A DNA stretch of 64,000 bases, taken from the NCBI GenBank assembly GCA_024195265.1, contig JAJLRJ010000002.1, positions 14,037,867-14,101,866 on the forward strand, in the 5' to 3' direction. Under the pieces are notes generated by a model. The model was not told the origin of the DNA, made no database searches, and was given only the letters and a program-made list of their open reading frames with translations. Source of the DNA: Dendrophyllia cribrosa (Eukaryota; Cnidaria; Anthozoa; Scleractinia; Dendrophylliidae). Of this stretch, positions 1-64,000 are shown one piece after another (positions within the stretch are counted from its first letter, which is position 1; each line of letters starts with the position of its first letter). Made by a program: the position numbers and the translations under genes.

Positions 1-366
1 GTTACTAGCCATGTTGACTACCAAAATTAATGGAGGCAAATTTCTTTGTCAACTGCAAAAGATAAATTAAGTGCTGAAACAATAATATTATTGTGGCACA
101 ATGTTATGCAGAAAGAAAAAAGAACAAAGCAAAACACGTACAGCTCCACGATGAGGCCATACTCAGCTAGAGACTGGATCCGAGTGTTCCCATCTCGCAC
201 TTCGATTGCAAGTGAACGCCATCTTGTTGTTCACAGGCTTCAACGATCTTCAATGGATATATAAGAGGCTTTTTTTTGTCCTCAAATTTTCATTATTTTT
301 TCATAAGTGTGATTTAATACTAGATGTTCAAAACTAGGGTAATTACTTACTTGAACTGAAGTTTTT
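1..366. other. Intergenic or intronic sequence, nothing recognised
   Basis: AT-rich sequence upstream of the retroelement remnant. A 72-codon open frame starting at 46 has no recognisable similarity and no splice context, so I do not call it. If the missing first FDPS exon lies to the left of the window, this stretch would be inside its first intron. Confidence 0.4.
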
Positions 367-1333
367 ATGGCTAGTAGAAAGAGCTCTTTGGCTTGTGAGA
401 ACTACCATTTTGATCCGGTAGGGCATTACATGATATGCGATGTAGTGGTAAATGGAAAGCTTGTAACCTTGGTAAACGTTTACGCCCCAAATGAAGATGA
501 TCCAAATTTCTTTAAAACTCTTGCTGAACACATTGAAGACTTTCAAAGTCATGTAATTTCTTCAAGTTACAAAGAGGTGTTCGGCAAGGCTGCCCTCTGT
601 CACCCTACCTATTTATACTTTCGGTTGAAGTCCTAGGGAAAGCTATCAGAACTAATACTAGCATTAAAGGAATCACCGTGAATAATACAGAAATAAAATT
701 AAGCCAATATGCGGACGAAACAACCTTGATCCTTAACGGTAATCAAGACTCTTTATCCACAGCCCTCGATACAATGAAGTTCTCAATTATTGAGAACTTC
801 ATTTTCTACTTGCCAGATATTACATATGGTGCTGCAAAAACAGTAACAAGGTCCCTCAGTTAAACATGTTTTTGGCGGTCCTCAAGTCCCAATTTCAAAT
901 TGAATCCTATAAACAAGCCCCTAATTCGAAGAAGTGGGATCCTCTAGTGCCGCTCTTTAACAATGATTGTTAGTTTTTCTGACAAGCTGTTAACAAATTA
1001 GTATACGTTCCCCATTGAGCTCCTTGCTTTTGAGAGGCTGTTGTTTTACAACATTAAACTTGTTTTCTTCTAATTTCGTTCTTGGCACTGCTCGCTCCTG
1101 ATTTTTTTTCCCATTTATTAAAAGAGAATTGTATACTGCAAAAACCACTTATCTGTCAGTTATTACTAAATACTAATATTTCCTTAAGTGTACATGATAA
1201 TAAGCATTCTATAATGCATTCTGTAATTGTTGCTTTCTGTATTAATGGTTTTGTGTTTTTTAATGTAGGCCTGCCTTGTACCTTGTATTTTGTTTGTGAT
1301 TATCAATAAGGGTTTTTGTATTAAAAAAAAAAA
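367..1333 (+). mobile_element. L1-like non-LTR retrotransposon remnant with internal deletion
   Basis: Two conserved pieces of an L1/Tx1-type ORF2 lie in order on the plus strand. The first (about 367-560) reads like the apurinic endonuclease domain, including the block LVNVYAPN. The second (about 580-850) reads like the reverse transcriptase palm, with GCPLSPYLFIL and then QYADETTLIL; the usual YADD catalytic box is changed to YADE. The sequence between them (most of the endonuclease-RT linker) is missing, and the frame shifts at the junction near 565. The tract ends with an A-run at 1322-1332, as expected of a LINE 3' end. The element is dead: deletion, stops and an altered catalytic Asp. 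Confidence 0.8.
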
Positions 1334-2333
1334 GAAAAAGAGAACTACAATTTTACTAGCCATAAGGCCTACTGATAACAAAAGTTAAGGTCGAGCCCTG
1401 CCACTTAATAATACAAAAAAAGGAAAATTTAAAAAATGAATATTTAATGAAGGATTGTGATCCTAATACAGAACAGCTATGAAATGCTAATTACACTGTA
1501 GTAATAGTGGATGTATACTGTGAAATTCATGTAATAAAAAGCATTTTATTTTCATTAACTATAGTCTACAACATTCGCATCTGTGTTCTATCAGATCTAC
1601 AGTCACTTGCCTTCTGTTCATGATATTTGTAAATCTGATTCAACCAACACAGCTGCTCATCATGTTGTAAACAGTATATAAAGCATAGTGATGTCACTAT
1701 AATTTATTTCAGTATTATCATTTCTTGGAGACCTATTTTACTGTAATAGCACAGGCACCCCAAACTCACAATAATAGCATATGATTGCAAAACGCAACCT
1801 TATTGCCATCAGGATGTGCTGTGTTCTGACGTCCTGAATTAAAAAGGTTTGTATGGGAACAGTTCTGCATTTTATGGTTACCATAGCAACTGAAATGTTT
1901 TCTCAATAAAAATAATGACTTAAATACCCTTATGTTATGTTGTTTGCTTTGTTGTTTGCACCCACTCAGCCAAATTTAATGTAATTTCAGCAGTTTTCGT
2001 TTTTGTTTTTGAGTTTCTGCTGCTAGAGGAGGCAAACAAAAACATTTCTACCATAAAAACGATACTTTGTTATTCCGAAACAAACCTGTTTATAGTTCAA
2101 GGCCTTGTCATGCAGCAGGTCAGGTTTTGCAATACTGTACTTTTATTGTAAGATTGGGCTGCCTGTGTGTATAGTCAGATTTTCCTCTGCCTGTCTTAAC
2201 ATACATCAGTCCTGTAAGTACATGTAGATGTGCCTCTTCTTGCAGACACTGAGTAATCATGGTCTTCAGTGTGTCCACCTATTGGAAGAATCAATGCAAT
2301 ACAGTAGTGTTTTTTTTTTAATTTTACTCACAG
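1334..2333. other. Sequence before the first visible FDPS exon
   Basis: No coding exon could be recognised here. I looked for a segment encoding the usual FPP synthase N-terminus ending in a Tyr-Asn-x-Pro-Gly-type sequence followed by a GT donor, and did not see one. The last bases are a T-rich tract and CAG acceptor for the exon starting at 2334, so this is most likely the end of FDPS intron 1. Confidence 0.45.
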
Positions 2334-5300
2334 GGAAAAGGAATCGTGGTCTTTCTGTGATTGGTTCATTGCGTCATCTCATAAGCCCTGATAAACCGGC
2401 AGAAGAAGATGTAAAAACTGCAGTTATACTGGGCTGGTGTGTGGAATGGGTAAGCTAATACGTACTTACCAAAAGCCTTTAGAAATGGGACCCTCCTATT
2501 GGCAAAAAAATGTTATTAAGAAAACTGACCCCCATGGTCCTGTTCAGGTAGTTTATTTATGGTATATGTACATGTATGTAATAATAATGCATTTAATATA
2601 TTCTCACTTTAGCAGACAGTGTCCTGTTTATTACATTTATGGATGCCAACACTGACAGTTCTAGATCTTATTGAGGTCCACTTAACAAAAACACACACTA
2701 GAATTACCTAAAGTTCCGGTAGTAACGACCCTCGTTACTTTCGGGATTAGCAGCCTTTGGGGCTCGTTTCTTCATCTTAACTGCACATGCACCTGCATTA
2801 GCCATTTCAAATGATGTTTCATTTCCTTTTAAATATAGCTTGTTGGATATTTAATAATGATTGTTTAGTTTTAATTTACTTTAATTAATGAGTGTGGGAG
2901 TGGTGGTGGGTGGTGGGTTGTTGGTTGTTGTTCCATGGCCACTCTTAAAAAACAATTTTTAAAATACTTCATATCAACACAGATATGTTATTCCAGCAAT
3001 AAAAGATCTTTTTTCTTTTTTTTTTTTTTCCAGTTACAAGCATTCTTTCTGGTTGCTGATGATATAATGGATGAATCGTTAACAAGGAGAGGGAAGCCTT
3101 GCTGGTACAAAGTGGTGAGTGATCAGGCTTTTTTAACCCACAAGGCACAAGGATGTATCCAATATTTATGCCAAACAACTAATTGCTTATGCACATCCTT
3201 ATAGTGCTTGCAATTTGTTTTGCGATATCTTGCCATGTCATGTATTAGTGCTATATACCCGTGCTATAGTGCCAAAGGAGAAATGGGATGGTATGTAGCA
3301 GATCCAAGTTAAAAACTTTAAAACTTGATGAAATTATTTACTTTTAGCTTGTGAATACACGAAACGTAATGAACGTGCTATAACAGATGGGAACAAATAT
3401 GCAAATTTTCACTTATTCTATCGGCTTTAACATTTATTGGTAATTCCGCTGACCAGCAGTGTGACCTTTTACCCCTTCCAAATACAAAGAAATATAGATT
3501 GGGAATACTTGACCACCAAAAAAGAGGACATTATTAACACTACATGTATACAAAGAAAAAGGAGAAGGAATATACTGCTTTACCACGCTGATGGAGGTAC
3601 ATGTACTGTACAAGGTGTTGTATTGATGTTTTATGTTTGGAGTCCTTCGATGGAAAATTGAAATTGATTTGAGGACCAAATGGACTTTTAACCATAAACA
3701 CCCGCGGGTTAAATATTAAAATTTAACCACATTAATCACTTGAATATGAATTTGCTGGTCCAGTAGTGTAGGGCACTGTACATGTATTTCTCAACCAGTG
3801 CTACCAGGAGTGCTGGCCCATGTTTGATCTCGGTAAAGTCTAAAAGACCTCAAACAATTTTTTTTTCCTTTCTTTTATTTTTAAATACAGAAATTTGATA
3901 AAGTTGGCAACCTTTATCTAAAAACTTAATTTATGGTGGCTGTATATAGTTTTTTGGTGTGGGAGGCATGGGCACGAAAATGGCGCGTAACTAAAATGTT
4001 TATCCGCACATTCCACCAGAATCAATTTTTATAAAAAGTGACAAATTGGTAGGATTTTCTTGGTTCATGATCACAAAACAAAGACAACATTTTTTGTACA
4101 TAAACAAACCCAATAAACGTAAAAAATGATAAGTGAGTAAATTGCCGAAAGTTATGAACCGATTTCTTTATGGCTTTGTTAGATTAGACTTTAGTTACTG
4201 AATGTTTCTTCTGTTACACCAAAAATAGTGAATATTGACCGTGTAATAACCAAGAAAATCCGTTGAGAGGTTTGCTAGCCTTGAACAACAAGCCCAACAA
4301 CTCAATCATTGGTTGCCATGGTAACGAGACAAGACTGCCAAATTAGACTTCTCCGTAAACGAGAAAGCCTGTAAGCTATGTGTATGTGTATATTATGCCT
4401 AGTATCGCGCAACAAAACTCTTGAAATACAGCGATAAGATAGACGTGTATATTTTATTTGGAAGACTGGCCAATAACTATATAGAGCCACCTTAAGTACT
4501 TTTAATTGCAACCTACATGTAAAACATTGGACTCTAAAAATCTGTTGCGATTTTTGTCATTAAAGTTATTTATTAATATGGATGTGTTCCTCAAGTGTAT
4601 ACCTCTATATATACCATGAATTTTTAGTGGGTGAATAATCTATTATTTAGAGTGTTACATATTTACGAGTTGGGTCATAGAAGCCTTTGATCTAAACAAA
4701 TTACGTACAGCCACTGAGATCATTTTGAGTGACAAGTGCCACTAATTAATTTAATAATAATTTGTCAAATTCTGGTTATTTTAATCCAAAATACATTCAT
4801 TTAAATCTGATTAGCCTTAGACTGAAATCTGGGTATTTTTGGACCACATTTTTTATCTCCAAATTGAAGTCAGTGACTCCCTATTTTTGGCATTCCGACA
4901 AAGGTTATTCATCAACTGGCTGTGGCAGAAGTTTGAAAAAATCTGTGTAGTAGAAGGTTTTCGCACAAATGCCTTTAAGTGAACAGCGCTTTATCTAAAA
5001 TTGGCGTGTCGCTTTTCTTCATCCCACTATCCCACTTACATGTAAGTTCTGCCAAACTCACGGAAAATAGTTGTAAGCACAAAGCAGTTGTTTATCTACA
5101 TCTTGTACAGGTAAAATTATCATTCAGATCAATGTAAATGTTTGTATGCCAATGAGCGTGTGTATTATCAGTGTCGTTATGTTTAATAATTAAAAATATT
5201 ATATAATGTTTAATTAATTTGTTAATAAAATTTCTTTTTAGACTGGAATTGGCAATATTGCTATCAATGACTTTCTTCTCATAGAAGCAACTATTTACAA

Positions 5301-6079
5301 ACTTCTTAAGAAACATGTCCTTCAAAAACCATACTATGTTGATGTGTTGGATTTGTTTCATGAGGTATGATTAACACCACAGTAGACTGTAAAACAGTCA
5401 ATTAGACTATGGTTATACTAACTTTTTCACTTTAATTTTGAACAATTTTCCAACTTTCAAGACAAAACAAAACGTCCGAAAAATTTGAATGTCCAAACAA
5501 AAGTCTGAACATTGTTATCAAGGCTTTTTGCACTTACCGTACATTTATTTAAGTTGACAACATATACATTTAGTATTTATTTAGCAGTTATTTCACATTC
5601 AAGATCTCTTAGCACTTCATAAGAGTGTTATATACTAATCTAATATTTTTCATTTTGTTAATCAATCTAGGTGACATATCAAACTGCAACTGGACAAACG
5701 TTGGACCTAATTACTCAGCCTGGGAATAATTTTGAGAATTTTACAATGGAGCGGTAAATTTTTAATAATTCATCTTTGTAATAGCATCATTTCCATTTAA
5801 CTGTCCAGTTGTGCTTGCTTTACAGACAAGTCTTATAATAATGAAAATTATAGTTTTCCCCCAACTTCTAAGATATCGATGTAACAACTAGAATGTGCTA
5901 GCCTGAAGGTCTTCTCACTAGCCCAAATAATTTTCCACTAGCACGATTAATTACATCAGACAATTAATTACTCATGCACGTAGCGGCATAAGTTATAAAA
6001 TGGCCTCTGTTTTTCTTTTTTTAATAATCATGCGCAAAGCGCAATGAGTTAAAAAATGCCCTTCGTTTTTCTTTTTTTC

Positions 6080-6120
<41 letters not shown>

Positions 6121-9100
6121 TTTATTTTTGGTGTCACGATTTTGCATGCAAATGTATGCACGCATATTTTAAATTGTGCACTTCTGGTTCATAGCTTTGC
6201 CATTAACACTTCCTGTTTAGTGACTTCTGGCTACTCCCACTTCCGGTAAAACAGCATTACTGAAGTGTCACAATAGCGTCTCCTACAACCCTACTTACAT
6301 TACTACTGTTCACATTAGGTATATACAGACTTAGAAGAATCACTGGCTTCTTTGTGGTACAGCCTTCATTTACATGACATTCAATAGTAAACAACATGGT
6401 TTGCAGGAACGATGACTGAATGAAAGGAGTAACTCTTCTCCATGTCGGACATCTTCTTATCATGTTTAAAATATATCATAAAACTTTCTTATGCATGCAC
6501 ATGAGTATAGGCTGCTTGAAGCCTCCTGTTAATTAAAAAAACTTCACATCACTTGCTTGTTGGGAAAGTGAAGATTTAGAATCTACTCACCTAACAGGAA
6601 AATCCACTAGCCCGGGCTACTGGACACGCCTTTCTTTGCACATTGCCCCCCACCCCCACCCGACACACAAATTCCAGTGCTTCGTACTTTCCTTCAGAAA
6701 CTTTTGCTTTCGAGACCCCTTCCGCTCGGAAATGAATTTGATGTACTGTGTAGAACTTTGTGAAATCATTTTCTTTTCAGGTACAAAACAATAGTGAAAT
6801 TCAAAACTGCATTTTATTCCTTTTATCTGCCAGTGGCCTTGGCAATGTACATGGTGAGATCTTAAATGTTCTTCTGTGTTTCCTAGTATTTTTTGTGTTT
6901 ATTTCATGAAAATATAATATCATATCAATAGCTAATAACTGTTCCTACTATATAAACTAAACTATTATTTATAGCCATTCTGACATTATAGTGACTGACT
7001 GGCAGGAACCTTTTATATTTTGTTCTTTTTTTGTAGGCTGGTGTAAAGGACACGCAGTCTCATAAAAATGCAAAGGAGATTTTGCTGGCAATGGGGGAGT
7101 TTTTTCAAATTCAGGTGCGAATTAAGCATACCGGTAAATAACACTTCTTCGTCTGTCTATCAAAACAATAAATTACTGCAATTGACCAATATCACGCTAG
7201 TATGGCACAAAAATATATATTTGGTTTATTGGGGAAAAGAGCCCAGCATCAAATTCAGCATATCGATATTAGTAAAACTACAAAGTTTTGTAAAGATTGC
7301 TAGAAAACTGACCAAGATATGAAATTTTGAAACTGAGCATTTTTACAAAGAAATGTATGGTGGACAGGAAAAAGATTGCCCGTCCAGCCTCGTTTTCGTG
7401 TTTTTCCCATACATTTCTTTGTAAAAATTAGGCCAGAGTACTAAGTTTCAAAAGCTCATATCTCCGTCAGTATACGAGCAATCTTTACAAAACCTTACAG
7501 TTTTACTAATATTGATGTGCTGATTTTGATACTGGACTCTTTTCCCCAATAAATTAAATATATTTTCATGCCATGCTAGCGTGATATTGGTGTATAGCAA
7601 GATGTAATTGTTACTAACAATAATTGAAGGGCTCCCGGCAAGAACGTCCTAAGTACTTTGTTGGAACATTTTCACTGAAATCTTGGATTTTTGGCCTCAA
7701 AAGGGACTCACTTGCCAAAATTATGACTGGATCATGAAAAATGGCTAAAAGGATTTCAACCAGGTAAACAAATCTTCCATCTTTGAATAGAATAAAATTT
7801 TATCTTGAAAAGATACATAGGGTGTCCAAAGGCCCAAAACATTTCTTCCAAGATGTGGATTTTCTTCCCCATTTTGTATCTGTTTTAAGTACCTTAACAA
7901 TAATATATCATTAATTTGACAAAACGGTGCTTTTAAAGGCCTGAAACAAATTTAGTGAAAGTTGCCAAAAAAATACTTAGGACGTTCTTGCCAGGAGCCC
8001 TTCAATGATAATGGTTATAACTGAGCCTTAGACATTGTGTAGATTACAATCTGCTAAAACTAGATGAATTCATTGTCTTCTAACCTTGCAATTGTTTTAT
8101 GGCCTCAGGATGACTACCTGGACTGCTATGGTGACCCTGCAGTGACCGGAAAAGTTGGAACAGATATTGAAGAAAAGAAATGTTCATGGCTGGTAGTGCA
8201 AGCCCTGCAGAGAATATCCACAGACCAGATGCAAATATTGAAGGTACAAATCCTGTCGTTATTAATATATACTAGCCTCATGTGCTTGGGAGTGTATAAC
8301 AAGTCCAAATAAGGCCTGTTCAGGAAGCCACTGTATGCCATATTGGTAACAACACCATGTGCCATGCCTGAGCGGAGTTTTTCAGCATGACACATCAGGT
8401 GAAAAATTAATTCTTTGCACTAAGTGATGAACTTTAGTTTTCCCATACCTTTGTCTTTTGGTAATTGCCCCTTGCTCAATTGCTCTCACCTCATTGTATG
8501 TGGCACTTTAATTTGCTATTACAGTGTGTTTATCTATTTTTCATATTTCACATTTCACATATTTTTTTTCCCTGAAACCCTAAATAATTATTTTTACATT
8601 CAGGAATATAAATTATAGTATTTAAAGTTATACAGAGTAATTGGAAATTAAATATATCTTCATTAGTTCTGGGAAGGAGAGGGGTACATTATGTAACTTG
8701 TGACCAATACTTTGCCCCTTTTAATACTAAATTAATAATTATTACAATAAAGAAACTATTATTTTTATTATCATTATTATTATTCTACTTTTAAAACAAA
8801 ATAGAAATAAAGGAAAATTAAAAAAAAAAAATAAGCAGAAATAAGGATAAAGGGTTATGTAAAAAAAAGTAATAAGATAGTGTGCCTCTTTATAACCAGT
8901 TGTTTTTCTATTTTGTCTACTTGTTGTCATCTCACGTTAATGCCTCAGATTTTTCCCGTCCTTTACCCCACCCCCGGTTCTCCCGGGATCCTTATGTTCT
9001 CTATCGTGATTTCTTTTGTCACATATTTTTCTTTTGTTGTTGTTGGGTTTCTTTTTTTCAGGACAATTATGGAGTAAAATGTCCAGCGTCATCAGAAAAA

Positions 9101-9262
9101 GTCAAGGAATTATATCAAGAACTAAACCTGAAGAAAGTTTTTCAAGAATACGAAGAGGAAAGTTACAAAAGCATTCTCGAACTCATATCACATAAATCTG
9201 AGAATCTGCCAAAGGAAATGTTCTTAGAATTTGTGAAGAAAATCTACAAGCGAGATAAATAA
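2334..9262 (+). CDS. FDPS: Farnesyl diphosphate synthase (5' end missing)
   Basis: Condenses IPP with DMAPP and then GPP to farnesyl diphosphate in the mevalonate pathway, feeding sterols, prenylation, dolichol and ubiquinone. Exons: 2334-2449, 3034-3114, 5242-5364, 5671-5753, 6781-6853, 7037-7114, 8109-8243, 9062-9262. All have GT-AG borders and keep one frame. Landmarks: GKRNRG (IPP-binding basic patch) in the first visible exon; the first Asp-rich motif DDIMD at 3058-3072, with Phe-Phe at the -5/-4 positions that limit chain length to C15; [18 protein letters not shown]; the second Asp-rich motif DDYLD at 8109-8123; TGKVGTDI; and the basic C-terminus KIYKRDK. About 295 residues are visible against roughly 350 for the family, so some 55 N-terminal residues are absent: the first visible exon starts inside a codon, needing an upstream exon. 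No catalytic residue is missing. The Phe pair argues for FPP rather than GGPP synthase. Confidence 0.96.
2450..5241 (+). other. FDPS introns after the first and second visible exons
   Basis: The two introns (2450-3033 and 3115-5241) are AT-rich. The first holds a G/T-rich tract (about 2890-2930) and a polypyrimidine run before the acceptor at 3033. The second contains no recognisable repeat family or coding exon; its short open frames are noise. Confidence 0.6.
6081..6122. repeat. (TAT)n microsatellite in FDPS intron
   Basis: About 14 uninterrupted copies of a TAT trinucleotide in the intron between 5754 and 6780. The sequence 5' of it contains two diverged copies of a roughly 35-bp segment (about 5980 and 6040) with the words GCGCAATGAGTTA and GGCATAAGTTATA, which look like remnants of one older repeat. 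Confidence 0.85.
7167..7607. repeat. Long imperfect fold-back (inverted repeat) in FDPS intron
   Basis: The left arm (about 7167-7360) and right arm (about 7408-7607) are reverse complements with scattered mismatches around a spacer of about 45 bp. Recognisable mirrored words: CCAATATCACGCTAG at the left against CTAGCGTGATATTGG at the right, and ATTTTTACAAAGAAATGTAT against ATACATTTCTTTGTAAAAAT next to the spacer. It behaves as a fold-back DNA element; no coding capacity. Confidence 0.8.
7623..8006. mobile_element. MITE with ~36-bp terminal inverted repeats in FDPS intron
   Basis: Both ends carry ATTGAAGGGCTCC(C/T)GGCAAGAACGTCC-type inverted repeats (7623-7658 and 7971-8006), nearly perfect over 36 bp, around 310 bp of non-coding sequence. 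It sits beside the fold-back element in the same intron (7115-8108). The outer ten bases match those of the larger element at 11528-12923, suggesting one transposase family. No unambiguous target duplication. Confidence 0.8.
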
Positions 9263-9454
9263 TAAACAACTGAGGAGGCAATTTTAGGATGAGCAATTGA
9301 AAATGTCTGGCAAAACTTCTGCAACGTGTGGGAACTTCTGGGGCAATTAATATGGGGTAATGGGGTTGTGATAAAGAAATAATTGAAATACAGTATAAGA
9401 TTACGTCGTTTTGTTAGCAAGTTGCATACGACAGGTGTTAGCAAATTTTTTTTT

Positions 9455-9460
9455 AATAAA
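9455..9460 (+). terminator. Likely polyadenylation signal of FDPS
   Basis: AATAAA about 195 bp after the FDPS stop codon, followed by a T/GT-rich stretch (about 9478-9510) that fits a downstream element. Another AATAAA overlaps the stop codon (9261-9266) and would give almost no 3' UTR, so the distal site is preferred. Confidence 0.55.
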
Positions 9461-10392
9461 GTAGAATGGAAGATATCTTTTATGATGTGTCGGTCTTTGT
9501 TTTATTTATCGTTGTGCTGGGTTTAATGTCTGAAAAATCAACGAACTATTGCGATATCCTTTCCCAGCAGCGTTAGGTAACAAAAGTGTTTATAGGTTAT
9601 TTTATTTAGGTACCGGGCTTAAGATAGCCTGCAAAGTAAACCCTATTTTTTCTCTAAAACATTACCGTAGATGCACCGCGCGGAGTGAGGCACAAAACGC
9701 CGAAACTGGCGAGGTGAGTTTGCGCGCTAAATTACGAGCAGACCCACGAGGGGATACCTCATAGCAAGTCGAGTGAACAAAAAACGTCATGGTCTCGAAA
9801 AAAAAAACACCCCAGGTGGACACAATTTTGTAGATTATCCAGAAACATATAGTGCCAATGAAACCACTGTTCAAGATCTTTCATTTCAATGCTTGTACTT
9901 GTGGTATTTATGCACCTGATGAAGTTGAATTCACTTCCCTGACTTTCGACTCCCAAAATCAAACCGCAGTCAAGTGTGAATGGCGGGCCGGACGAAGAAA
10001 CCCCTGTACTGGGAAAGGATTCCAAAATACTCGTATCGTGGAGAATTTTGTCACGCGACGCACAATGAAATGGTAATTGACGCCGTGTTTGTATTCTGGC
10101 AACTTAAAACCGAAGCATGTTTTACGCGACAAAATGTTTCAGGATTTTTGAAGTATTTCACGCCCCCGCGCCCGCCCCGCCATTTTGAAAGCGGAGAAGA
10201 GCCTGGGGACTAGGTTGGTATTGTATTCAGAATACATTACACATCAATATACAGTGAAAAGAAAATATATACCTAATTCAATAAAGGTTGCTTTGGGCAT
10301 TGGGCGTTGAGAAGCTATTGTTTGGCGGTCACTCAAGCAAAGCATTGCATTGTGTTCCGTATTCTCTGTTTTCGAATTACCCATAATACACT
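9461..10392. other. FDPS 3' flank, no gene seen
   Basis: No supported gene. Overlapping 70-90 codon open frames on both strands (9549-10213) have no recognisable product. The stretch includes a GC-richer patch at about 9660-9770 and another at 9970-10210. It ends in the direct repeat (10380-10392) that flanks the Penelope-derived element. Confidence 0.5.
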
Positions 10393-10621
10393 GTGGTGCT
10401 GCGTCGGTGGGGGTGAAGCACAAGAATTTGGTTTTATCGACTGAGTCGATAAGGTAAATTAACCACCGTAAAAAGATTCGAGAAAGCTGACGTTTCGAGC
10501 GCTTGCCCTTCGTCGGAGCGAATCCGACGAAGGGCTAGCGCTCGAAACGTCAGCTTTCTCGAATCTATTTATGGTGGTTAATTTACCTTATCGACTCAGT
10601 CGATAAAACCAAATTCTTGTG
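10393..10621. mobile_element. Penelope-end-derived palindromic element with 13-bp target duplication
   Basis: A nearly perfect 205-bp palindrome (10418-10622) preceded by the family end GTGGTGCTGCGTCGGTGG. The unit is flanked by identical 13-bp direct repeats, CCCATAATACACT, at 10380-10392 and 10622-10634, which mark a real insertion. Each arm carries the core CCGACGA-stem-GAAACGTC (right arm 10524-10551), resembling a hammerhead ribozyme core. The same family end follows the Penelope-like C-terminal coding remnant at 55850-56184, which gives the assignment. Two head-to-head copies of the terminal region fit the inverted arrangements known for Penelope-like retroelements. Confidence 0.7.
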
Positions 10622-10634
10622 CCCATAATACACT

Positions 10635-11103
10635 TTGTATGCCCCCCAAATTTTGCATAAACTATTGTTTGTAAATGCTCTTGGGTGGACTGCATATTCC
10701 CATATTGTATTATGGGCAATTCGAAAATAGAGAATGCCCAACTCTTGGTTTTCACGTGACGTCATCAAATTCGAAAATCATAAATTGTAATGCCTTCTGA
10801 ATTTGTATGTCCACCAGGTTGAAGATGACTTAAATCTTTTCACAAGTATCCAACCCGGTAGCGTCTTTCGTTTTGAAAATACAGCATTTTGAATTTCTGA
10901 CTTTTCACCCTACGTGACACCAACATGGCGTCCGTGACAAAGCTTTTTCCTATGAAACAAGGGCCTCTCCTCGTGATTTTTGGCACTTTGGGCAGTTAAA
11001 GTATTAGGAATGCAGTTTATGCGAATGAATAGTAGTTCACGAGAGAAAAGTAATCGCTTTCAGAGCGAAAGTGAAGTCCAGATGTTTTTATTGATTTCCG
11101 GCG
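10635..11103. other. Intergenic, nothing recognised
   Basis: Unique-looking sequence between the Penelope-derived palindrome and the 11.1-kb palindrome. It includes a CACGTGACGTCATC word at about 10754-10767 (CRE-like). No coding exon or repeat family recognised. Confidence 0.4.
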
Positions 11104-11140
11104 GCCATCTTGGTGCCCCTCGGAGGGGCACCAAGATGGC
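11104..11140. repeat. Perfect short palindrome, 18-bp arms
   Basis: GCCATCTTGGTGCCCCTC (11104-11121) faces its exact reverse complement (11123-11140) across one base. The arms contain GCCATCTTGG, a YY1-like word common in repeats. A diverged half-copy (TTGGTGTCCCTCC) precedes the second tandem unit at about 11312, showing the palindrome was part of the duplicated unit. Confidence 0.85.
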
Positions 11141-11518
11141 GTTTCCATACAAAGCTCTGTAAATTTGAGTCGAGTGCTTCGGCGAATAATTCAACAACGG
11201 GATACTGCACAGATCTGAGACTTAGCGAAGTTTTTTATTTGTTACTCTTTTATAACATTACAAATTATTGGCTTCTTTCACTAAATAGTTTCGATTCTAA
11301 AACATTATATCTTGGTGTCCCTCCAGGATGGCGTTTCCATACAAAGCTCTGTAAATTTGAGTCGAATGCTTCGGCGAATAATTCAACAACGGAATATTGC
11401 ACAGATCTGAGACTTCGCGAAGTTGTTTATTTGTTACTCTTTTATAACATTACAAATTATTGGCTTCCTTCGCTAATTCGTTTCGATTTTAAAATTTTAT
11501 GGCGTGACAGTGAAAACC
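11135..11518. repeat. Two-copy tandem repeat, period 192 bp
   Basis: Unit 1 (11135-11326) and unit 2 (11327 to about 11518) align without large gaps, sharing long runs such as GCGTTTCCATACAAAGCTCT and AACATTACAAATTATTGGCT. A 138-codon open frame spans both copies simply because 192 is divisible by three; I see no protein similarity and do not call it a gene. Confidence 0.85.
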
Positions 11519-11527
11519 AAGAATGAC

Positions 11528-12923
11528 CAATTGAAGGGCCGAGAGCATGTCCAGCCTATATGACTTTTTAGGCCTTTTTCTATTTTTTCTCGCTCAGAAT
11601 AGCTCAGAATAGCCTCATTTTATCGTACAACGAATAATATCACAAGCCCTTGTCGAATTTGCACTAACCCTAAGGAATTTGACCAATTTACCTGAAAAAA
11701 GCAGAGTTCTGGCCCTCCAGTGCTTTGACGGTACATTCAGAGCGTAATTTCGAAGCCATTTGAAAGCAGTTTGGCCGTGAGAATACGCGACTGCAATACT
11801 TCTGACCAGTGCCAACAACTAAACGAAAATACCGTTATTTACGCACGCCTGGCTCGCTTATCTATCGTGAGCTCACTGCGGCAACACATCGCCTCTGTAG
11901 CGTGTGTGTAAGCCAACGTGTACGAGGCCCGTCCGGTGATTGAAAGACATCATTAAGTCCGGAAATCCTTGAGTCTCTAGCACTTCTCAAAGAAACGAGT
12001 CGTGTTTCTTGTCCTTCCTTGTGTCTGAAGCGCCATTTAGCGCTCGAGGTGAAAAACGGACCTTGGTCGGGAAGACGAGCCGGCGGGAAAGTCTGGAATC
12101 ACTTCGGATCAGAAAAGGGGCAGCGTTGAGAGTTGTGGGCCATTTCCCATCCCGTGCCGTGGTCGAAATGCCCGATATCCGAAGTGCTTTGAGACTTACA
12201 GTATTTTGCAATAACTTTCGGGTGGGAACTCCATTTCGGTTTTGTTGTAAGATTTCCCGACATGCTTTGCGACAGTGGTAGATGGGTCCGCTGTGCGTGG
12301 TCGGGCACTTGAAATACAGCTTTGGGCAGCTCGAAGTGAGTTGTTGCTGGCCGGTGGGAAGACGTTTCGCATTTGGAGTCTTTAATGCAACATTAAATTC
12401 GATCTAAAAGGATTTTGAAATCGAGATACGCGTTTTGATGCGTATCAACCTTTTAATAATAAAACTTAGGCTGAAGTGAGCATGTGTTCGTCTGTGGTCT
12501 AGTGGTTTGGTCGGGGATTTGCGCTCGGACGGCTCCGGGTTCGAATCACGCTCGGCCTCATTTTTGTTTTTTTGTTTTTTTTTCTTTCTTTCTTCGAACT
12601 GGACATTATGAAAGTGATTTACTTTTTTTGCGTTCGTCAAAATTTCTAACGTTTAATTTTACAAAAATATCGAACCGTGTCAGTGCGAAAACAGAAGCTT
12701 ACCGCAATATTGCGTTACAATAGGAGCCTTTGATTGATTGATTTTTTTTTTTTGAATACGGTATTTCTCGAAAACGACGGAAAAAACAACGGAGAAAAAT
12801 TCGGAACAATGTTTTGCAACTAATTTCTAGTTCACATGCCAAAATTGGACAAATCTGAGCAAGAAAAAATAAAAAAGGCCTAAAAAGTCATATAGGCTGG
12901 ACATGCTCTCGGCCCTTCAATTG
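11528..12923. mobile_element. 1.4-kb non-autonomous DNA transposon with long TIRs
   Basis: The left end starts CAATTGAAGGGCCGAGAGC and the right end is its inverse (about 12865-12923). The inverted repeats run about 60 bp, including CATGTCCAGCCTATATGACT and AAAAAGTCATATAGGCTGGA in the facing copy. The interior has no transposase; it carries a tRNA-like promoter (12488-12560), a T-rich tract after it, and a GC-rich patch with spurious open frames on both strands (about 11990-12310). The first ten terminal bases match the MITE in the FDPS intron. Target duplication ambiguous because the ends themselves contain AATT. Confidence 0.75.
12488..12560 (+). other. tRNA-like Pol III promoter / SINE head inside the transposon
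   Basis: TGGTCTAGTGG at 12495-12505 fits a box A and GGTTCGAATCA at 12538-12548 fits a box B, at a normal tRNA spacing. The seven bases before box A do not pair with the region after box B and the T stem is poor, so this is not a functional tRNA. A T-rich run follows at 12561-12595. The minus-strand frame through it reads RDSNP, the usual spurious translation of an inverted box B. Best read as a degenerate tRNA-derived SINE head captured in the element. Confidence 0.6.
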
Positions 12924-12938
12924 TCAAAGCAACCTTAA

Positions 12939-14055
12939 TTGCGTCGACGAAGGAGACGCTTCCTAATCTTGTCGGCAAGGCGGAACGAATCGAGAAAAGT
13001 GTCGGTACCAAATCTGCGCCATCTTGAAACGTCACAATAGTATCCAGCATTCCCAGCGCGTGGAAATCAGGCCTCATCCTGGGGAGCTGGGGTTCCGAAA
13101 TGTCACATGTGAATAATCTATTTGTCTTGATTTAGTTTCGGATATTTTCCCAATTTTGGAATCGTACGGCTCAATATTTCAATTCCTACTAAAGTACGCA
13201 GTGGAAAAATTGGACGAAGGTTCATTTCCGGACCAAGTAAGTTGTTGGGTCTCTTTGGAATCAAGCAAGAAGTTATCGGATTTTCCTCGCTACCGTTCTG
13301 GTATGTTTTAAATGTTCTATCTTGATTTTGCTGTGGTTCTCTGCCTGATTTGGGAAGCTTTCATCTAAATACCGACGTCGTTCTTCGCGATGTTCTACGG
13401 TACGGTGCAATTCGCTGTATGTCTTGTAGCAATAATTCACTGACCGTCCGCGCCAGGCGAACGCAAAATTGCGCCTGTATCGGGCGCATTTGCGACTAAA
13501 GATTTCGCAGTTTTGTGACTAAAATTTGTCTAGCTGATAAAGGAATTATATTCAACAGTCTTGTGTCCTACTTGCAACTGGTAGTTGTAATTTTATCCGA
13601 AAAATCCTGCGAAATTCACGTTGAATGTTGCGTGACTTAATCGTCGATTTCATGCTCCATTAACGCGGTGTCCAAGAAGTTTATCAAGGGAGCACTTTTT
13701 TTAGGCTTTCTAAGAAATTTCTCATTTCCGGTTCCGGTATTAGTTCATGTACTGAGGAGTATGATTTCAGAATCGGAGAAATATTAAACCGAAATGAAAT
13801 CAAGAGAAATATACTATTTATATGTCGGAAAAATCTGAGACCTTTCGGAATACACAGCACGGCAGGATTTTCCCCGATCCCACGGCGATAGCGTGAATTT
13901 GTTTGATGTCGGCTCGGCATTTTTGCCTGCTTGACATATCCCGCGACATAGCCATTTTAAGCAGTGGCTGAATGAATTCATGAAACTGAGGTACTAGGTC
14001 AAGACGAGGTGCCACGGGATAAGGAGACGCACTATAATCTATGATTACTACTAGT
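12939..14055. repeat. Interspersed repeat R1, copy 1 (~1.1 kb)
   Basis: Begins AATTGCGTCGACGAAGGAGA and ends ATCTATGATTACTACTAGT. A second copy in the same orientation lies at 33902-35062. They differ by point changes, small indels and, in copy 2, an internal 84-bp duplication. Both keep an uninterrupted minus-strand frame of about 80 codons over their last 237 bp (here 13818-14055), but no known domain is recognisable. Lacks obvious terminal inverted repeats or an A-tail, so the class is undecided. Confidence 0.8.
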
Positions 14056-15586
14056 GGAATAAGGTATAGTCTATAAGTGACCATAGGACTATAAAAACTA
14101 TATAGGTTTAGGATAATGCATTTGGTAATACTGAGTTTTAACACAGACAGGGAAACTGTTGAACCCAAAAGGAAAGTTGCGTGAAATCACAATCTTCAAA
14201 CGAAGTAGAACAAATGAATCATGATCGTTCCAGTGTCCTCAACAGCCCTCATGGAATATATGCTCACACCTTTTTTTCGTTTTCGAGTGAACCTCGTAAA
14301 CTACGCTGGATTTAGCGAACACTCAAACCCGCTCCGGTTTTTCTTGAGGGTAGGGGGCGGCTATACACAGGCTGCAAAGAGAACGGATGCGAGCAAAACT
14401 GAGCTATTCTCTTTGACGATTCTGATTGGTCAAACGAACAAGCCTCTTTCCATATTAGGTATATTTTTCGCGGGAAGACGATCAACCTTTCAACTACTCG
14501 CAATACGAAAATCGCTTAATTGCGTGACTTGTGTTCTGTCCCGTTGTGGTTTCCGCTTCGCACTGACAATTGAGAAAGGTACTTATCAGGACAAAAGGTA
14601 AGTCAGTCAAATTAGTTTTACCCCGGGTAGCCGTTATCCCCCTTAGTTCGGGCCATATATACCACATAGGCCTCCATGAACAATTACTTTGGACCACAAT
14701 ATCGGCGCAGTGTCTACATAACCGACAGCCGGGCGACTCTTTAATCTTTAATTAGTGTAATTGCCTAATAGCTACTAGTAGCTAATCTGGCAATGGTGGT
14801 CAGCACGGGTGCTCAGATCAAACATTTACAGCGATGGTGATTACAAATTACATAGAGTTCGTTCGTTAACTAATCAACGAACGGACTACTCACGCACGCA
14901 TAAAACTCAGCTCACGAAAATCTAGTACATTACAAAGGCAGCGTCCTTAAAAATACTATATACAAATCTTTGTTGGCCTAAGTTACGTCTGGCAAAAGGC
15001 AGATGGATGTCATTCCACGGTAACCGCCGGATACCGCTATTTGTAACATCAAATTCGACCCGTTCGGAAGAAGTAATATCAGTTAGAATAGATACCTCGC
15101 AGTCAATAAATCACACTGTAACCGTTGATGAAATGTGAAGGTTGAATTAATATTCAAGTACTCGGAAGTACCTTTGGGAAGCCTGATTGTTTTGTTCTAT
15201 TGTTGGAAATCTATTTTCAACGCACTGCCGGCTACATAGTAGACCCAAAGATCACGGTGATGTCATGTCGTAAGGCCTCTGAGTACCATCAAAACAACGT
15301 TTCGGCGGAACAGGCGAAGTCGAAGCTTTATAGATTGTACGGTGAAGCAGTCATTTCTTGAAACCAAGCCCGGCAGAGACGAGTATGGGCATGCATGCAT
15401 GCATGAAACGTGAATGCCATATGGCATGAGATTTTTGGGGGTTTTAAATTTTTTAAAAAACTTTAAGGACACGACTCGTAAAAATAAGTTTTCTACCTGT
15501 ATATTATCAGTTTTGTTTTCTTGGTGCCTGATAAGGGTGACGGCCGCAGTAGCTTCTTGTAGAGTTTTGTCTTTAGCTTTAATAAA
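14056..15586. other. Intergenic, no gene supported
   Basis: A 126-codon plus-strand frame (14221-14601) shows no recognisable domain. Around 14350 the words GGGGGCGGCTATACACAGGC recur at 22355-22378, marking a dispersed repeat end. At 15391-15406 there is a short GCATGCATGCATGCAT run. The remainder looks unique. Confidence 0.4.
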
Positions 15587-15621
<35 letters not shown>

Positions 15622-15709
15622 TTATACACAACCACTTTATTATCATTTAACAATTAAAATAACTATTTACAATACATTAAAAATTCTAAATACGATAAGA
15701 TATGTACAT

Positions 15710-15744
<35 letters not shown>

Positions 15745-15820
15745 TTTTAATAATAATAATATTTTTTTTTCAATTATACACAACCACTTTATTATTAGTA
15801 ATAATAATAATAATAATAAT
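15587..15820. repeat. (AAT)n microsatellite blocks with duplicated flank
   Basis: Three AAT-type trinucleotide blocks (about 15587-15618, 15711-15758, 15796-15820). The segment ATTATACACAACCACTTTAT occurs before the second and third blocks (15621 and 15773), so the array and its flank were duplicated together. Confidence 0.85.
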
Positions 15821-16023
15821 TAAAATAAACGAAAGATGGTCAAATTTAAAATAAAAACCGTGAGAATCAAACCTATCCAAAGAGCGACACGATTTTGCCA
15901 ACGATTATCGCATGCGACACGATTTCGCCATGACTTTCGACTATTTACACGCGTACGACATTTTCACTTTCGACCGTCACAAAATCGCATACAATGTTGC
16001 CAAAATGGCCGACACGCAAAATG

Positions 16024-16405
16024 TAATTGCGTGACATCTGAAATGTTTAATAATAGCACTTGGGACAACTGGGACACGTGGGGCAACTGCGCCACTTGAG
16101 ACAAACGGGACAACTGGAACAACTGGGACAACTGGGACAATTGTGACAACGGGGTCACTTGGGACAACTGGTACAGCTAGAACACTTGGGACAACTGGGC
16201 CACTTGGGACAACTGGGACACTTGAGACAACTAGAACAACTAGGACGCTTGTGACAACTGGGCCATTTGGGACAGCTGGGACAACTGGGCCACTTGGGAC
16301 AACTGGAACAACTGGGACAACTGGGACACTTGTGACAACTGGGCCACTTGGGACAACTGGGACAGCTGGGACACCGGACAACTGGACAGCTGGGATACTT
16401 GGCAC
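16024..16405. repeat. 9/18-bp minisatellite, block 1
   Basis: Tandem variants of GGGACAACT and GGGCCACTT or GGGACACTT from about 16057 to 16405, preceded by TTGCGTGACATCTGAAATGT. Because the unit is a multiple of three, several frames stay open: a minus-strand frame (15977-16618) would encode Val-Pro-rich repeats, others Thr-Gly or Ser-Cys-Pro. There is no evidence that any is translated. Confidence 0.85.
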
Positions 16406-16686
16406 AGCCGGGATATGAAGGAAAATTTGCGTATACACGAAACCCGCTGGATTTAAAAACCGCTGACTCGTTGTCCACTTCAAAATGGCTCGAGCTTGTT
16501 TTTTTTTAAATCGCTTTTTGCCGCTTCTTTCTTCACTCGATCTATGAAAGTTAGGAGTCATCATCAGAGGCTGAAACGAAATTATCCATTGTTCAGGTTT
16601 CTTTTTCAATACAGTCACATTTTTGTCAAATTTGGTGAAAATTGTGCAAATTCTACTTTTTATCTCAAAACTATCTTTTAATAATG

Positions 16687-16830
16687 AAATTGCGTGACAT
16701 CTGAAAGGTTTAATAATAGGAATAATAAATGGTGAAGATTAACTGGGACACTTGGGACAACTGGGCCACTTGGGACAACTGGGACACTTGGAACAACTGG
16801 GGCAACTGGGCCACTTGGGACAAATGGGAC
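16687..16830. repeat. 9/18-bp minisatellite, block 2
   Basis: The same GGGACAACT/GGGCCACTT unit recurs at 16740-16830, again preceded by the flank TTGCGTGACATCTGAAAGGT (about 16689-16708). Flank and array were therefore copied together about 660 bp downstream of block 1. Confidence 0.85.
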
Positions 16831-17727
16831 ATGAATTACTAAGGCATGGGAAATGGATTACTAAGGCAAAAGGCCTTAGTTATCCATTTCCCGGTGTTTT
16901 TTGCCCGTTTTCCATACTTTTCTTGCCAAGAGAAGCAATTTTCTACAGCCCACTTCAAAAGATTTTCTTCCGAAAGGTCCAAAAGGAGGCCTGGTCACTC
17001 GGCGCGAGACACGCGTTTCGTTTCTTTCGACAGCACTCATCGTTGTTCACTCGAGGCGTTTCATCATGCCCAAAGGAAACCCTTTTTTGGTCAAAATTAG
17101 CTCGCTGTCAGCTGTTGTAAAAAAGAGAAAAAGTAAAAAGCGTTCGGGTTTTCTTGGAACACCCAAATGGGAAAAAGACAAGGAAAGAAAACAATAGAAA
17201 TCCACGAGTGAAATCACTTCTGTCTCAATCTCTTCTCCTTGCCGAGAACGGAACGACCAATCCGGCATATCATACAAGAAAGGACGGCGTTCGTTAAAAG
17301 ATATACTCGTGAGAGCAAAACTATAAAAACGGCTTAAACACGAACGTGGGCATCACAAGCCAGGGAATCGATTTTATTGCACGCATGAGGGACCATCAGT
17401 CGCCTTGAATATTCACGCGTTTGAGTTAGTTTTCACACTTTGCGGGGGATTAGACAAATTTCGAAACCACGGGAAAGAATGATCTTGCTGCGCATCTTTC
17501 TCGCTGTTTAGCAATGACTTTATCGGTGTTTATTATGTTTAATAGATAGACTTACGCCTAAGCACTTGCTTTTAATTCGACCAAAGAAAAAACACAAATC
17601 ATTCTATGGCTGTCGGTCTACATGTATGGATATAGGACAGCAGTAGAGATCCCAAAATTGAAATACTTATTTAGCTTTCAATCGGCGTGGAGAACTCGAA
17701 ATAATCAAGAGATTACTTCCTAAAGAA
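16831..17727. other. Intergenic with a hairpin and an unassigned open frame
   Basis: A hairpin at about 16848-16890 has GGGAAATGGATTACTAAGGC facing its near-exact inverse around a short loop. From 16901 to 17197 a 98-codon frame ends in a Lys/Arg-rich tail (KKRKSKKRSGFLGTPKW). It might be an exon of an unrecognised nuclear protein or a transposon relic, but there is no domain and no splice support, so I list it here rather than as a gene. Confidence 0.4.
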
Positions 17728-17885
17728 ACTGTGGTGCTGCGTCGGTGGGGAATAAAACAGGAAAGTTCCGTATTATTAACTGAGTTGATAAGGTAAATTG
17801 GCCACCATAAGAGACTCAATTCGTTCAGTGACGAAAGGCCGCGAAGGCGCTCGAAATATCAGCTTTTGATTATCTTTACTAAGGT
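17728..17885 (+). mobile_element. Diverged Penelope-end repeat
   Basis: Starts with GTGGTGCTGCGTCGGTGGGG, the same 20-base end as the element at 10393. It continues through degenerate forms of the internal words (TAAGGTAAATTGGCCACC; TGACGAAAGG; GGCGCTCGAAATATCAGC). Single orientation, no palindrome; the hammerhead-like core is eroded (GAAATATC in place of GAAACGTC). Confidence 0.65.
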
Positions 17886-20800
17886 GGCCCAAAAATTTCC
17901 AAATAGCATTCGGCTCGTGTTTCTATAGCTATCATAACTTTATATGCAGACGAACTGAAACTGAATAAATCTTATGCATTCTATATTTTGCTCGATGCCA
18001 TGACTTGATTTCAAAACATGACTAATTATAAAATAACGTATTGGTTACGAAAATGGGCTTATTTAATGTTTTCTTGAAAAAAAAAAGGACATGAAATAAA
18101 GATGAGTGCCCTATACAGTAAATACGCAGTGTTATAAAAAGACACCATCAGAAAAAAAATAAATGATAATTCAATTTCAATTTGTAATTTGTATATGCAT
18201 AATTTAAAGTTTGGTTTAACTGGTGTTTTAAATAATTATTATAAATGAAAGTCAACGTGTTGTCACGAATACACGCTGATGTCGAGAGGTAACACTCCAC
18301 AACAAAGTAAACGCATTGCTTCCATGAGAAGTTAGCTTAATTTTTTTCTAGGGAAAGCTAGCGTTTGCGGTGCCGTTTCTCATTCGTATCTCACTTTAAA
18401 GGTAAGGTCCTTGCTTTCTTGGGACTTTTTATTTGAATTCACTAAAAGGTGAATCACGCTACCAAGCCGGTCCAATTTGTCACTGCACGGGGAAATATGC
18501 CTTACTTAATAGGACAGTCTCTGGCACACCTCGAAGATTCTTGGCAAAGGGCTTTTAAACAGAAAGTTAACATCATAGAGTAAACGGTACTTAAAGTGAA
18601 AGTTCTGCATCTTCTCAAGCACGTTTTGGCTTCGCTTAAATTCGCTAAAATCACTTGTCGCAAAAATTAAAGATCAGCTCCAACGATTTTGCTGAAACTT
18701 AGTAAGGGTATATATTAAGTCAAAAAGTGGGGTTCATCAATCTCGATTATTACTAAAAAGATTTGTTCCCAGTTAAATCGAATTATATCATTTTATTGCC
18801 AAATAATAGCTGTCAGTTTTCGCAAAGTACAGGGCCGGATGTATGAAATAGGAACAGCTTTCCGTGTTTGAAGTTATGGTTACAAGAGGAAATTTAGGAG
18901 AACGACAAATAGTCAGACAAACACGAGCCGAAGGCTATTTTGAAATCTTTTGGCATTATTACATTATTATTCCAATATGTTGTGAGCGTGGACTAAAATT
19001 TATTTTAGGAGAGGTAACGTATTTGGACAGATAAACGATTTCAAGGTAAAGACATAGACCTAAGGTAAATTCCCGGTTCTTATCGGCGTTCTTATCGATA
19101 CTCATCAAGCCATCCCGCATCAAATCGCATGCAAAACACTATGAATAGGCTAATTTCGATATATTAAAATCCAGGTAAAATTCTAACTTGACTTAGACTC
19201 CTAGGCTTAGGGGAATAAAACGAAATAAATTAGTTATTCATCTCTGAACTTCAATGTTATTTCTTACTTTTCAATTGATATTTTCATCATTTCTTCATTA
19301 GCTTCTTCTGTTAGCTTATAAATTGCAAGGAGCAGTGCTGTATTTAAATATGCTGAACTTCAGTTGTTAAGCTAGACACCATCCCATGATTGGCTCTTTG
19401 GCCCTTAGTCATAGTGAGTAGTCTCCCTCATCTTCTCCGTCGGGTCCTTTGGACAGCACAGGTCAAGGTGCTATTTGTACCGTCCATCTCAGGGACGGGC
19501 AGAGGGACTTGAGACAGTGACTTCACCCAAAATTTAAAACGGAAAGTATATTCAAAATCACTACTATCATTATCATTTTGATTTGTACCGTCCATGTAGT
19601 CGGGCAGGGGGACTTGAGACAGTAACTTCACCCAACTGATTCAAAAGGGACAGCACATTCCAAATCACTACTAAGGGTGCTTTTTATCATATGAGTCCTC
19701 TTCCCATGAGTCCTTCAATATAAACTGGGAAACTTTAAATATTCGTCTTTGAGTTATCCGTCCTAATTCGTAGACAAATTATTCGTCTGACGAACAATTC
19801 CTCTTGACAGATAATTTGTCTCTAGTATAAATTGGAGCATTAAATAACAGAAAGGGGTTCTGTCTTGGTGTACGAGTTCATAAGGGATTTCACATTGTAT
19901 ATTCCCGTTTGTTTTTAAAAGGTATTGTGTCCGCCGTAGTCTATTGTTTAGTCTACCAAGAAAGGTGTAGCAAAATTCAAATAACATTGATAAATGTATT
20001 TTTGACGGCCGTGAACCGCCCCTCAACATTGTTTATTCTTATGCATATTATATTAGACTGCTTTAGTGTCTCTTTCAGGGTTTGCATCAGCTGCAATGAC
20101 AAATCCTGAGGCATTTTTTTCGCAGCTTTCGCAGCAGGAAAAGATACTATATGCTTCTTTCGTTAAAGAAGCTTCCAAAACAAATTTATTTTACAAAATA
20201 TTAGTTGTTTCCGAAGTTACATACAGTTGATTGCCCTCAGCTGATCGGACATATTGCACAACTTGGGGTAGCGGAAAAAAAGCCAAGACAATGTAAAGAA
20301 TGTTTTTTAATCTTTTAATTTGCCGCCGACTTTATAAGTTATGCAAGACGGTGTTCGCGGTTCTTGGCTGTACACAGAATTGTTTTACTGCAGTAAGCAA
20401 AACTTAGTGTCTTCCAAGTATACAGTCGCCCTTTGATTTCTTGGGAGAATCTCTTTTTTAGTCGAGCCGCTTTCTTATTGCTATAGATGATCGAGTCTTT
20501 TATTCTCTTAATAATATCATGCGATAAACCTTGTTGACACAAATATTGAACTTGTGATTATTTTGATGGTTTTTCAGCCAACTGTTATGTTTTCAGTAAA
20601 TGGTTTCCACTCAGTATTCCTTAATTTCTTATTTTTCTTAAGCCGTGATAATTGCAATTCCGTGATAATGGACAACATTTTAATAACTTGATTTTGTTTG
20701 TTGGTTGCCAGAGTAAAATGCTTGATTAACCAAGGGCGGCAAAAATTCAAGACTCATTTGCATTCACTTCACAGTGAAGTGTTGCGTTTGAAGTTCATCT

Positions 20801-22767
20801 TGAGGCAGTTCAAAGGGTCAGTTTGCGTTTCTTCCAAAGTTGAAGTTAACTGTAGGAGAAGGTAGGTGCTTTAAAGTTACCGTATCTACTGTATTATATA
20901 ATACGCTTTAGTCGGCCTGTGTAAAACTTTCATTTACGCTTTTCTATGTATGGCTTGCATTAATTTGTAAACCTTCCACAATCGAACCATTTCAGTACGA
21001 ATTTCGCTATGGCGCGCATGCAAGGCCGGCTAACTGTTTACGAGCCAAATCAACTGAATCAAGCCTTACCTAAACGTTTATTAATTCAATTTTCCCGATA
21101 TAGCTGACAACGAACAAAATGACGAATAAACATCCGAAATGCCTCCATAAAAACGGTCTGCTGTTCATGCGCATTCTAGCGAGAAACAATATTGAGTCAA
21201 TATTCTATGAAAATCGGTCGAAGTCACGTTTAAATCCTACTAAGACTGTCATTGACGTTGTCCGCAAATTTCATCCATAACTCACGAACAGCAGACATTT
21301 ATTCCGAGCAAGGCAATATTAAGCCCAGGAAGAAATAAATATCACATTGGTGTAGAAAGACTCAACATTCATTAAACCAGCCGCTATTTTGCATTCTGCC
21401 CCTTTTGCCGACAGACAAACAGGAAGAAGAACGGGCCAATCCTTGTCGAGGTCACCACAAAATCCCAAATTTCGTTTGCAAGATATTGAACACTACCCAG
21501 TTTTAAATGGTCGCACTTTATAAAGATTTCATCAATATACGGCTTATTATTTTTTAAGATTCAAGGTACACAGTAAACGCCCGCGGCGACAATATTTAGA
21601 AAGAGCTTGGAATCCTTTCATTGCATGCAAGTGCAAAACTGTACTAGCCTAACTAGCCGCTCAGCTATAGACACAGGAATTGAACCTGGAAATTGACTGC
21701 GAGACGGCGGGACAATCATTTCCCCGGGGGAGGTACTCCTTTATCTAGCTTTAACGGAGACGTCTTTTCATGGCCCCTCAAAAAGATGTTAACTGTTTAA
21801 GATGCTAAAGTAACAACCACGACAAATAATTCAAACACAATTCTGCATTCAACGCTGCAAATGCGGTACAGATGGCTTACCAACATGAATCTCGAGTACG
21901 ATTGAAATTATAATGCACGAAACTTTTAGTCTCAAAAGGCGTTGATCCGTGACATCTTTGCCTTTTTGTATAATTAGGCCTGGTTTACAATGTAAACATC
22001 GTACTCCACATGAGCATAGCAGAACCTAGTTTACCGCATGAATCCATTCGGAACAGCTTACCGTATCCTAAATTCGGATCGGCTCAGCTTTCAATGATTC
22101 AGACGCCGAATTTGACTTGAGCTGAATCAAATTAAGTTTGACGCCTGAATAAATTCAGCCTGGATTAATTAATTTGGGTCGACCTGTAGAGATCGTCTTG
22201 ATCAACATATCCGACATATCTTGGCTAAGAATCCTGGACAATACAGGTCTACATCAGAGTCTTTTACTTTTTTAAAACAATATTGTCAGAACTAGAACTG
22301 GATGATGTCATTCAATACTAGGGGCCCCATTATATGAGCCGGACAGCGGGGTAGGGGAGGGGGCGACTATACACAGGCTTAATTTAGCATCAACTGTTTT
22401 AGCTCAAAGTTGTTGCTTTGAAAATTGCGGCAAAGCGTAGAATCTTTTAATTGATGATTTTTTCAGTATATTAGCTCATTTTCTTCGTGCTTTTATAACT
22501 ACTACGCAGTCTTGTATACCTTTTTGTTATTTAGAAAGAAAAATGACAATTTACAGGTGAGAAGGTTTGCTCTAGGGTGTTTAACGTACCGCCTGCCGGA
22601 GATTTCAGCAAAACCCCAGCTGCCGCGGCCATGTGCCACGAAGCTCTTTGGAATCTCTAATTTTATTGGCCCTGGGTAACACGAAGCTCTATTGTTTCAA
22701 GGGCTAGGGTCCATTCTTCTGTTGTTTGTTGTGAATTCATATCATTGGTTTTAATTTGTTTATAGAA
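17886..22767. other. Long intergenic region upstream of the first transporter
   Basis: Almost 5 kb with no open frame above about 90 codons and no recognisable exon. Apart from the 19.5-kb tandem repeat, only fragments of dispersed repeats appear, for example a truncated G-run element near 21720 and a repeat end with GGGGGCGACTATACACAGGC near 22360. The transporter promoter should lie in the last kilobase, but no TATA box or initiator could be assigned with confidence. Confidence 0.45.
19469..19650. repeat. Two-copy tandem repeat, ~115-bp period
   Basis: TTTGTACCGTCCAT ... GGGACTTGAGACAGT ... ACTTCACCCAA occurs at about 19468-19530 and again at about 19581-19640, followed in both cases by related sequence containing CAAATCACTACTA or CAAAATCACTACTA. 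Confidence 0.75.
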
Positions 22768-25700
22768 ATGGCTTTGACCGCTGATCAAGTGTTTGACAAA
22801 ATCGGCAGCTTTGGCCGCTATCAGTTTTTAGTACTCATCATGTTCAACATCTTCGAATGGTTTTGGGCTGGATGGCCCGTGTTACTGATGACGTTTATTG
22901 CAGCTGAACCAAGTTGGCGCTGCGTCAGTAACCAAGGTAACAGTAGCCTTGGCAACAGTAGCGTTGGTAACAGTGCCGAGTGTCCTTTTAGTGGAAAAAT
23001 GTCACCCGGAAGCACAAATTACAACTTCCGCTGTAATATTTCTAGAGAGTCGTGGGAATTTGTGGATGATTTCACCTCCGTTGTGACACAGGTAAGTTAT
23101 ACACTAATATCATAGTATCACTGTTGCCTTTGTTTTTGTTGGTGGCCGAACTGTCGCGGGCGGTCAGCGGCGATTCGGGTGACGGCGCGGGTTTTAGAAA
23201 GAATGCGAAACAGCTCCGTTTTGTAAACAATGTTAACAAACGATAATTTCTCAAAATTCACTCATTAAAATTTCATGAAATTTGTCAGAATTCTTATTTG
23301 TATCGCATTTCGATTAATGAGAACTTTAAAACAGAAGTCGGTGACACCATCAATATTGACTGGGCAGCTATGTTCTTGGATATTTAAAAAACCGTTTGTT
23401 AAAATTTGGTAGAGCCAATTTTAAACAATAAGAATTATTTTAAAATGTAAACCGTGTGCAGGTTCATGAGAAAATCTAATGACTGGATTTTATGTTAACC
23501 TTAAAAAAGTGAAATTTTAGGGTTGTTTTTTACCAACCACGTTGCCATGGAAACAGACAAAGCGCAAATTTTAGCCGTTAATTAATTCCACTATTTTTCT
23601 TAGTCAAGTTTCAGCTTCTAAGCTGCAACCTTTCTCACATAATGCCATTGCGAATGACATATACTCACAACCTATCAAAAATGTGTTCGGCCATCTTAAG
23701 CTGAATAGAAAACTAAAACAAACAAAACCAACAAGCAGAACCAAAGATTCCCATAGATGAGTAGTGTGGCTTCCGAGTGGACTTTATCTTTCAAAATATA
23801 ATAAATGGAAAATAAATGTTTATTGGCAAAACAAGTAGTTTTAGCCCGAAATTATTGAGTGGTTCGAATGTAAGCAGAAATATCAACACCGGCCTGTGAT
23901 TCCTTTTTTTAATTGCAGTTTGATCTTGTTTGCGATAAAGCTGTCTACGGAACAGTTTCTTCATCTCTCATTTTTGTTGGCTGGATCGTGGGAGCTCTCA
24001 CTGTTGGATCACTGGCTGACAAATTTGGACGAAAGATCATGGTCTTCGCATTTGGCCTGCTTAACGCCGTCTTTAGCCTTTTGTCAGGGTTTGCGAATGT
24101 GTACTGGCTGTTTGCACTGTTTCGATTCATTGTTGGGTTTTCGATAGGTATGTATAACAGCAAAAGAGTCACGATATCCCCGCAGTATGGCCAATACCTA
24201 TCACATGGGTAGCGTGCAGTTGGCGCTTAATGGGGTGATCGCACACGCCGCGATAGTCAGAAGGCACCTGAACACGGCTTTCGAGTCGTACAGGAGTCCG
24301 ACGGCAATGCTATGCTGAAGAGTCCAACCAATAACGAAACAGTTGTCCATGGCTGCTCGGGTAATAATTAACAACTATTCACCTCAGTGGAGGTGGGTAG
24401 TGGTGGATATTTAACGAGCCGCAAATATATTTGCATATTAAAATCCAAGTCTTGTTTTGTTTACATAAAATCGCTTTTCAACTTATGTAATAAATGAACA
24501 AACACATAAAAATGGACAATACAATCTTCTTTCGAAAAAATTTTTATTCAAATCTCCATAAGTTTATGTTTAAAAGCAAAACGCGAACCTTTTATAACGC
24601 ATCGAGGCCGAGCTGTCTTCGATGAAAGAAATCAAAACACGTTTTATAAACAATTCTCCAAAACCAGCGAAAACACAAAGAAAAAGTCAATCACAGATTG
24701 ATATCAACATAAATTCCCATCGAAAAATTATTTTGTTTTACCTTTAAGTCCCTCTACTGCTTGGAAATTCTTTAAATCTCCGCTTCTTCAGTTCTGAAAC
24801 CCGAAGTGACAATGCTCCCACATTGATAAAAACGTATGAAGTTCCTCGAAGCAAGATTTTATCCCTGAAAGTTCTTCTTTTTTCCCTATAGCGGCTTCTG
24901 AGTATCCCTTAAAGTGCCTATCACCCCTAGAAAGTTATTTTCAGAATCATCTCTATGTACATTAAATAGTTGAATGGTAAAATATTTCTTGTTTTGAACG
25001 TCGCGTTTGTGAGTTATAGAGATTTGAATTTACAAAATGCTAATTAGATGACGTCAACCCGGGAATTTGCCATTATTTCTACGCCAATTTACAATGCGCA
25101 ATTTACAGCTTGAAGATAATTAATTTGATAAATACTAAGAATAAACTGTGGATAGTCAACTGATTGGTAAAAAATATTACTTGGAGGTGAAAACAAGTTG
25201 TTGTATAATAAATGATTCCCGGGTTGACGTCATCTAATTAGCATTTTATAAAATCAAATCTCGGTAACTCACTAACACGACGTTCAAAACAAGAAATATT
25301 TTACCATTCAACTATTCAATGTACATAGAGTTAATACTGAAAATAGCTTTCTAGGGGTGATAGGCACTTTAATTAGTATCCCAGTCTTGAGTAGCAAAGC
25401 GCGAAACAATGCAGGAAAATAACGACTTGTGTTTTCCCAGCTGACGTGACATTCGGCCGTGTAACCGCGCAAAAAACAAAGCCTCGCTTTGGTTTTAAAA
25501 TTGCTAAGATCCCGGATGGTGCGTGACGTCATACGCGCCCGCGAGCTAGTCCTGCCCAACGGCGGGCGGCGAGCACACGACGCGCCCGCGAAACATTCCG
25601 CTAGCCATGACCGTGAATGCTCCGCTAATAACGGGTGATATGGCTGTGCGCATGCGTATGGTATTGGGAATGCCACGGAGATTTGTCGTGTGATCATTGC

Positions 25701-28700
25701 TTTTAATATATTTTATTCAGAGTAGAGTAATATTACCCTATTCACATTTCCCCACCCCCACCCCACTCTCCCTCGATGAAAACAAAATTTAGCGGTCATC
25801 TTTAGTTGAAATTGAGGCTGTGCCCTTTCACAGTTAAAACCTAAACCCTTTGAGCGTTAGCAAGAGAACGTTCTCTTGGTATTAGTTGTAGCTTTTGAAT
25901 TTTTGAAGGATCGAAATCCCCGAGTGTGCCATTCAAAAGAAAGCTGCTGAGCTTTAATTTTCTATGGTGCTCAGCATTTTGCAAATTAAAAGCCGTTACT
26001 TATTGGTAGTGAAAGGGTTATAGAATAATTTCAACGTGCCCACCACTCCCCTCTCTCTTTCCCTCCTGTTACCCACAGTACATCCCACATCCATGTCACT
26101 CCTTAAATAATTTTCTCGTATTCCCAGATTTTCATCTACCATAGAATAAACAAACAACCAACTAAACAAAAAGAAGAAAAGAACAACAAAAGGCGAAGTG
26201 TGACTGAAGACATAACGCTTAACACAGAACACTTTCTTGTCTGACTTAACTAAAGTGTGGCAGTTATAAGACGTACAGTGTATAGTTGGGGCTATGTCAT
26301 CGGAATATTATTGTTTTTAGGTCAAGCTGTGCCGGGAAATTTCAAGTAACTACCTTCATAACTGGCACGAAATGCTCCTAAAACACACAGAGAACGATAT
26401 CAAATGAATTCTCGGAGGGAAACAATCCTTTGTCAACGTGTAGCGATTTTTCCAATACGCAAGTTGGGAAAATCTTGAACAATTAACCTAATTTTCAAGT
26501 TGCAATTCATTTCCATCCTTTTTTATTACCTGCCAGTTTCCTCGGCCAACAGCTGTTTATTACAACAGCAAGTACAAAGGCACTTTTACCTTGAATCAGA
26601 AAGAACCAAAATGGATCGAAATCAACGAATCACAAACCTAAAAAACTGTTGAAATAAATTAGTTGTTTTCTAAAGCATCCGCTCGTTGCTCGGCTTCCTC
26701 CCAGTTATTTTAGCCTTGCTATGGGCCTGGGACGTCATTTGTTGGTGTCTTCAAATGATGCAAATAAGTAATTTGGCTTACAAAAATTGATGATATAGCT
26801 CGTTAACTGGCAAGGATTCTGGGGAACAGCCTCTCTGATCTTCTTATAGTTGCGTACACATAAGTCTTGTCAAGCTTTTGCCAGTTTTATTATTGTTAGC
26901 AACGTTCCCTTCTTTCCTTGGCCATTGAAATTGTTTTTCAGGTGGCGGGGCTATGTGTATGTTTGTTTTGCTCGCTGAACTTGTGGGTCCTCGACACCGA
27001 AGCCTTATGGGAACGTCCCTTTGGTACTGCTGGACTTTGGCCCTCATCGCTTTGGCGGGAGTCGCATATCTTATCAGAGACTGGAGAACGCTGTGTTATG
27101 TCACTGGCGCGCCGGCAATAGCAATAGTTCTTTTTTGGTTGTAAGTAATAAAGTTAAATTGAAAAGCTATTTTATTATTTTTCTATTGAGCATCGAAAGT
27201 AGTTCGCGCCTGTTTGCTGTTAGTATAGTTTTCATATACCGTTTTTGACAGAAAAGGTACCCCTTTCATATACCTTTCATTGAAAATGGTACCCCTTTCA
27301 TATACCTTTCGTTGAAAATGGTACCCCTTTCATATAGCCTTTGTGTGCGTCTGTTTGATATATTTTGAAAGGCCTTTTTCATAATACTTAAATTGCAGTT
27401 TTCCCTACCTTTTTATGCTTCAACTCGTGTTTTCGCTACCATTTCCTATTCTTCGTGAAATCCCTACCCTTTCACATACTTCAACTCGTGAAATCCCGAC
27501 CCTTTCATATACCTCGAGCCTCAAAAAGGTACCCCTTTCGGGCGGAGCATCCCCGTATAGCCCATTATAGGGAGTAATCCCCCCCCCCCCCCCCTCCCGG
27601 GTTTGCTTTGGTTTTACATGATAACACTATTATGCTTTGCAAGAGTTGCCGAGAGTGCATGAGAGTTTGAGGCCAAACAAGATCAGAGCGAAAGTCTGAA
27701 CACTCGTCGCACTCTCGGCGACTCTCGCTCTTTTTTCGCCCCGGAATTAACGGTTAAATTTCAATCCATCGCATCATCAATAGACGATATTCGTATTCTC
27801 GGTATTGAACTGGAACTAGCTTGCAGACGAGGCTCATGCGGGGCATTCTTTTCACATGCAAATATTTTTAATGATATTCCCCCGCATGAGCCTCCATTGC
27901 AAGCTAGTTCCAGTTCAATACCGAGAATACGAAAATTGTCTATTGACGATTGTAAAGTTCATCCAGGTTCCACGTATTAAAAAGTTGTAAATATATAAAT
28001 ATCCTTGTTTCTCGGCTGACGGTTAAATTCTCTTCTATTTGACGCTTAAGGGCTGGTTCCCACTAGCGACGTAATCGGACGACGTAATCGACGTAAACTA
28101 GCGTCACTTTCTCGAACAACCAGAAAAAAACCTAAACCCATGCCAGGAAACACTAAAATGTGACCTGCTCGCACGCGTTTTAAAGTACTTGGCACCCACT
28201 ACATGTATTTGCCTCGAGATCTAATTGGTTCATACCAGCTTCTGTTCATACTAGTTATGCAATGTTTTCGAGTGGTGTACCGTGAAATATCCCACAAACG
28301 AATGACTTGATTCTTCTTAACCCTAGTCGCGTAGCTACCGGAAAAATCCGGACACGCGTATCTGTCCGCGTTGACGGATCTCGGAATATTCCGGATTTCT
28401 GAACACTTTCGTTTCTCTGATGTGTAAGCTCGGCAAAGCTCGGGCTAGAGTCGGCACTTTGTTGTACTGATTCAGAGAGGTCATAAACAAAACACCCGAC
28501 AAAGATCGGAACACCCGATTATATATAAGATATATAATAATAGACATGATTAGGGGGTTGCCACCCCTCCTTAAGGTTTTCTCCCATATTTTCAAGACCA
28601 TTTAAGATTAGCACATGCCGTTTTCAGTAGCTTCACTTATTCTTGAGACACATTTTGGTAAAGTTTGGCGACAACCGGTTGCTATGGTAACGAGAAATGA

Positions 28701-31700
28701 GGTCATAAGTAACATGTTGTCAAGCCTTTTTTAAATAAAAGTGCGTGTTTTTTACCTTTTTCAGTGAAAAAACATATAAAATGCTACCAAAAGCATTAAA
28801 ATGTTTAATTGTATGTTATTTTGCAACTCTAGCAAACAATATTTGCAATTTCCGCATTTTCCCAAAAATTTTGAATTTTTAGTAAAATCCAAGATGGCGG
28901 GCATCTTGGCGGCCATTTTGAATGACGTCACGGACCCCCAGCAACGCCACAACCCATAATATTTACCTTATCTTGTAGAGCACATCGCGGGCTATCTATT
29001 TGATGTAACATCGCAAAAACCCAAGGGGGGGGGGGGGGGGGGGGGGGTGGGGAGGAGGGTTAAAATGTGCGTAATCGTAATAATGTTTCCTCCTTGATCA
29101 CCCTTAAATGTGTACTGAGAGCGACCAAATGTTTTAACATTGACTAAATTTCGTGTCTAAACGTATCGATACTAATATCCCCGATTCTGGTACTTTCTGT
29201 ACCTTACTGACAGTTGAGGTGCTCCTTATTTACAAAGGTAAAACAGAAATTCCCGTTGGAAAATCAAATGATCATGATTTCAAAAATTATGGACTTCCGG
29301 TGTTAGTTTATCCAGTTGATGCAGCATCAGTTTCTACTTGTTTCTTCTTCCATACCGAAGTCAAATTAAATCATTTTGATGTTTACGCGTGAAACTTCCA
29401 ACCGGACGGTTTAATTTTTGCCAGCGGTGAGCACTATTGGTCGCCCTATGACAACATTATAATAATATTTTAAACACTCTTGCACCTTGCAGCCTTGCCC
29501 CAGAGTCTCTTCGCTGGTTGTTGGTGAAAGGAAAGATGGGAGAGGCGGAGAAACTTTACAAGAAAATTGCCCGAGTTAATCGTAAAGAGCTGCCTGAGGA
29601 AGGTCTGAAAATAGAGACTGGCACGAACGAACAAACGAGGCTTGGAGATGTTCGGGATTTATTCAAAACTCCAAGTATGACAAAGACAACGTTAATATCT
29701 TGGATGTGTTGGTGAGTTTGGTCTGAATTTCTCTCATTCATCTCTCAAATGGGTACAGCGTAAAAAAGCACCACTAGATTGGACCGCTTAGTTGCGACTA
29801 CAGTCTAATTCCTGGTTTTACGTAGAGTACATCTCTTTAAAATGCCTAGAAGTTGTATATCTCATTATGGATTATTTTCTTTTCATGATAAAGGGGCGTC
29901 AATTCCATGGTGTACTATGGTGTGTTTCTAAGTGCGCCTACTGTTGGTGGGAGCATGTACCTGAACTTCTTCCTCTCCAGCCTCATCGAGCTTCCTGCGA
30001 TCCCAATTGGCGTCTGGATTTACAACAGGTTAAACAATATGCGCGCTTACTCTCTTTTTTCAAATTTAACCCTTTTCAGAGGGGAATATTTTCTTTTACT
30101 TTTGTCTTTTATATCGGACCGGGGGAGGGGGCAGTATCCGCCAGCCCCTTTAGTACGATCAAACTTTCTAATTCAGGTTAGATCACATGGTATGATGACG
30201 TCATATGACGTGGAAATTGCGTCACGATCTCTGACGAATACCTATCTTGGATAGGATCTAGCTTGGGTACTCTTTGCTTTTAGGTTTGAGGGTGAGGAGG
30301 GCAATAAGTCGATAAATTGCGAAGATATACGGTATTATCAGGGTACATTAAAGATCTTTTCGTGTTACAGATTTGGGCGTAAGAGAGGAGTTATTGTTCC
30401 CATGCTGTTAGCCGCTGCTGGCGCCGCAGGCTCAGTGTTATTGACGACTGACGATGAATCGAACAAAGGTACGAGAAATTGAAAATAATACATGGGTAGG
30501 CGGTCTGTGGAGGACAGATGTGAAAAAATAAACGCACCTTTTCGAGTAGTAATGTAGTACAGCCAGCGTTCTCTAAGACGGACACTGTCAGGAGACCAGA
30601 AGCTTGTTTTGTAGACTTTTTGTGGGGTTGGGTGGTGGTCTTTGAGTAGAGAAATTACATTGTGAAAGATGCTTTATATTCAAAACCGGAAAGAATAAAG
30701 AATAAGGCAGCAGCGTTAGTAACAGGCTGCAAGGGATTCAGTTTTAATGGCTGTATTCTGGAACAACAACAAGGAAATGGTCTTGAGATAGCATGAGAAT
30801 AGCAACCAAACAGAGGGATTAGGCATCCAGGACATTAGGCGGAGTGGCCAAAGTCTGTTTTTGTTATAGCGGAGCTCTGCGGGCCGAAGGCCCGCGCGGA
30901 GCCCCATACTCATAGAGCCAGAGAACCATAGAACCCATGCCCGTCATTTTTCATGGTCATGGCTAGCGGAATGTTTCGCGGGCGCGTCGTGTGCCCGGCG
31001 TACGCGCAGGGCTAACACGCGGGCGCGTATACCGTCGCAAAATATGCGCGTATGACGCCACACAACATCCGGGAAGACAGGGATACTAATTAAGGGATAC
31101 TCAGAAGCCGCTATAGTGAAAAAAGAAGAACTTTCAGGGATAAAATCTTGCTTCGAGGATGGGAGCAATGCGGGGAGATGTTTGTCACTTCGGGTTTCAG
31201 AACTGAAGAAAGAATTACCAAGCAGTGGAGGGACTTAAAGGTAAAACAAAATACATTTTTCGATGGGAATTAATGTTGATATCAATCTGTGATTAACTTT
31301 TTCTTTGCATTGTGTTCTCGCTAGTTTTGGAGAATTGTTTATAAAACGTGCTCAATTAAATTCAGTTGTTTTGATTTCTTTCATCGGAGACATCTCGGCC
31401 TCGATGAGGTATAAATGGTTCGCGTTTTGCTTTTAAACATAAACTTATGGAGATTTGAATAAAATTTTTCGAAAGAAGAAATGTCCATTTTTATGTGTTT
31501 GTTCATTCATTACATAGGTTGAAAAGCGATTTTATGTAAACAAAACAAGACTTGGATTTTATAGTTCTAAACTTCACTCGCGTGGTCTTATGCAAATATG
31601 TTTGTGTATTTTTTGCAAGTTTGATTTCCAAATCAGTTTCTCGGACAATTTTTTATAAGCAACATGCAGGTGTATTTTATTCGGAAATTAGTCGTACTAG

Positions 31701-31907
31701 TTATTCTAGACGGAGAAAAAGTTGTTTTTGTGAACTTTTGTACGGTCTAAATGTACTGTGCAAACGGTCGCGTAAGTCTGCTTTTGAGAATTGCTAAATT
31801 AAAAAATAGCCCGGTCGTCAATTTTATTCTTGTGCTTCCGACCTTTCACCTCAGTTACGTTTATCATCGGCTTTCTGTTCAAAGAGCGACGCTGTTAGGC
31901 TCAGCCT

Positions 31908-31952
<45 letters not shown>

Positions 31953-33684
31953 TAACGACTCACCAAATTGCTTTAATGATGTATTCACAAACCAGGATGT
32001 ACGCCGATGATACCAGCTTGATGTTTGCTAGTGCAGACGTTAAGCATATAAATGATTGCCTTAATTATGACTTAAGTAACGTGTACACATGTTTATCAGC
32101 GAACAAGCTTACCCTGAATTTGACAAAAACTGAGTTTATAGTTTATACTTATTGCATCAAGGCAGAAGTTATCGCAATTTCAGAAACTCCTTCTTTTACT
32201 ATAAATAATAACGCTGTAGAACAAGTAGCATCAGGTAAATCCCTTGGAGTCTACATCGACCAAACTTTAAACTGGGAATGCCATATTGAAATGTCTGTAA
32301 AAAGATTGCTTCCGTGCAATCAAACGAATACGGCATCTTAATTACGTGCAATTAAACGAATTAATACGTCATCTATCCATTTAATATTTTAGTCAAAGTT
32401 TACAATAGCCTTGTTCAGCCTCACTTTGATTATTGCAGTGTGGTGTGGGGAAACTGTAACAAGGGCCTTTCTGAAAAGCTTCAAAGGCTCTAAAATCGCG
32501 CAGCCCGCATTTTAATTTCTGCGAGCTACGATAGTAATTTGGATGATGTGTTCAGGCACTGCACGAGAAATCGCCTTTACTACACGCCTTTGACATATGT
32601 CAATGGTCGTAAGGGCCGTTTTTGCCAAATCTTTGACACGGTGTCAAAGGTGGCAAAGACCTTCTTTGATTTAAGTCAAAGGTAGCACACTTTTGACGCT
32701 TATCAAAGGTAAAGTAAAGGTGCTGTCAAATATCGCTTTGACTTGTACAAAGGTATCTTTGATTCGCCTGTGACTTGCATCAGATGTGTAGTACTTTTGA
32801 CTCGCGTCAAAGGTGTATCAAAAGCAACGTCAAAAGTGTTATAAAACCTTTGATCACATTTGATGCCTTTGTCGTGCAACTTTGCTACACCTTTGATGGA
32901 GATCAAAGGTAATCAAAGCCAACTTTTCGTTAGGGTGGCGTAAAAACTCTGTCATCAAAGATTAGAAAATAAATCTATCATGATGTATAAGACCTTACAT
33001 GGGATGAAACCAGAATATCTACGATCAAGATTTGTTTATCGCGACAACGCGAATGCTTATCGTTTAAGGAATACCGAAAACAAACTAGTTCTTCCACAAC
33101 CTCGCACTGATTATCTGAAGAGAAGTTTTTCGTACAATGGAGCTCAGTTGTGGAACAGCTTACCCACAGAATTAAGACAAGCGACTTCCTTAAGTGAGCT
33201 AGTTTAAGACAAAACTAAGTCGACATAGTTTTTAAGTAAAGTTTTAAGTATATTTTTGAACACGGCCTCCATGAAAAACAGTTTTTATTTTTTTTATATG
33301 TCGTACCTCTTATTTGTAGTTAGGAAGATAGGTAGTTAGCTGATTATGATAAATAAGTTGATGGAAATACCGTGTATAAATAAAGTTATCTATTCTAGGC
33401 GGCTGTACATGTATTCGCAGGCTACGGTGAATACGACTTTACTTCAACCACTGATAAATGTGGTTTTAATCTGTCTATTTTATAGGATTTCTTGCCGGCA
33501 AAATCTTCCTTTCCATGGTCTGGGCTAAATTCTGGATCATGATTTCTTTTGATGGAGTATACATTTATTCAACCGAATTGTTTCCCACAGTTGTCAGGTA
33601 TGTTTACAAGTAACGGGCACATAGATAAAAAAAAATCCGATCATCTTTTTTCTCCAAAAAGGGGGGCGTATTAGACAAAAGGGT

Positions 33685-33715
<31 letters not shown>

Positions 33716-35491
33716 CGGGTGGGAGGAGGGTCTTATTTGAGAGGGTGGGTGGTCTTAATTGAGGATTTACGGTATGTCGTTTTTATCAGGAATGTAGGAA
33801 TGTCTACTTCTACAAGCGCTGCCAGGATTGGTTCGTTTCTTTCTCCTTATGTCGTTTATTCGGTAAGTATTACCCATTTTAAAGATGATTTATGATAATT
33901 TATGATAATTGCGTCGACGAAGGAGACGCTTCCTAATCTTGTCGGCTAAGCGGAACGAATCGAGAAATGTGTCGGTACCAAATCTGCGCCATTTTGAAAC
34001 GTCACAATAGTATCCAGCATTCTTAGCGCGTCGTCTAGGCTAAGCGGAACGAATCGAGAAAAGTGTCGGTACCAAATCTGCGCCATTTTGAAACGTCACA
34101 ATAGTATCCAGCATCGCGTGGAAATCAGGCATCATCCTGGGGAGCTGGGGTTTCGAAATGTCACATGTGAATAATCTATTTGTCTTGATTTAGTTTCGGA
34201 TATTTTCCCGATTTTGGAATCGTACGGCTCAATATTTCAATGCCTAGTAAAAGTACGCAGTGGAAAAATTGGACGAAGGTTCTTCTCCGGACCAAGTAAG
34301 TTGGGTCTCTTTGGAATCAAGCAAGAAGTTACAGATTTTCCTCGCTGCCGTTCTGGTATGTTTTGAATGTTCTATCTTGATTTTGCTGTGGTTCTCTGCC
34401 TGATTTGGGAAGCTTTCACCTAAATACCGACGACGTTCTTCGCGATGTTCTACGGTACGGTGCAATTCGCTTATGTATTGTAGCAATAATTCACTGACCG
34501 GCCGCGCCAGGCGAACGCAGATAATTTAACTTTACAGTGCTCGAAATTGCGCCTGTATCGGGCGCATTTGCGACTAAAGATTTCGCAGTTTTGTGACTAA
34601 AATTTGTCTAGCTAATAAAGGAATTATATTCAACAGTCTTGTATCTTACTTGCAATTGGTAGTTGTAATTTTATCCGACAAATCTTGCGAAATTTCACGT
34701 TGAATGTTGCGTGACTTAAACGTCGAAATTTCTCATTTCCGGTTCCGGTATTGGTACATGTACTGAGGAGTATGATTTCAGAATCTGAGAAATAACCGAA
34801 ATGAAATCAAGACAAATATACTATTTATATTTCGGAAAAATCTGAGACCTTTCGGAGTACACAGCACGGCAGGATTTTGCCCGATTCCACGGCGATAGCG
34901 TGAATTTGTTTGATGACGGCCCGACGTTTTTGCCTGCGTGACATATCTCGCGACATAGCCCTTTTCAACAGTGGCTGAATCAATTCATGAAACTGAAGTA
35001 CTAGGCTAAGACGAAGTGCCACGGGATAAGGAGACGCACTATAATCTATGATTACTACTAGTTTATATGTAATCACCTCACAGAGGTGATTGTTATCTCC
35101 AAAACCACATTGCGCTGACATTTTCCGCAATGTCTTTGTACCCAAATGATCCCAAAACTCGTAGCGCCCAAAGTTATTGTACAGACTACGCATAATTTCT
35201 GGAGTAAAAAAAAAAAATAAAACCAGAGCAAATTAGTTAAGTCTTATGGCTATTTTATTTCCATAGCAACGTGCACATCCCATCGTTCCATACGTAATCA
35301 TGGGAATAGCGGCTCTGATTGCCGGGTTACTCTGCATTTTACTGCCTGAAACCCGCTTCAAGCCGACGTTGGAAACTCTCAACCAGGCTGCAAACAACAA
35401 CAGCACTGGGGAAGAGCAAAAAGAGGATGATGCACAGGGAGGTGACGAAAAGAAAGCGCTTGTGCCGGATGTGTTTACGTCAACAGTGTAA
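22768..35491 (+). CDS. SLC22-type organic ion transporter, tandem copy 1
   Basis: Predicted 12-TM major facilitator of the SLC22 (OCT/OCTN/OAT-like) family at the plasma membrane; substrate cannot be read from sequence. Exons: 22768-23091, 23919-24147, 26942-27140, 29493-29711, 29894-30028, 30371-30468, 33486-33597, 33790-33862, 35267-35491, giving 537 residues, normal family length. Visible: N-terminus with GSFGRYQ before TM1; a large Cys-bearing, sequon-rich first extracellular loop (about residues 45-100) with a GNSS tandem repeat; MFS motif GSLADKFGRK (138-147); GPRHRS after TM4; PESLRWLL; NSMVYYGV; a final PETRFKPTLET before a hydrophilic, acidic tail. The ATG at 22768 is chosen because the paralogue has its ATG at the same place and the frame upstream offers only non-ATG triplets; an AG just before it may be a 5' UTR acceptor. 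An AATAAA lies at 35644. Introns carry many insertions. Confidence 0.95.
24420..25700. repeat. Interspersed repeat R2, copy A (interrupted by a TTAA element)
   Basis: Lies in intron 2 of transporter copy 1. It matches, in inverted orientation, 30930-31565 in intron 6 of the same gene: shared words include AAGTCTTGTTTTGTTTACAT, CGAAGCAAGATTTTATCCCT and GCGGCTTCTGAGTATCCC. Copy A is split by the insertion at 24913-25368 and carries about 140 bp (25385-25520) absent from copy B. The distal part is GC-rich with runs of GCGCCCGCG. Confidence 0.8.
24913..25368. mobile_element. TTAA-flanked MITE with ~155-bp inverted arms
   Basis: Ends AGTGCCTATCACCCCTAGAA and its inverse; arms of about 155 bp face each other across about 130 bp. 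Flanked on both sides by TTAA (24909-24912 and 25369-25372). The inverted paralogous repeat at 31084-31110 has the same flanking sequence with a single TTAA at 31090-31093, that is, the unoccupied site. TTAA duplication is characteristic of piggyBac and some Kolobok-type transposases; no transposase is present. Confidence 0.9.
27241..27600 (-). mobile_element. G-run MITE family member (truncated)
   Basis: Contains repeated modules reading GGTACCCCTTTCATATACCT and ends in a run of 16 C (27579-27594) then TCCCGGG. It is the reverse-orientation relative of the element at 56759-57044, sharing the ATGAAAGGGGTACC modules, the phrase around CCCATTATAGGGAGTA, and the poly-G end. The far end is not clear, so the copy is probably truncated. 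Lies in transporter intron 3. Confidence 0.75.
27777..27946. repeat. Palindromic MITE
   Basis: Arms of about 50 bp (TCAATAGACGATATTCGTAT and its inverse, TCTCGGTATTGAACTGGAAC and its inverse) around a centre with GGCTCATGCGGGG and CCCCGCATGAGCC. Nearly perfect palindrome of 170 bp; no coding capacity. Confidence 0.85.
28568..28990 (+). repeat. Interspersed repeat R3, copy 1
   Basis: Matches 54088-54555 in the same orientation over its full length, for example GGTTGCTATGGTAAC, TTTGCAATTTCC, AAAATCCAAGATGG, and the end ACCTTATC(T/G)TGTAGAGCACATCG. Contains a full TGACGTCA site at about 28923 and a YY1-like AAGATGGCGG. Followed by a run of 23 G (29025-29047). Lies in intron 3 of transporter copy 1. 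Confidence 0.8.
30930..31565. repeat. Interspersed repeat R2, copy B (inverted relative to copy A)
   Basis: In intron 6 of transporter copy 1. Reverse complement of copy A at 24420-25700 and carries the empty TTAA site. Reads GCTAGCGGAATGTTTCGCGG near its left end and ends AAACAAGACTTGGATTTTAT. Copies A and B, about 6 kb apart in opposite orientation, could pair to form a large hairpin in the primary transcript. Confidence 0.8.
31911..31947. repeat. (TA)n microsatellite
   Basis: Eighteen or so uninterrupted TA dinucleotides just before the LINE remnant in transporter intron 6. Confidence 0.9.
31960..33225 (+). mobile_element. Non-LTR retrotransposon remnant (CR1/Jockey-like RT C-terminus)
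   Basis: The plus strand reads MYADDTSLMF (reverse transcriptase catalytic box intact), then KLTLNLTKTEFI and SLGVYIDQTLNW, then in a shifted frame LVQPHFDYCSVVWG and KLQRLQNRAARIL. It resumes after an insertion with MYKTLHGMKPEYLRSRF and LWNSLPTELRQA. The order is that of the palm, thumb and C-terminal region of CR1/L2/Jockey-type elements. 5' truncated, frameshifted and interrupted at about 32560-32932 by a palindrome array. Lies in intron 6 of transporter copy 1 and its frames should not be read as part of that gene. Confidence 0.85.
32560..32932. repeat. Array of CTTTGA...TCAAAG palindromes inserted in the LINE
   Basis: Short inverted repeats of the form CTTTGA-(6-8 bases)-TCAAAGG occur at 32588-32606, 32631-32650, 32664-32682, 32690-32709, 32736-32753, 32794-32813 and 32890-32909, with single half-sites between them. 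The last contains AGATCAAAGG, the optimal TCF/LEF site of vertebrate reporters. The array interrupts the LINE between the regions encoding ...SNLDDVF and GWRK. Probably a composite MITE or satellite fragment; regulatory activity is untested. Confidence 0.75.
33684..33716. repeat. Poly-G run (31 bases)
   Basis: Uninterrupted G from 33685 to 33715 in transporter intron 7, followed by G-rich GGGTGGGAGGAGGG. It is the longest of several G or C runs in the window. Length may be unreliable in assembly. Confidence 0.85.
33902..35062. repeat. Interspersed repeat R1, copy 2, in transporter intron 8
   Basis: Same orientation as 12939-14055. Contains a direct duplication of about 84 bp near its start (AAGCGGAACGAATCGAGAAA twice, about 33949 and 34040). 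The intron sequences on either side (TTATGATAATTTATGATAAT before; TCTCCAAAACCA after) are contiguous, apart from a short diverged segment, in intron 8 of transporter copy 2 (about 52520-52595), so R1 inserted in copy 1 after the gene duplication or was lost from copy 2. Confidence 0.85.
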
Positions 35492-36056
35492 AACATAGTT
35501 TTTGTTGCAGTTCGGTAGTCTATAAACAGCGGCTTAAGTAACGCTATTACGCTCTTTAAAACAGCCAGCGGCATAGTTGTCAAAATATAACAATTGTTCC
35601 ATAATTCACAAAGTAATTGCGCAAAATAATTGCACGAAATAAGAATAAAACGGCTTGAGTCCGCGTAAATGTCATGGGGTCTTCATAGATCTTATAGCAG
35701 GAATGGCGGTAAATTGATAAGCTTGAAAGTAATGGGAAGTGATAGTCTCATGTGGTAGTTAACAGTCCAATTTACAGCTTAGAGACCGGCCTTTGTGTGG
35801 AAGTGAGGCTGAAGTTGACCTTGTTTTGATACAAACCTTCTTGCTTTTCATATGTTCTTCTAGTGTTTGTTCGACATGATTCACGCATGAATAGGTTTGT
35901 AAAAGATCATGATTTTCTTTTGGTTTGTAAGCTTTTGTATCAAACCAAAGTGACTCCAGCCTCAATTTTACTCAAAAGCCGGGGTACTAAACCACAACCG
36001 CTGCAAAATGGTGTTTGTGATGTCTAGTTAGCCTGTTCAAGGCATTCAGATAGTGG
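35492..36056. other. 3' flank of transporter copy 1, part of the duplicated block
   Basis: Begins with the 3' UTR; AATAAA at 35644-35649. Homologous to the flank of copy 2: AAAACATAGTTTT after the stop, and around 35670-35760 (CATAGATC, TATAG, GGAATGG, TAAGCTTG, GATAGTC) against 53930-54010. No coding sequence. Confidence 0.65.
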
Positions 36057-36234
36057 GTAGCCTGTTCCAGGCGTTCAGATACTGGGGAGCGACGGAAGGA
36101 TGGGCGGCGCGCGAAGGAAAAATATTGCGAGTGCTGACGGAGGGGGATAGATGAGAGAGAGAGAGTGAGGCGAGGGATCCCGTCCTCTCTCCCCTGACTC
36201 GTTCGCGTGCCGGTTTTAGCTGGAACAGCTAGCT
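36057..36234. mobile_element. MITE with TAGCCTGTTCCAGGC-type ends
   Basis: Left end TAGCCTGTTCCAGGCGTTCA, right end inverse-like AGCTGGAACAGCTA. A partial second left end (TAGCCTGTTCAAGGCATTCA) lies just upstream at 36029, implying two insertions or a terminal duplication. Includes a (GA)8 run at 36151-36166 and a GC-rich centre. Confidence 0.6.
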
Positions 36235-36891
36235 AGTGTTTAGTATTATTTCTTATTTTATTTTTATTAGCTTCACAACGAGATTATTTTCACAATGTTG
36301 CTACTAGTATAAGATTACAGGACTGTTATAATAATTCAGGGCATACAATTAGACAGCAAACAAGGGCGGGGTGAACCGCAACAGCGTGAAGCCAATTACT
36401 GCGGGCCCGTTGTCGCTAAAAACGGATAAGACGGCACTAAAATTAATAGCAACAGGTAAACGGAAGAGTAAGACGACGAGCAATATTGCATTTTAAACAA
36501 GTAGTCTCAAGGTTCTAGGGTCTTTGGGATCATAACTGGTTTGCAAGGATCTGAAACTTGAGTAGTTAAACATTGCATGATATAAGGAGCTTAGGCTTCA
36601 CAGAACGCAGATCCAGAACTTCAACTAAAGGGTTCCATATTCTGATTGTCCGGCCTTATTCTTCTAGTGTAACGGGTATTGGGTTTATAGCGGACGCACT
36701 GGGAACATAAGATGGATTACTAGCACCGTGTTTACGACAAACTTAAAACGCAGAGACTGCCAGAAATTTACACGCAAACTGAACGAAAAAGAAACAGAAG
36801 CGAAGTATAATTTACTGGGTAAAATTATTAGAATGAAACAATTTTCCTAACCGATAAGACTTATCTTTGGTTAATACCTCTGGGCCCGGTT
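36235..36891. other. Intergenic spacer, nothing recognised
   Basis: Unique-looking sequence with no exon, repeat family or long open frame recognised. Confidence 0.4.
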
Positions 36892-37127
36892 GTTCGAAAG
36901 CCGGTTAACGCTAACCCAGGATTAAAACTTAACCGAGGATTTAATTTCTCTTGTTAGAAGAGTTTTCAAAAGCTTATTATAAGTTACATGCGAAGACAAG
37001 TCAGAGACGAAACTAAAGGGCAAAAATACTTTGGAAAAATCTCCATTGACTAATTATTTAACTGGAATCAAAATTGATGCTAACCCTGGGTTAGCTTAAC
37101 CGTGCTTTGAACAACCCGGCCCTGGTT
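36892..37127. mobile_element. MITE with GGGCCCGGTTGTTC ends
   Basis: Left TIR GGGCCCGGTTGTTCGAAAGC and right TIR reading inverse (CTTTGAACAACCCGGCCC), each continuing inward with inverted TTAACCCAGG/CTAACC words for about 40 bp. Interior is AT-rich and non-coding. No clear target duplication. Confidence 0.8.
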
Positions 37128-37246
37128 AAAATCCTAGACTAAAGTCGCGTTTTCTTGCATTTATCTTTTTAGTGAATTTATGTGAAAATTGCGCAACAAT
37201 TTGTACGTATTTCGCGGCAGCAGGCGGCAAGCGGTAAGCACAAGTT

Positions 37247-37335
37247 CAACCTCGTTCCCAGAGTCTCTCTTCCTCCCGCCTCTTTCTGTCTCGCTTCAGG
37301 GGGCGGGAAGAAGAGAGACCCTAATAACGAGGTTG
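37247..37335. mobile_element. Short MITE with CAACCTCGTT ends
   Basis: CAACCTCGTTCCCAGAGTCT at the left faces GACCCTAATAACGAGGTTG at the right; inner arms CTCTCTTCCTCCCGCC and GGCGGGAAGAAGAGAG also pair. About 90 bp, one hairpin. Confidence 0.8.
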
Positions 37336-37768
37336 GCTCAAGTTAGCAGTTTGCCGGAAAACACGATACTCAATCTCTCTATTCATAAGACCATACTGTT
37401 TATAGTCTTAAGAAAGCTGATGGAATATTACGGTGTTAGTACCAAGCGTAACTTTAGAAACTGAGTTTCATAGGACATTTATAATTAAAAGCTTTACCTA
37501 AGATTGTAAATCCACCCTATAATCTCAGACACAATTATCAATGAATTATTGGAACAATTCTCTTTCCATGTGCTTTAATTTTCTTCTTATATCGAGTTTC
37601 AACATCAAATAATCTTTTACTCAACACTAAGGAGGAGGGAGAGCCGCGCACCGTGCAAAGGATGGTGAATCAGTCTGATCCTGAGCCGAGTGTTCCAATA
37701 AATGGTATCTGAGATTGTTGAGAGGGGTCGTAGCTGTCAAACGATGGCTGTGATTGGCGAACGATACA

Positions 37769-37959
37769 ATAGGCCATTTCCGAGTTGCCTTTAGCCTCTC
37801 TATCAAAGCGAGGCTAGGTGCGAAACCTTTCATATGAAAATGAGATTTCATTCACATGCAAATAAGTTGCATGTGAATGAAAACTCATTTTCATATGAAA
37901 GGTTTCGCACCTAGTCTCGCTTTGATAGAGAGGCTAAAGGCAACTCGGAAATGGCCTAT
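37769..37959. repeat. Near-perfect 191-bp palindrome
   Basis: Arms ATAGGCCATTTCCGAGTTGC, TTTGATAGAGAGGCTAAAGG and their inverses, extending to the centre CATGCAAATAAGTTGCATG. Arms are about 92 bp with few mismatches. Upstream (37495-37710) matches 54640-54790 downstream of transporter copy 2, but the palindrome is absent there, so it inserted after the duplication. Confidence 0.85.
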
Positions 37960-37966
37960 GTACCAT

Positions 37967-38064
37967 TTAATAAACGAGCAGCAGTATTTTATCAGGTATA
38001 AAATCCCTCGGGCTTCGCCCTCGGGATTTTATACCTGATAAAACACGTGCTGCGAGTTTATTAA
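37967..38064. repeat. 98-bp palindrome adjacent to the previous one
   Basis: TTAATAAACGAGCAGCA and GTATTTTATCAGGTATAAAA pair with their inverses around CCCTCGGGCTTCGCCCTCGGG. It starts and ends in TTAA, possibly the target duplication of a TTAA-type element. Confidence 0.8.
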
Positions 38065-39255
38065 TGATATATCACTTGAACAATTTCCCTATCCCTAATC
38101 CCTATCCCAGCGGGACAAATCTATTGTTTTCTTAGCGAATCACAGACATCGTTTGGACAAGTGCATGACTACCCGGATTGTTGGTTATAGTCATAAATAA
38201 ACGATCATCGAACTAAAATTAAGATGAAGCTTTTAGCAAAGGGTATTTTGTTTTCCTCTAGCTTCTCCTTAATTTGCCTGTCCCTATCTGCGCACAATTA
38301 AGTAAATCCACCCATTAGAGGGACACAGTGTCCTGCCCAGAAATAACGAAAATTTGCTCACTTAATTTCCGTATTATATCGCCAAAGGCCACCAAATATA
38401 CAACTAAATTGGATAAAAAGATTCTATAGAGCAAAACAGAAGCAGTAGTTTGGAGATAAAGTGCAGGATTACAAGGATCGAAGTGGATTACAGTTCATCA
38501 ATTTTGATTTCGTGACAGGCGGTCAAGAAATCAAAGATTCCATTCTGGTGGAATTTTGAAATTTTTTGTCGTTATTTTGTCTTTTTAGTTCATATTTCTT
38601 TGCGTTCATTACTTTTGGCGATCTTTTTTTCCTACCGTGTAGGAGGAAAGTTTGCGGGAGGAAAATTTTGCGGATTGCCGACTGAATTTGTTTTGCGGGG
38701 GGAAATTTTTGCGGATCGAGACAGCTAAAATTTCTGTTGGGAGGAAATGTTTGCGGATTTCTGGTCAAGTATAAATAAAATTCAAGGCAGTATCGGTATT
38801 ACAAAAAAAATCGCAATTTTACTTCCTGACCGGAGGTTCTAAACTGATAACGAATCTGTTCAAATTAATGTAGGCCTCGCCCCTTCTTCAACGAGACTGT
38901 CTTGAAGTTGCGTTTGATTGTCAAAACTGACTCATTTTGCTTGTTTGGTTGTGCGAACTCGCTTGATAATCTTTCTACATAATAATTTGATCAGTTTTTC
39001 ACTAACGATAAAAGAAATGAACAGAAACACACCGTGTTAAGGGACACTGTCCCCACGGAACAAAATGATTTATCCGGTGCATGGAGAGCGCCATCCACCT
39101 TTTGAACAACCGGGGCCAGGATTATACAAGGATGGATGTGGATTACAGTTCATCAAATTTGATTTCATGACAAGCGGTCAAGAAATAAAAATTGCCAATC
39201 TTATAGAATTAACAAGCTTAAAGAAAGCTTCTGGCCATAATCATGAAAAGTAAGG
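38065..39255. other. Spacer with G-rich minisatellite and a duplicated segment
   Basis: At 38640-38762 the unit GGAGGAAATTTTTGCGGAT is repeated with variations about five times. A segment reading GTGGATTACAGTTCATCAA occurs at about 38481 and 39139, followed both times by GGTCAAGAAAT; a dispersed duplication. The stretch 38218-38320 matches 55455-55560 downstream of transporter copy 2. No gene. Confidence 0.55.
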
Positions 39256-39375
39256 GTTATTGACCAGGAGCGAGGGGATATGCGATATATTCCCCTCGTG
39301 GTGTACCCGAGGGCGTAGCCCGAGGGAACGCCACGAGGGGAATATATCACATATCCCCGAGGGACAGGTCAATAA
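39256..39375. repeat. 120-bp palindrome rich in GAGGGGAATAT
   Basis: GTTATTGACC and its inverse GGTCAATAAC at the outside; inner words CGAGGGGATATG, TATATTCCCCTCGTGG and CCCGAGGGC pair with the other arm. The same GAGGGGAATAT word is repeated in tandem 600 bp downstream. Confidence 0.8.
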
Positions 39376-39961
39376 CATGCTTATTTTTCACCTTGCGAGG
39401 TTTTCTAAAACAAAGAAACTATTAATTTGTCGGAGAGTAACATACCGTTCAATTCAAATGCAAAAAAGCATGATTCCGCAAGGCCGCATTGGGATCACGG
39501 CACAATACGACGACGAAGCGCGACGGTAAACATGTTTTGCTTTTGCCAAATTTGCATTGAGCACGTTGCTTCGTTATGAGTAGAAGGAGGGGGAGAGAGA
39601 AGAAAATGTATGAACAGTACTCGTGGTCTCGCCATGGCCCAACCGGCTGCCCGCCTTCATCTTTCGAAGATCAATGGAGTGGTTCAGTGCGGTGTGTTTT
39701 CCAAGGGAAACCGGCAGAAACATATTCAGGTTCAAGCGTAAAACTAGGCGTCCTACATTATTGAAGACTCGAAACCTGAATCTAGGTACGATACCATCGA
39801 ATAATGTTATTAACATTTCGCTTTTTGGTCGCGACCGGCAAGTTAATTACGTAGGAATAAGATTGATGAAGTTGTCTTTTTATGTAAACAAAAAATATTG
39901 ACCGATGCTAGAGTGTTTTCCTTGTTATGCCCTATTTTGTCTTCCCGTTTGTGTTATTCTA

Positions 39962-40065
39962 TTATGAGGGGAATAAGTCGAGGAGACTAAGGCGAGGGGA
40001 ATATGTCGAGGGGAATATGTCGGGGGGAATATGTTGGGGGGAATATGTCGAGGGGAATATATAAT
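39962..40065. repeat. Minisatellite, ~16-bp unit GAGGGGAATATGTC
   Basis: Six variants of (C)GAGGGGAATATGTCG, with GGGGGGAATATGT forms, immediately followed by unique sequence. It is related by sequence to the arms of the palindrome at 39256. Confidence 0.8.
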
Positions 40066-41354
40066 CCTTTGTTTTGCTATTGTTATCAGCTATTGTTTTC
40101 AGCCCCGCCTCTCCCCTTTCACAATCAAAGCCGCACCCAGCTTTTCAGACACTGAGCTAGGTGGAAAATAACATGATATATCAGCCATGACAGTGTCTTT
40201 ATAAAAAGTTAAACGGCCGGCGATAACGTACTTGCATCGTTCATGATATTTGGCATCAATTATGACGTTTTCTATAGGCTAGAGCATTCCTCGAGGGTGT
40301 CTCTGTTACAGCGGATGAGTACGTACAAGGCGGCTTTGTAATATTTGCTGACATTTTTCGCGGGAATGGATAGTTGCTGAGGTCGGATAATTAGCCCTTT
40401 CAATCTTAGGATCGAAATGTTGATTAGCTCTTTTATCATTACCATACCGACTTGGATGCTTTTGTTTCCCTTTGTTAGAGAAGTCAACGAAGTATGTTTT
40501 ATTTCGTCTAGACTTTTCTCATTATTTCAATGCCGTTTCTTGAAGGAGACGTGAATTAACACCGGTAAGTTTCCACACTGTCATTATTTTTAACAATCAT
40601 TTTTAGATCTTTGCTGGCGCGAATGTGGCGTTTTGTCGTGTTTTGTCGCGTTTATTTTGTGCAACGAGGCAAAATTATAAAGAGAGAATCTTGGGTCAAC
40701 ATTTTTTGCGGGATCAGGGGTCAAAATTCCCAACGTTTTTGGGATCAAGGATTTAAACCTAGGGGGAAAATGGGATCAGTTATGAAAAAATATACCTCGT
40801 TACCACCCTGTCATGATGGCATACACTTGGCAAAAGTTAAGAAACGTCGACAAACAACGAAATAATTTGATTGCAAATTTAGTTATTTCAGATGCTAAGT
40901 GATTGACATCTTACTCTCTTATAAGAATGGTTCAATTTACAGTGTTTTATGGCAAGTTAATTCAGCAAGGGTTCGTCGTGCATTATACGACCACCCCGTT
41001 AAACGACCACTGACGGGCAAAAGGCATTTGGTCGACGTATTAACGGGGTCAGTCCACCGTTATCACTATTAGCAGTAGAGGGGCGTTTGCATGAATGACA
41101 TTAACGGAAAATGGCGCGTTAGCAAATTTCGGTTAAACACCGAGTCCAAAAACATTTAGAACTAGTACATTTAGTAATCATAGATTAACATATGCGTTCA
41201 ATATGAAGTATCACAGAAGAAGTGCACCTTCGGGCTTTAATAAAACATGATCTAACCAAAATTATACGCAAATAACAACGGCTTTTTTTTCATAAAATAG
41301 CACATATTAAAATTAAAATGGTTACCGGTCGCTAGCGAGCTGTATTATCGTAAC
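40066..41354. other. Spacer with a pogo/Tigger-like fragment
   Basis: No gene. At 40978-41058 the words GACCACCCCGTTAAACGACC and TATTAACGGGGTCAGTCCACC resemble the inner part of pogo-type inverted repeats. Around 40685-40790 the motif GGGATCA(A/G)G recurs three times. A dispersed-repeat fragment, otherwise unassigned. Confidence 0.4.
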
Positions 41355-41882
41355 GCCATCATGACGTTTAAATGCACGACGGGCTGTGCTCCAGAATACC
41401 TGTCTTCACAATTCATCAAACGCAAGAATATAACAAATCGCAGAACTCGCAACTCCCAAAAACTTAATGTACCGCTTTTTAAAACAGCCACCGGACAAAA
41501 AACATTTTATTATAGAACAGTAACTTTATGGAATTCACTCGATGTTTCGCTCAAACTTTCAAGAAATGTCCACATTTTTAAAAGGTCACTTAGATATAGG
41601 TTATTAAAAGAATTTAATAAGATATAATTCTATCTTTGTATATAATTTTTAATCACTTGTACATATTCTCAAAACTGTATATAACTTTTTAAACACTTGT
41701 ATATTTATATTTTTAAGTTTTACTTCATTTATTGTAATATGTATTTTGCGGTAGTTTTTATTGTTTTTATTAATTACTTTATTTTTATCTTTTGTATTAT
41801 CTTTGAAAAGCCCCTTTGGGAAAGATAATAAACAATGTATGTATGTATGTATGTATGTATGTATGTATGTATGTATGTATGC
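41355..41882 (+). mobile_element. LINE 3' end (CR1/Jockey-like) with (ATGT)n tail
   Basis: An 88-codon frame from 41361 reads MTFKCTTGCAPEYLSSQF, ATGQKTFYYR and TLWNSL, the conserved C-terminus of CR1/Jockey-type reverse transcriptases and clearly related to the LINE at 31960. About 200 bp of 3' UTR follow, ending CCCCTTTGGGAAAGATAATA and then an ATGT microsatellite (41835-41882), the type of tail such elements carry. 5' truncated. Confidence 0.85.
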
Positions 41883-42658
41883 ATATTAACTTACATTGGC
41901 GATGTTTTCGCATTCTTTAACTCAAAATAAAACACTGTGGAGAAGCGGAATATCGATCAGTGTTTATCCTATGTCAATTAGGGACGGACCATTAGAAAAG
42001 TGATGGGGGGGGGGGGGGGGGGGGGGGCGGTGGGGAAAAACCAAAAAAAATTCGTGCAAGGGAAAATGCCAGGAAAAAAAATTCGTGCAAAGTTCAAGGC
42101 AAAGAAAAAAAATTCATGCAGAAGGAGAAGTCCTATTGTGGTTGTTATTTAATATATAAAAGCTGCCAAAGTGCCTATTGAAAATAGCGCTCTTGGCGTT
42201 TCAAAAATTCAAAACATTCTTGGGGCCTTCCTATACTATTATTTATAAATAGTATTATAAAGGTGACAGGCCAAACACGACTCCCGCTAGTCGCAAAATG
42301 TATAAAGAAGCCTTTAGAAATGCTTTCCCAAGAAGGTCTACGAGATATTTGTTCCCTTTAGATCACCAATATAGAATTGTGACTAGTCACTATTATCTCT
42401 GTCTCAGTTTTGCATGCTCGATATGTATTGTATGACTCTTTGATGATCTTTGGGATAAAAATCTCTTAAGTGACAGGAGATTTTCATGCTGTGTAGCCAT
42501 TTATGGAATTATTGTTTCTCTATGCCTTCGTTATGCTAGCTCTCTTGGCATATGTTAGGACTTCTTTGGCTAACTTTTGTTGCAAGATATGTAGTGATCG
42601 GCTGCAGTTTTTGTTATTGTTATGAATATGCTAGGATCAGTCAATCTCTCAGCCCGTG

Positions 42659-42813
42659 CAGGGGCGTAGCTACGTGTATGCACGTACGCACGTGCGTACC
42701 TGAAAAAGTCGGGAAAAAAGAAAGATTTGGGACTTGAGGGTGGGGGAGGAGGTAGGGGGAGTGTTTGGAAATTGATTGTGCGTACCTCTGAAAAAATCCT
42801 AGCTACGCCCCTG
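42659..42813. mobile_element. Nested MITE, ends CAGGGGCGTAGCTACG, 5-bp target duplication
   Basis: 155 bp with TIR CAGGGGCGTAGCTACG and inverse TAGCTACGCCCCTG, flanked by CCGTG at 42654-42658 and 42814-42818. CAGGGGCG ends are hAT-like, but the duplication is 5 rather than 8 bp. Confidence 0.8.
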
Positions 42814-42952
42814 CCGTGATTTAGTGTCAAAGTCTGCGGTGTGCAAGACTTGTGAGAAAGTGGATCTTTATCACGGATGTAGGCGTCAAAGATCAAAGTC
42901 TGAAGCTGCCGTGTCTCTATTGGAATCATGACTTCTTGCAGTTTATGTTTTA

Positions 42953-43223
42953 CAGTGGCGGATCCAGGGGGAGGGTCGGGGGGTCCGGACCCCACTTTCA
43001 GACCTGTGTCTCCCTTGTGGTTCATAAAAATAATAGAATAAAATTGTTTTATACGTAGTTGTTTCACCTCCACCAATTGACTGATTGTCAATTTTTTGAC
43101 TTAACAAACGCTTTTCGAGTTTCAGGAGTGCTGGAAATGGCGTTTCAGAGGGTAAAATTGGAAAAATTTCCGGGCAGGCATGAACCCGGACCCCTCTTTC
43201 AGAAATCCCTGGATCCGCCTCTG
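42953..43223. mobile_element. Nested MITE, ends CAGTGGCGGATCCAGG, 5-bp target duplication
   Basis: 271 bp with TIR CAGTGGCGGATCCAGGG and inverse CCCTGGATCCGCCTCTG, flanked by TTTTA at 42948-42952 and 43224-43228. The subterminal CCGGACCCC words are also inverted (left GGTCCGGACCCC, right CCCGGACCCC). Same TIR style and duplication length as its neighbour, so probably mobilised by the same enzyme. Confidence 0.8.
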
Positions 43224-44242
43224 TTTTAGCTCCTTGTTTTATATATAGTTCTGTTTCCGAGAAGTGTTTCTTGGAGCTTGAAGAACCTCCGTTGTTTCAT
43301 CATGGCGTTATTGCATCCCGACATGGCTTGAACAGATATGGTGATCTGTATTGAAAATCTCACGGACGCTAGTGAATTCTTACGTTTTTCTTAAGCAAGA
43401 CTCGAGTTTCGGTTCTTAGGTGAACCTCATCAGTTGCTCCCATAAGTAACTGTCTCGCGGAATAATATGAAATTATTCCGTTGTACATGAAATGTTTGCC
43501 GCTTTTGTACTCTTGGAAAGGATCGAATGTTCCGTTTTCTCATTGGCTCGCTTAATTGAACCAATAGCATTGGTGTAGTTTCGATCCGACGTTAAGTTGT
43601 GTTTCTTTCTGAGGCTTTATTCTTAATTTCATAGCATGTATGATATTTTCTGACACAAAGAACAGTTCTTTTAGTGTTGTAGAGAGGAGGTCTCGTGTAT
43701 GTCTCAATGAATTCAAGATACACTGCATATTTTTTCTACAACAGACGTGTAATTCTGGTGTCAAGTTGTGTTTGCTTCATGCGTTCCATAATAGGATATA
43801 GTCTTGTGCAACGTAGCGGACTATTCCTAATATATATTTTTCAAATATACGTAATGGTCAAAAATGGTTTTTAAGTATTACACCTTTTTTTAATTAGTAA
43901 ATGAAAAACAAAGCAATATTTGTCTGAAAAAAAAATTCGTGCAGAGGGTTTCACCTGCAAAAAAAAATCCTGCACAAGCAATGGGCGAAAAAAAAAATTC
44001 GTGCAAGCTGAAAATCCCCCACCCCCCCCCCCCCCCATCACTTTTCTAATGGTCCGTCCCTTAAAATGGCCAACCCTCAATGATAATGATGTATAATGAC
44101 AAACTTAAACAGTCAATGCGCGCCTTACCGCAGAGAAAGTAAACGTGAATTTCAATAAAAATCTACCGAGGAGCTCTTGCTTCCACTATTTACAGACCAC
44201 CGGAATTGGAACGTGGAAATTTAATGGTGTTTTCTTAATTTT

Positions 44243-44465
44243 GTGAAGGGAGAAAACCGGAGTACCCCGGTAGGACGAAGCCAGCGGAACCGGAAAAGAA
44301 GCCACACGTGAGTTGTGTTTTTTGTTGGTTAAACATCTCCGTTCTTACACGAGGACGTTTAACCAACAACAAAATCAACCCACACGTGGCGTCGCGTCCG
44401 GGTTGGACCCCGAGCCACATCGGTGGGAGGCGAGTGCTTTCATCACTGCGCTATTGCTGCTCCCA
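44243..44465 (-). mobile_element. tRNA-derived SINE
   Basis: Read on the minus strand, a box A-like ATAGCGCAGTG (44445-44455) and box B-like GGGTCCAACC (44401-44410) stand at tRNA spacing, followed by a body with CACGTGTGGGTTGA and, near the 3' end, GGGGTACTCCGGTTTTCTCC. This layout and wording match the tRNA-headed SINEs I know from cnidarian genomes. The body contains an inverted GTTGGTTAAAC pair (44324-44372), probably secondary duplication. Confidence 0.75.
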
Positions 44466-44647
44466 TTAGTTTAAAATAATTTCAAAACGTTAGCTGATAT
44501 ATCTGATATATCATGTTTTCATGATTATGGCCAGAAGCTTTCTTTAAGCTTTCTTTATTGCCTTGAAATGTGAAGAGCAACGGTGAAGTTATATAAATAT
44601 ATATTTTTATTTCTCTATTCAAGTTTTTGCAGTCACTACCCGCAGAA

Positions 44648-47600
44648 ATGGCTTTGACCGCCGACCAAGTCTTTAATAAAATCGGCAGTTTTGGTCGCTA
44701 TCAGCTTTTAGTACTCATCATGTTCAACATCCTCGAATGGTTTTGGGCTGGATGGCCCGCGTTACTTATGACGTTTATTGCAGCTGAACCAAATTGGCGG
44801 TGCGTCAATAACCAAGGTAACAGTAGCCTTGGCAACAGTAGCCTTGATAACAGTAACGAGTGTCCTTTTAGTGGAACAATGTCACCTGGAAGCAACAACT
44901 ATACCTATCGCTGTAAAATTTCTAGAGAGTCGTGGGAATTCGTGGATGATTTCACTTCCGTTGTGACACAGGTAAGTTAGATCAAGTTAATATTAGTACT
45001 GCCTTTGTTTTTATCCCATACACTTGTGTCAGTTAAACTTCATCAAGTAATCTTTAGCTGATGAATGGAAAACTAAAACAAACAAGACCAACAAACAAAA
45101 CCAATTACACACACTGATAAGAGGTACCAGATCAGTAAAAATCTGTATGCATCTCTCTCTTAAGACCTAAGGCAGGCAACAGACTACCTTGTTCGCTTTT
45201 AAGTTGGTTGCACCACACGCGAGGAAACATGCTAGGACTTCACTAAATCACGTATTTTTGGCGCTCACAAGAAATCTTCGCGTGTGATCCAAAACAAGTA
45301 GCTATATAGTGTAAGGTGACCCGAAATCATAGAGTGGTTTGACTGTAAACAGAAATTATATGAATACTTCTGATTCCTTTTCTTTATTGCAGTTTGATCT
45401 TGTTTGCGATAAAGCTGTCTACGGAACAGTTTCTTCGTCTCTCATTTTTGTTGGCTGGATCGTGGGAGCTCTCGTTGTTGGATCACTGGCTGATAAATTT
45501 GGACGAAAGATCATGGTCTTCGCATTTGGCCTGCTTAATGCCGTCTTCAGCCTTTTGTCGGCGTTTGCAAATGTGTACTGGCTGTTTGCACTGTTTCGTT
45601 TTATTGTTGGGTTTTCGATAGGTATGTATAACACCAATAGGGTAGATATGTTAAATTATCACTTCATTGGGGAATTCGCATGACAGCCGACTAATAAAAT
45701 TGTGTTATTTGAACGACAAAATAATAGTTGGACAGGCTCACAGCGTAAACAATGCGCCGTCTGCCACTGAATGTGCGCAATCAAGAAAAACGCAGTGAAG
45801 GTGCTTTGACGGTCGCAGAGCTAAAGCCTGAGCTGGTTTCCATATAATCGCAACGATCGCAACGATCGACGATCGCTGCGATTCTTACGATCCTTGCGAT
45901 CGCTGAGACCTCAGGTTTCCATATGATCGCAGCGATCGCAAGGAAACGTCGAGTAGGTCTGGATCCGATAAACTTTAAGTGTATTATGGGATACAAGGCT
46001 TTGATGTGCAATGCTTTCTGGGACATTTTGGATCGCAAGGATCACAAGAGTGGTTTCTACATAAAAACCTCTCGATCGCAAGGATCGCAAGGATCGCAGA
46101 GATAGAAATTTTTCTATCTCTGCGATCGCAATCGCAAGGATCGCAAGGATCGTAACGATCGCAAGGATCGCAAAGTTTTCTGCGATCGCTGCGATCCTTG
46201 TGATTATATGGAAACCAAGCTTAAAGAAGGTCGATTTGCATTGGATCAACTGGGTACAACTGGATCGCTTTCCAGTTGAGATTGAATCCCTGTCCAAGGG
46301 GCGTCATGCTCTACGTGCCAGTCATATTGCGAGCCTTGATCCACAGTTGATAGATGGAGTCCTGCGTGTTTGCCAGCGGTCATTTGAAATTGAGACTATA
46401 CCCTTTCAATAGACCTCTTTTAGCTTGTATGTTTTGTTTTCCCAATGTAGGTCATGTGATGTTCTCAAGGGAATTTATTTTTGTCTTTTCATAAATTATG
46501 CATACATATGCACGTGAAGAAAACAAAATTTAAAAGAAACAGTTCTCTAGGGTAACATCACGTGATCTACATGGAGAAAACAAAACAGACAAGCTATAAA
46601 GAAAGCAGAGAGAATAGGTTTGCATGATTTAAACCTTTCATTGCCAGGCAAACCTCGATTTCAATGTGCTTCAGAATTTGCGGGCGCGCGAAATCTAGAG
46701 TGTGGCGATTTAAATAACGAAGCTACTGACCTTTAATTATCTGTGGTATTCAACATTTTGCAAAATTAAGTTTGGTACTTTCACAGTCTTTATTATTGAA
46801 GCTACTGGCAATAAAAGGCTTAAAGAAGTCTTTGAACACTTCCCCTCGTGATACCCACAGTACGTGCATCCCGCCCCCAGGCGAAATGTGACTGAAGACA
46901 TAACGATCTTTCTCATCTTGACTGAACTAAAGTTTGGCAGTTATAGGACGCCGTGTATACCATTGGGCATTCAGATGAGGCTGTTTCATGGGGATGTTCC
47001 CGTTTTATAGGTCCAAACTGTGCTAAGATGTAAAGAAACTATATAGATTTTATTTTAAGCTAAATGCTCCTAGAAGACCAAGGGAACTATATCAGGTGAA
47101 TTCTGGAATGGAAAACAAACCATTGTTAATTTTTAGCGATTTTTTTTTTTCAAAACAGAAACAAGAAGATCTAAGTGAAAAATTAACCCAATTTCTTCAA
47201 GTTGCAATTCGTTTCCATCTCGGCGATCTATAGCCAAAGACACTTATTAATATTTTCAGTGCACTAGTATTGTAATTTCAAGCAAACGTGAACCACAAAA
47301 CTGGGTGATATAGCCTCGTTAACTAGCAAGGATTATGGGGAACAGCCCCAAGAAATTTTTATAGTTAGGATTTTTAAGGTAACCTATAAGTTGGTCTGAC
47401 TTGTCTTTTGCCAGATTTCTCCTGCATTGTTTTAATTATTATTAATAGCGTGCTCACTTTCTTGGCTAATTATTTTTTCAGGCGGCGGGTTCATATGTAT
47501 GTTTGTTCTTCTCGCTGAACTTGTGGGTCCTCGACACCGAAGTCTTGTGGGAAGTTCCTTTTGGTACTGCTGGACCTTGTCCCTCATAGCTTTGGCGGGA

Positions 47601-50600
47601 ATCGCATATCTTGTCAGGGACTGGAGAATGCTGTGTATAGTCACTGGGGCACCAGGAATAGCACTAAGTGTTTTGTGGTTGTAAGTAATAAATACAGTCG
47701 AATCTCCCGTAAGCGGACATCTTCGGGTGCACAGAGGGCGTATAATGCACCAGCACTTGTAATTGTATTATCCATCACAGGATTGTTGGATGTTGCTTTT
47801 TATATCACATAAATTTAACACTAATCAAAAACATTTTGGTTCAAGATTGAAAGACTTGCCGCTAAATAAATGTACATATCTGTGAAGCACTTGCACTGCT
47901 GTCACACGAACTGATGGAAACCATTTTTACTTTAAAAAAAAAAAACAGTAAGTAAACATACTCAATCCGCCATGTTTCGGAGGTGAACAGAACAGGAGAA
48001 GTTCATATTTTATGAACATTGCATGTGGTTATTTTCTAAAACGTAAAGTGTCCTTTGGTACGTAAAAAGAAACTATCGATGAGTTTCTGCTTTCGCGGTT
48101 CCCTGATCTTAAGCTCTCTTATAAGATATCCGACACCTTGGAATCGAAATGACTAATTACCTAACTGTACTGTTCAGACTCACACTTTGCTTTTGTATAG
48201 GTCAAGCAGAATTAACACCATTAAAAACCGAACCTATTTTGTCAGAAATTTTCTTGATATCGTGTACTGTCCGCTCACGGGAGGTTATTTTGGACTCTGT
48301 GGACCCCGAATAGGTCCGGGGGAGGGGGGGGGGGGGGGGGGGGGGACTTACATATAAAAATGACGGGGGTGCTCGTCGAAAATTTTCGAAAACACCCTAA
48401 AAGGTAACAGAATCTCGTTTGATGGGCGTGGCCCAAAATAATTTTTACCCCTAAGAGGTATCAATTCTAAAACAACACATGTCATATTCTGTCATATTTT
48501 TTCGGCTCAATACCCTAAAAGGTACCGCGATAATTCTAACGGTGATCATTTTAGATTTTAGTACCCTAAGCGGTACCAATCTACAAATTTTGACCCCTAA
48601 AAGGTACGACGAGCACCCCCGTCATTTTTATATGGGAGTCCCCCCGGGGAATAGGTGTCCGTGTCCGCTTACGGGAGGTGTCCGCGTACCGGAGGTTAAA
48701 AATGTAGTGTTGGAGAGGATAAATCGCCGGGACCGCGGTTTGGTGTCCGCTATTGGAGGTATCCGCTTACGGGAGGTGTCCGTTGGTGGAGGTTCGACTG
48801 TAATTATATTGTAACAATAACTAATAAAGTTGTTCATTTTGCGAAATTTCCTAAAATTGCCGAAGACTTCCGAAGATTACCGAGGAAGATAGCTTGTTCA
48901 ATTTACGACGCGTTAAACAGTTGAGGTGCTAGACATTTACAAGGAAAATTCAGAAATTCCAGATAGAAAACCAAACGTAACGATAAGCGGCTTTCCATTT
49001 GGAAACTGGGTTTCAAAACTTATGGACTGTCGGTTGTGGTGATGTATTGGACCTATCCAGATGATGCTGCATTTTGTACCTTTTCCTTGTAATTTAAAGT
49101 CAGGTTAAATCATTTTGATGTTTACCCGTGAAACTTCAAACCGGATGGTTTGTGTGAACGGTGAGCACCATTGGTCGCCCTATGACAACATTATAACAAC
49201 AACGCTGTCGCATCTGATAGCTTTACTCCAGAGTCTCTGCGCTGGTTGTTGGTGAAAGGAAAGATGGGAGAGGCGGAGAAACTTTACAAGAAAATTGCCC
49301 GAGTTAACCGTAAAGAGCTGCCCGAGGAAGGACTGACAATAGACACCGCTACGAACGAAGAAACAAGGCTTGGTGATATTCGGGATTTATTCGAAACATC
49401 AAGTCTGGCAAAGACGACGTTAATATCTTGGGTGTGTTGGTAAGTTGTACGCAATTAATTAATCCATCATGCAAATGGATACAGCATCAGAAGCAGCATA
49501 ATATACGATACAATACAATACAATACAATACAATACAATACAATACAATACAATACAATACAATACAATACAATACAATACAATACAATACAATACAATA
49601 CTTTATTTTCACATTTCCATGACATTTTTTGTTACAAGAAAATATATATCTAGCTAAAATAAAATTACTAAAACAATAGGACGAATAACTAAATATAAAT
49701 ACCGTTTAAGGAAATGCCTAGCGTCTAAGTAAACCATACAGTTTTCTAGTTAGACACTAGTCTTGTGCAGTTTCAATTCACATGTAGACATCTATTACAA
49801 ACACATAAACACACACACTGCACACAAATAGCAAAAAATAGCAAAAAAAAAAAAAAAAATAGCGAAAATTAGAAGACGATTGGGGCTGGACATTATATCC
49901 GGGTTCGACAATAAATACCGTTTAACTTTTTTTTGAATTCAAAGTGATTAAGATCTTTGATTTCGTTTGGTAATTTTTCCCAAAAATCAACTGCTAAAGC
50001 TTATGATGTTTTTTTTCCGATATTAGTCCTGAAGCGTGCTTTATAGAAGTTACCTCTTGCAGCATATCTAGTGTTATACGTGTGAACGTCACTGGCGTAG
50101 CGAAAGTGGTTATCGAAAATATATATATAGAACAAGCTTGTACAGCAAAATAAGCAGCGTGCAGCAGAAGAAAAAGGACTCATGATCAGTAGATTTTGTT
50201 TGAATCAGTCACACTTTATGATTTCATCAACTGTCTCAAACGTTCAATTCAAATTATGCGGCTCAGTGTTTACATCTGCGGGAATAAAAGAGCTGGTTAA
50301 TGACCCCAATTGTATAATACGAACAGCATCCAGTCTCAAGAAGGTCTCATCATCGGTCCTTATTAGCGCCACTGGACGCATCAGGCATCCACAGTTTTTC
50401 TCCAGTGGGTACGATTTCTTGCTGCCTTTCTGAATTCATTCCACCACAGATTCACTACCTGTAGCTCTTTCCCAGCTGATCTTCTCCAATTAATTTTTGG
50501 CCTCCCGCGTTTACGTTATCTTTTCCTTTCTGGTGTCCAGAATACGGCTTCTCTGCAAACATTGCCACTTTCCTTTCTACTCCCAAGATATCGACCTTGT

Positions 50601-51357
50601 TTTGCATTGTCTCTTTGGACACTTGTGCCGCTTTTCCCGGTTCATACATCGTTCTTACATTCCAACAACCAATTTTAGTGATGGATTTTGGTCCCACAAG
50701 GGGGATCATTGGCTCACAGACTTCTCCAGAAGGTCTAACACAGGGTAAATCATTTCAAAATGCCTAGAGGTGGTATATATTACGGTGTTTTTTTTTTCAC
50801 TTCACTAAAGGGCCGTGAACTCTCTTGTGTACTATGGTGTGTTTCTAAGCGCGCCTACTGTTGGTGGAAGCATGTACCTTAACTTCTTCCTCTCCAGCCT
50901 CGCCGAGCTTCCTGCGATTCCAATTGGTGTCTGGATTTTCAACAGGTTAGTTAAACAATATTTCTGCTTACTCGGTCTACTTTAGGATTTATGAACAACC
51001 GAGAAATGGTATCGTTATTTAACCATATTCAGACCGAAATTTTTGTTTTGTGGAAGTTCATGGTAACTTAACATTAATGTCAGTAAAGATCTCTCTGTGT
51101 TACAGATTTGGTCGTAAGAGGGGAATTATTATTCCCATGCTGTTAGCCGCTGTTGGCGCCGCAGGTGCAGTGCTGTTGACAACTGACAATGAATCGAACA
51201 AAGGTATAAAAAATGTAAAAATATATAATTATTATATATTTCTCCCAATGTATCGAAGGGTGCGCGGCCAGGGAGGACATGTTTTTAAACATTGAAGACA
51301 AGCAAACGCACTAGCTTACACAGCTGGCAGCAGCAGCAGCAGCAGCCCGGCAGTAGC

Positions 51358-51416
<59 letters not shown>

Positions 51417-51479
51417 TAGTAGTACTAGTAGTAGTAGTAGTAGTAGTAGTAGTAGAAGTAACAGTGGTGGTGGTGGTTT

Positions 51480-51524
<45 letters not shown>

Positions 51525-51539
51525 AAGTAACAGTGGTGA

Positions 51540-51590
<51 letters not shown>

Positions 51591-51614
51591 AAGTAACAGT
51601 GGTGGTGGTGGTTT

Positions 51615-51662
<48 letters not shown>

Positions 51663-51697
51663 AAGTAACAGTGGTGATGGTGGTGGTAGTAGTACTT

Positions 51698-51740
<43 letters not shown>

Positions 51741-51764
51741 AAGTAACAGTGGTGGTGGTGGTTT

Positions 51765-51821
<57 letters not shown>

Positions 51822-53544
51822 CTTTTAAGTCTGTAGTGGGTCTCAGTTTCTCAGGAAGTGAATTCCAGACTGTGGCAGTTGAATATCTTAAATTAAGATT
51901 GGAATGAACTATCTTTTGACCCTGTGGATGCAATCCTGAAGCTTGCCACTGTTTATTTTAGACAGGTGGTTCTAACTAGCTTATAAAAACTAGTTTCCAG
52001 TGCGACAGGTACTGTAGACCGTGTCCGACATGCAGCTGCAGTGTATAACTTCGGCTTACCTTGCTGCGCCATGCCCGCTCCCGCCACAAAACATAATAAC
52101 TACCAGTAGTCGTCGGCGAATACGACTTATGATCCAACACTGAATTATATGATTTTAATCTTATTATTTTATAGGATTTCTTGCTGGAAAAATCATCCTG
52201 TCGATGGTTTGGGCTAAATTCTGGATCATGATTTCGTTTGATGGAGTGTATATTTATTCATCTGAGCTATTTCCTACGGTAGTCAGGTACGTCAACTATA
52301 GAACTTAGGGTCCTTACAGTAAAGATACGTGTACCCATAAAACACAAACAAGTACTCCAAAACGAATTTAGATTGACATTTATAATTTACATTATACAGA
52401 TGATGTTATCTTTTTTCCAGGAATATCGGTATGAGTACCTCCACAAGCGCTGCCAGGATTGGTTCGTTTCTTGCTCCTTTTGTTATTTATTCGGTAAGTA
52501 TTACCCATTTCAAAGATGTTTTATGATAATTTATGATAATTGATGATGATTTACAGGCAGTCACCTTACACAAGCTATTATAATCTCCAAAACCAGTTGT
52601 ATATGTTGTTACAACTTGGAACACAGCAACTCCACTGCTCTGACATTTTTTCCGCCATATCTTTGTACCCAAATTAAATGATCCCAAAAATCGTAGCGCC
52701 CAAAGTTAGTGCACCGGACCACCCATAGTTCCTGGAGTAAAAAAATTGAAACCAGAAGTCCCGATAACGTTTCCGGCCTCCTGGGGTCCGTTTCTCGAAA
52801 GTCTCGATATTTTTTCGGGCGCGGAGCTATATTATAAAATCGGAATCTATAGAATGATAGTGTAGCTTTTGTCTCGCAAACCAGACCGACTTGTTTCTCC
52901 ATTTTAAAATTTTATTGGTTAACTTTCAAAAAAAGCAAAATGTGAATCATTAATGTGAACATTCTGCACTTAAAATAGCTTTCCGGGCCCGGAAAGCTAT
53001 CGGGACTAAGAGAAATGGGCCCCTGGAAAGTTATTTTGTGTGGGCAATATTTACATTAAAGATTCAAATTTTGTTGGTTTTGAAAGCGAAGCAATAAAAT
53101 TCTAAGTTGACGAAACAAATAGCGCCGGGTTTGCGGTTCAAAGCTACACCACTATTCTATAGATTGTGATTTTCATATGTAGCTCCGGCCCTAAACGTTA
53201 TCGGGACATTCGAGAAACGAGTCCCAGAGCGAATAAGATTACCCACCGTGATTTGCAAACGTTTTCTTTAACTCTACTTTCCAGCTTCGTCAAGGCTTAT
53301 GGCTATTTTATTTCCATAGCAACGTGCACATTCCATCGTTCCATACGTAATCATGGGAGTTGCGGCTCTAATTGCCGGGTTACTCTGCATTTTGCTGCCT
53401 GAAACCCGCTTCAAGCCGACGTTGGAAACTATCAACCAGTTTTCATACAACAACAGTGCTGGAGAAAAGCAAAAAGAGGATGATGCACCGGGAGGTGACG
53501 AAAAGAAAGAGCTTGTACCGAATGTGTCCACATCAACAGTGTAA
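44648..53544 (+). CDS. SLC22-type organic ion transporter, tandem copy 2
   Basis: Paralogue of the gene at 22768. Exons: 44648-44971, 45393-45621, 47482-47680, 49221-49439, 50811-50945, 51106-51203, 52175-52286, 52421-52493, 53320-53544. Each exon has exactly the length and phase of its counterpart, giving 537 residues. Same landmarks: GSFGRYQ, GNSSLGNSS repeat in the first loop, GSLADKFGRK, GPRHRS, PESLRWLL, NSLVYYGV, PETRFKPTLET, acidic C-tail. Differences are scattered substitutions, for example Val to Ala in TM1, Arg-Thr to Arg-Met in the RDWR loop and changes in the first-loop sequons (NSN, new NYT). No frameshift or stop, so both copies look functional. All junctions are GT-AG. Substrate cannot be assigned; alternative families of MFS sugar-like transporters are less likely given the large first loop and motif set. 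Confidence 0.95.
45834..46217. mobile_element. TIR element built from a 9-bp GATCGCAAG minisatellite
   Basis: Ends TGGTTTCCATATAATCGC and inverse GATTATATGGAAACCA, flanked by AGC (45831-45833, 46218-46220). The interior consists largely of GATCGCAA(G/C) repeats in both orientations around the centre (about 46108), separated by one 130-bp unrelated segment (45955-46070). Lies in intron 2 of transporter copy 2. Confidence 0.8.
47695..48800. mobile_element. pogo/Tigger-like non-autonomous element, TA duplication
   Basis: Ends CAGTCGAATCTCCCGTAAGC and inverse CTTACGGGAG ... GGAGGTTCGACTG, flanked by TA (47693-47694, 48801-48802). CAGTCGAACCTC-type ends with TA target sites are typical of pogo-group Tc1/mariner elements. 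Inner tandem words TCCGCTTACGGGAGGTGTCC occur several times at the right. It begins only 14 bp after the exon 3 donor of transporter copy 2 and contains a nested G-run element. Confidence 0.8.
48316..48648. mobile_element. G-run MITE nested in the pogo-like element, 8-bp target duplication
   Basis: Left end CCGGGGGAGG plus a 22-base G run, then ACTTACATATAAAAATGACG; right end CGTCATTTTTATATGGGAGT then CCCCCCGGGG. The TIRs pair over about 40 bp (including GGGGGTGCTCGTCG). GAATAGGT flanks both sides (48308-48315, 48649-48656). The interior repeats ACCCCTAAAAGGTAC-like modules five times. Confidence 0.85.
49509..49602. repeat. (CAATA)n pentanucleotide microsatellite
   Basis: About 19 copies of CAATA, in intron 4 of transporter copy 2. 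Gives a spurious Tyr-Asn-Thr-Ile-Gln open frame. Confidence 0.9.
50200..50720 (-). mobile_element. LINE remnant (endonuclease start fused to 3' part)
   Basis: The minus strand from 50709 reads IGCWNVRTMYEPGKAAQV, the opening of the apurinic endonuclease domain of an RTE/Jockey-type LINE. After an internal deletion it continues about 50480-50380 with ELQVVNLWWNEFRKAARNR and then WRKTVDA, resembling the C-terminal end of such ORFs. Not intact. Lies in intron 4 of transporter copy 2. Confidence 0.7.
51336..51824. repeat. (AGT)n array with higher-order alternation
   Basis: Nearly 490 bp of AGT trinucleotides, interrupted at about 51454, 51524, 51590, 51660 and 51739 by AGAAGTAACAGTGGTG followed alternately by GTGGTGGTTTT (type A) or ATGGTGGT (type B). 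The A-B-A-B-A order gives a higher-order period of about 140 bp. Open in several frames (poly-Ser, poly-Val, poly-Thr), none of which I regard as coding. Lies in intron 6 of transporter copy 2. Confidence 0.9.
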
Positions 53545-54087
53545 AACATAGTTTTGGTAGTTTTATTGGTTAGCCTGTAAACAACGGCTTAACGATATTT
53601 AAAAAAAAAAGCTTTTTAAAACAGCAAGTATATATAATTAAGTGTAAAGCGGTGTCTCCATAACCAGCAAAGTAATTATATTGTTGCTTCTGCCTTTTTT
53701 GTAAGCTGGGTAGATAATTGATTATTTAAAATATGTGTTTCATCTAATCAGATCCCTCTCTACTTTTAATCTGATTTATAATTATTGGTTGTAACACCCT
53801 TTACGCAATAATACCTTGCTTTAATATGGGAGTGTGTAGGTGTTGGTGTAGGTTCAAAAGTGCTGGTGAATGATAAATTCACATATATGTAAATAGTTAA
53901 AGTTTGCAGTACGCGTAGGCAGCATGCATGGGATCTGCATAGATCCTATAGTACGGAATGGTGGCGAGTGCATAAGCTTGCAAGCTATGGGCATTGATAG
54001 TCCCATATGGCCGGTACATTCTATATCCGAACTAATCTTGAGTAAAGGAATTATGTATATCAAAGTTTCAGCGGGAGAGTTTTAACC
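53545..54087. other. 3' flank of transporter copy 2
   Basis: 3' UTR and flank, homologous in patches to 35492-35780. No canonical AATAAA in the first 150 bp could be chosen; the A-rich tract at 53600-53610 is a simple run. No gene. Confidence 0.5.
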
Positions 54088-54555
54088 CTTGGAAGGTTTT
54101 TCTCGGATTTTTTTCAAGAGCATTTATTGTTGGCACATGTCGTTTACAGTAGCTGTTCGTTTATCCCTTTGGCACATTTTGGTAAAGATTGGCGGCAACC
54201 TGTTGCTATGGTAACAAGGTATGACGTCATAAGCAGCACGAGGTCAAGCCATTTCTGAATAAAAATGCGTGTTTTTCACCTTTTTTCGGTGAAAAAAAAA
54301 ACATAAAATGGTGCCAAAAGCAGCAAAATGTTTAATTGTATCATATTTTACAACTCTAGCAAAAAATATTTGCAATTTCCACAATTCCCGATAAAGTTGA
54401 TTTTGTTAGTAAAATCCAAGATGGTGGCCATATTGTCGGCCGTTTTGGATGACATCACGGACCCCAGCAGCGATACAACCGATAATATTTACCTTGATGA
54501 CAAATAATATTACCTTGTTAAGGTAATATTTACCTTATCGTGTAGAGCACATCGG
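54088..54555 (+). repeat. Interspersed repeat R3, copy 2
   Basis: Full-length relative of 28568-28990, same orientation. Here the CRE-like site reads TGACATCA, but another TGACGTCA is at about 54222. Near its end a short duplication of TAATATTTACCTT is present (54482-54537), absent from copy 1. Confidence 0.8.
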
Positions 54556-54814
54556 ATGTAAAATATTTTATATTGTACTACGGTGGGGGTGTAAGTTTGC
54601 GTGTACGTTCGAGGTTTAAAAGCAAAAGTTTTAAATTACGTTGTAAATCGACACTACAATCGCAGTCTCCTTCCATGTGCTTCTCTTCTGTCTCTTCTTA
54701 ATCGAGTTTCGACATTTTCTCAACACTAAAGGGAGGTAGAACTGCCACACAAAGGATGAATTCTGATCTTTAACAGAGTGTTCCAATTGATACATTAACG
54801 AAGTGCCAAGGGAC

Positions 54815-55440
54815 TGTGGAAATTGTTTCGTTATATCGAGGGTTCGTTATATCGAAAACTTCGTTATAACGAATTAGCGGACAAACAACCAAAATGTTCG
54901 TTATATCGAGGTATACTTAATAATAACGGTGTTACGTATTTCCGGATCTTAACAAATAACATTTGCACTTTAATGCCTTATGAAGCTACATTTAATTATA
55001 AATATAACTACGGCACTGGAAAACTGTGCAGGTTATATATATCTTTGCCCTATAGCACACACTGTTGGTCTGTTCCGCATTTATCCTTTGTCGCGCGTTT
55101 ACATTTATTCGTTATAAATCGGGGTAGATTTTACGTTTGGGATGCCGGATTGTGTTCGTTATAATGAGGATTTCGTTATATCGAGGTTCTGTTCCATACA
55201 TTTTACTTGTAATTTTGTCGGGCTGAAGAATATCGTTCGTTATACCAAGGACTTCGTTAATAATAATAATAATAATAATAATTTATTCACTTAATATAGC
55301 GCCTTTTAACATTAAAATGATCAAAAGCGCTTTACACAAATTTTATACTAATTATAATTTAATCCTAATTAATACTAATTTTACACGAGTTTTATACTAC
55401 TTTTAATATGGAGGTTCGTTAAATCGAGGTTCCACTGTAC
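54815..55440. mobile_element. pogo/Tigger-like fragment with TTCGTTATATCGAGG repeats
   Basis: Repeated (T)TCGTTATATCGAGG words occur at about 54827, 54846, 54897 and 55172, and the right end reads GAGGTTCGTTAAATCGAGGT then TCCACTGTAC, the inverse of a CAGTGGAACCTCGAT-type pogo terminus. A (TAA)n run and an unrelated insert occupy about 55258-55410. The left terminus is eroded. Confidence 0.65.
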
Positions 55441-55849
55441 TTACGTATTTTGGGCCAAAACGCGAATAAAACTTTTAGGAAAAGGTATTTTGTTTTTCTC
55501 TTCTCCGTTGCGTTCTTTGCCCCTACTCCCACACCTCATTCATTTGGAAGTAAATCCAGCCCCGGCGAGAGAGATGCTGTTAGCAGTAATCTGTTATGAA
55601 AAGATGCAAGCAACTCCGACCCGCCTGAAATATCGTGTTTTCATGAATATTACCAGGAGCGTGTTCTAAGGCGGGGTTTTTCCTGAATTTGAATGAAATT
55701 TTAAGAGGTTTAAAGAAGGGATAGAAGAAAGAAAGTGATTTTTACAACACCAACTTACAGTAATTAATGACACCCACGCAAGAGCACCCCAACCCAAGTT
55801 GATAGTGGACTATATTAGTGTTATTACACACAGAGTTGATTCTCTGATT

Positions 55850-56184
55850 CCTTGATTCTAAACAACACATGACGATCTGCGGCCTTCACCAACACCAGGG
55901 TAACAAAGAAAGCCGTAAAAACTTGGAACAAAAACTAATCCGAATCGGCACTTTCAAACCTCTCGAAATCAACGAACGTTTTTCATTCAACTAATTTAGA
56001 TTTGTTTTTCACGTCACCAAATTTCCACCAAAAGCGTAGCTCCACCGCTTACTATGTAAAGCCACACACCACCCACAATTCCTTGATTCGCTCCGACGAA
56101 GGGCTAGCGCTCGAAACGTTAGCTTTCTCGAATCTTTATACGGTGGCTAATTTACCTTATCGACTCCCACCGACACAGCACCAC
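55850..56184 (+). mobile_element. Penelope-like retroelement 3' end
   Basis: From about 55856 to a stop at 55992-55994 the frame reads ...HMTICGLHQHQGNKESRK, then NLEQKLIRIGTF and INERFSFN. This pattern of Arg-Lys, Glu, Leu-Ile, Gly-Thr and Asn is what I expect at the C-terminus of the GIY-YIG endonuclease domain of Penelope-like elements. The following 190 bp contain the hammerhead-like core and close with the family end CACCGACACAGCACCAC, the inverse of the end at 10393. 5' truncated. Confidence 0.65.
56085..56134 (+). ncRNA. Hammerhead-ribozyme-like core in Penelope terminal region
   Basis: CCGACGA (56093-56099) stands for the CUGANGA box, helix II is GGGC/GCTC (56101-56104 with 56109-56112), then GAAAC (56113-56117) and GTT (56118-56120). 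Helix I can form from GCT/AGC (56090-56092 with 56121-56123) and, after a bulge, GATTC/GAATC (56085-56089 with 56130-56134). The invariant U4 is C here and the cleavage triplet is GTT; copy 10524-10551 has GTC but lacks this helix I. Hammerheads in Penelope-like elements are established; activity of this copy is doubtful. Confidence 0.4.
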
Positions 56185-56360
56185 AGTTTCTCTAGAAAAT
56201 CTAGGCTAAAAACAATATCGCCAGACGCGCTCGCTACCAACGCGAAAGTTAAATGTTAACTTTTTATGGCACTTCCAAGGGAAATTAAAAAAAATCAGTT
56301 CGCGAGGTGTCATCTTAGTATTGGCAAAGTTCTGACCGTTCAGGAAAAGAATGCTCCGTT

Positions 56361-56560
56361 CCCGGGGGGGGGGGGGGGGGGGGCACTTCCGTCAATTCAG
56401 GATAGGTGTGTTTAAGGTTCTTAAAATATGACCCTATTCAAGGGTAAAAAATCAAAAATTGGCACCCTATTACGGCTTAAAAGGGAAAAACGATAACTCA
56501 GAATTGTGTAAACAGGTCGTTTTTCATTTCTTTTCTGTACATGGAAAGTTTATCATTAGG
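56361..56560 (+). mobile_element. Truncated G-run element
   Basis: CCCGGGGG with a 20-base G run (56364-56383), then CACTTCCGTCAATTCAGGAT and modules ACCCTATTCAAGGGTA and ACCCTATTACGGCTTA. Same architecture as the other G-run elements but no matching right end. Confidence 0.6.
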
Positions 56561-56758
56561 TATAAAATACTAGACTGAGCCTAGTCAGCCTAGTTTCATT
56601 AATATGCCGTCATATTTATTTATTCATTTGTACTACAGAAAAACACTTACAAGACAATACCTACAAAGACTTTACACTACTTACAATACAAGATACTACA
56701 TCAACAATACTAAGAATATACTATTAACAATTCACTACTTACAATCATATCTTTGCAC

Positions 56759-57044
56759 CCCGGGAAGGGGGGGGGGGGGGGGGGTACTCCCTATAATGGG
56801 CTATGCGGGGATGATATATGAAAGGCTATATGAAAGGGGTGCCATTTTCAATGAAAGGTATATGAAAGGGGTACAATTTTCAATGAAAGGTATATGAAAG
56901 GGGTACCTTTTCCGTCAAAAACGGTATATGAAAACTAAACTTTTAAACTAAACTAAACTTCTAAACTGAAAGGGTAAGGCTTGGACCTTGGGGCGGAACA
57001 TCCCCGTACAAAACTTTGTTGGGTACCCCCCCGCCCTCCCCGGG
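56759..57044 (+). mobile_element. G-run MITE with 8-bp target duplication
   Basis: Begins CCCGGGAA plus 18 G and ends CCGCCCTCCCCGGG. CTTTGCAC flanks both sides exactly (56751-56758 and 57045-57052). Three tandem modules ATATGAAAGGGGTACC/GTGCC follow the left end. Related to the copies at 27241 and 48316. Confidence 0.85.
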
Positions 57045-57179
57045 CTTTGCACTAATCACGTAATCACGTAATCACGTAAAACTTAACACTATTTACAAGA
57101 TAATACATACAATGCACTAATACAGTGGCAACGGGCTTTGGATTAAATTAATGTAAAAGCGAAAGAATCTATTTCCCTA

Positions 57180-58545
57180 AATCATTAACAAAACTAAAAA
57201 TATACAAAAAAAAGGGAAGAACTGTAAGATAGCTATTTGATATATACTTAAAGAAACTGTTCTATTTTATATTTATAAATGATTTTATTTATAAAGTCCG
57301 AAATAGATAATGAATCGTTCTGGAGTTTTCTTTTATAAATATAGTAACACATAAAGAGGAGGGTGTAATAGATGCATTGAATAGGCCAAACAAAACTTCT
57401 TCAGTTGTAAGTGTGAAGGAGGAATTGTTGGTTGAATTGAACCACTGCAACACCTTCTGAATAAAAGACTTGTGGAATGACAGTTAATTAACGTATAATC
57501 TCTAGAGTCCGTTTCTCCGCAGTATTATTAAACAATTTCCATCTTCCTTGATCTTGAATCTAAAAAGCTCTTTTTTTTAGTTATAAAGATCCTATGAATG
57601 GCTTTAAAATGAAATTCTCGCAGTTTATTCTCTTTAGAGGTTTTGCGGACCGATTTAATATTTGCTTCCAGTTGATGTTTTCGGAAGTGAGTGATTTATC
57701 CCAAACGTTTCGGCCGTTTGTATGAGTTTTATTTACTAAAAGCCCATGAAAGTCCTTGGCTTTGGCTTTCGTCAAATTTAAGTAACTGTTTTTGTTGACC
57801 TGAAAGGACAAAGTATCATCACAAATTATACCATCATCTGAGGAAGTTATCAGCTCCCTTGCTCTTTTGAGTAAATGGCTTGGAATTGCACTTGTAACTT
57901 GACAGAAGTGAAGAAAAGATGTTTTTACCACAATTGCCGGTAATCTCGCAATCTGATTGGTCGATGCGGGTGGTAAATGAGAGTGCAGACAACGGTGCTG
58001 ACGCTAACATCACGCAATTTCTAAATATTGTGGTAAAAAGCAGATTTCCACCGGTTTTCCGTGATGTGGACTCTTATTTACCACGATTTACGTCATCACA
58101 TGGTCAAAATTTGTTGGTGACTCACTCGCCTGCGCCTCGTGAGTCCACAACATTTTGACCATGTGATGACGTATTAAAATCGTGGTAAATAAGAGTCCAC
58201 GCCACGGAAAACCGGTGGAAATTTGATAACTCTTTTAGATGAAATTTGGATTTAAAATCAGCGAAAGATAGAACATATCCCTCACTATCTAAAAGATCCA
58301 TGACTGTCTTAATTCCTTTATTCAGCCATTCTTGAAATAAGAAAGGTTTCCCTCCTATTAGCATTTCCTTATTATTAAACAGGATTGTGTCATGATTGTT
58401 TTGACTGTCATAAAGCGATTTAAGTTCTTTAACTACAACAGAATATCTCTGTAAAAACGTGGTATGTCTTTAAAGTTCTCCATCCAATAGTAACATCTTG
58501 ACAGAAAATCTAATCCGCCGTATTTCCTAAAATGGTGATCATACC
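57180..58545 (-). mobile_element. LINE remnant (L1/Tx1-like ORF2 C-terminus), interrupted
   Basis: Minus-strand order: about 58530-58450 GGLDFLSRCYYWMENFKDIP; 58364-58230 GGKPFLFQEWLNKGIKTV, LLDSEGYVLSF and DFKSKFHLKEL; after an insertion, 57931-57581 FLHFCQVTSAIPSHLL ... ENINWKQILNRSAK ... NCENFILKPFIG. These are typical of the poorly conserved region after the reverse transcriptase of L1/Tx1-type elements (NKPFxWxxWxxxGI; FxxYxxLxSAIP). Frameshifts and the insertion show it is inactive. Confidence 0.75.
57921..58228. repeat. Double-hairpin insertion inside the LINE
   Basis: Interrupts the LINE frame between KEL and SFLHF. Contains a short inverted pair TTTTTACCACAAT / ATTGTGGTAAAAA (57923-57935, 58028-58040) and then a 179-bp palindrome (58044-58222) with arms ATTTCCACCGGTTTTCCGTG, GACTCTTATTTACCACGATT and ACGTCATCACATGGTCAAAA. 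Confidence 0.75.
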
Positions 58546-58574
58546 TTTTTTGTTCAGCTGTGTGTTTTGGTACT

Positions 58575-59735
58575 AGAGAACTTAAGATCCACGACGAACG
58601 AGATAACGACGACGTCTATAGACCGCGGTAGGACTGGACTGAGGACGTCGGTTTCGGTGGGAAAATGAAAACTTAAGACTGCGGCCGTCAGGTAGACGAC
58701 GACGACTTATATCGACTTGGCTTGTTGAAAACGTCTCGCCCAAGATGACATCGTTTAAGGACATGAGTGAGCTTCTTTTTTTGAGCCGTGAATTAAACTT
58801 TATTAACGACGAAGAATTTCCAGTTTTGTTTGACCTGTTCGAGTCAAAACATCCTGATTTTTTCCCGATGGAGAATATCGAAAGTTCGCGCTGTATGAAA
58901 TGGCCGAGTCTGAGTGTTTGGCCGAGGTTCCGGCATATTAGTATATTGTGTTCGGAATTCCATACAAAGTTTGGATTCCTAAAAATAAACACGATACACA
59001 ATTTAGTACAAGAGTTGGCAAAAAAATGTATTTGGCCGTAGGTGAATCTAAATAATCGCATGTGCAAATAAGGTACAAAATGAAACGTTTCACTGTTTAA
59101 GATTCGATATATTTTTACATATTACAGAGGCGAAAATTCCAGAGTACAAGTGATTAAATTCTTCTATTCAAGGCTTGCGGCCAGCTGCTTGCAGTCATGG
59201 ATAATTTTTTTCGATCTAGTTGTTTCGACCGTAAGGGCAAGTTTTAAAGATAAACGTTATACTGCCAGCACTTACAGTTGTGTTCTCAAGTCAAAACACA
59301 ATAATTGAGTACTTATCATTATTATTCAGGTTCTTCATTCCTTTTTACAGCCTTATGGGAAAATAAATCTTACGACTTACTGGTTCGCCTTTTCTTGTCT
59401 TGCCGCCAGTTAGTAAACAACACGAAAACACGCACGTTTCGACACGTTATATACAGTCAAATTTTTAATCCAATACGCCTCGTAAAATAGAAAGAGAAGC
59501 TTAAATGAAACCACAAAAGATAAAGGATGAAAAAAGATTACAAAAGTGACAAGTCAGTGTAAATGTTTACCTTTACACTTTGTTTAAACAACTCCTTTGC
59601 ACGACGACGTGAAACTACTGGCTTGGTCGTCGTCGACGAGAGGACGACGACGGAATTCCCGGGAAAATCGCGTGAATCTCACTTCCGGTCGTCGTCGTCC
59701 ATGCGCATGCTGTCGTCGTGGATCTTAAGCTCCCT
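58575..59735. mobile_element. Harbinger-like DNA transposon remnant, 3-bp duplication
   Basis: Ends AGAGAACTTAAGATCCACGA and inverse TCGTGGATCTTAAGCTCCCT, flanked by ACT (58572-58574, 59736-59738). Both subterminal regions are rich in CGACGACGAC. Carries a transposase-like N-terminal remnant at 58745-59041. A 3-bp duplication and the coding remnant both suggest PIF/Harbinger. Internally deleted. Confidence 0.75.
58745..59041 (+). pseudogene. Transposase N-terminal remnant
   Basis: Reads MSELLFLSRELNFINDEE then FPVLFDLFESKHPDFF, resembling the acidic N-terminus preceding the DDE domain in cnidarian HARBI1/Harbinger-like proteins (pattern ExLxFLxxxxFxxDEEFxxLxDL). Near 58868 the frame shifts; the alternative frame continues FALYEMAESECLAEV, again like the family. 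The catalytic domain is absent. The family assignment is from memory and should be treated as tentative. Confidence 0.55.
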
Positions 59736-59738
59736 ACT

Positions 59739-61174
59739 GTAATTTTGCTAATGCAATTTAAAGGAACCCTAACCGAGGACCACAATACCAAAATGGACAC
59801 CCGTTTTTAGGACTAAGCGCCTCAAAAACCATGCCTCATCCGCGGCACATACCTATATAACGTATAGGTATATCCCCCGCGGTTCCGTTTCAGCGTGGGC
59901 CAATTTGCCAGGTATGGTATCCTCACAATCTAAATATGCTACGGCTGAGAGCCAGGCCGGGTTCCCTAATTGAGAATCTCGTGCACGTGCACGTGCATGC
60001 TGGTCGCTTTTGATGTGTTCTGCCACGTGTTCTGAACTGACCTCATGTTCAAATATAATTAAGACTTGTCGAGGAAGACCGCGATTTGCAAACAGTAAAA
60101 GTTTGTGGATAAGCCAACAAAAGAAAAACATCGTTTGAGACTTCTGTCACAACTGAGAGTTCTAGTGAATCAGGGATTTATCTCGAAGCTTTTCACTTTA
60201 AATTTGTCTTCAAGTTTTATGGGTGCTCTTGAAGCGTTTTTCTCAGAAAAAAACTGTGATCAATGACTATCTTTTGGGCTTCACTCCAGCTTGTGGCTTA
60301 TTACACGGACGGTAGAAGACGCTTAAGTGGTATTTTATTGCTAAGATACTGAGTAACGTTATCCATTCAAATCCGATATGAGTTTTTACCGAATAAGTTA
60401 ATATCACAGCAGTGCCATGAAAGGGTTTGTTCTTAATTGTATAGAAAAAAGAAATATTAATAATACTGTTTTTACTAATAAACGGTAAAAAAGATCTCTT
60501 ATATAGATGTTATTGAACTAGCGTGAGGTCCGAATTGGGGAAATATTACGTGTTGCCCCCCCTTCTTGGGATATGATTTTACATCGTGCTCCCCCTACCG
60601 TTTCTCAACCCCCCTTCCTGCTTGAATATTGCACAGTCCCAGGAGCCCATTACTTATGGGCTCCTGACAGTCCCTAACCAAAATTGTCCGCTTAACATGA
60701 GGAAAATGTTTCTACTTAATAGAAAACAGTTTTCAATTGTTCATCGTTTCATAAAAGGAATTTGGCGAAATGAGTTTGTGAGCGGTCCATCTTAGCGGTC
60801 CGTATTGCAAAATTCGGACCGCTCAGGGAACCAATCAGAATGTTCCTTTTCATCGTGGACCAGCTTGCCATATAATAAATGATTATTCTGCCCATCTCTT
60901 TTGAAGTTCTGAAACGAATGGGCTTTGTTAAGTATCTAGGAGAGCTTATATTATATTTAGACGAGAAAGCGTCAGTACGCACACCTGTAGTTTCCCGATA
61001 TTCTATCCCCCAACTTTTTTACTGTTTTGAAAAGGCGATCAATTCTTAATGGAGCGCACCTCAATAATTAAGTACTTAATATAACAATATTTGCATGCAA
61101 TCAGCCTCATACAAGAAGGAAGCGAAACTTTCTATCTTTTGTTAAGATTTTCCTTATTTAAATAACAACTTCAA
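59739..61174. other. Spacer upstream of the GPCR, two hairpins, no gene
   Basis: Perfect hairpins at 60640-60666 (CAGGAGCCCAT and inverse) and 60794-60823 (AGCGGTCCG and inverse). The CACGTGCACGTGCATG run at about 59980-60000 contains two E-box-like CACGTG words. No exon recognised. The GPCR promoter must lie here, but no core element could be fixed. Confidence 0.45.
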
Positions 61175-62182
61175 ATGGACAGGAATTCAAGCATCAAGTG
61201 GAGAAATAATTCTGCTTTGCTGACCGCCTTCAACCCAACAGGCGGCGTGGTTTGGTGCAGTGCTTTTGCTCTAGTTTCGTTCTTCATCGTTTCAGGAAAC
61301 TTACTTGCAATCGTAGCGTTTGCTTTGAACAAGAAACTCCGAAAGAAGAGTTTTCTTTTGGTCATAAATATGGCGTTCGCGGATTTAATGTTAGGAGCTG
61401 TGTCTCTGCCATTGTTTATTTACCGGCTTGGAGGCAATTTTGAGCTTTGGAACGTGGGCTGGGGTTTCTCCTTGGAAATGTTATATCTTGTTGTGGACAC
61501 AATGTGCGCTCAGTCTTCAATAATAACTGCTGCTTTTATTGCTGTAGAGAGGTTTTATTCAATAGGGTGGCCACTGAAACACCGATCTATCGCCAGAAGA
61601 CGCGCATATTACACCTTAATTAGTTTGGTCTGGATTTTCGCCGTAGTCATTTCAGCGGCAATCATTGGCTGCCTGTACCAGTCAGTTCGCATATCGATCT
61701 ATATTTGGGTGACATACGCGGCTACCTTGACGCTAATAATAAGCGGTTGTTATATCGGTATTTGGACAAAATATAAACGAGGGAGAAACCTATTACGAAT
61801 CCAGAACAGGGGAATATCAAAGAGTAAACAATCAACAAAGACTCTTTTGATAATAACTTTTGTGGTTCTGCTATCATGGCTTCCTCTAATTATAACTAAC
61901 GCTATTTCAGTTTACATTCCAGTGAACTACGACATCTTCCTTTTTGTAAATTTGCTAAACTTCAGCAACTCTTTTGCAAATCCTGTAATTTATTCGTTAA
62001 GAATCCCAGAATTTAGAAAAGCGTTGTTTTCCAGTGCGAGATCCATCGGAAAACCTTCCGTGGCTCGTCTTGCGGCCACTTCCACGAAAATTCAATTACA
62101 GGTGACCTTGAAACATGAAGTCGACCTAAAAGCCTTTTTTCAGGAGAAAAACAAGGAGGAGATCATTGAAACTGAAACATAA
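61175..62182 (+). CDS. Class A (rhodopsin-like) G protein-coupled receptor, intronless
   Basis: A 335-residue, single-exon receptor. TM1 about 24-50 with GN (41-42); TM2 60-83 with FADL (D70 = the conserved D2.50); TM3 98-125 ending ERF (125-127) in place of DRY; TM4 145-167; TM5 172-198; TM6 221-245 with SWLP (234-237) in place of CWxP; TM7 253-275 with NPVIY (269-273); helix 8 RIPEFRKALF. N-glycosylation sequons at N4 and N11. The Cys expected at the top of TM3 (3.25) is absent (residue 101 region reads EMLYL), so the usual TM3-ECL2 disulfide is missing, as in some adenosine/melanocortin-type receptors. Ligand unknown. The ATG at 61175 gives a short N-terminus; no upstream in-frame alternative. 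AATAAA at 62488. Many cnidarian class A receptors are intronless, so this is not necessarily a retrocopy. Confidence 0.93.
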   Translation: MDRNSSIKWRNNSALLTAFNPTGGVVWCSAFALVSFFIVSGNLLAIVAFALNKKLRKKSFLLVINMAFADLMLGAVSLPLFIYRLGGNFELWNVGWGFSLEMLYLVVDTMCAQSSIITAAFIAVERFYSIGWPLKHRSIARRRAYYTLISLVWIFAVVISAAIIGCLYQSVRISIYIWVTYAATLTLIISGCYIGIWTKYKRGRNLLRIQNRGISKSKQSTKTLLIITFVVLLSWLPLIITNAISVYIPVNYDIFLFVNLLNFSNSFANPVIYSLRIPEFRKALFSSARSIGKPSVARLAATSTKIQLQVTLKHEVDLKAFFQEKNKEEIIETET

Positions 62183-63808
62183 TTCAGAACTTGACTAATT
62201 TACCGATGTATATTTGAAATGTTTGTAATAACAAAACTGAATTGTCATAAGTTATAGACATTTAAAACTTCGGATTACAACTTGGATACATTTTCAAGCC
62301 GGCAGGTGACAAGCCGTAACACCAGTTGGCGGTTTTGAGGACAATAATCAACATATCGTCTCGGTGGGAAAGCTGTCCGTAGGGTCTAAAACACTCACGA
62401 TATCATTTGGATTCATGGAATTCTGATGATTAATTAGTTAGACGTTTCTCACTTGGAATATCTCAAACTTTCATTACATGGGAAATTAATAAAATAATGT
62501 TACTTAGCCTTTTTTCGGAGGATTTTCGGAAAAATAATTGCAGCTTGAAATGTATAATTTGGTTTCCTACTGATGAGTAGATATAATTTCAGATCAGAAT
62601 ATGTCAGTTTACACAAACATCTCACAAACTGCCCTCACTAGATAACTTACACGACATGGGGAAACAGAAAAAACTGTCCTGTATTAAGGGGCTCTCCGGT
62701 TCGATGGTTGCAGCACCATCAGTTTTTGCGAAGAAGGCAGACATGGCACAATTGCTGGTTTGCACTTACTTCATATCAAAATTTAAGAGCATCAAAAAAC
62801 AGATTTCAATTCCAAAATGTTTATGAAATTGTAGAGAGTTTAAAACTAAACATCTGGGCCAAATGTTAAAGCGCAAGAGCATTTCGTTCAAGAGTTATAG
62901 GCGAACGAATATTGGTCATTTTTAGTAAAAAATATATGTAGCGGCCAAAAACTTCAAAGTCTTAATTACACCAAAAATCTCATCACAAAAGATTGGATTC
63001 AATAAAGTTTCATAAAATCAGTTTATAAGCATCTATTATGCAAAACTAACTTTCAACTGGTTCAGGTAGGAATAAACGTTGTTGTAGTTTTGTTTATTTT
63101 CACGGCTTATCTGAAATAGCGTGACGAAGTTGTGTGACCAATTAAAACCTTTACAAATCGGAAGCAAAACATCGTTAAAACCCGAAACTTTTTGTGAAGA
63201 ATTGCAACACTGGTATCTACATACCATGTTAGAAACAGCTTTGTAGAATGTATAGTTTAGAGGGTGGCTGACAGTGTCCACTCTGATTTTCCACGTTTAT
63301 AATTTTAAATCAATAATCATGTGAAGATGTTTTACCAAAACTTTGGAAACATTTAACAGGGAAGACAGTAGGAAAAATCCTATCATTATAGGACATTTTT
63401 TTGAGTTACTTTCCATCCATAAAACTGACGTACCTCCCTTGTAGATAGTAAAAAACGGTTAAAGCTGCGATCAATGTAGTTATGTACTTAGATCAACTTA
63501 CACTGAATGGTATTTTTATATTTTAATTTAGTTTAGGAAAGGGTTTCAATTAAGTTAATTTTCTTCTTTGCCATCACTGTTTAATTAGCAATGAGGTAAA
63601 CTTAATTTAAGAACGATTTTTTGATTAATTTCCTCTTCATCAGTCGATTTTTATCAGCATGTCACTGCAAAGTCAGACGCACAGCTAGTGAGAACAAAAG
63701 AAGGAATAATAACTAATATTAACCGGACTAGAAATGATGTCTTTTATTTGTACAAAATCCTTCTAAAATAGTGCAATAAAAACATTTGTACAGGTTACTT
63801 TTGATATC
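62183..63808. other. Downstream of the GPCR, no gene
   Basis: Contains the GPCR 3' UTR with AATAAA at 62488-62493. The remainder is AT-rich without recognisable exons; an 81-codon minus-strand frame (63036-63281) has no similarity I recognise. Confidence 0.5.
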
Positions 63809-63954
63809 ATATATCAAACACGAGGAAGAGTGTTTTATCGGTATATCCAAACACCGAGTAGTGGGAAGTGGGTTGACAAAAACGAGGCGCAGGCGAGTTT
63901 TTTAACCGAAGTGTTTGGATTCCTGATGAAACACTCTTTCGAGTATTTGATATA
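63809..63954. repeat. Palindromic MITE
   Basis: ATATCAAACACGAGGAAGAG and GTGTTTTATC at the left face GAAACACTCTTTCGAG and TATTTGATAT at the right; the inner words ATCCAAACAC and GTGTTTGGAT also pair. About 146 bp with 50-bp arms. Confidence 0.8.
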
Positions 63955-64000
63955 GCTTCTCAAACCATTAGTAGTTCTTGGAGAAATTCAGAGCAGAAGT

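Follow-up and report, generated by a model that had tools for sequence, protein, structure and literature searches.

The window analysed here, the whole stretch of 64,000 nucleotides of Dendrophyllia cribrosa DNA, carries at 10393-10621 a near-palindrome that we interpret as the insertion of a Penelope-like element (PLE) without its coding body, produced most likely by two-sided target-primed reverse transcription. We estimate the probability of this reading at about three in four. Short insertions in which two Penelope ends stand head to head between target duplications constitute a numerous class in this genome (36 independent sites), as an earlier sequence-only reading of the window had anticipated.

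A palindromic insertion in the window

The near-palindrome consists of two arms of 100 nt (10418-10517 and 10523-10622) that are 97% complementary and separated by a 5-nt spacer. A BLAST self-match of the unit extends over 205 bp at 94.6%, which agrees with the palindrome of 205 bp first described from the letters of the window. About 25 nt at the left end (10393-10417) have no pairing partner in the right arm. The clean 13-bp duplication previously reported was also recovered, as the two flanks are identical; the expectation for one exact 13-bp match by chance at the local base composition is ∼3e-8. Element-like sequence overlaps this duplication by at most 3 nt (ACT) at the left end and by 1 nt at the right end. 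The target itself is a MITE-like inverted repeat, the right arm of which constitutes an uninterrupted paralogous empty site with a single CCCATAATACA, as seen against the computationally joined flanks of the insertion. The window unit is therefore an insertion with a true duplication. A second exact CCCATAATACACTT was noted at 45977-46003 on the minus strand, outside the target repeat. The coordinates of all features are listed in Table 1.

Table 1. Features of the window that belong to the palindromic unit, its target and related PLE sequences
Feature	Positions	Strand	Description
Target, MITE-like inverted repeat	10361..10735		arms ~10361-10390 / 10706-10735, 93%
Target-site duplication, left copy	10380..10392		CCCATAATACACT; final 3 nt also element-like
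Left arm, antisense PLE 5' leader / pLTR end	10393..10524	-	GTGGTG at 10393 inward to ribozyme position -8; 10393-10417 is the one-sided tail
Hammerhead-derived segment, left arm	10475..10524	-	both stem I strands and stem II, stem III absent, core CCGACGA / GAAACGTC
Centre junction	10523..10524		TC common to both arms, a 2-nt microhomology
Right arm, sense copy, tail-less	10523..10621	+	PLE 5' leader, from about -1 to the proximal start (TTCTTGTG)
Hammerhead-derived segment, right arm	10524..10565	+	stem I without its 5' strand
Target-site duplication, right copy	10622..10634		13 bp
Older asymmetric head-to-head pair, family of the window copy	17716..17890		left arm with tail, without ribozyme part; right arm with ribozyme part
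C-terminal PLE reading-frame remnant	55848..55994	+	48 codons, 76% identical to P0001
pLTR end downstream of the coding remnant	56085..56187	+	internal deletion after GACTC

Several other features of the window were recorded. A second near-perfect palindrome of ∼147 bp (37791-37937) is unrelated to the PLE arms and is probably a foldback element, and an imperfect GC-rich palindrome with 34/40 in its core lies at about 39272-39360. Two similar short ORFs containing MALTADQVF (22735-23115 and 44597-44980) are likely tandem paralogues, which we take to resemble the N-termini of transporters. An open frame for a rhodopsin-family GPCR (61166-62182, plus strand; 7tm_1, 100 bits) has its nearest named counterparts, among the relatives listed, in Oculina (66%) and Acropora (63%), followed by Stylophora (56%); the named coral relatives include proteins annotated as adenosine receptor A3-like.

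Family identity of the arms

The family end occurs twice more in the window, at 17728 and, after a coding remnant, at 56 kb (56187), as previously stated. At 17728 an end is indeed present; the place, previously described as having this end, is itself a second head-to-head pair, for which a target duplication was looked for and not found. The 48-codon remnant gave no match in Pfam. The end encoded at 55848-55994 also lies within the longer ORF of locus L070, which matches GIY-YIG (PF01541, 22.2 bits for a cut-off of 22.6, E 1.8e-4), and the ORF of L052 matches RVT_1 (18.5 bits for a cut-off of 29.6, E 1.8e-3); both matches are sub-threshold and concern broken frames read from stop to stop. The C-terminus of the family ORF is presumably of PLE type. 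Judged from these sequences, the arms derive from the ends of Penelope-like elements, with weak matches to the GIY-YIG and RT domains in the longer copies, and the proposed relation of the family end to Penelope elements is borne out at the level of these sub-threshold matches.

In five loci (L068, L052, L070, L065 and L049), a longer sequence separates the tail from the inverted arm, and the duplications measure 13-16 bp. In L072, an internal deletion fuses the outer arm directly to coding-end sequence, and this locus was consequently counted as a longer copy. A pattern search for relatives returned none in viral or prokaryote contigs. A protein-based search returned none in viral contigs and 35 pattern matches in prokaryote contigs, 0 of which were confirmed. 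Relatives were likewise absent from phage records and from solved structures, and strings of the family sequence were not found in paper texts.

The ribozyme-derived segment

The canonical hammerhead core is CUGANGA. Both window arms have CCGACGA instead, with a C at what we take to be the expected U4 position. CCGACG is present in 72 of the 99 arms with an intact stem II among the loci read, and CTGACG is absent from the 12 commonest core strings, which cover 91 of these 99 arms. In the minus-strand reading of the left arm and in the 56-kb copy, stems I and II are complete; stem I is broken in the right arm. Thus, of the hammerhead-like core attributed to each arm, stems I and II persist in the left arm, the 5' strand of stem I is missing from the right arm, and the core sequence departs from the canonical one. 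The proposed check with a covariance model had a negative outcome: Rfam gave no hammerhead at the 10393 unit, at 17728 or at the 56-kb copy (whole window with E up to 5, short stretches with E up to 10). On the window element it returned only sub-threshold matches, the best being to microRNA models, which suit a palindrome. The arms can be called ribozyme-derived by descent, but without a match in Rfam and with half of stem I missing from one of them. According to the accessible parts of two reports, PLE hammerheads are minimal and lack helix III (PMC7761336, PMC6155905). A transcript of the window unit is predicted to form a single long hairpin (-181 and -173 kcal/mol), and any ribozyme fold would face competition from it. 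Elsewhere in the window, a sub-threshold match to Hammerhead_1 (24309-24353, plus strand; 24.9 bits for a cut-off of 34) could represent a remnant of a coral retrozyme.

Genome-wide copies and their duplications

The 229-bp unit was searched in the D. cribrosa genome (627 Mb), and the best 40 of 1298 first-look candidates were scored. All 40 places contain a body-less head-to-head unit with most of the unit matched, 4 of them without the first 14 nt, and the copies read present an inverted pLTR with an optional one-sided tail. L009/L010 and L027/L032/L041/L042 have one centre and one flank per set and look like duplicated segments, because their right flanks match too. L010, L032, L041 and L042 were dropped for flanks in common with other copies, leaving 36 independent sites; L022 and L033, with similar target repeats and different junctions, were both kept.

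The search for the unit and its flanking duplications that had been suggested earlier thus gave a positive result: at 40/40 scored places, 36 of them independent, the duplication scores above the 95% point of a control of 120 mismatched pairs, which may include duplicated segments. The duplications are mismatch-free in 33/40 and mostly 11-15 bp long, although only 6/40 score above the control maximum of 14 and at several loci (L014, L035, L047) they are short or of low complexity. Measured by hand in 33 copies (L014, L018, L024 and the four duplicates being left aside), their length ranges from 9 to 16 bp. Six further palindromes (L058, L062, L063, L066, L076 and L080) were added, 5 of which have a mismatch-free duplication, that of L080 being weak.

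A palindrome associated with a target duplication is also what a foldback DNA transposon or MITE would leave. This explanation is highly improbable, since the duplication length varies from 9 to 16 bp, the one-sided tail means that the ends are not mutual inverted repeats, and the ancestry of the arms lies in PLE ends, which are found next to RT/GIY-YIG frames as well. Palindromes are furthermore prone to post-insertion rearrangement and to assembly artefacts. Such an origin is scarcely credible here, given that duplications border whole units at 36 independent sites with different flanks and with the same outer and inner stops repeated. Neither the window copy nor any of the 40 scored units has the coding body; they are therefore insertions made by a PLE rather than PLE copies able to move alone.

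The outer ends fall in two narrow zones

With a script, the right outer ends were placed at TTC to TTGTGCTT, within 9 nt, in 31 of the 36 independent copies. Four of the others (L017, L025, L035 and L047) were mis-anchored by the script and have the same right end by eye; L039 is truly shorter. The left outer ends lie 23-36 nt beyond CACCAC in 34/36 copies, the exceptions being the window copy (3 nt) and L013 (12 nt). The left tail of the window copy, only 3 nt beyond CACCAC, is thus unusually short. Each outer end is that of a maximal match, and a few of its nucleotides may be common to element and target. Long left ends running into the ORF were considered and ruled out, as left ends stop within about 35 nt.

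With the cleavage site of the ribozyme at offset 28 (numbered as below), right ends lie ∼65-73 nt and left ends ∼119-132 nt after cleavage. The two outer zones are roughly 50 nt apart, and 25 nt apart in the window copy. Stem-loop stability at the start sites was analysed, and none was found (z about -0.8). Two right ends, those of L039 and L063, are off the proximal site. L063 is palindromic and has a perfect 14-bp duplication, but the end of its right arm (ACGGT) lies far inside the zone of the usual starts; it represents a rare third start. In L061 and L075, two short single-arm copies, an extra ATTC or GATTC immediately precedes the duplication where the inner junction is formed, about 90-100 nt inward from GTGGTG. 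Template slippage is a possible source of these extra bases.

The inner ends accumulate upstream of the ribozyme core

Inner ends were numbered from the first C of CCGACGA, taken as 0. The 36 independent copies together with the six further palindromes form a set of 42, in which 40 left and 39 right inner ends fall within -9 to +10. They pile up against -8, 8 nt before the ribozyme core, which is the mode for both arms (12 left, 9 right); L036 may pass it, to -13.

Because this first sample had been chosen by similarity to a unit centred at the very spot of the pile-up, we used a centre-blind query made of the tail and outer arm. The best 40 of 1151 places were scored and all were read, 39 remaining without the duplicate L010. 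Of their left ends, 14 lie in -9 to +10 (20 nt), 3 in -60 to -10 (51 nt) and 3 in 11 to 60 (50 nt), and 19 reach further upstream. A second centre-blind query with a variant arm (best 40 of 1277 scored) returned 13 places already known and 27 new ones, 7 of which were read. With these seven loci (n = 46) the same bins hold 14, 5 and 4 left ends, and 23 loci reach >60 nt further upstream. Addition of the 5 known loci of the second query that were new to the sample, and removal of L085 (n = 50), gives 19, 4, 4 and 23; palindromes are favoured in this last set, since all 20 unread places had been missed by the first query. In the 12 centre-blind loci with the right arm in reach, 11 left and 10 right ends fall in -9 to +10. 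L083 and L085 share an end at -10 and the sequence that follows it, as members of a duplicated segment or of a chimeric family would.

Nothing here suggests that the ribozyme drives insertion. The arms cross the cleavage site to 36 nt upstream, so the usual template was most likely not cut by the ribozyme. Only in L080 does an inner end fit a cleaved template exactly, at 28, the first base after the cleavage site.

Centre junctions differ from copy to copy

In the window copy, the left arm extends to -8 and the right arm starts from -1, the two being joined over TC. A first parse of the junctions covered 34/40 copies, and positions for L012, L013, L014, L020, L036 and L037 differ by some nucleotides between two parses. 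Among the 42 independent copies we counted 33 distinct centre junctions. Since the junctions vary from copy to copy, the palindromes were formed anew at most sites, which runs against the earlier suggestion that the hairpin can itself be inserted.

According to that suggestion, a non-autonomous hairpin moves as a unit, which would agree with the many copies of one size that have duplications. In addition, 7 junction types are each found at 2-3 sites whose flanks differ (16 copies in total, the type of the window copy recurring at L012), and these may represent short lines of unit copying. However, in 6 of the 7 recurring types, including that of the window copy and L012, at least one member has a variant present in both of its arms and absent from the other members; the type L031/L044/L047 offers no such deciding variant. 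These variants point to separate origins, and it is simpler to assume that such junctions formed separately at favoured microhomologies. Where centre and flank are both the same, the sets look like duplicated segments. Together with the diversity of the junctions, this makes movement of the hairpin as a unit very unlikely.

Relation between the two arms

A different route to a palindrome is self-priming (snap-back), whereby a left-primed cDNA reaches the 5' end of the RNA, folds back and copies itself to give the right arm. In the accessible part of a report on rotifer PLEs, palindromic junctions are explained in this way, with an antisense template (PMC3846280). Self-priming would account for the perfect symmetry of the arms in many copies, and in the window copy TC could fold back on GA around a 5-nt loop. 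It also fits the 25 of 42 copies in which the left arm is the deeper one by at least 3 nt; the two arms are within 2 nt of each other in 6 copies, and the right arm is deeper in 11. The last count was left at 11 with L062 entered under a misaligned right end (41), whose true value of -8 would make it the twelfth. However, the right arms of these 11 copies hold template sequence that the left arm lacks, while only the left arm has the outer tail, and neither arm can therefore be a simple copy of the other. Moreover, L019 joins -8 to -8 with no loop, and in L049 the long arm is the right one, running at least about 100 nt past -8, whereas the left arm is short and tailed. Finally, the fixed start site of the right ends, found also in copies with longer bodies, is not predicted by self-priming.

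Variants common to both arms of one copy were observed 24 times in 36 copies, when 3.6 ± 1.7 were expected (0/5000 permutations). Six of them are found in no other arm of the set, four of these in the right-deeper copies L026, L030, L033 and L035. We read such variants as a sign that reverse transcription took place twice, on one RNA or on sister RNAs of a single locus. They can equally be explained by one arm copying the other, so that private variants count in favour of self-priming as well, or by later conversion between the arms. Overall, we regard self-priming as an unlikely origin of the window unit; it could survive for a subset of copies, or if hairpin loops were opened and trimmed unevenly.

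A two-sided priming model

In the reading that we prefer, two-sided target-primed reverse transcription, the PLE endonuclease would cut the two strands at staggered positions and leave 3' overhangs of about 13 nt, as the duplications suggest. Each overhang end would prime reverse transcription within the 5' part of the PLE RNA, one side starting distally, which would leave the tail, and the other proximally, giving the tail-less arm. The template may be a single RNA or sister RNAs. Each cDNA would proceed to the 5' end of the RNA, which the pile-up would place 8 nt upstream of the ribozyme core, near GATTCGCT, and would then run off or stop just short of it. The cDNA 3' ends would be joined through 0-4 nt of microhomology or with up to about 13 extra bases, and a palindrome would result. 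With a longer read-through RNA, the same process would yield a body flanked by inverted pLTRs.

Extended to the family, we consider it fairly probable that PLEs prime on both ends of a staggered break and make two copies of the 5' leader, from a single RNA or from sister RNAs. The second priming would then have left the inverted pLTR as its trace, a separate initiation of the second strand would be unneeded, and monomeric mRNAs would give palindromes without a body, since the starts of reverse transcription would lie only about 100-170 nt from the 5' end of the RNA. Two-sided priming would further account for the inverted pLTR already described in Penelope elements. As a source of inverted PLE ends it was not found in the open-access literature searched. 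In LINE-1 twin priming, two primings on one RNA produce an inverted segment with a duplication; the second site is there arbitrary on the RNA, whereas here both starts lie in fixed zones of the 5' leader.

Comparison with known systems

Inverted pLTRs, one-sided tails and target duplications are described for PLEs in the available portions of PMC3846280 and PMC8969392. Like the coral units, Adineta vaga Pen2a and the Penelope elements of Drosophila and fish have an inverted pLTR and an optional tail, but the elements presented in the consulted sections keep a body or captured DNA, whereas the coral units are body-less in many copies (PMC3846280). The purified PLE protein of Anolis (Poseidon_Ac, PAc) cleaves and extends both strands in vitro, reverse transcription starts from two internal sites and ribozyme cleavage is dispensable in vitro, as far as the accessible text reports (PMC11167929). 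In the use of both strands, in two internal starts that define the tail and in a minimal hammerhead upstream, PAc matches what is proposed here for the coral family, and it lends that proposal independent biochemical support. The accessible text draws no link to inverted pLTRs, the word 'inverted' there referring to a blocking dT only. The layout of the starts is alike but not identical in the excerpts compared: the PAc tail is 30-40 bp, for zones roughly 50 nt apart in the coral and 25 nt in the window copy, and within the PAc ORF the main start lies at 111-118 nt and the cleavage site at 26 nt, so that this start follows the cleavage site by 85-92 nt, compared with the two coral zones given above (PMC11167929).

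Stony corals also harbour non-LTR retrozymes, small non-autonomous ribozyme-bearing retroelements to which the units described here are comparable. In the part of the report available, retrozymes have canonical type I hammerheads, repeats of about 225-245 bp and a circular RNA, whereas the Dendrophyllia units have head-to-head arms and a minimal altered core (PMC7229834).

How PLE insertion is completed, and how the inverted pLTR arises, is a matter on which the rotifer paper of 2013, in its accessible part, favours self-priming while leaving the question undecided (PMC3846280), and for which the in vitro paper of 2024, in the text available, does not validate the later insertion steps (PMC11167929). 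The coral data speak against self-priming as the only route, unlike the reading offered in the accessible part of the former. No product is simpler than a palindrome without a body, and its junctions are therefore open to base-by-base reading in any genome. In D. cribrosa these junctions point to two-sided priming, mark the likely 5' end of the RNA and suggest that the usual template is not cut by the ribozyme. Body-less PLE insertions would moreover supply animal genomes with short, nearly perfect hairpins.
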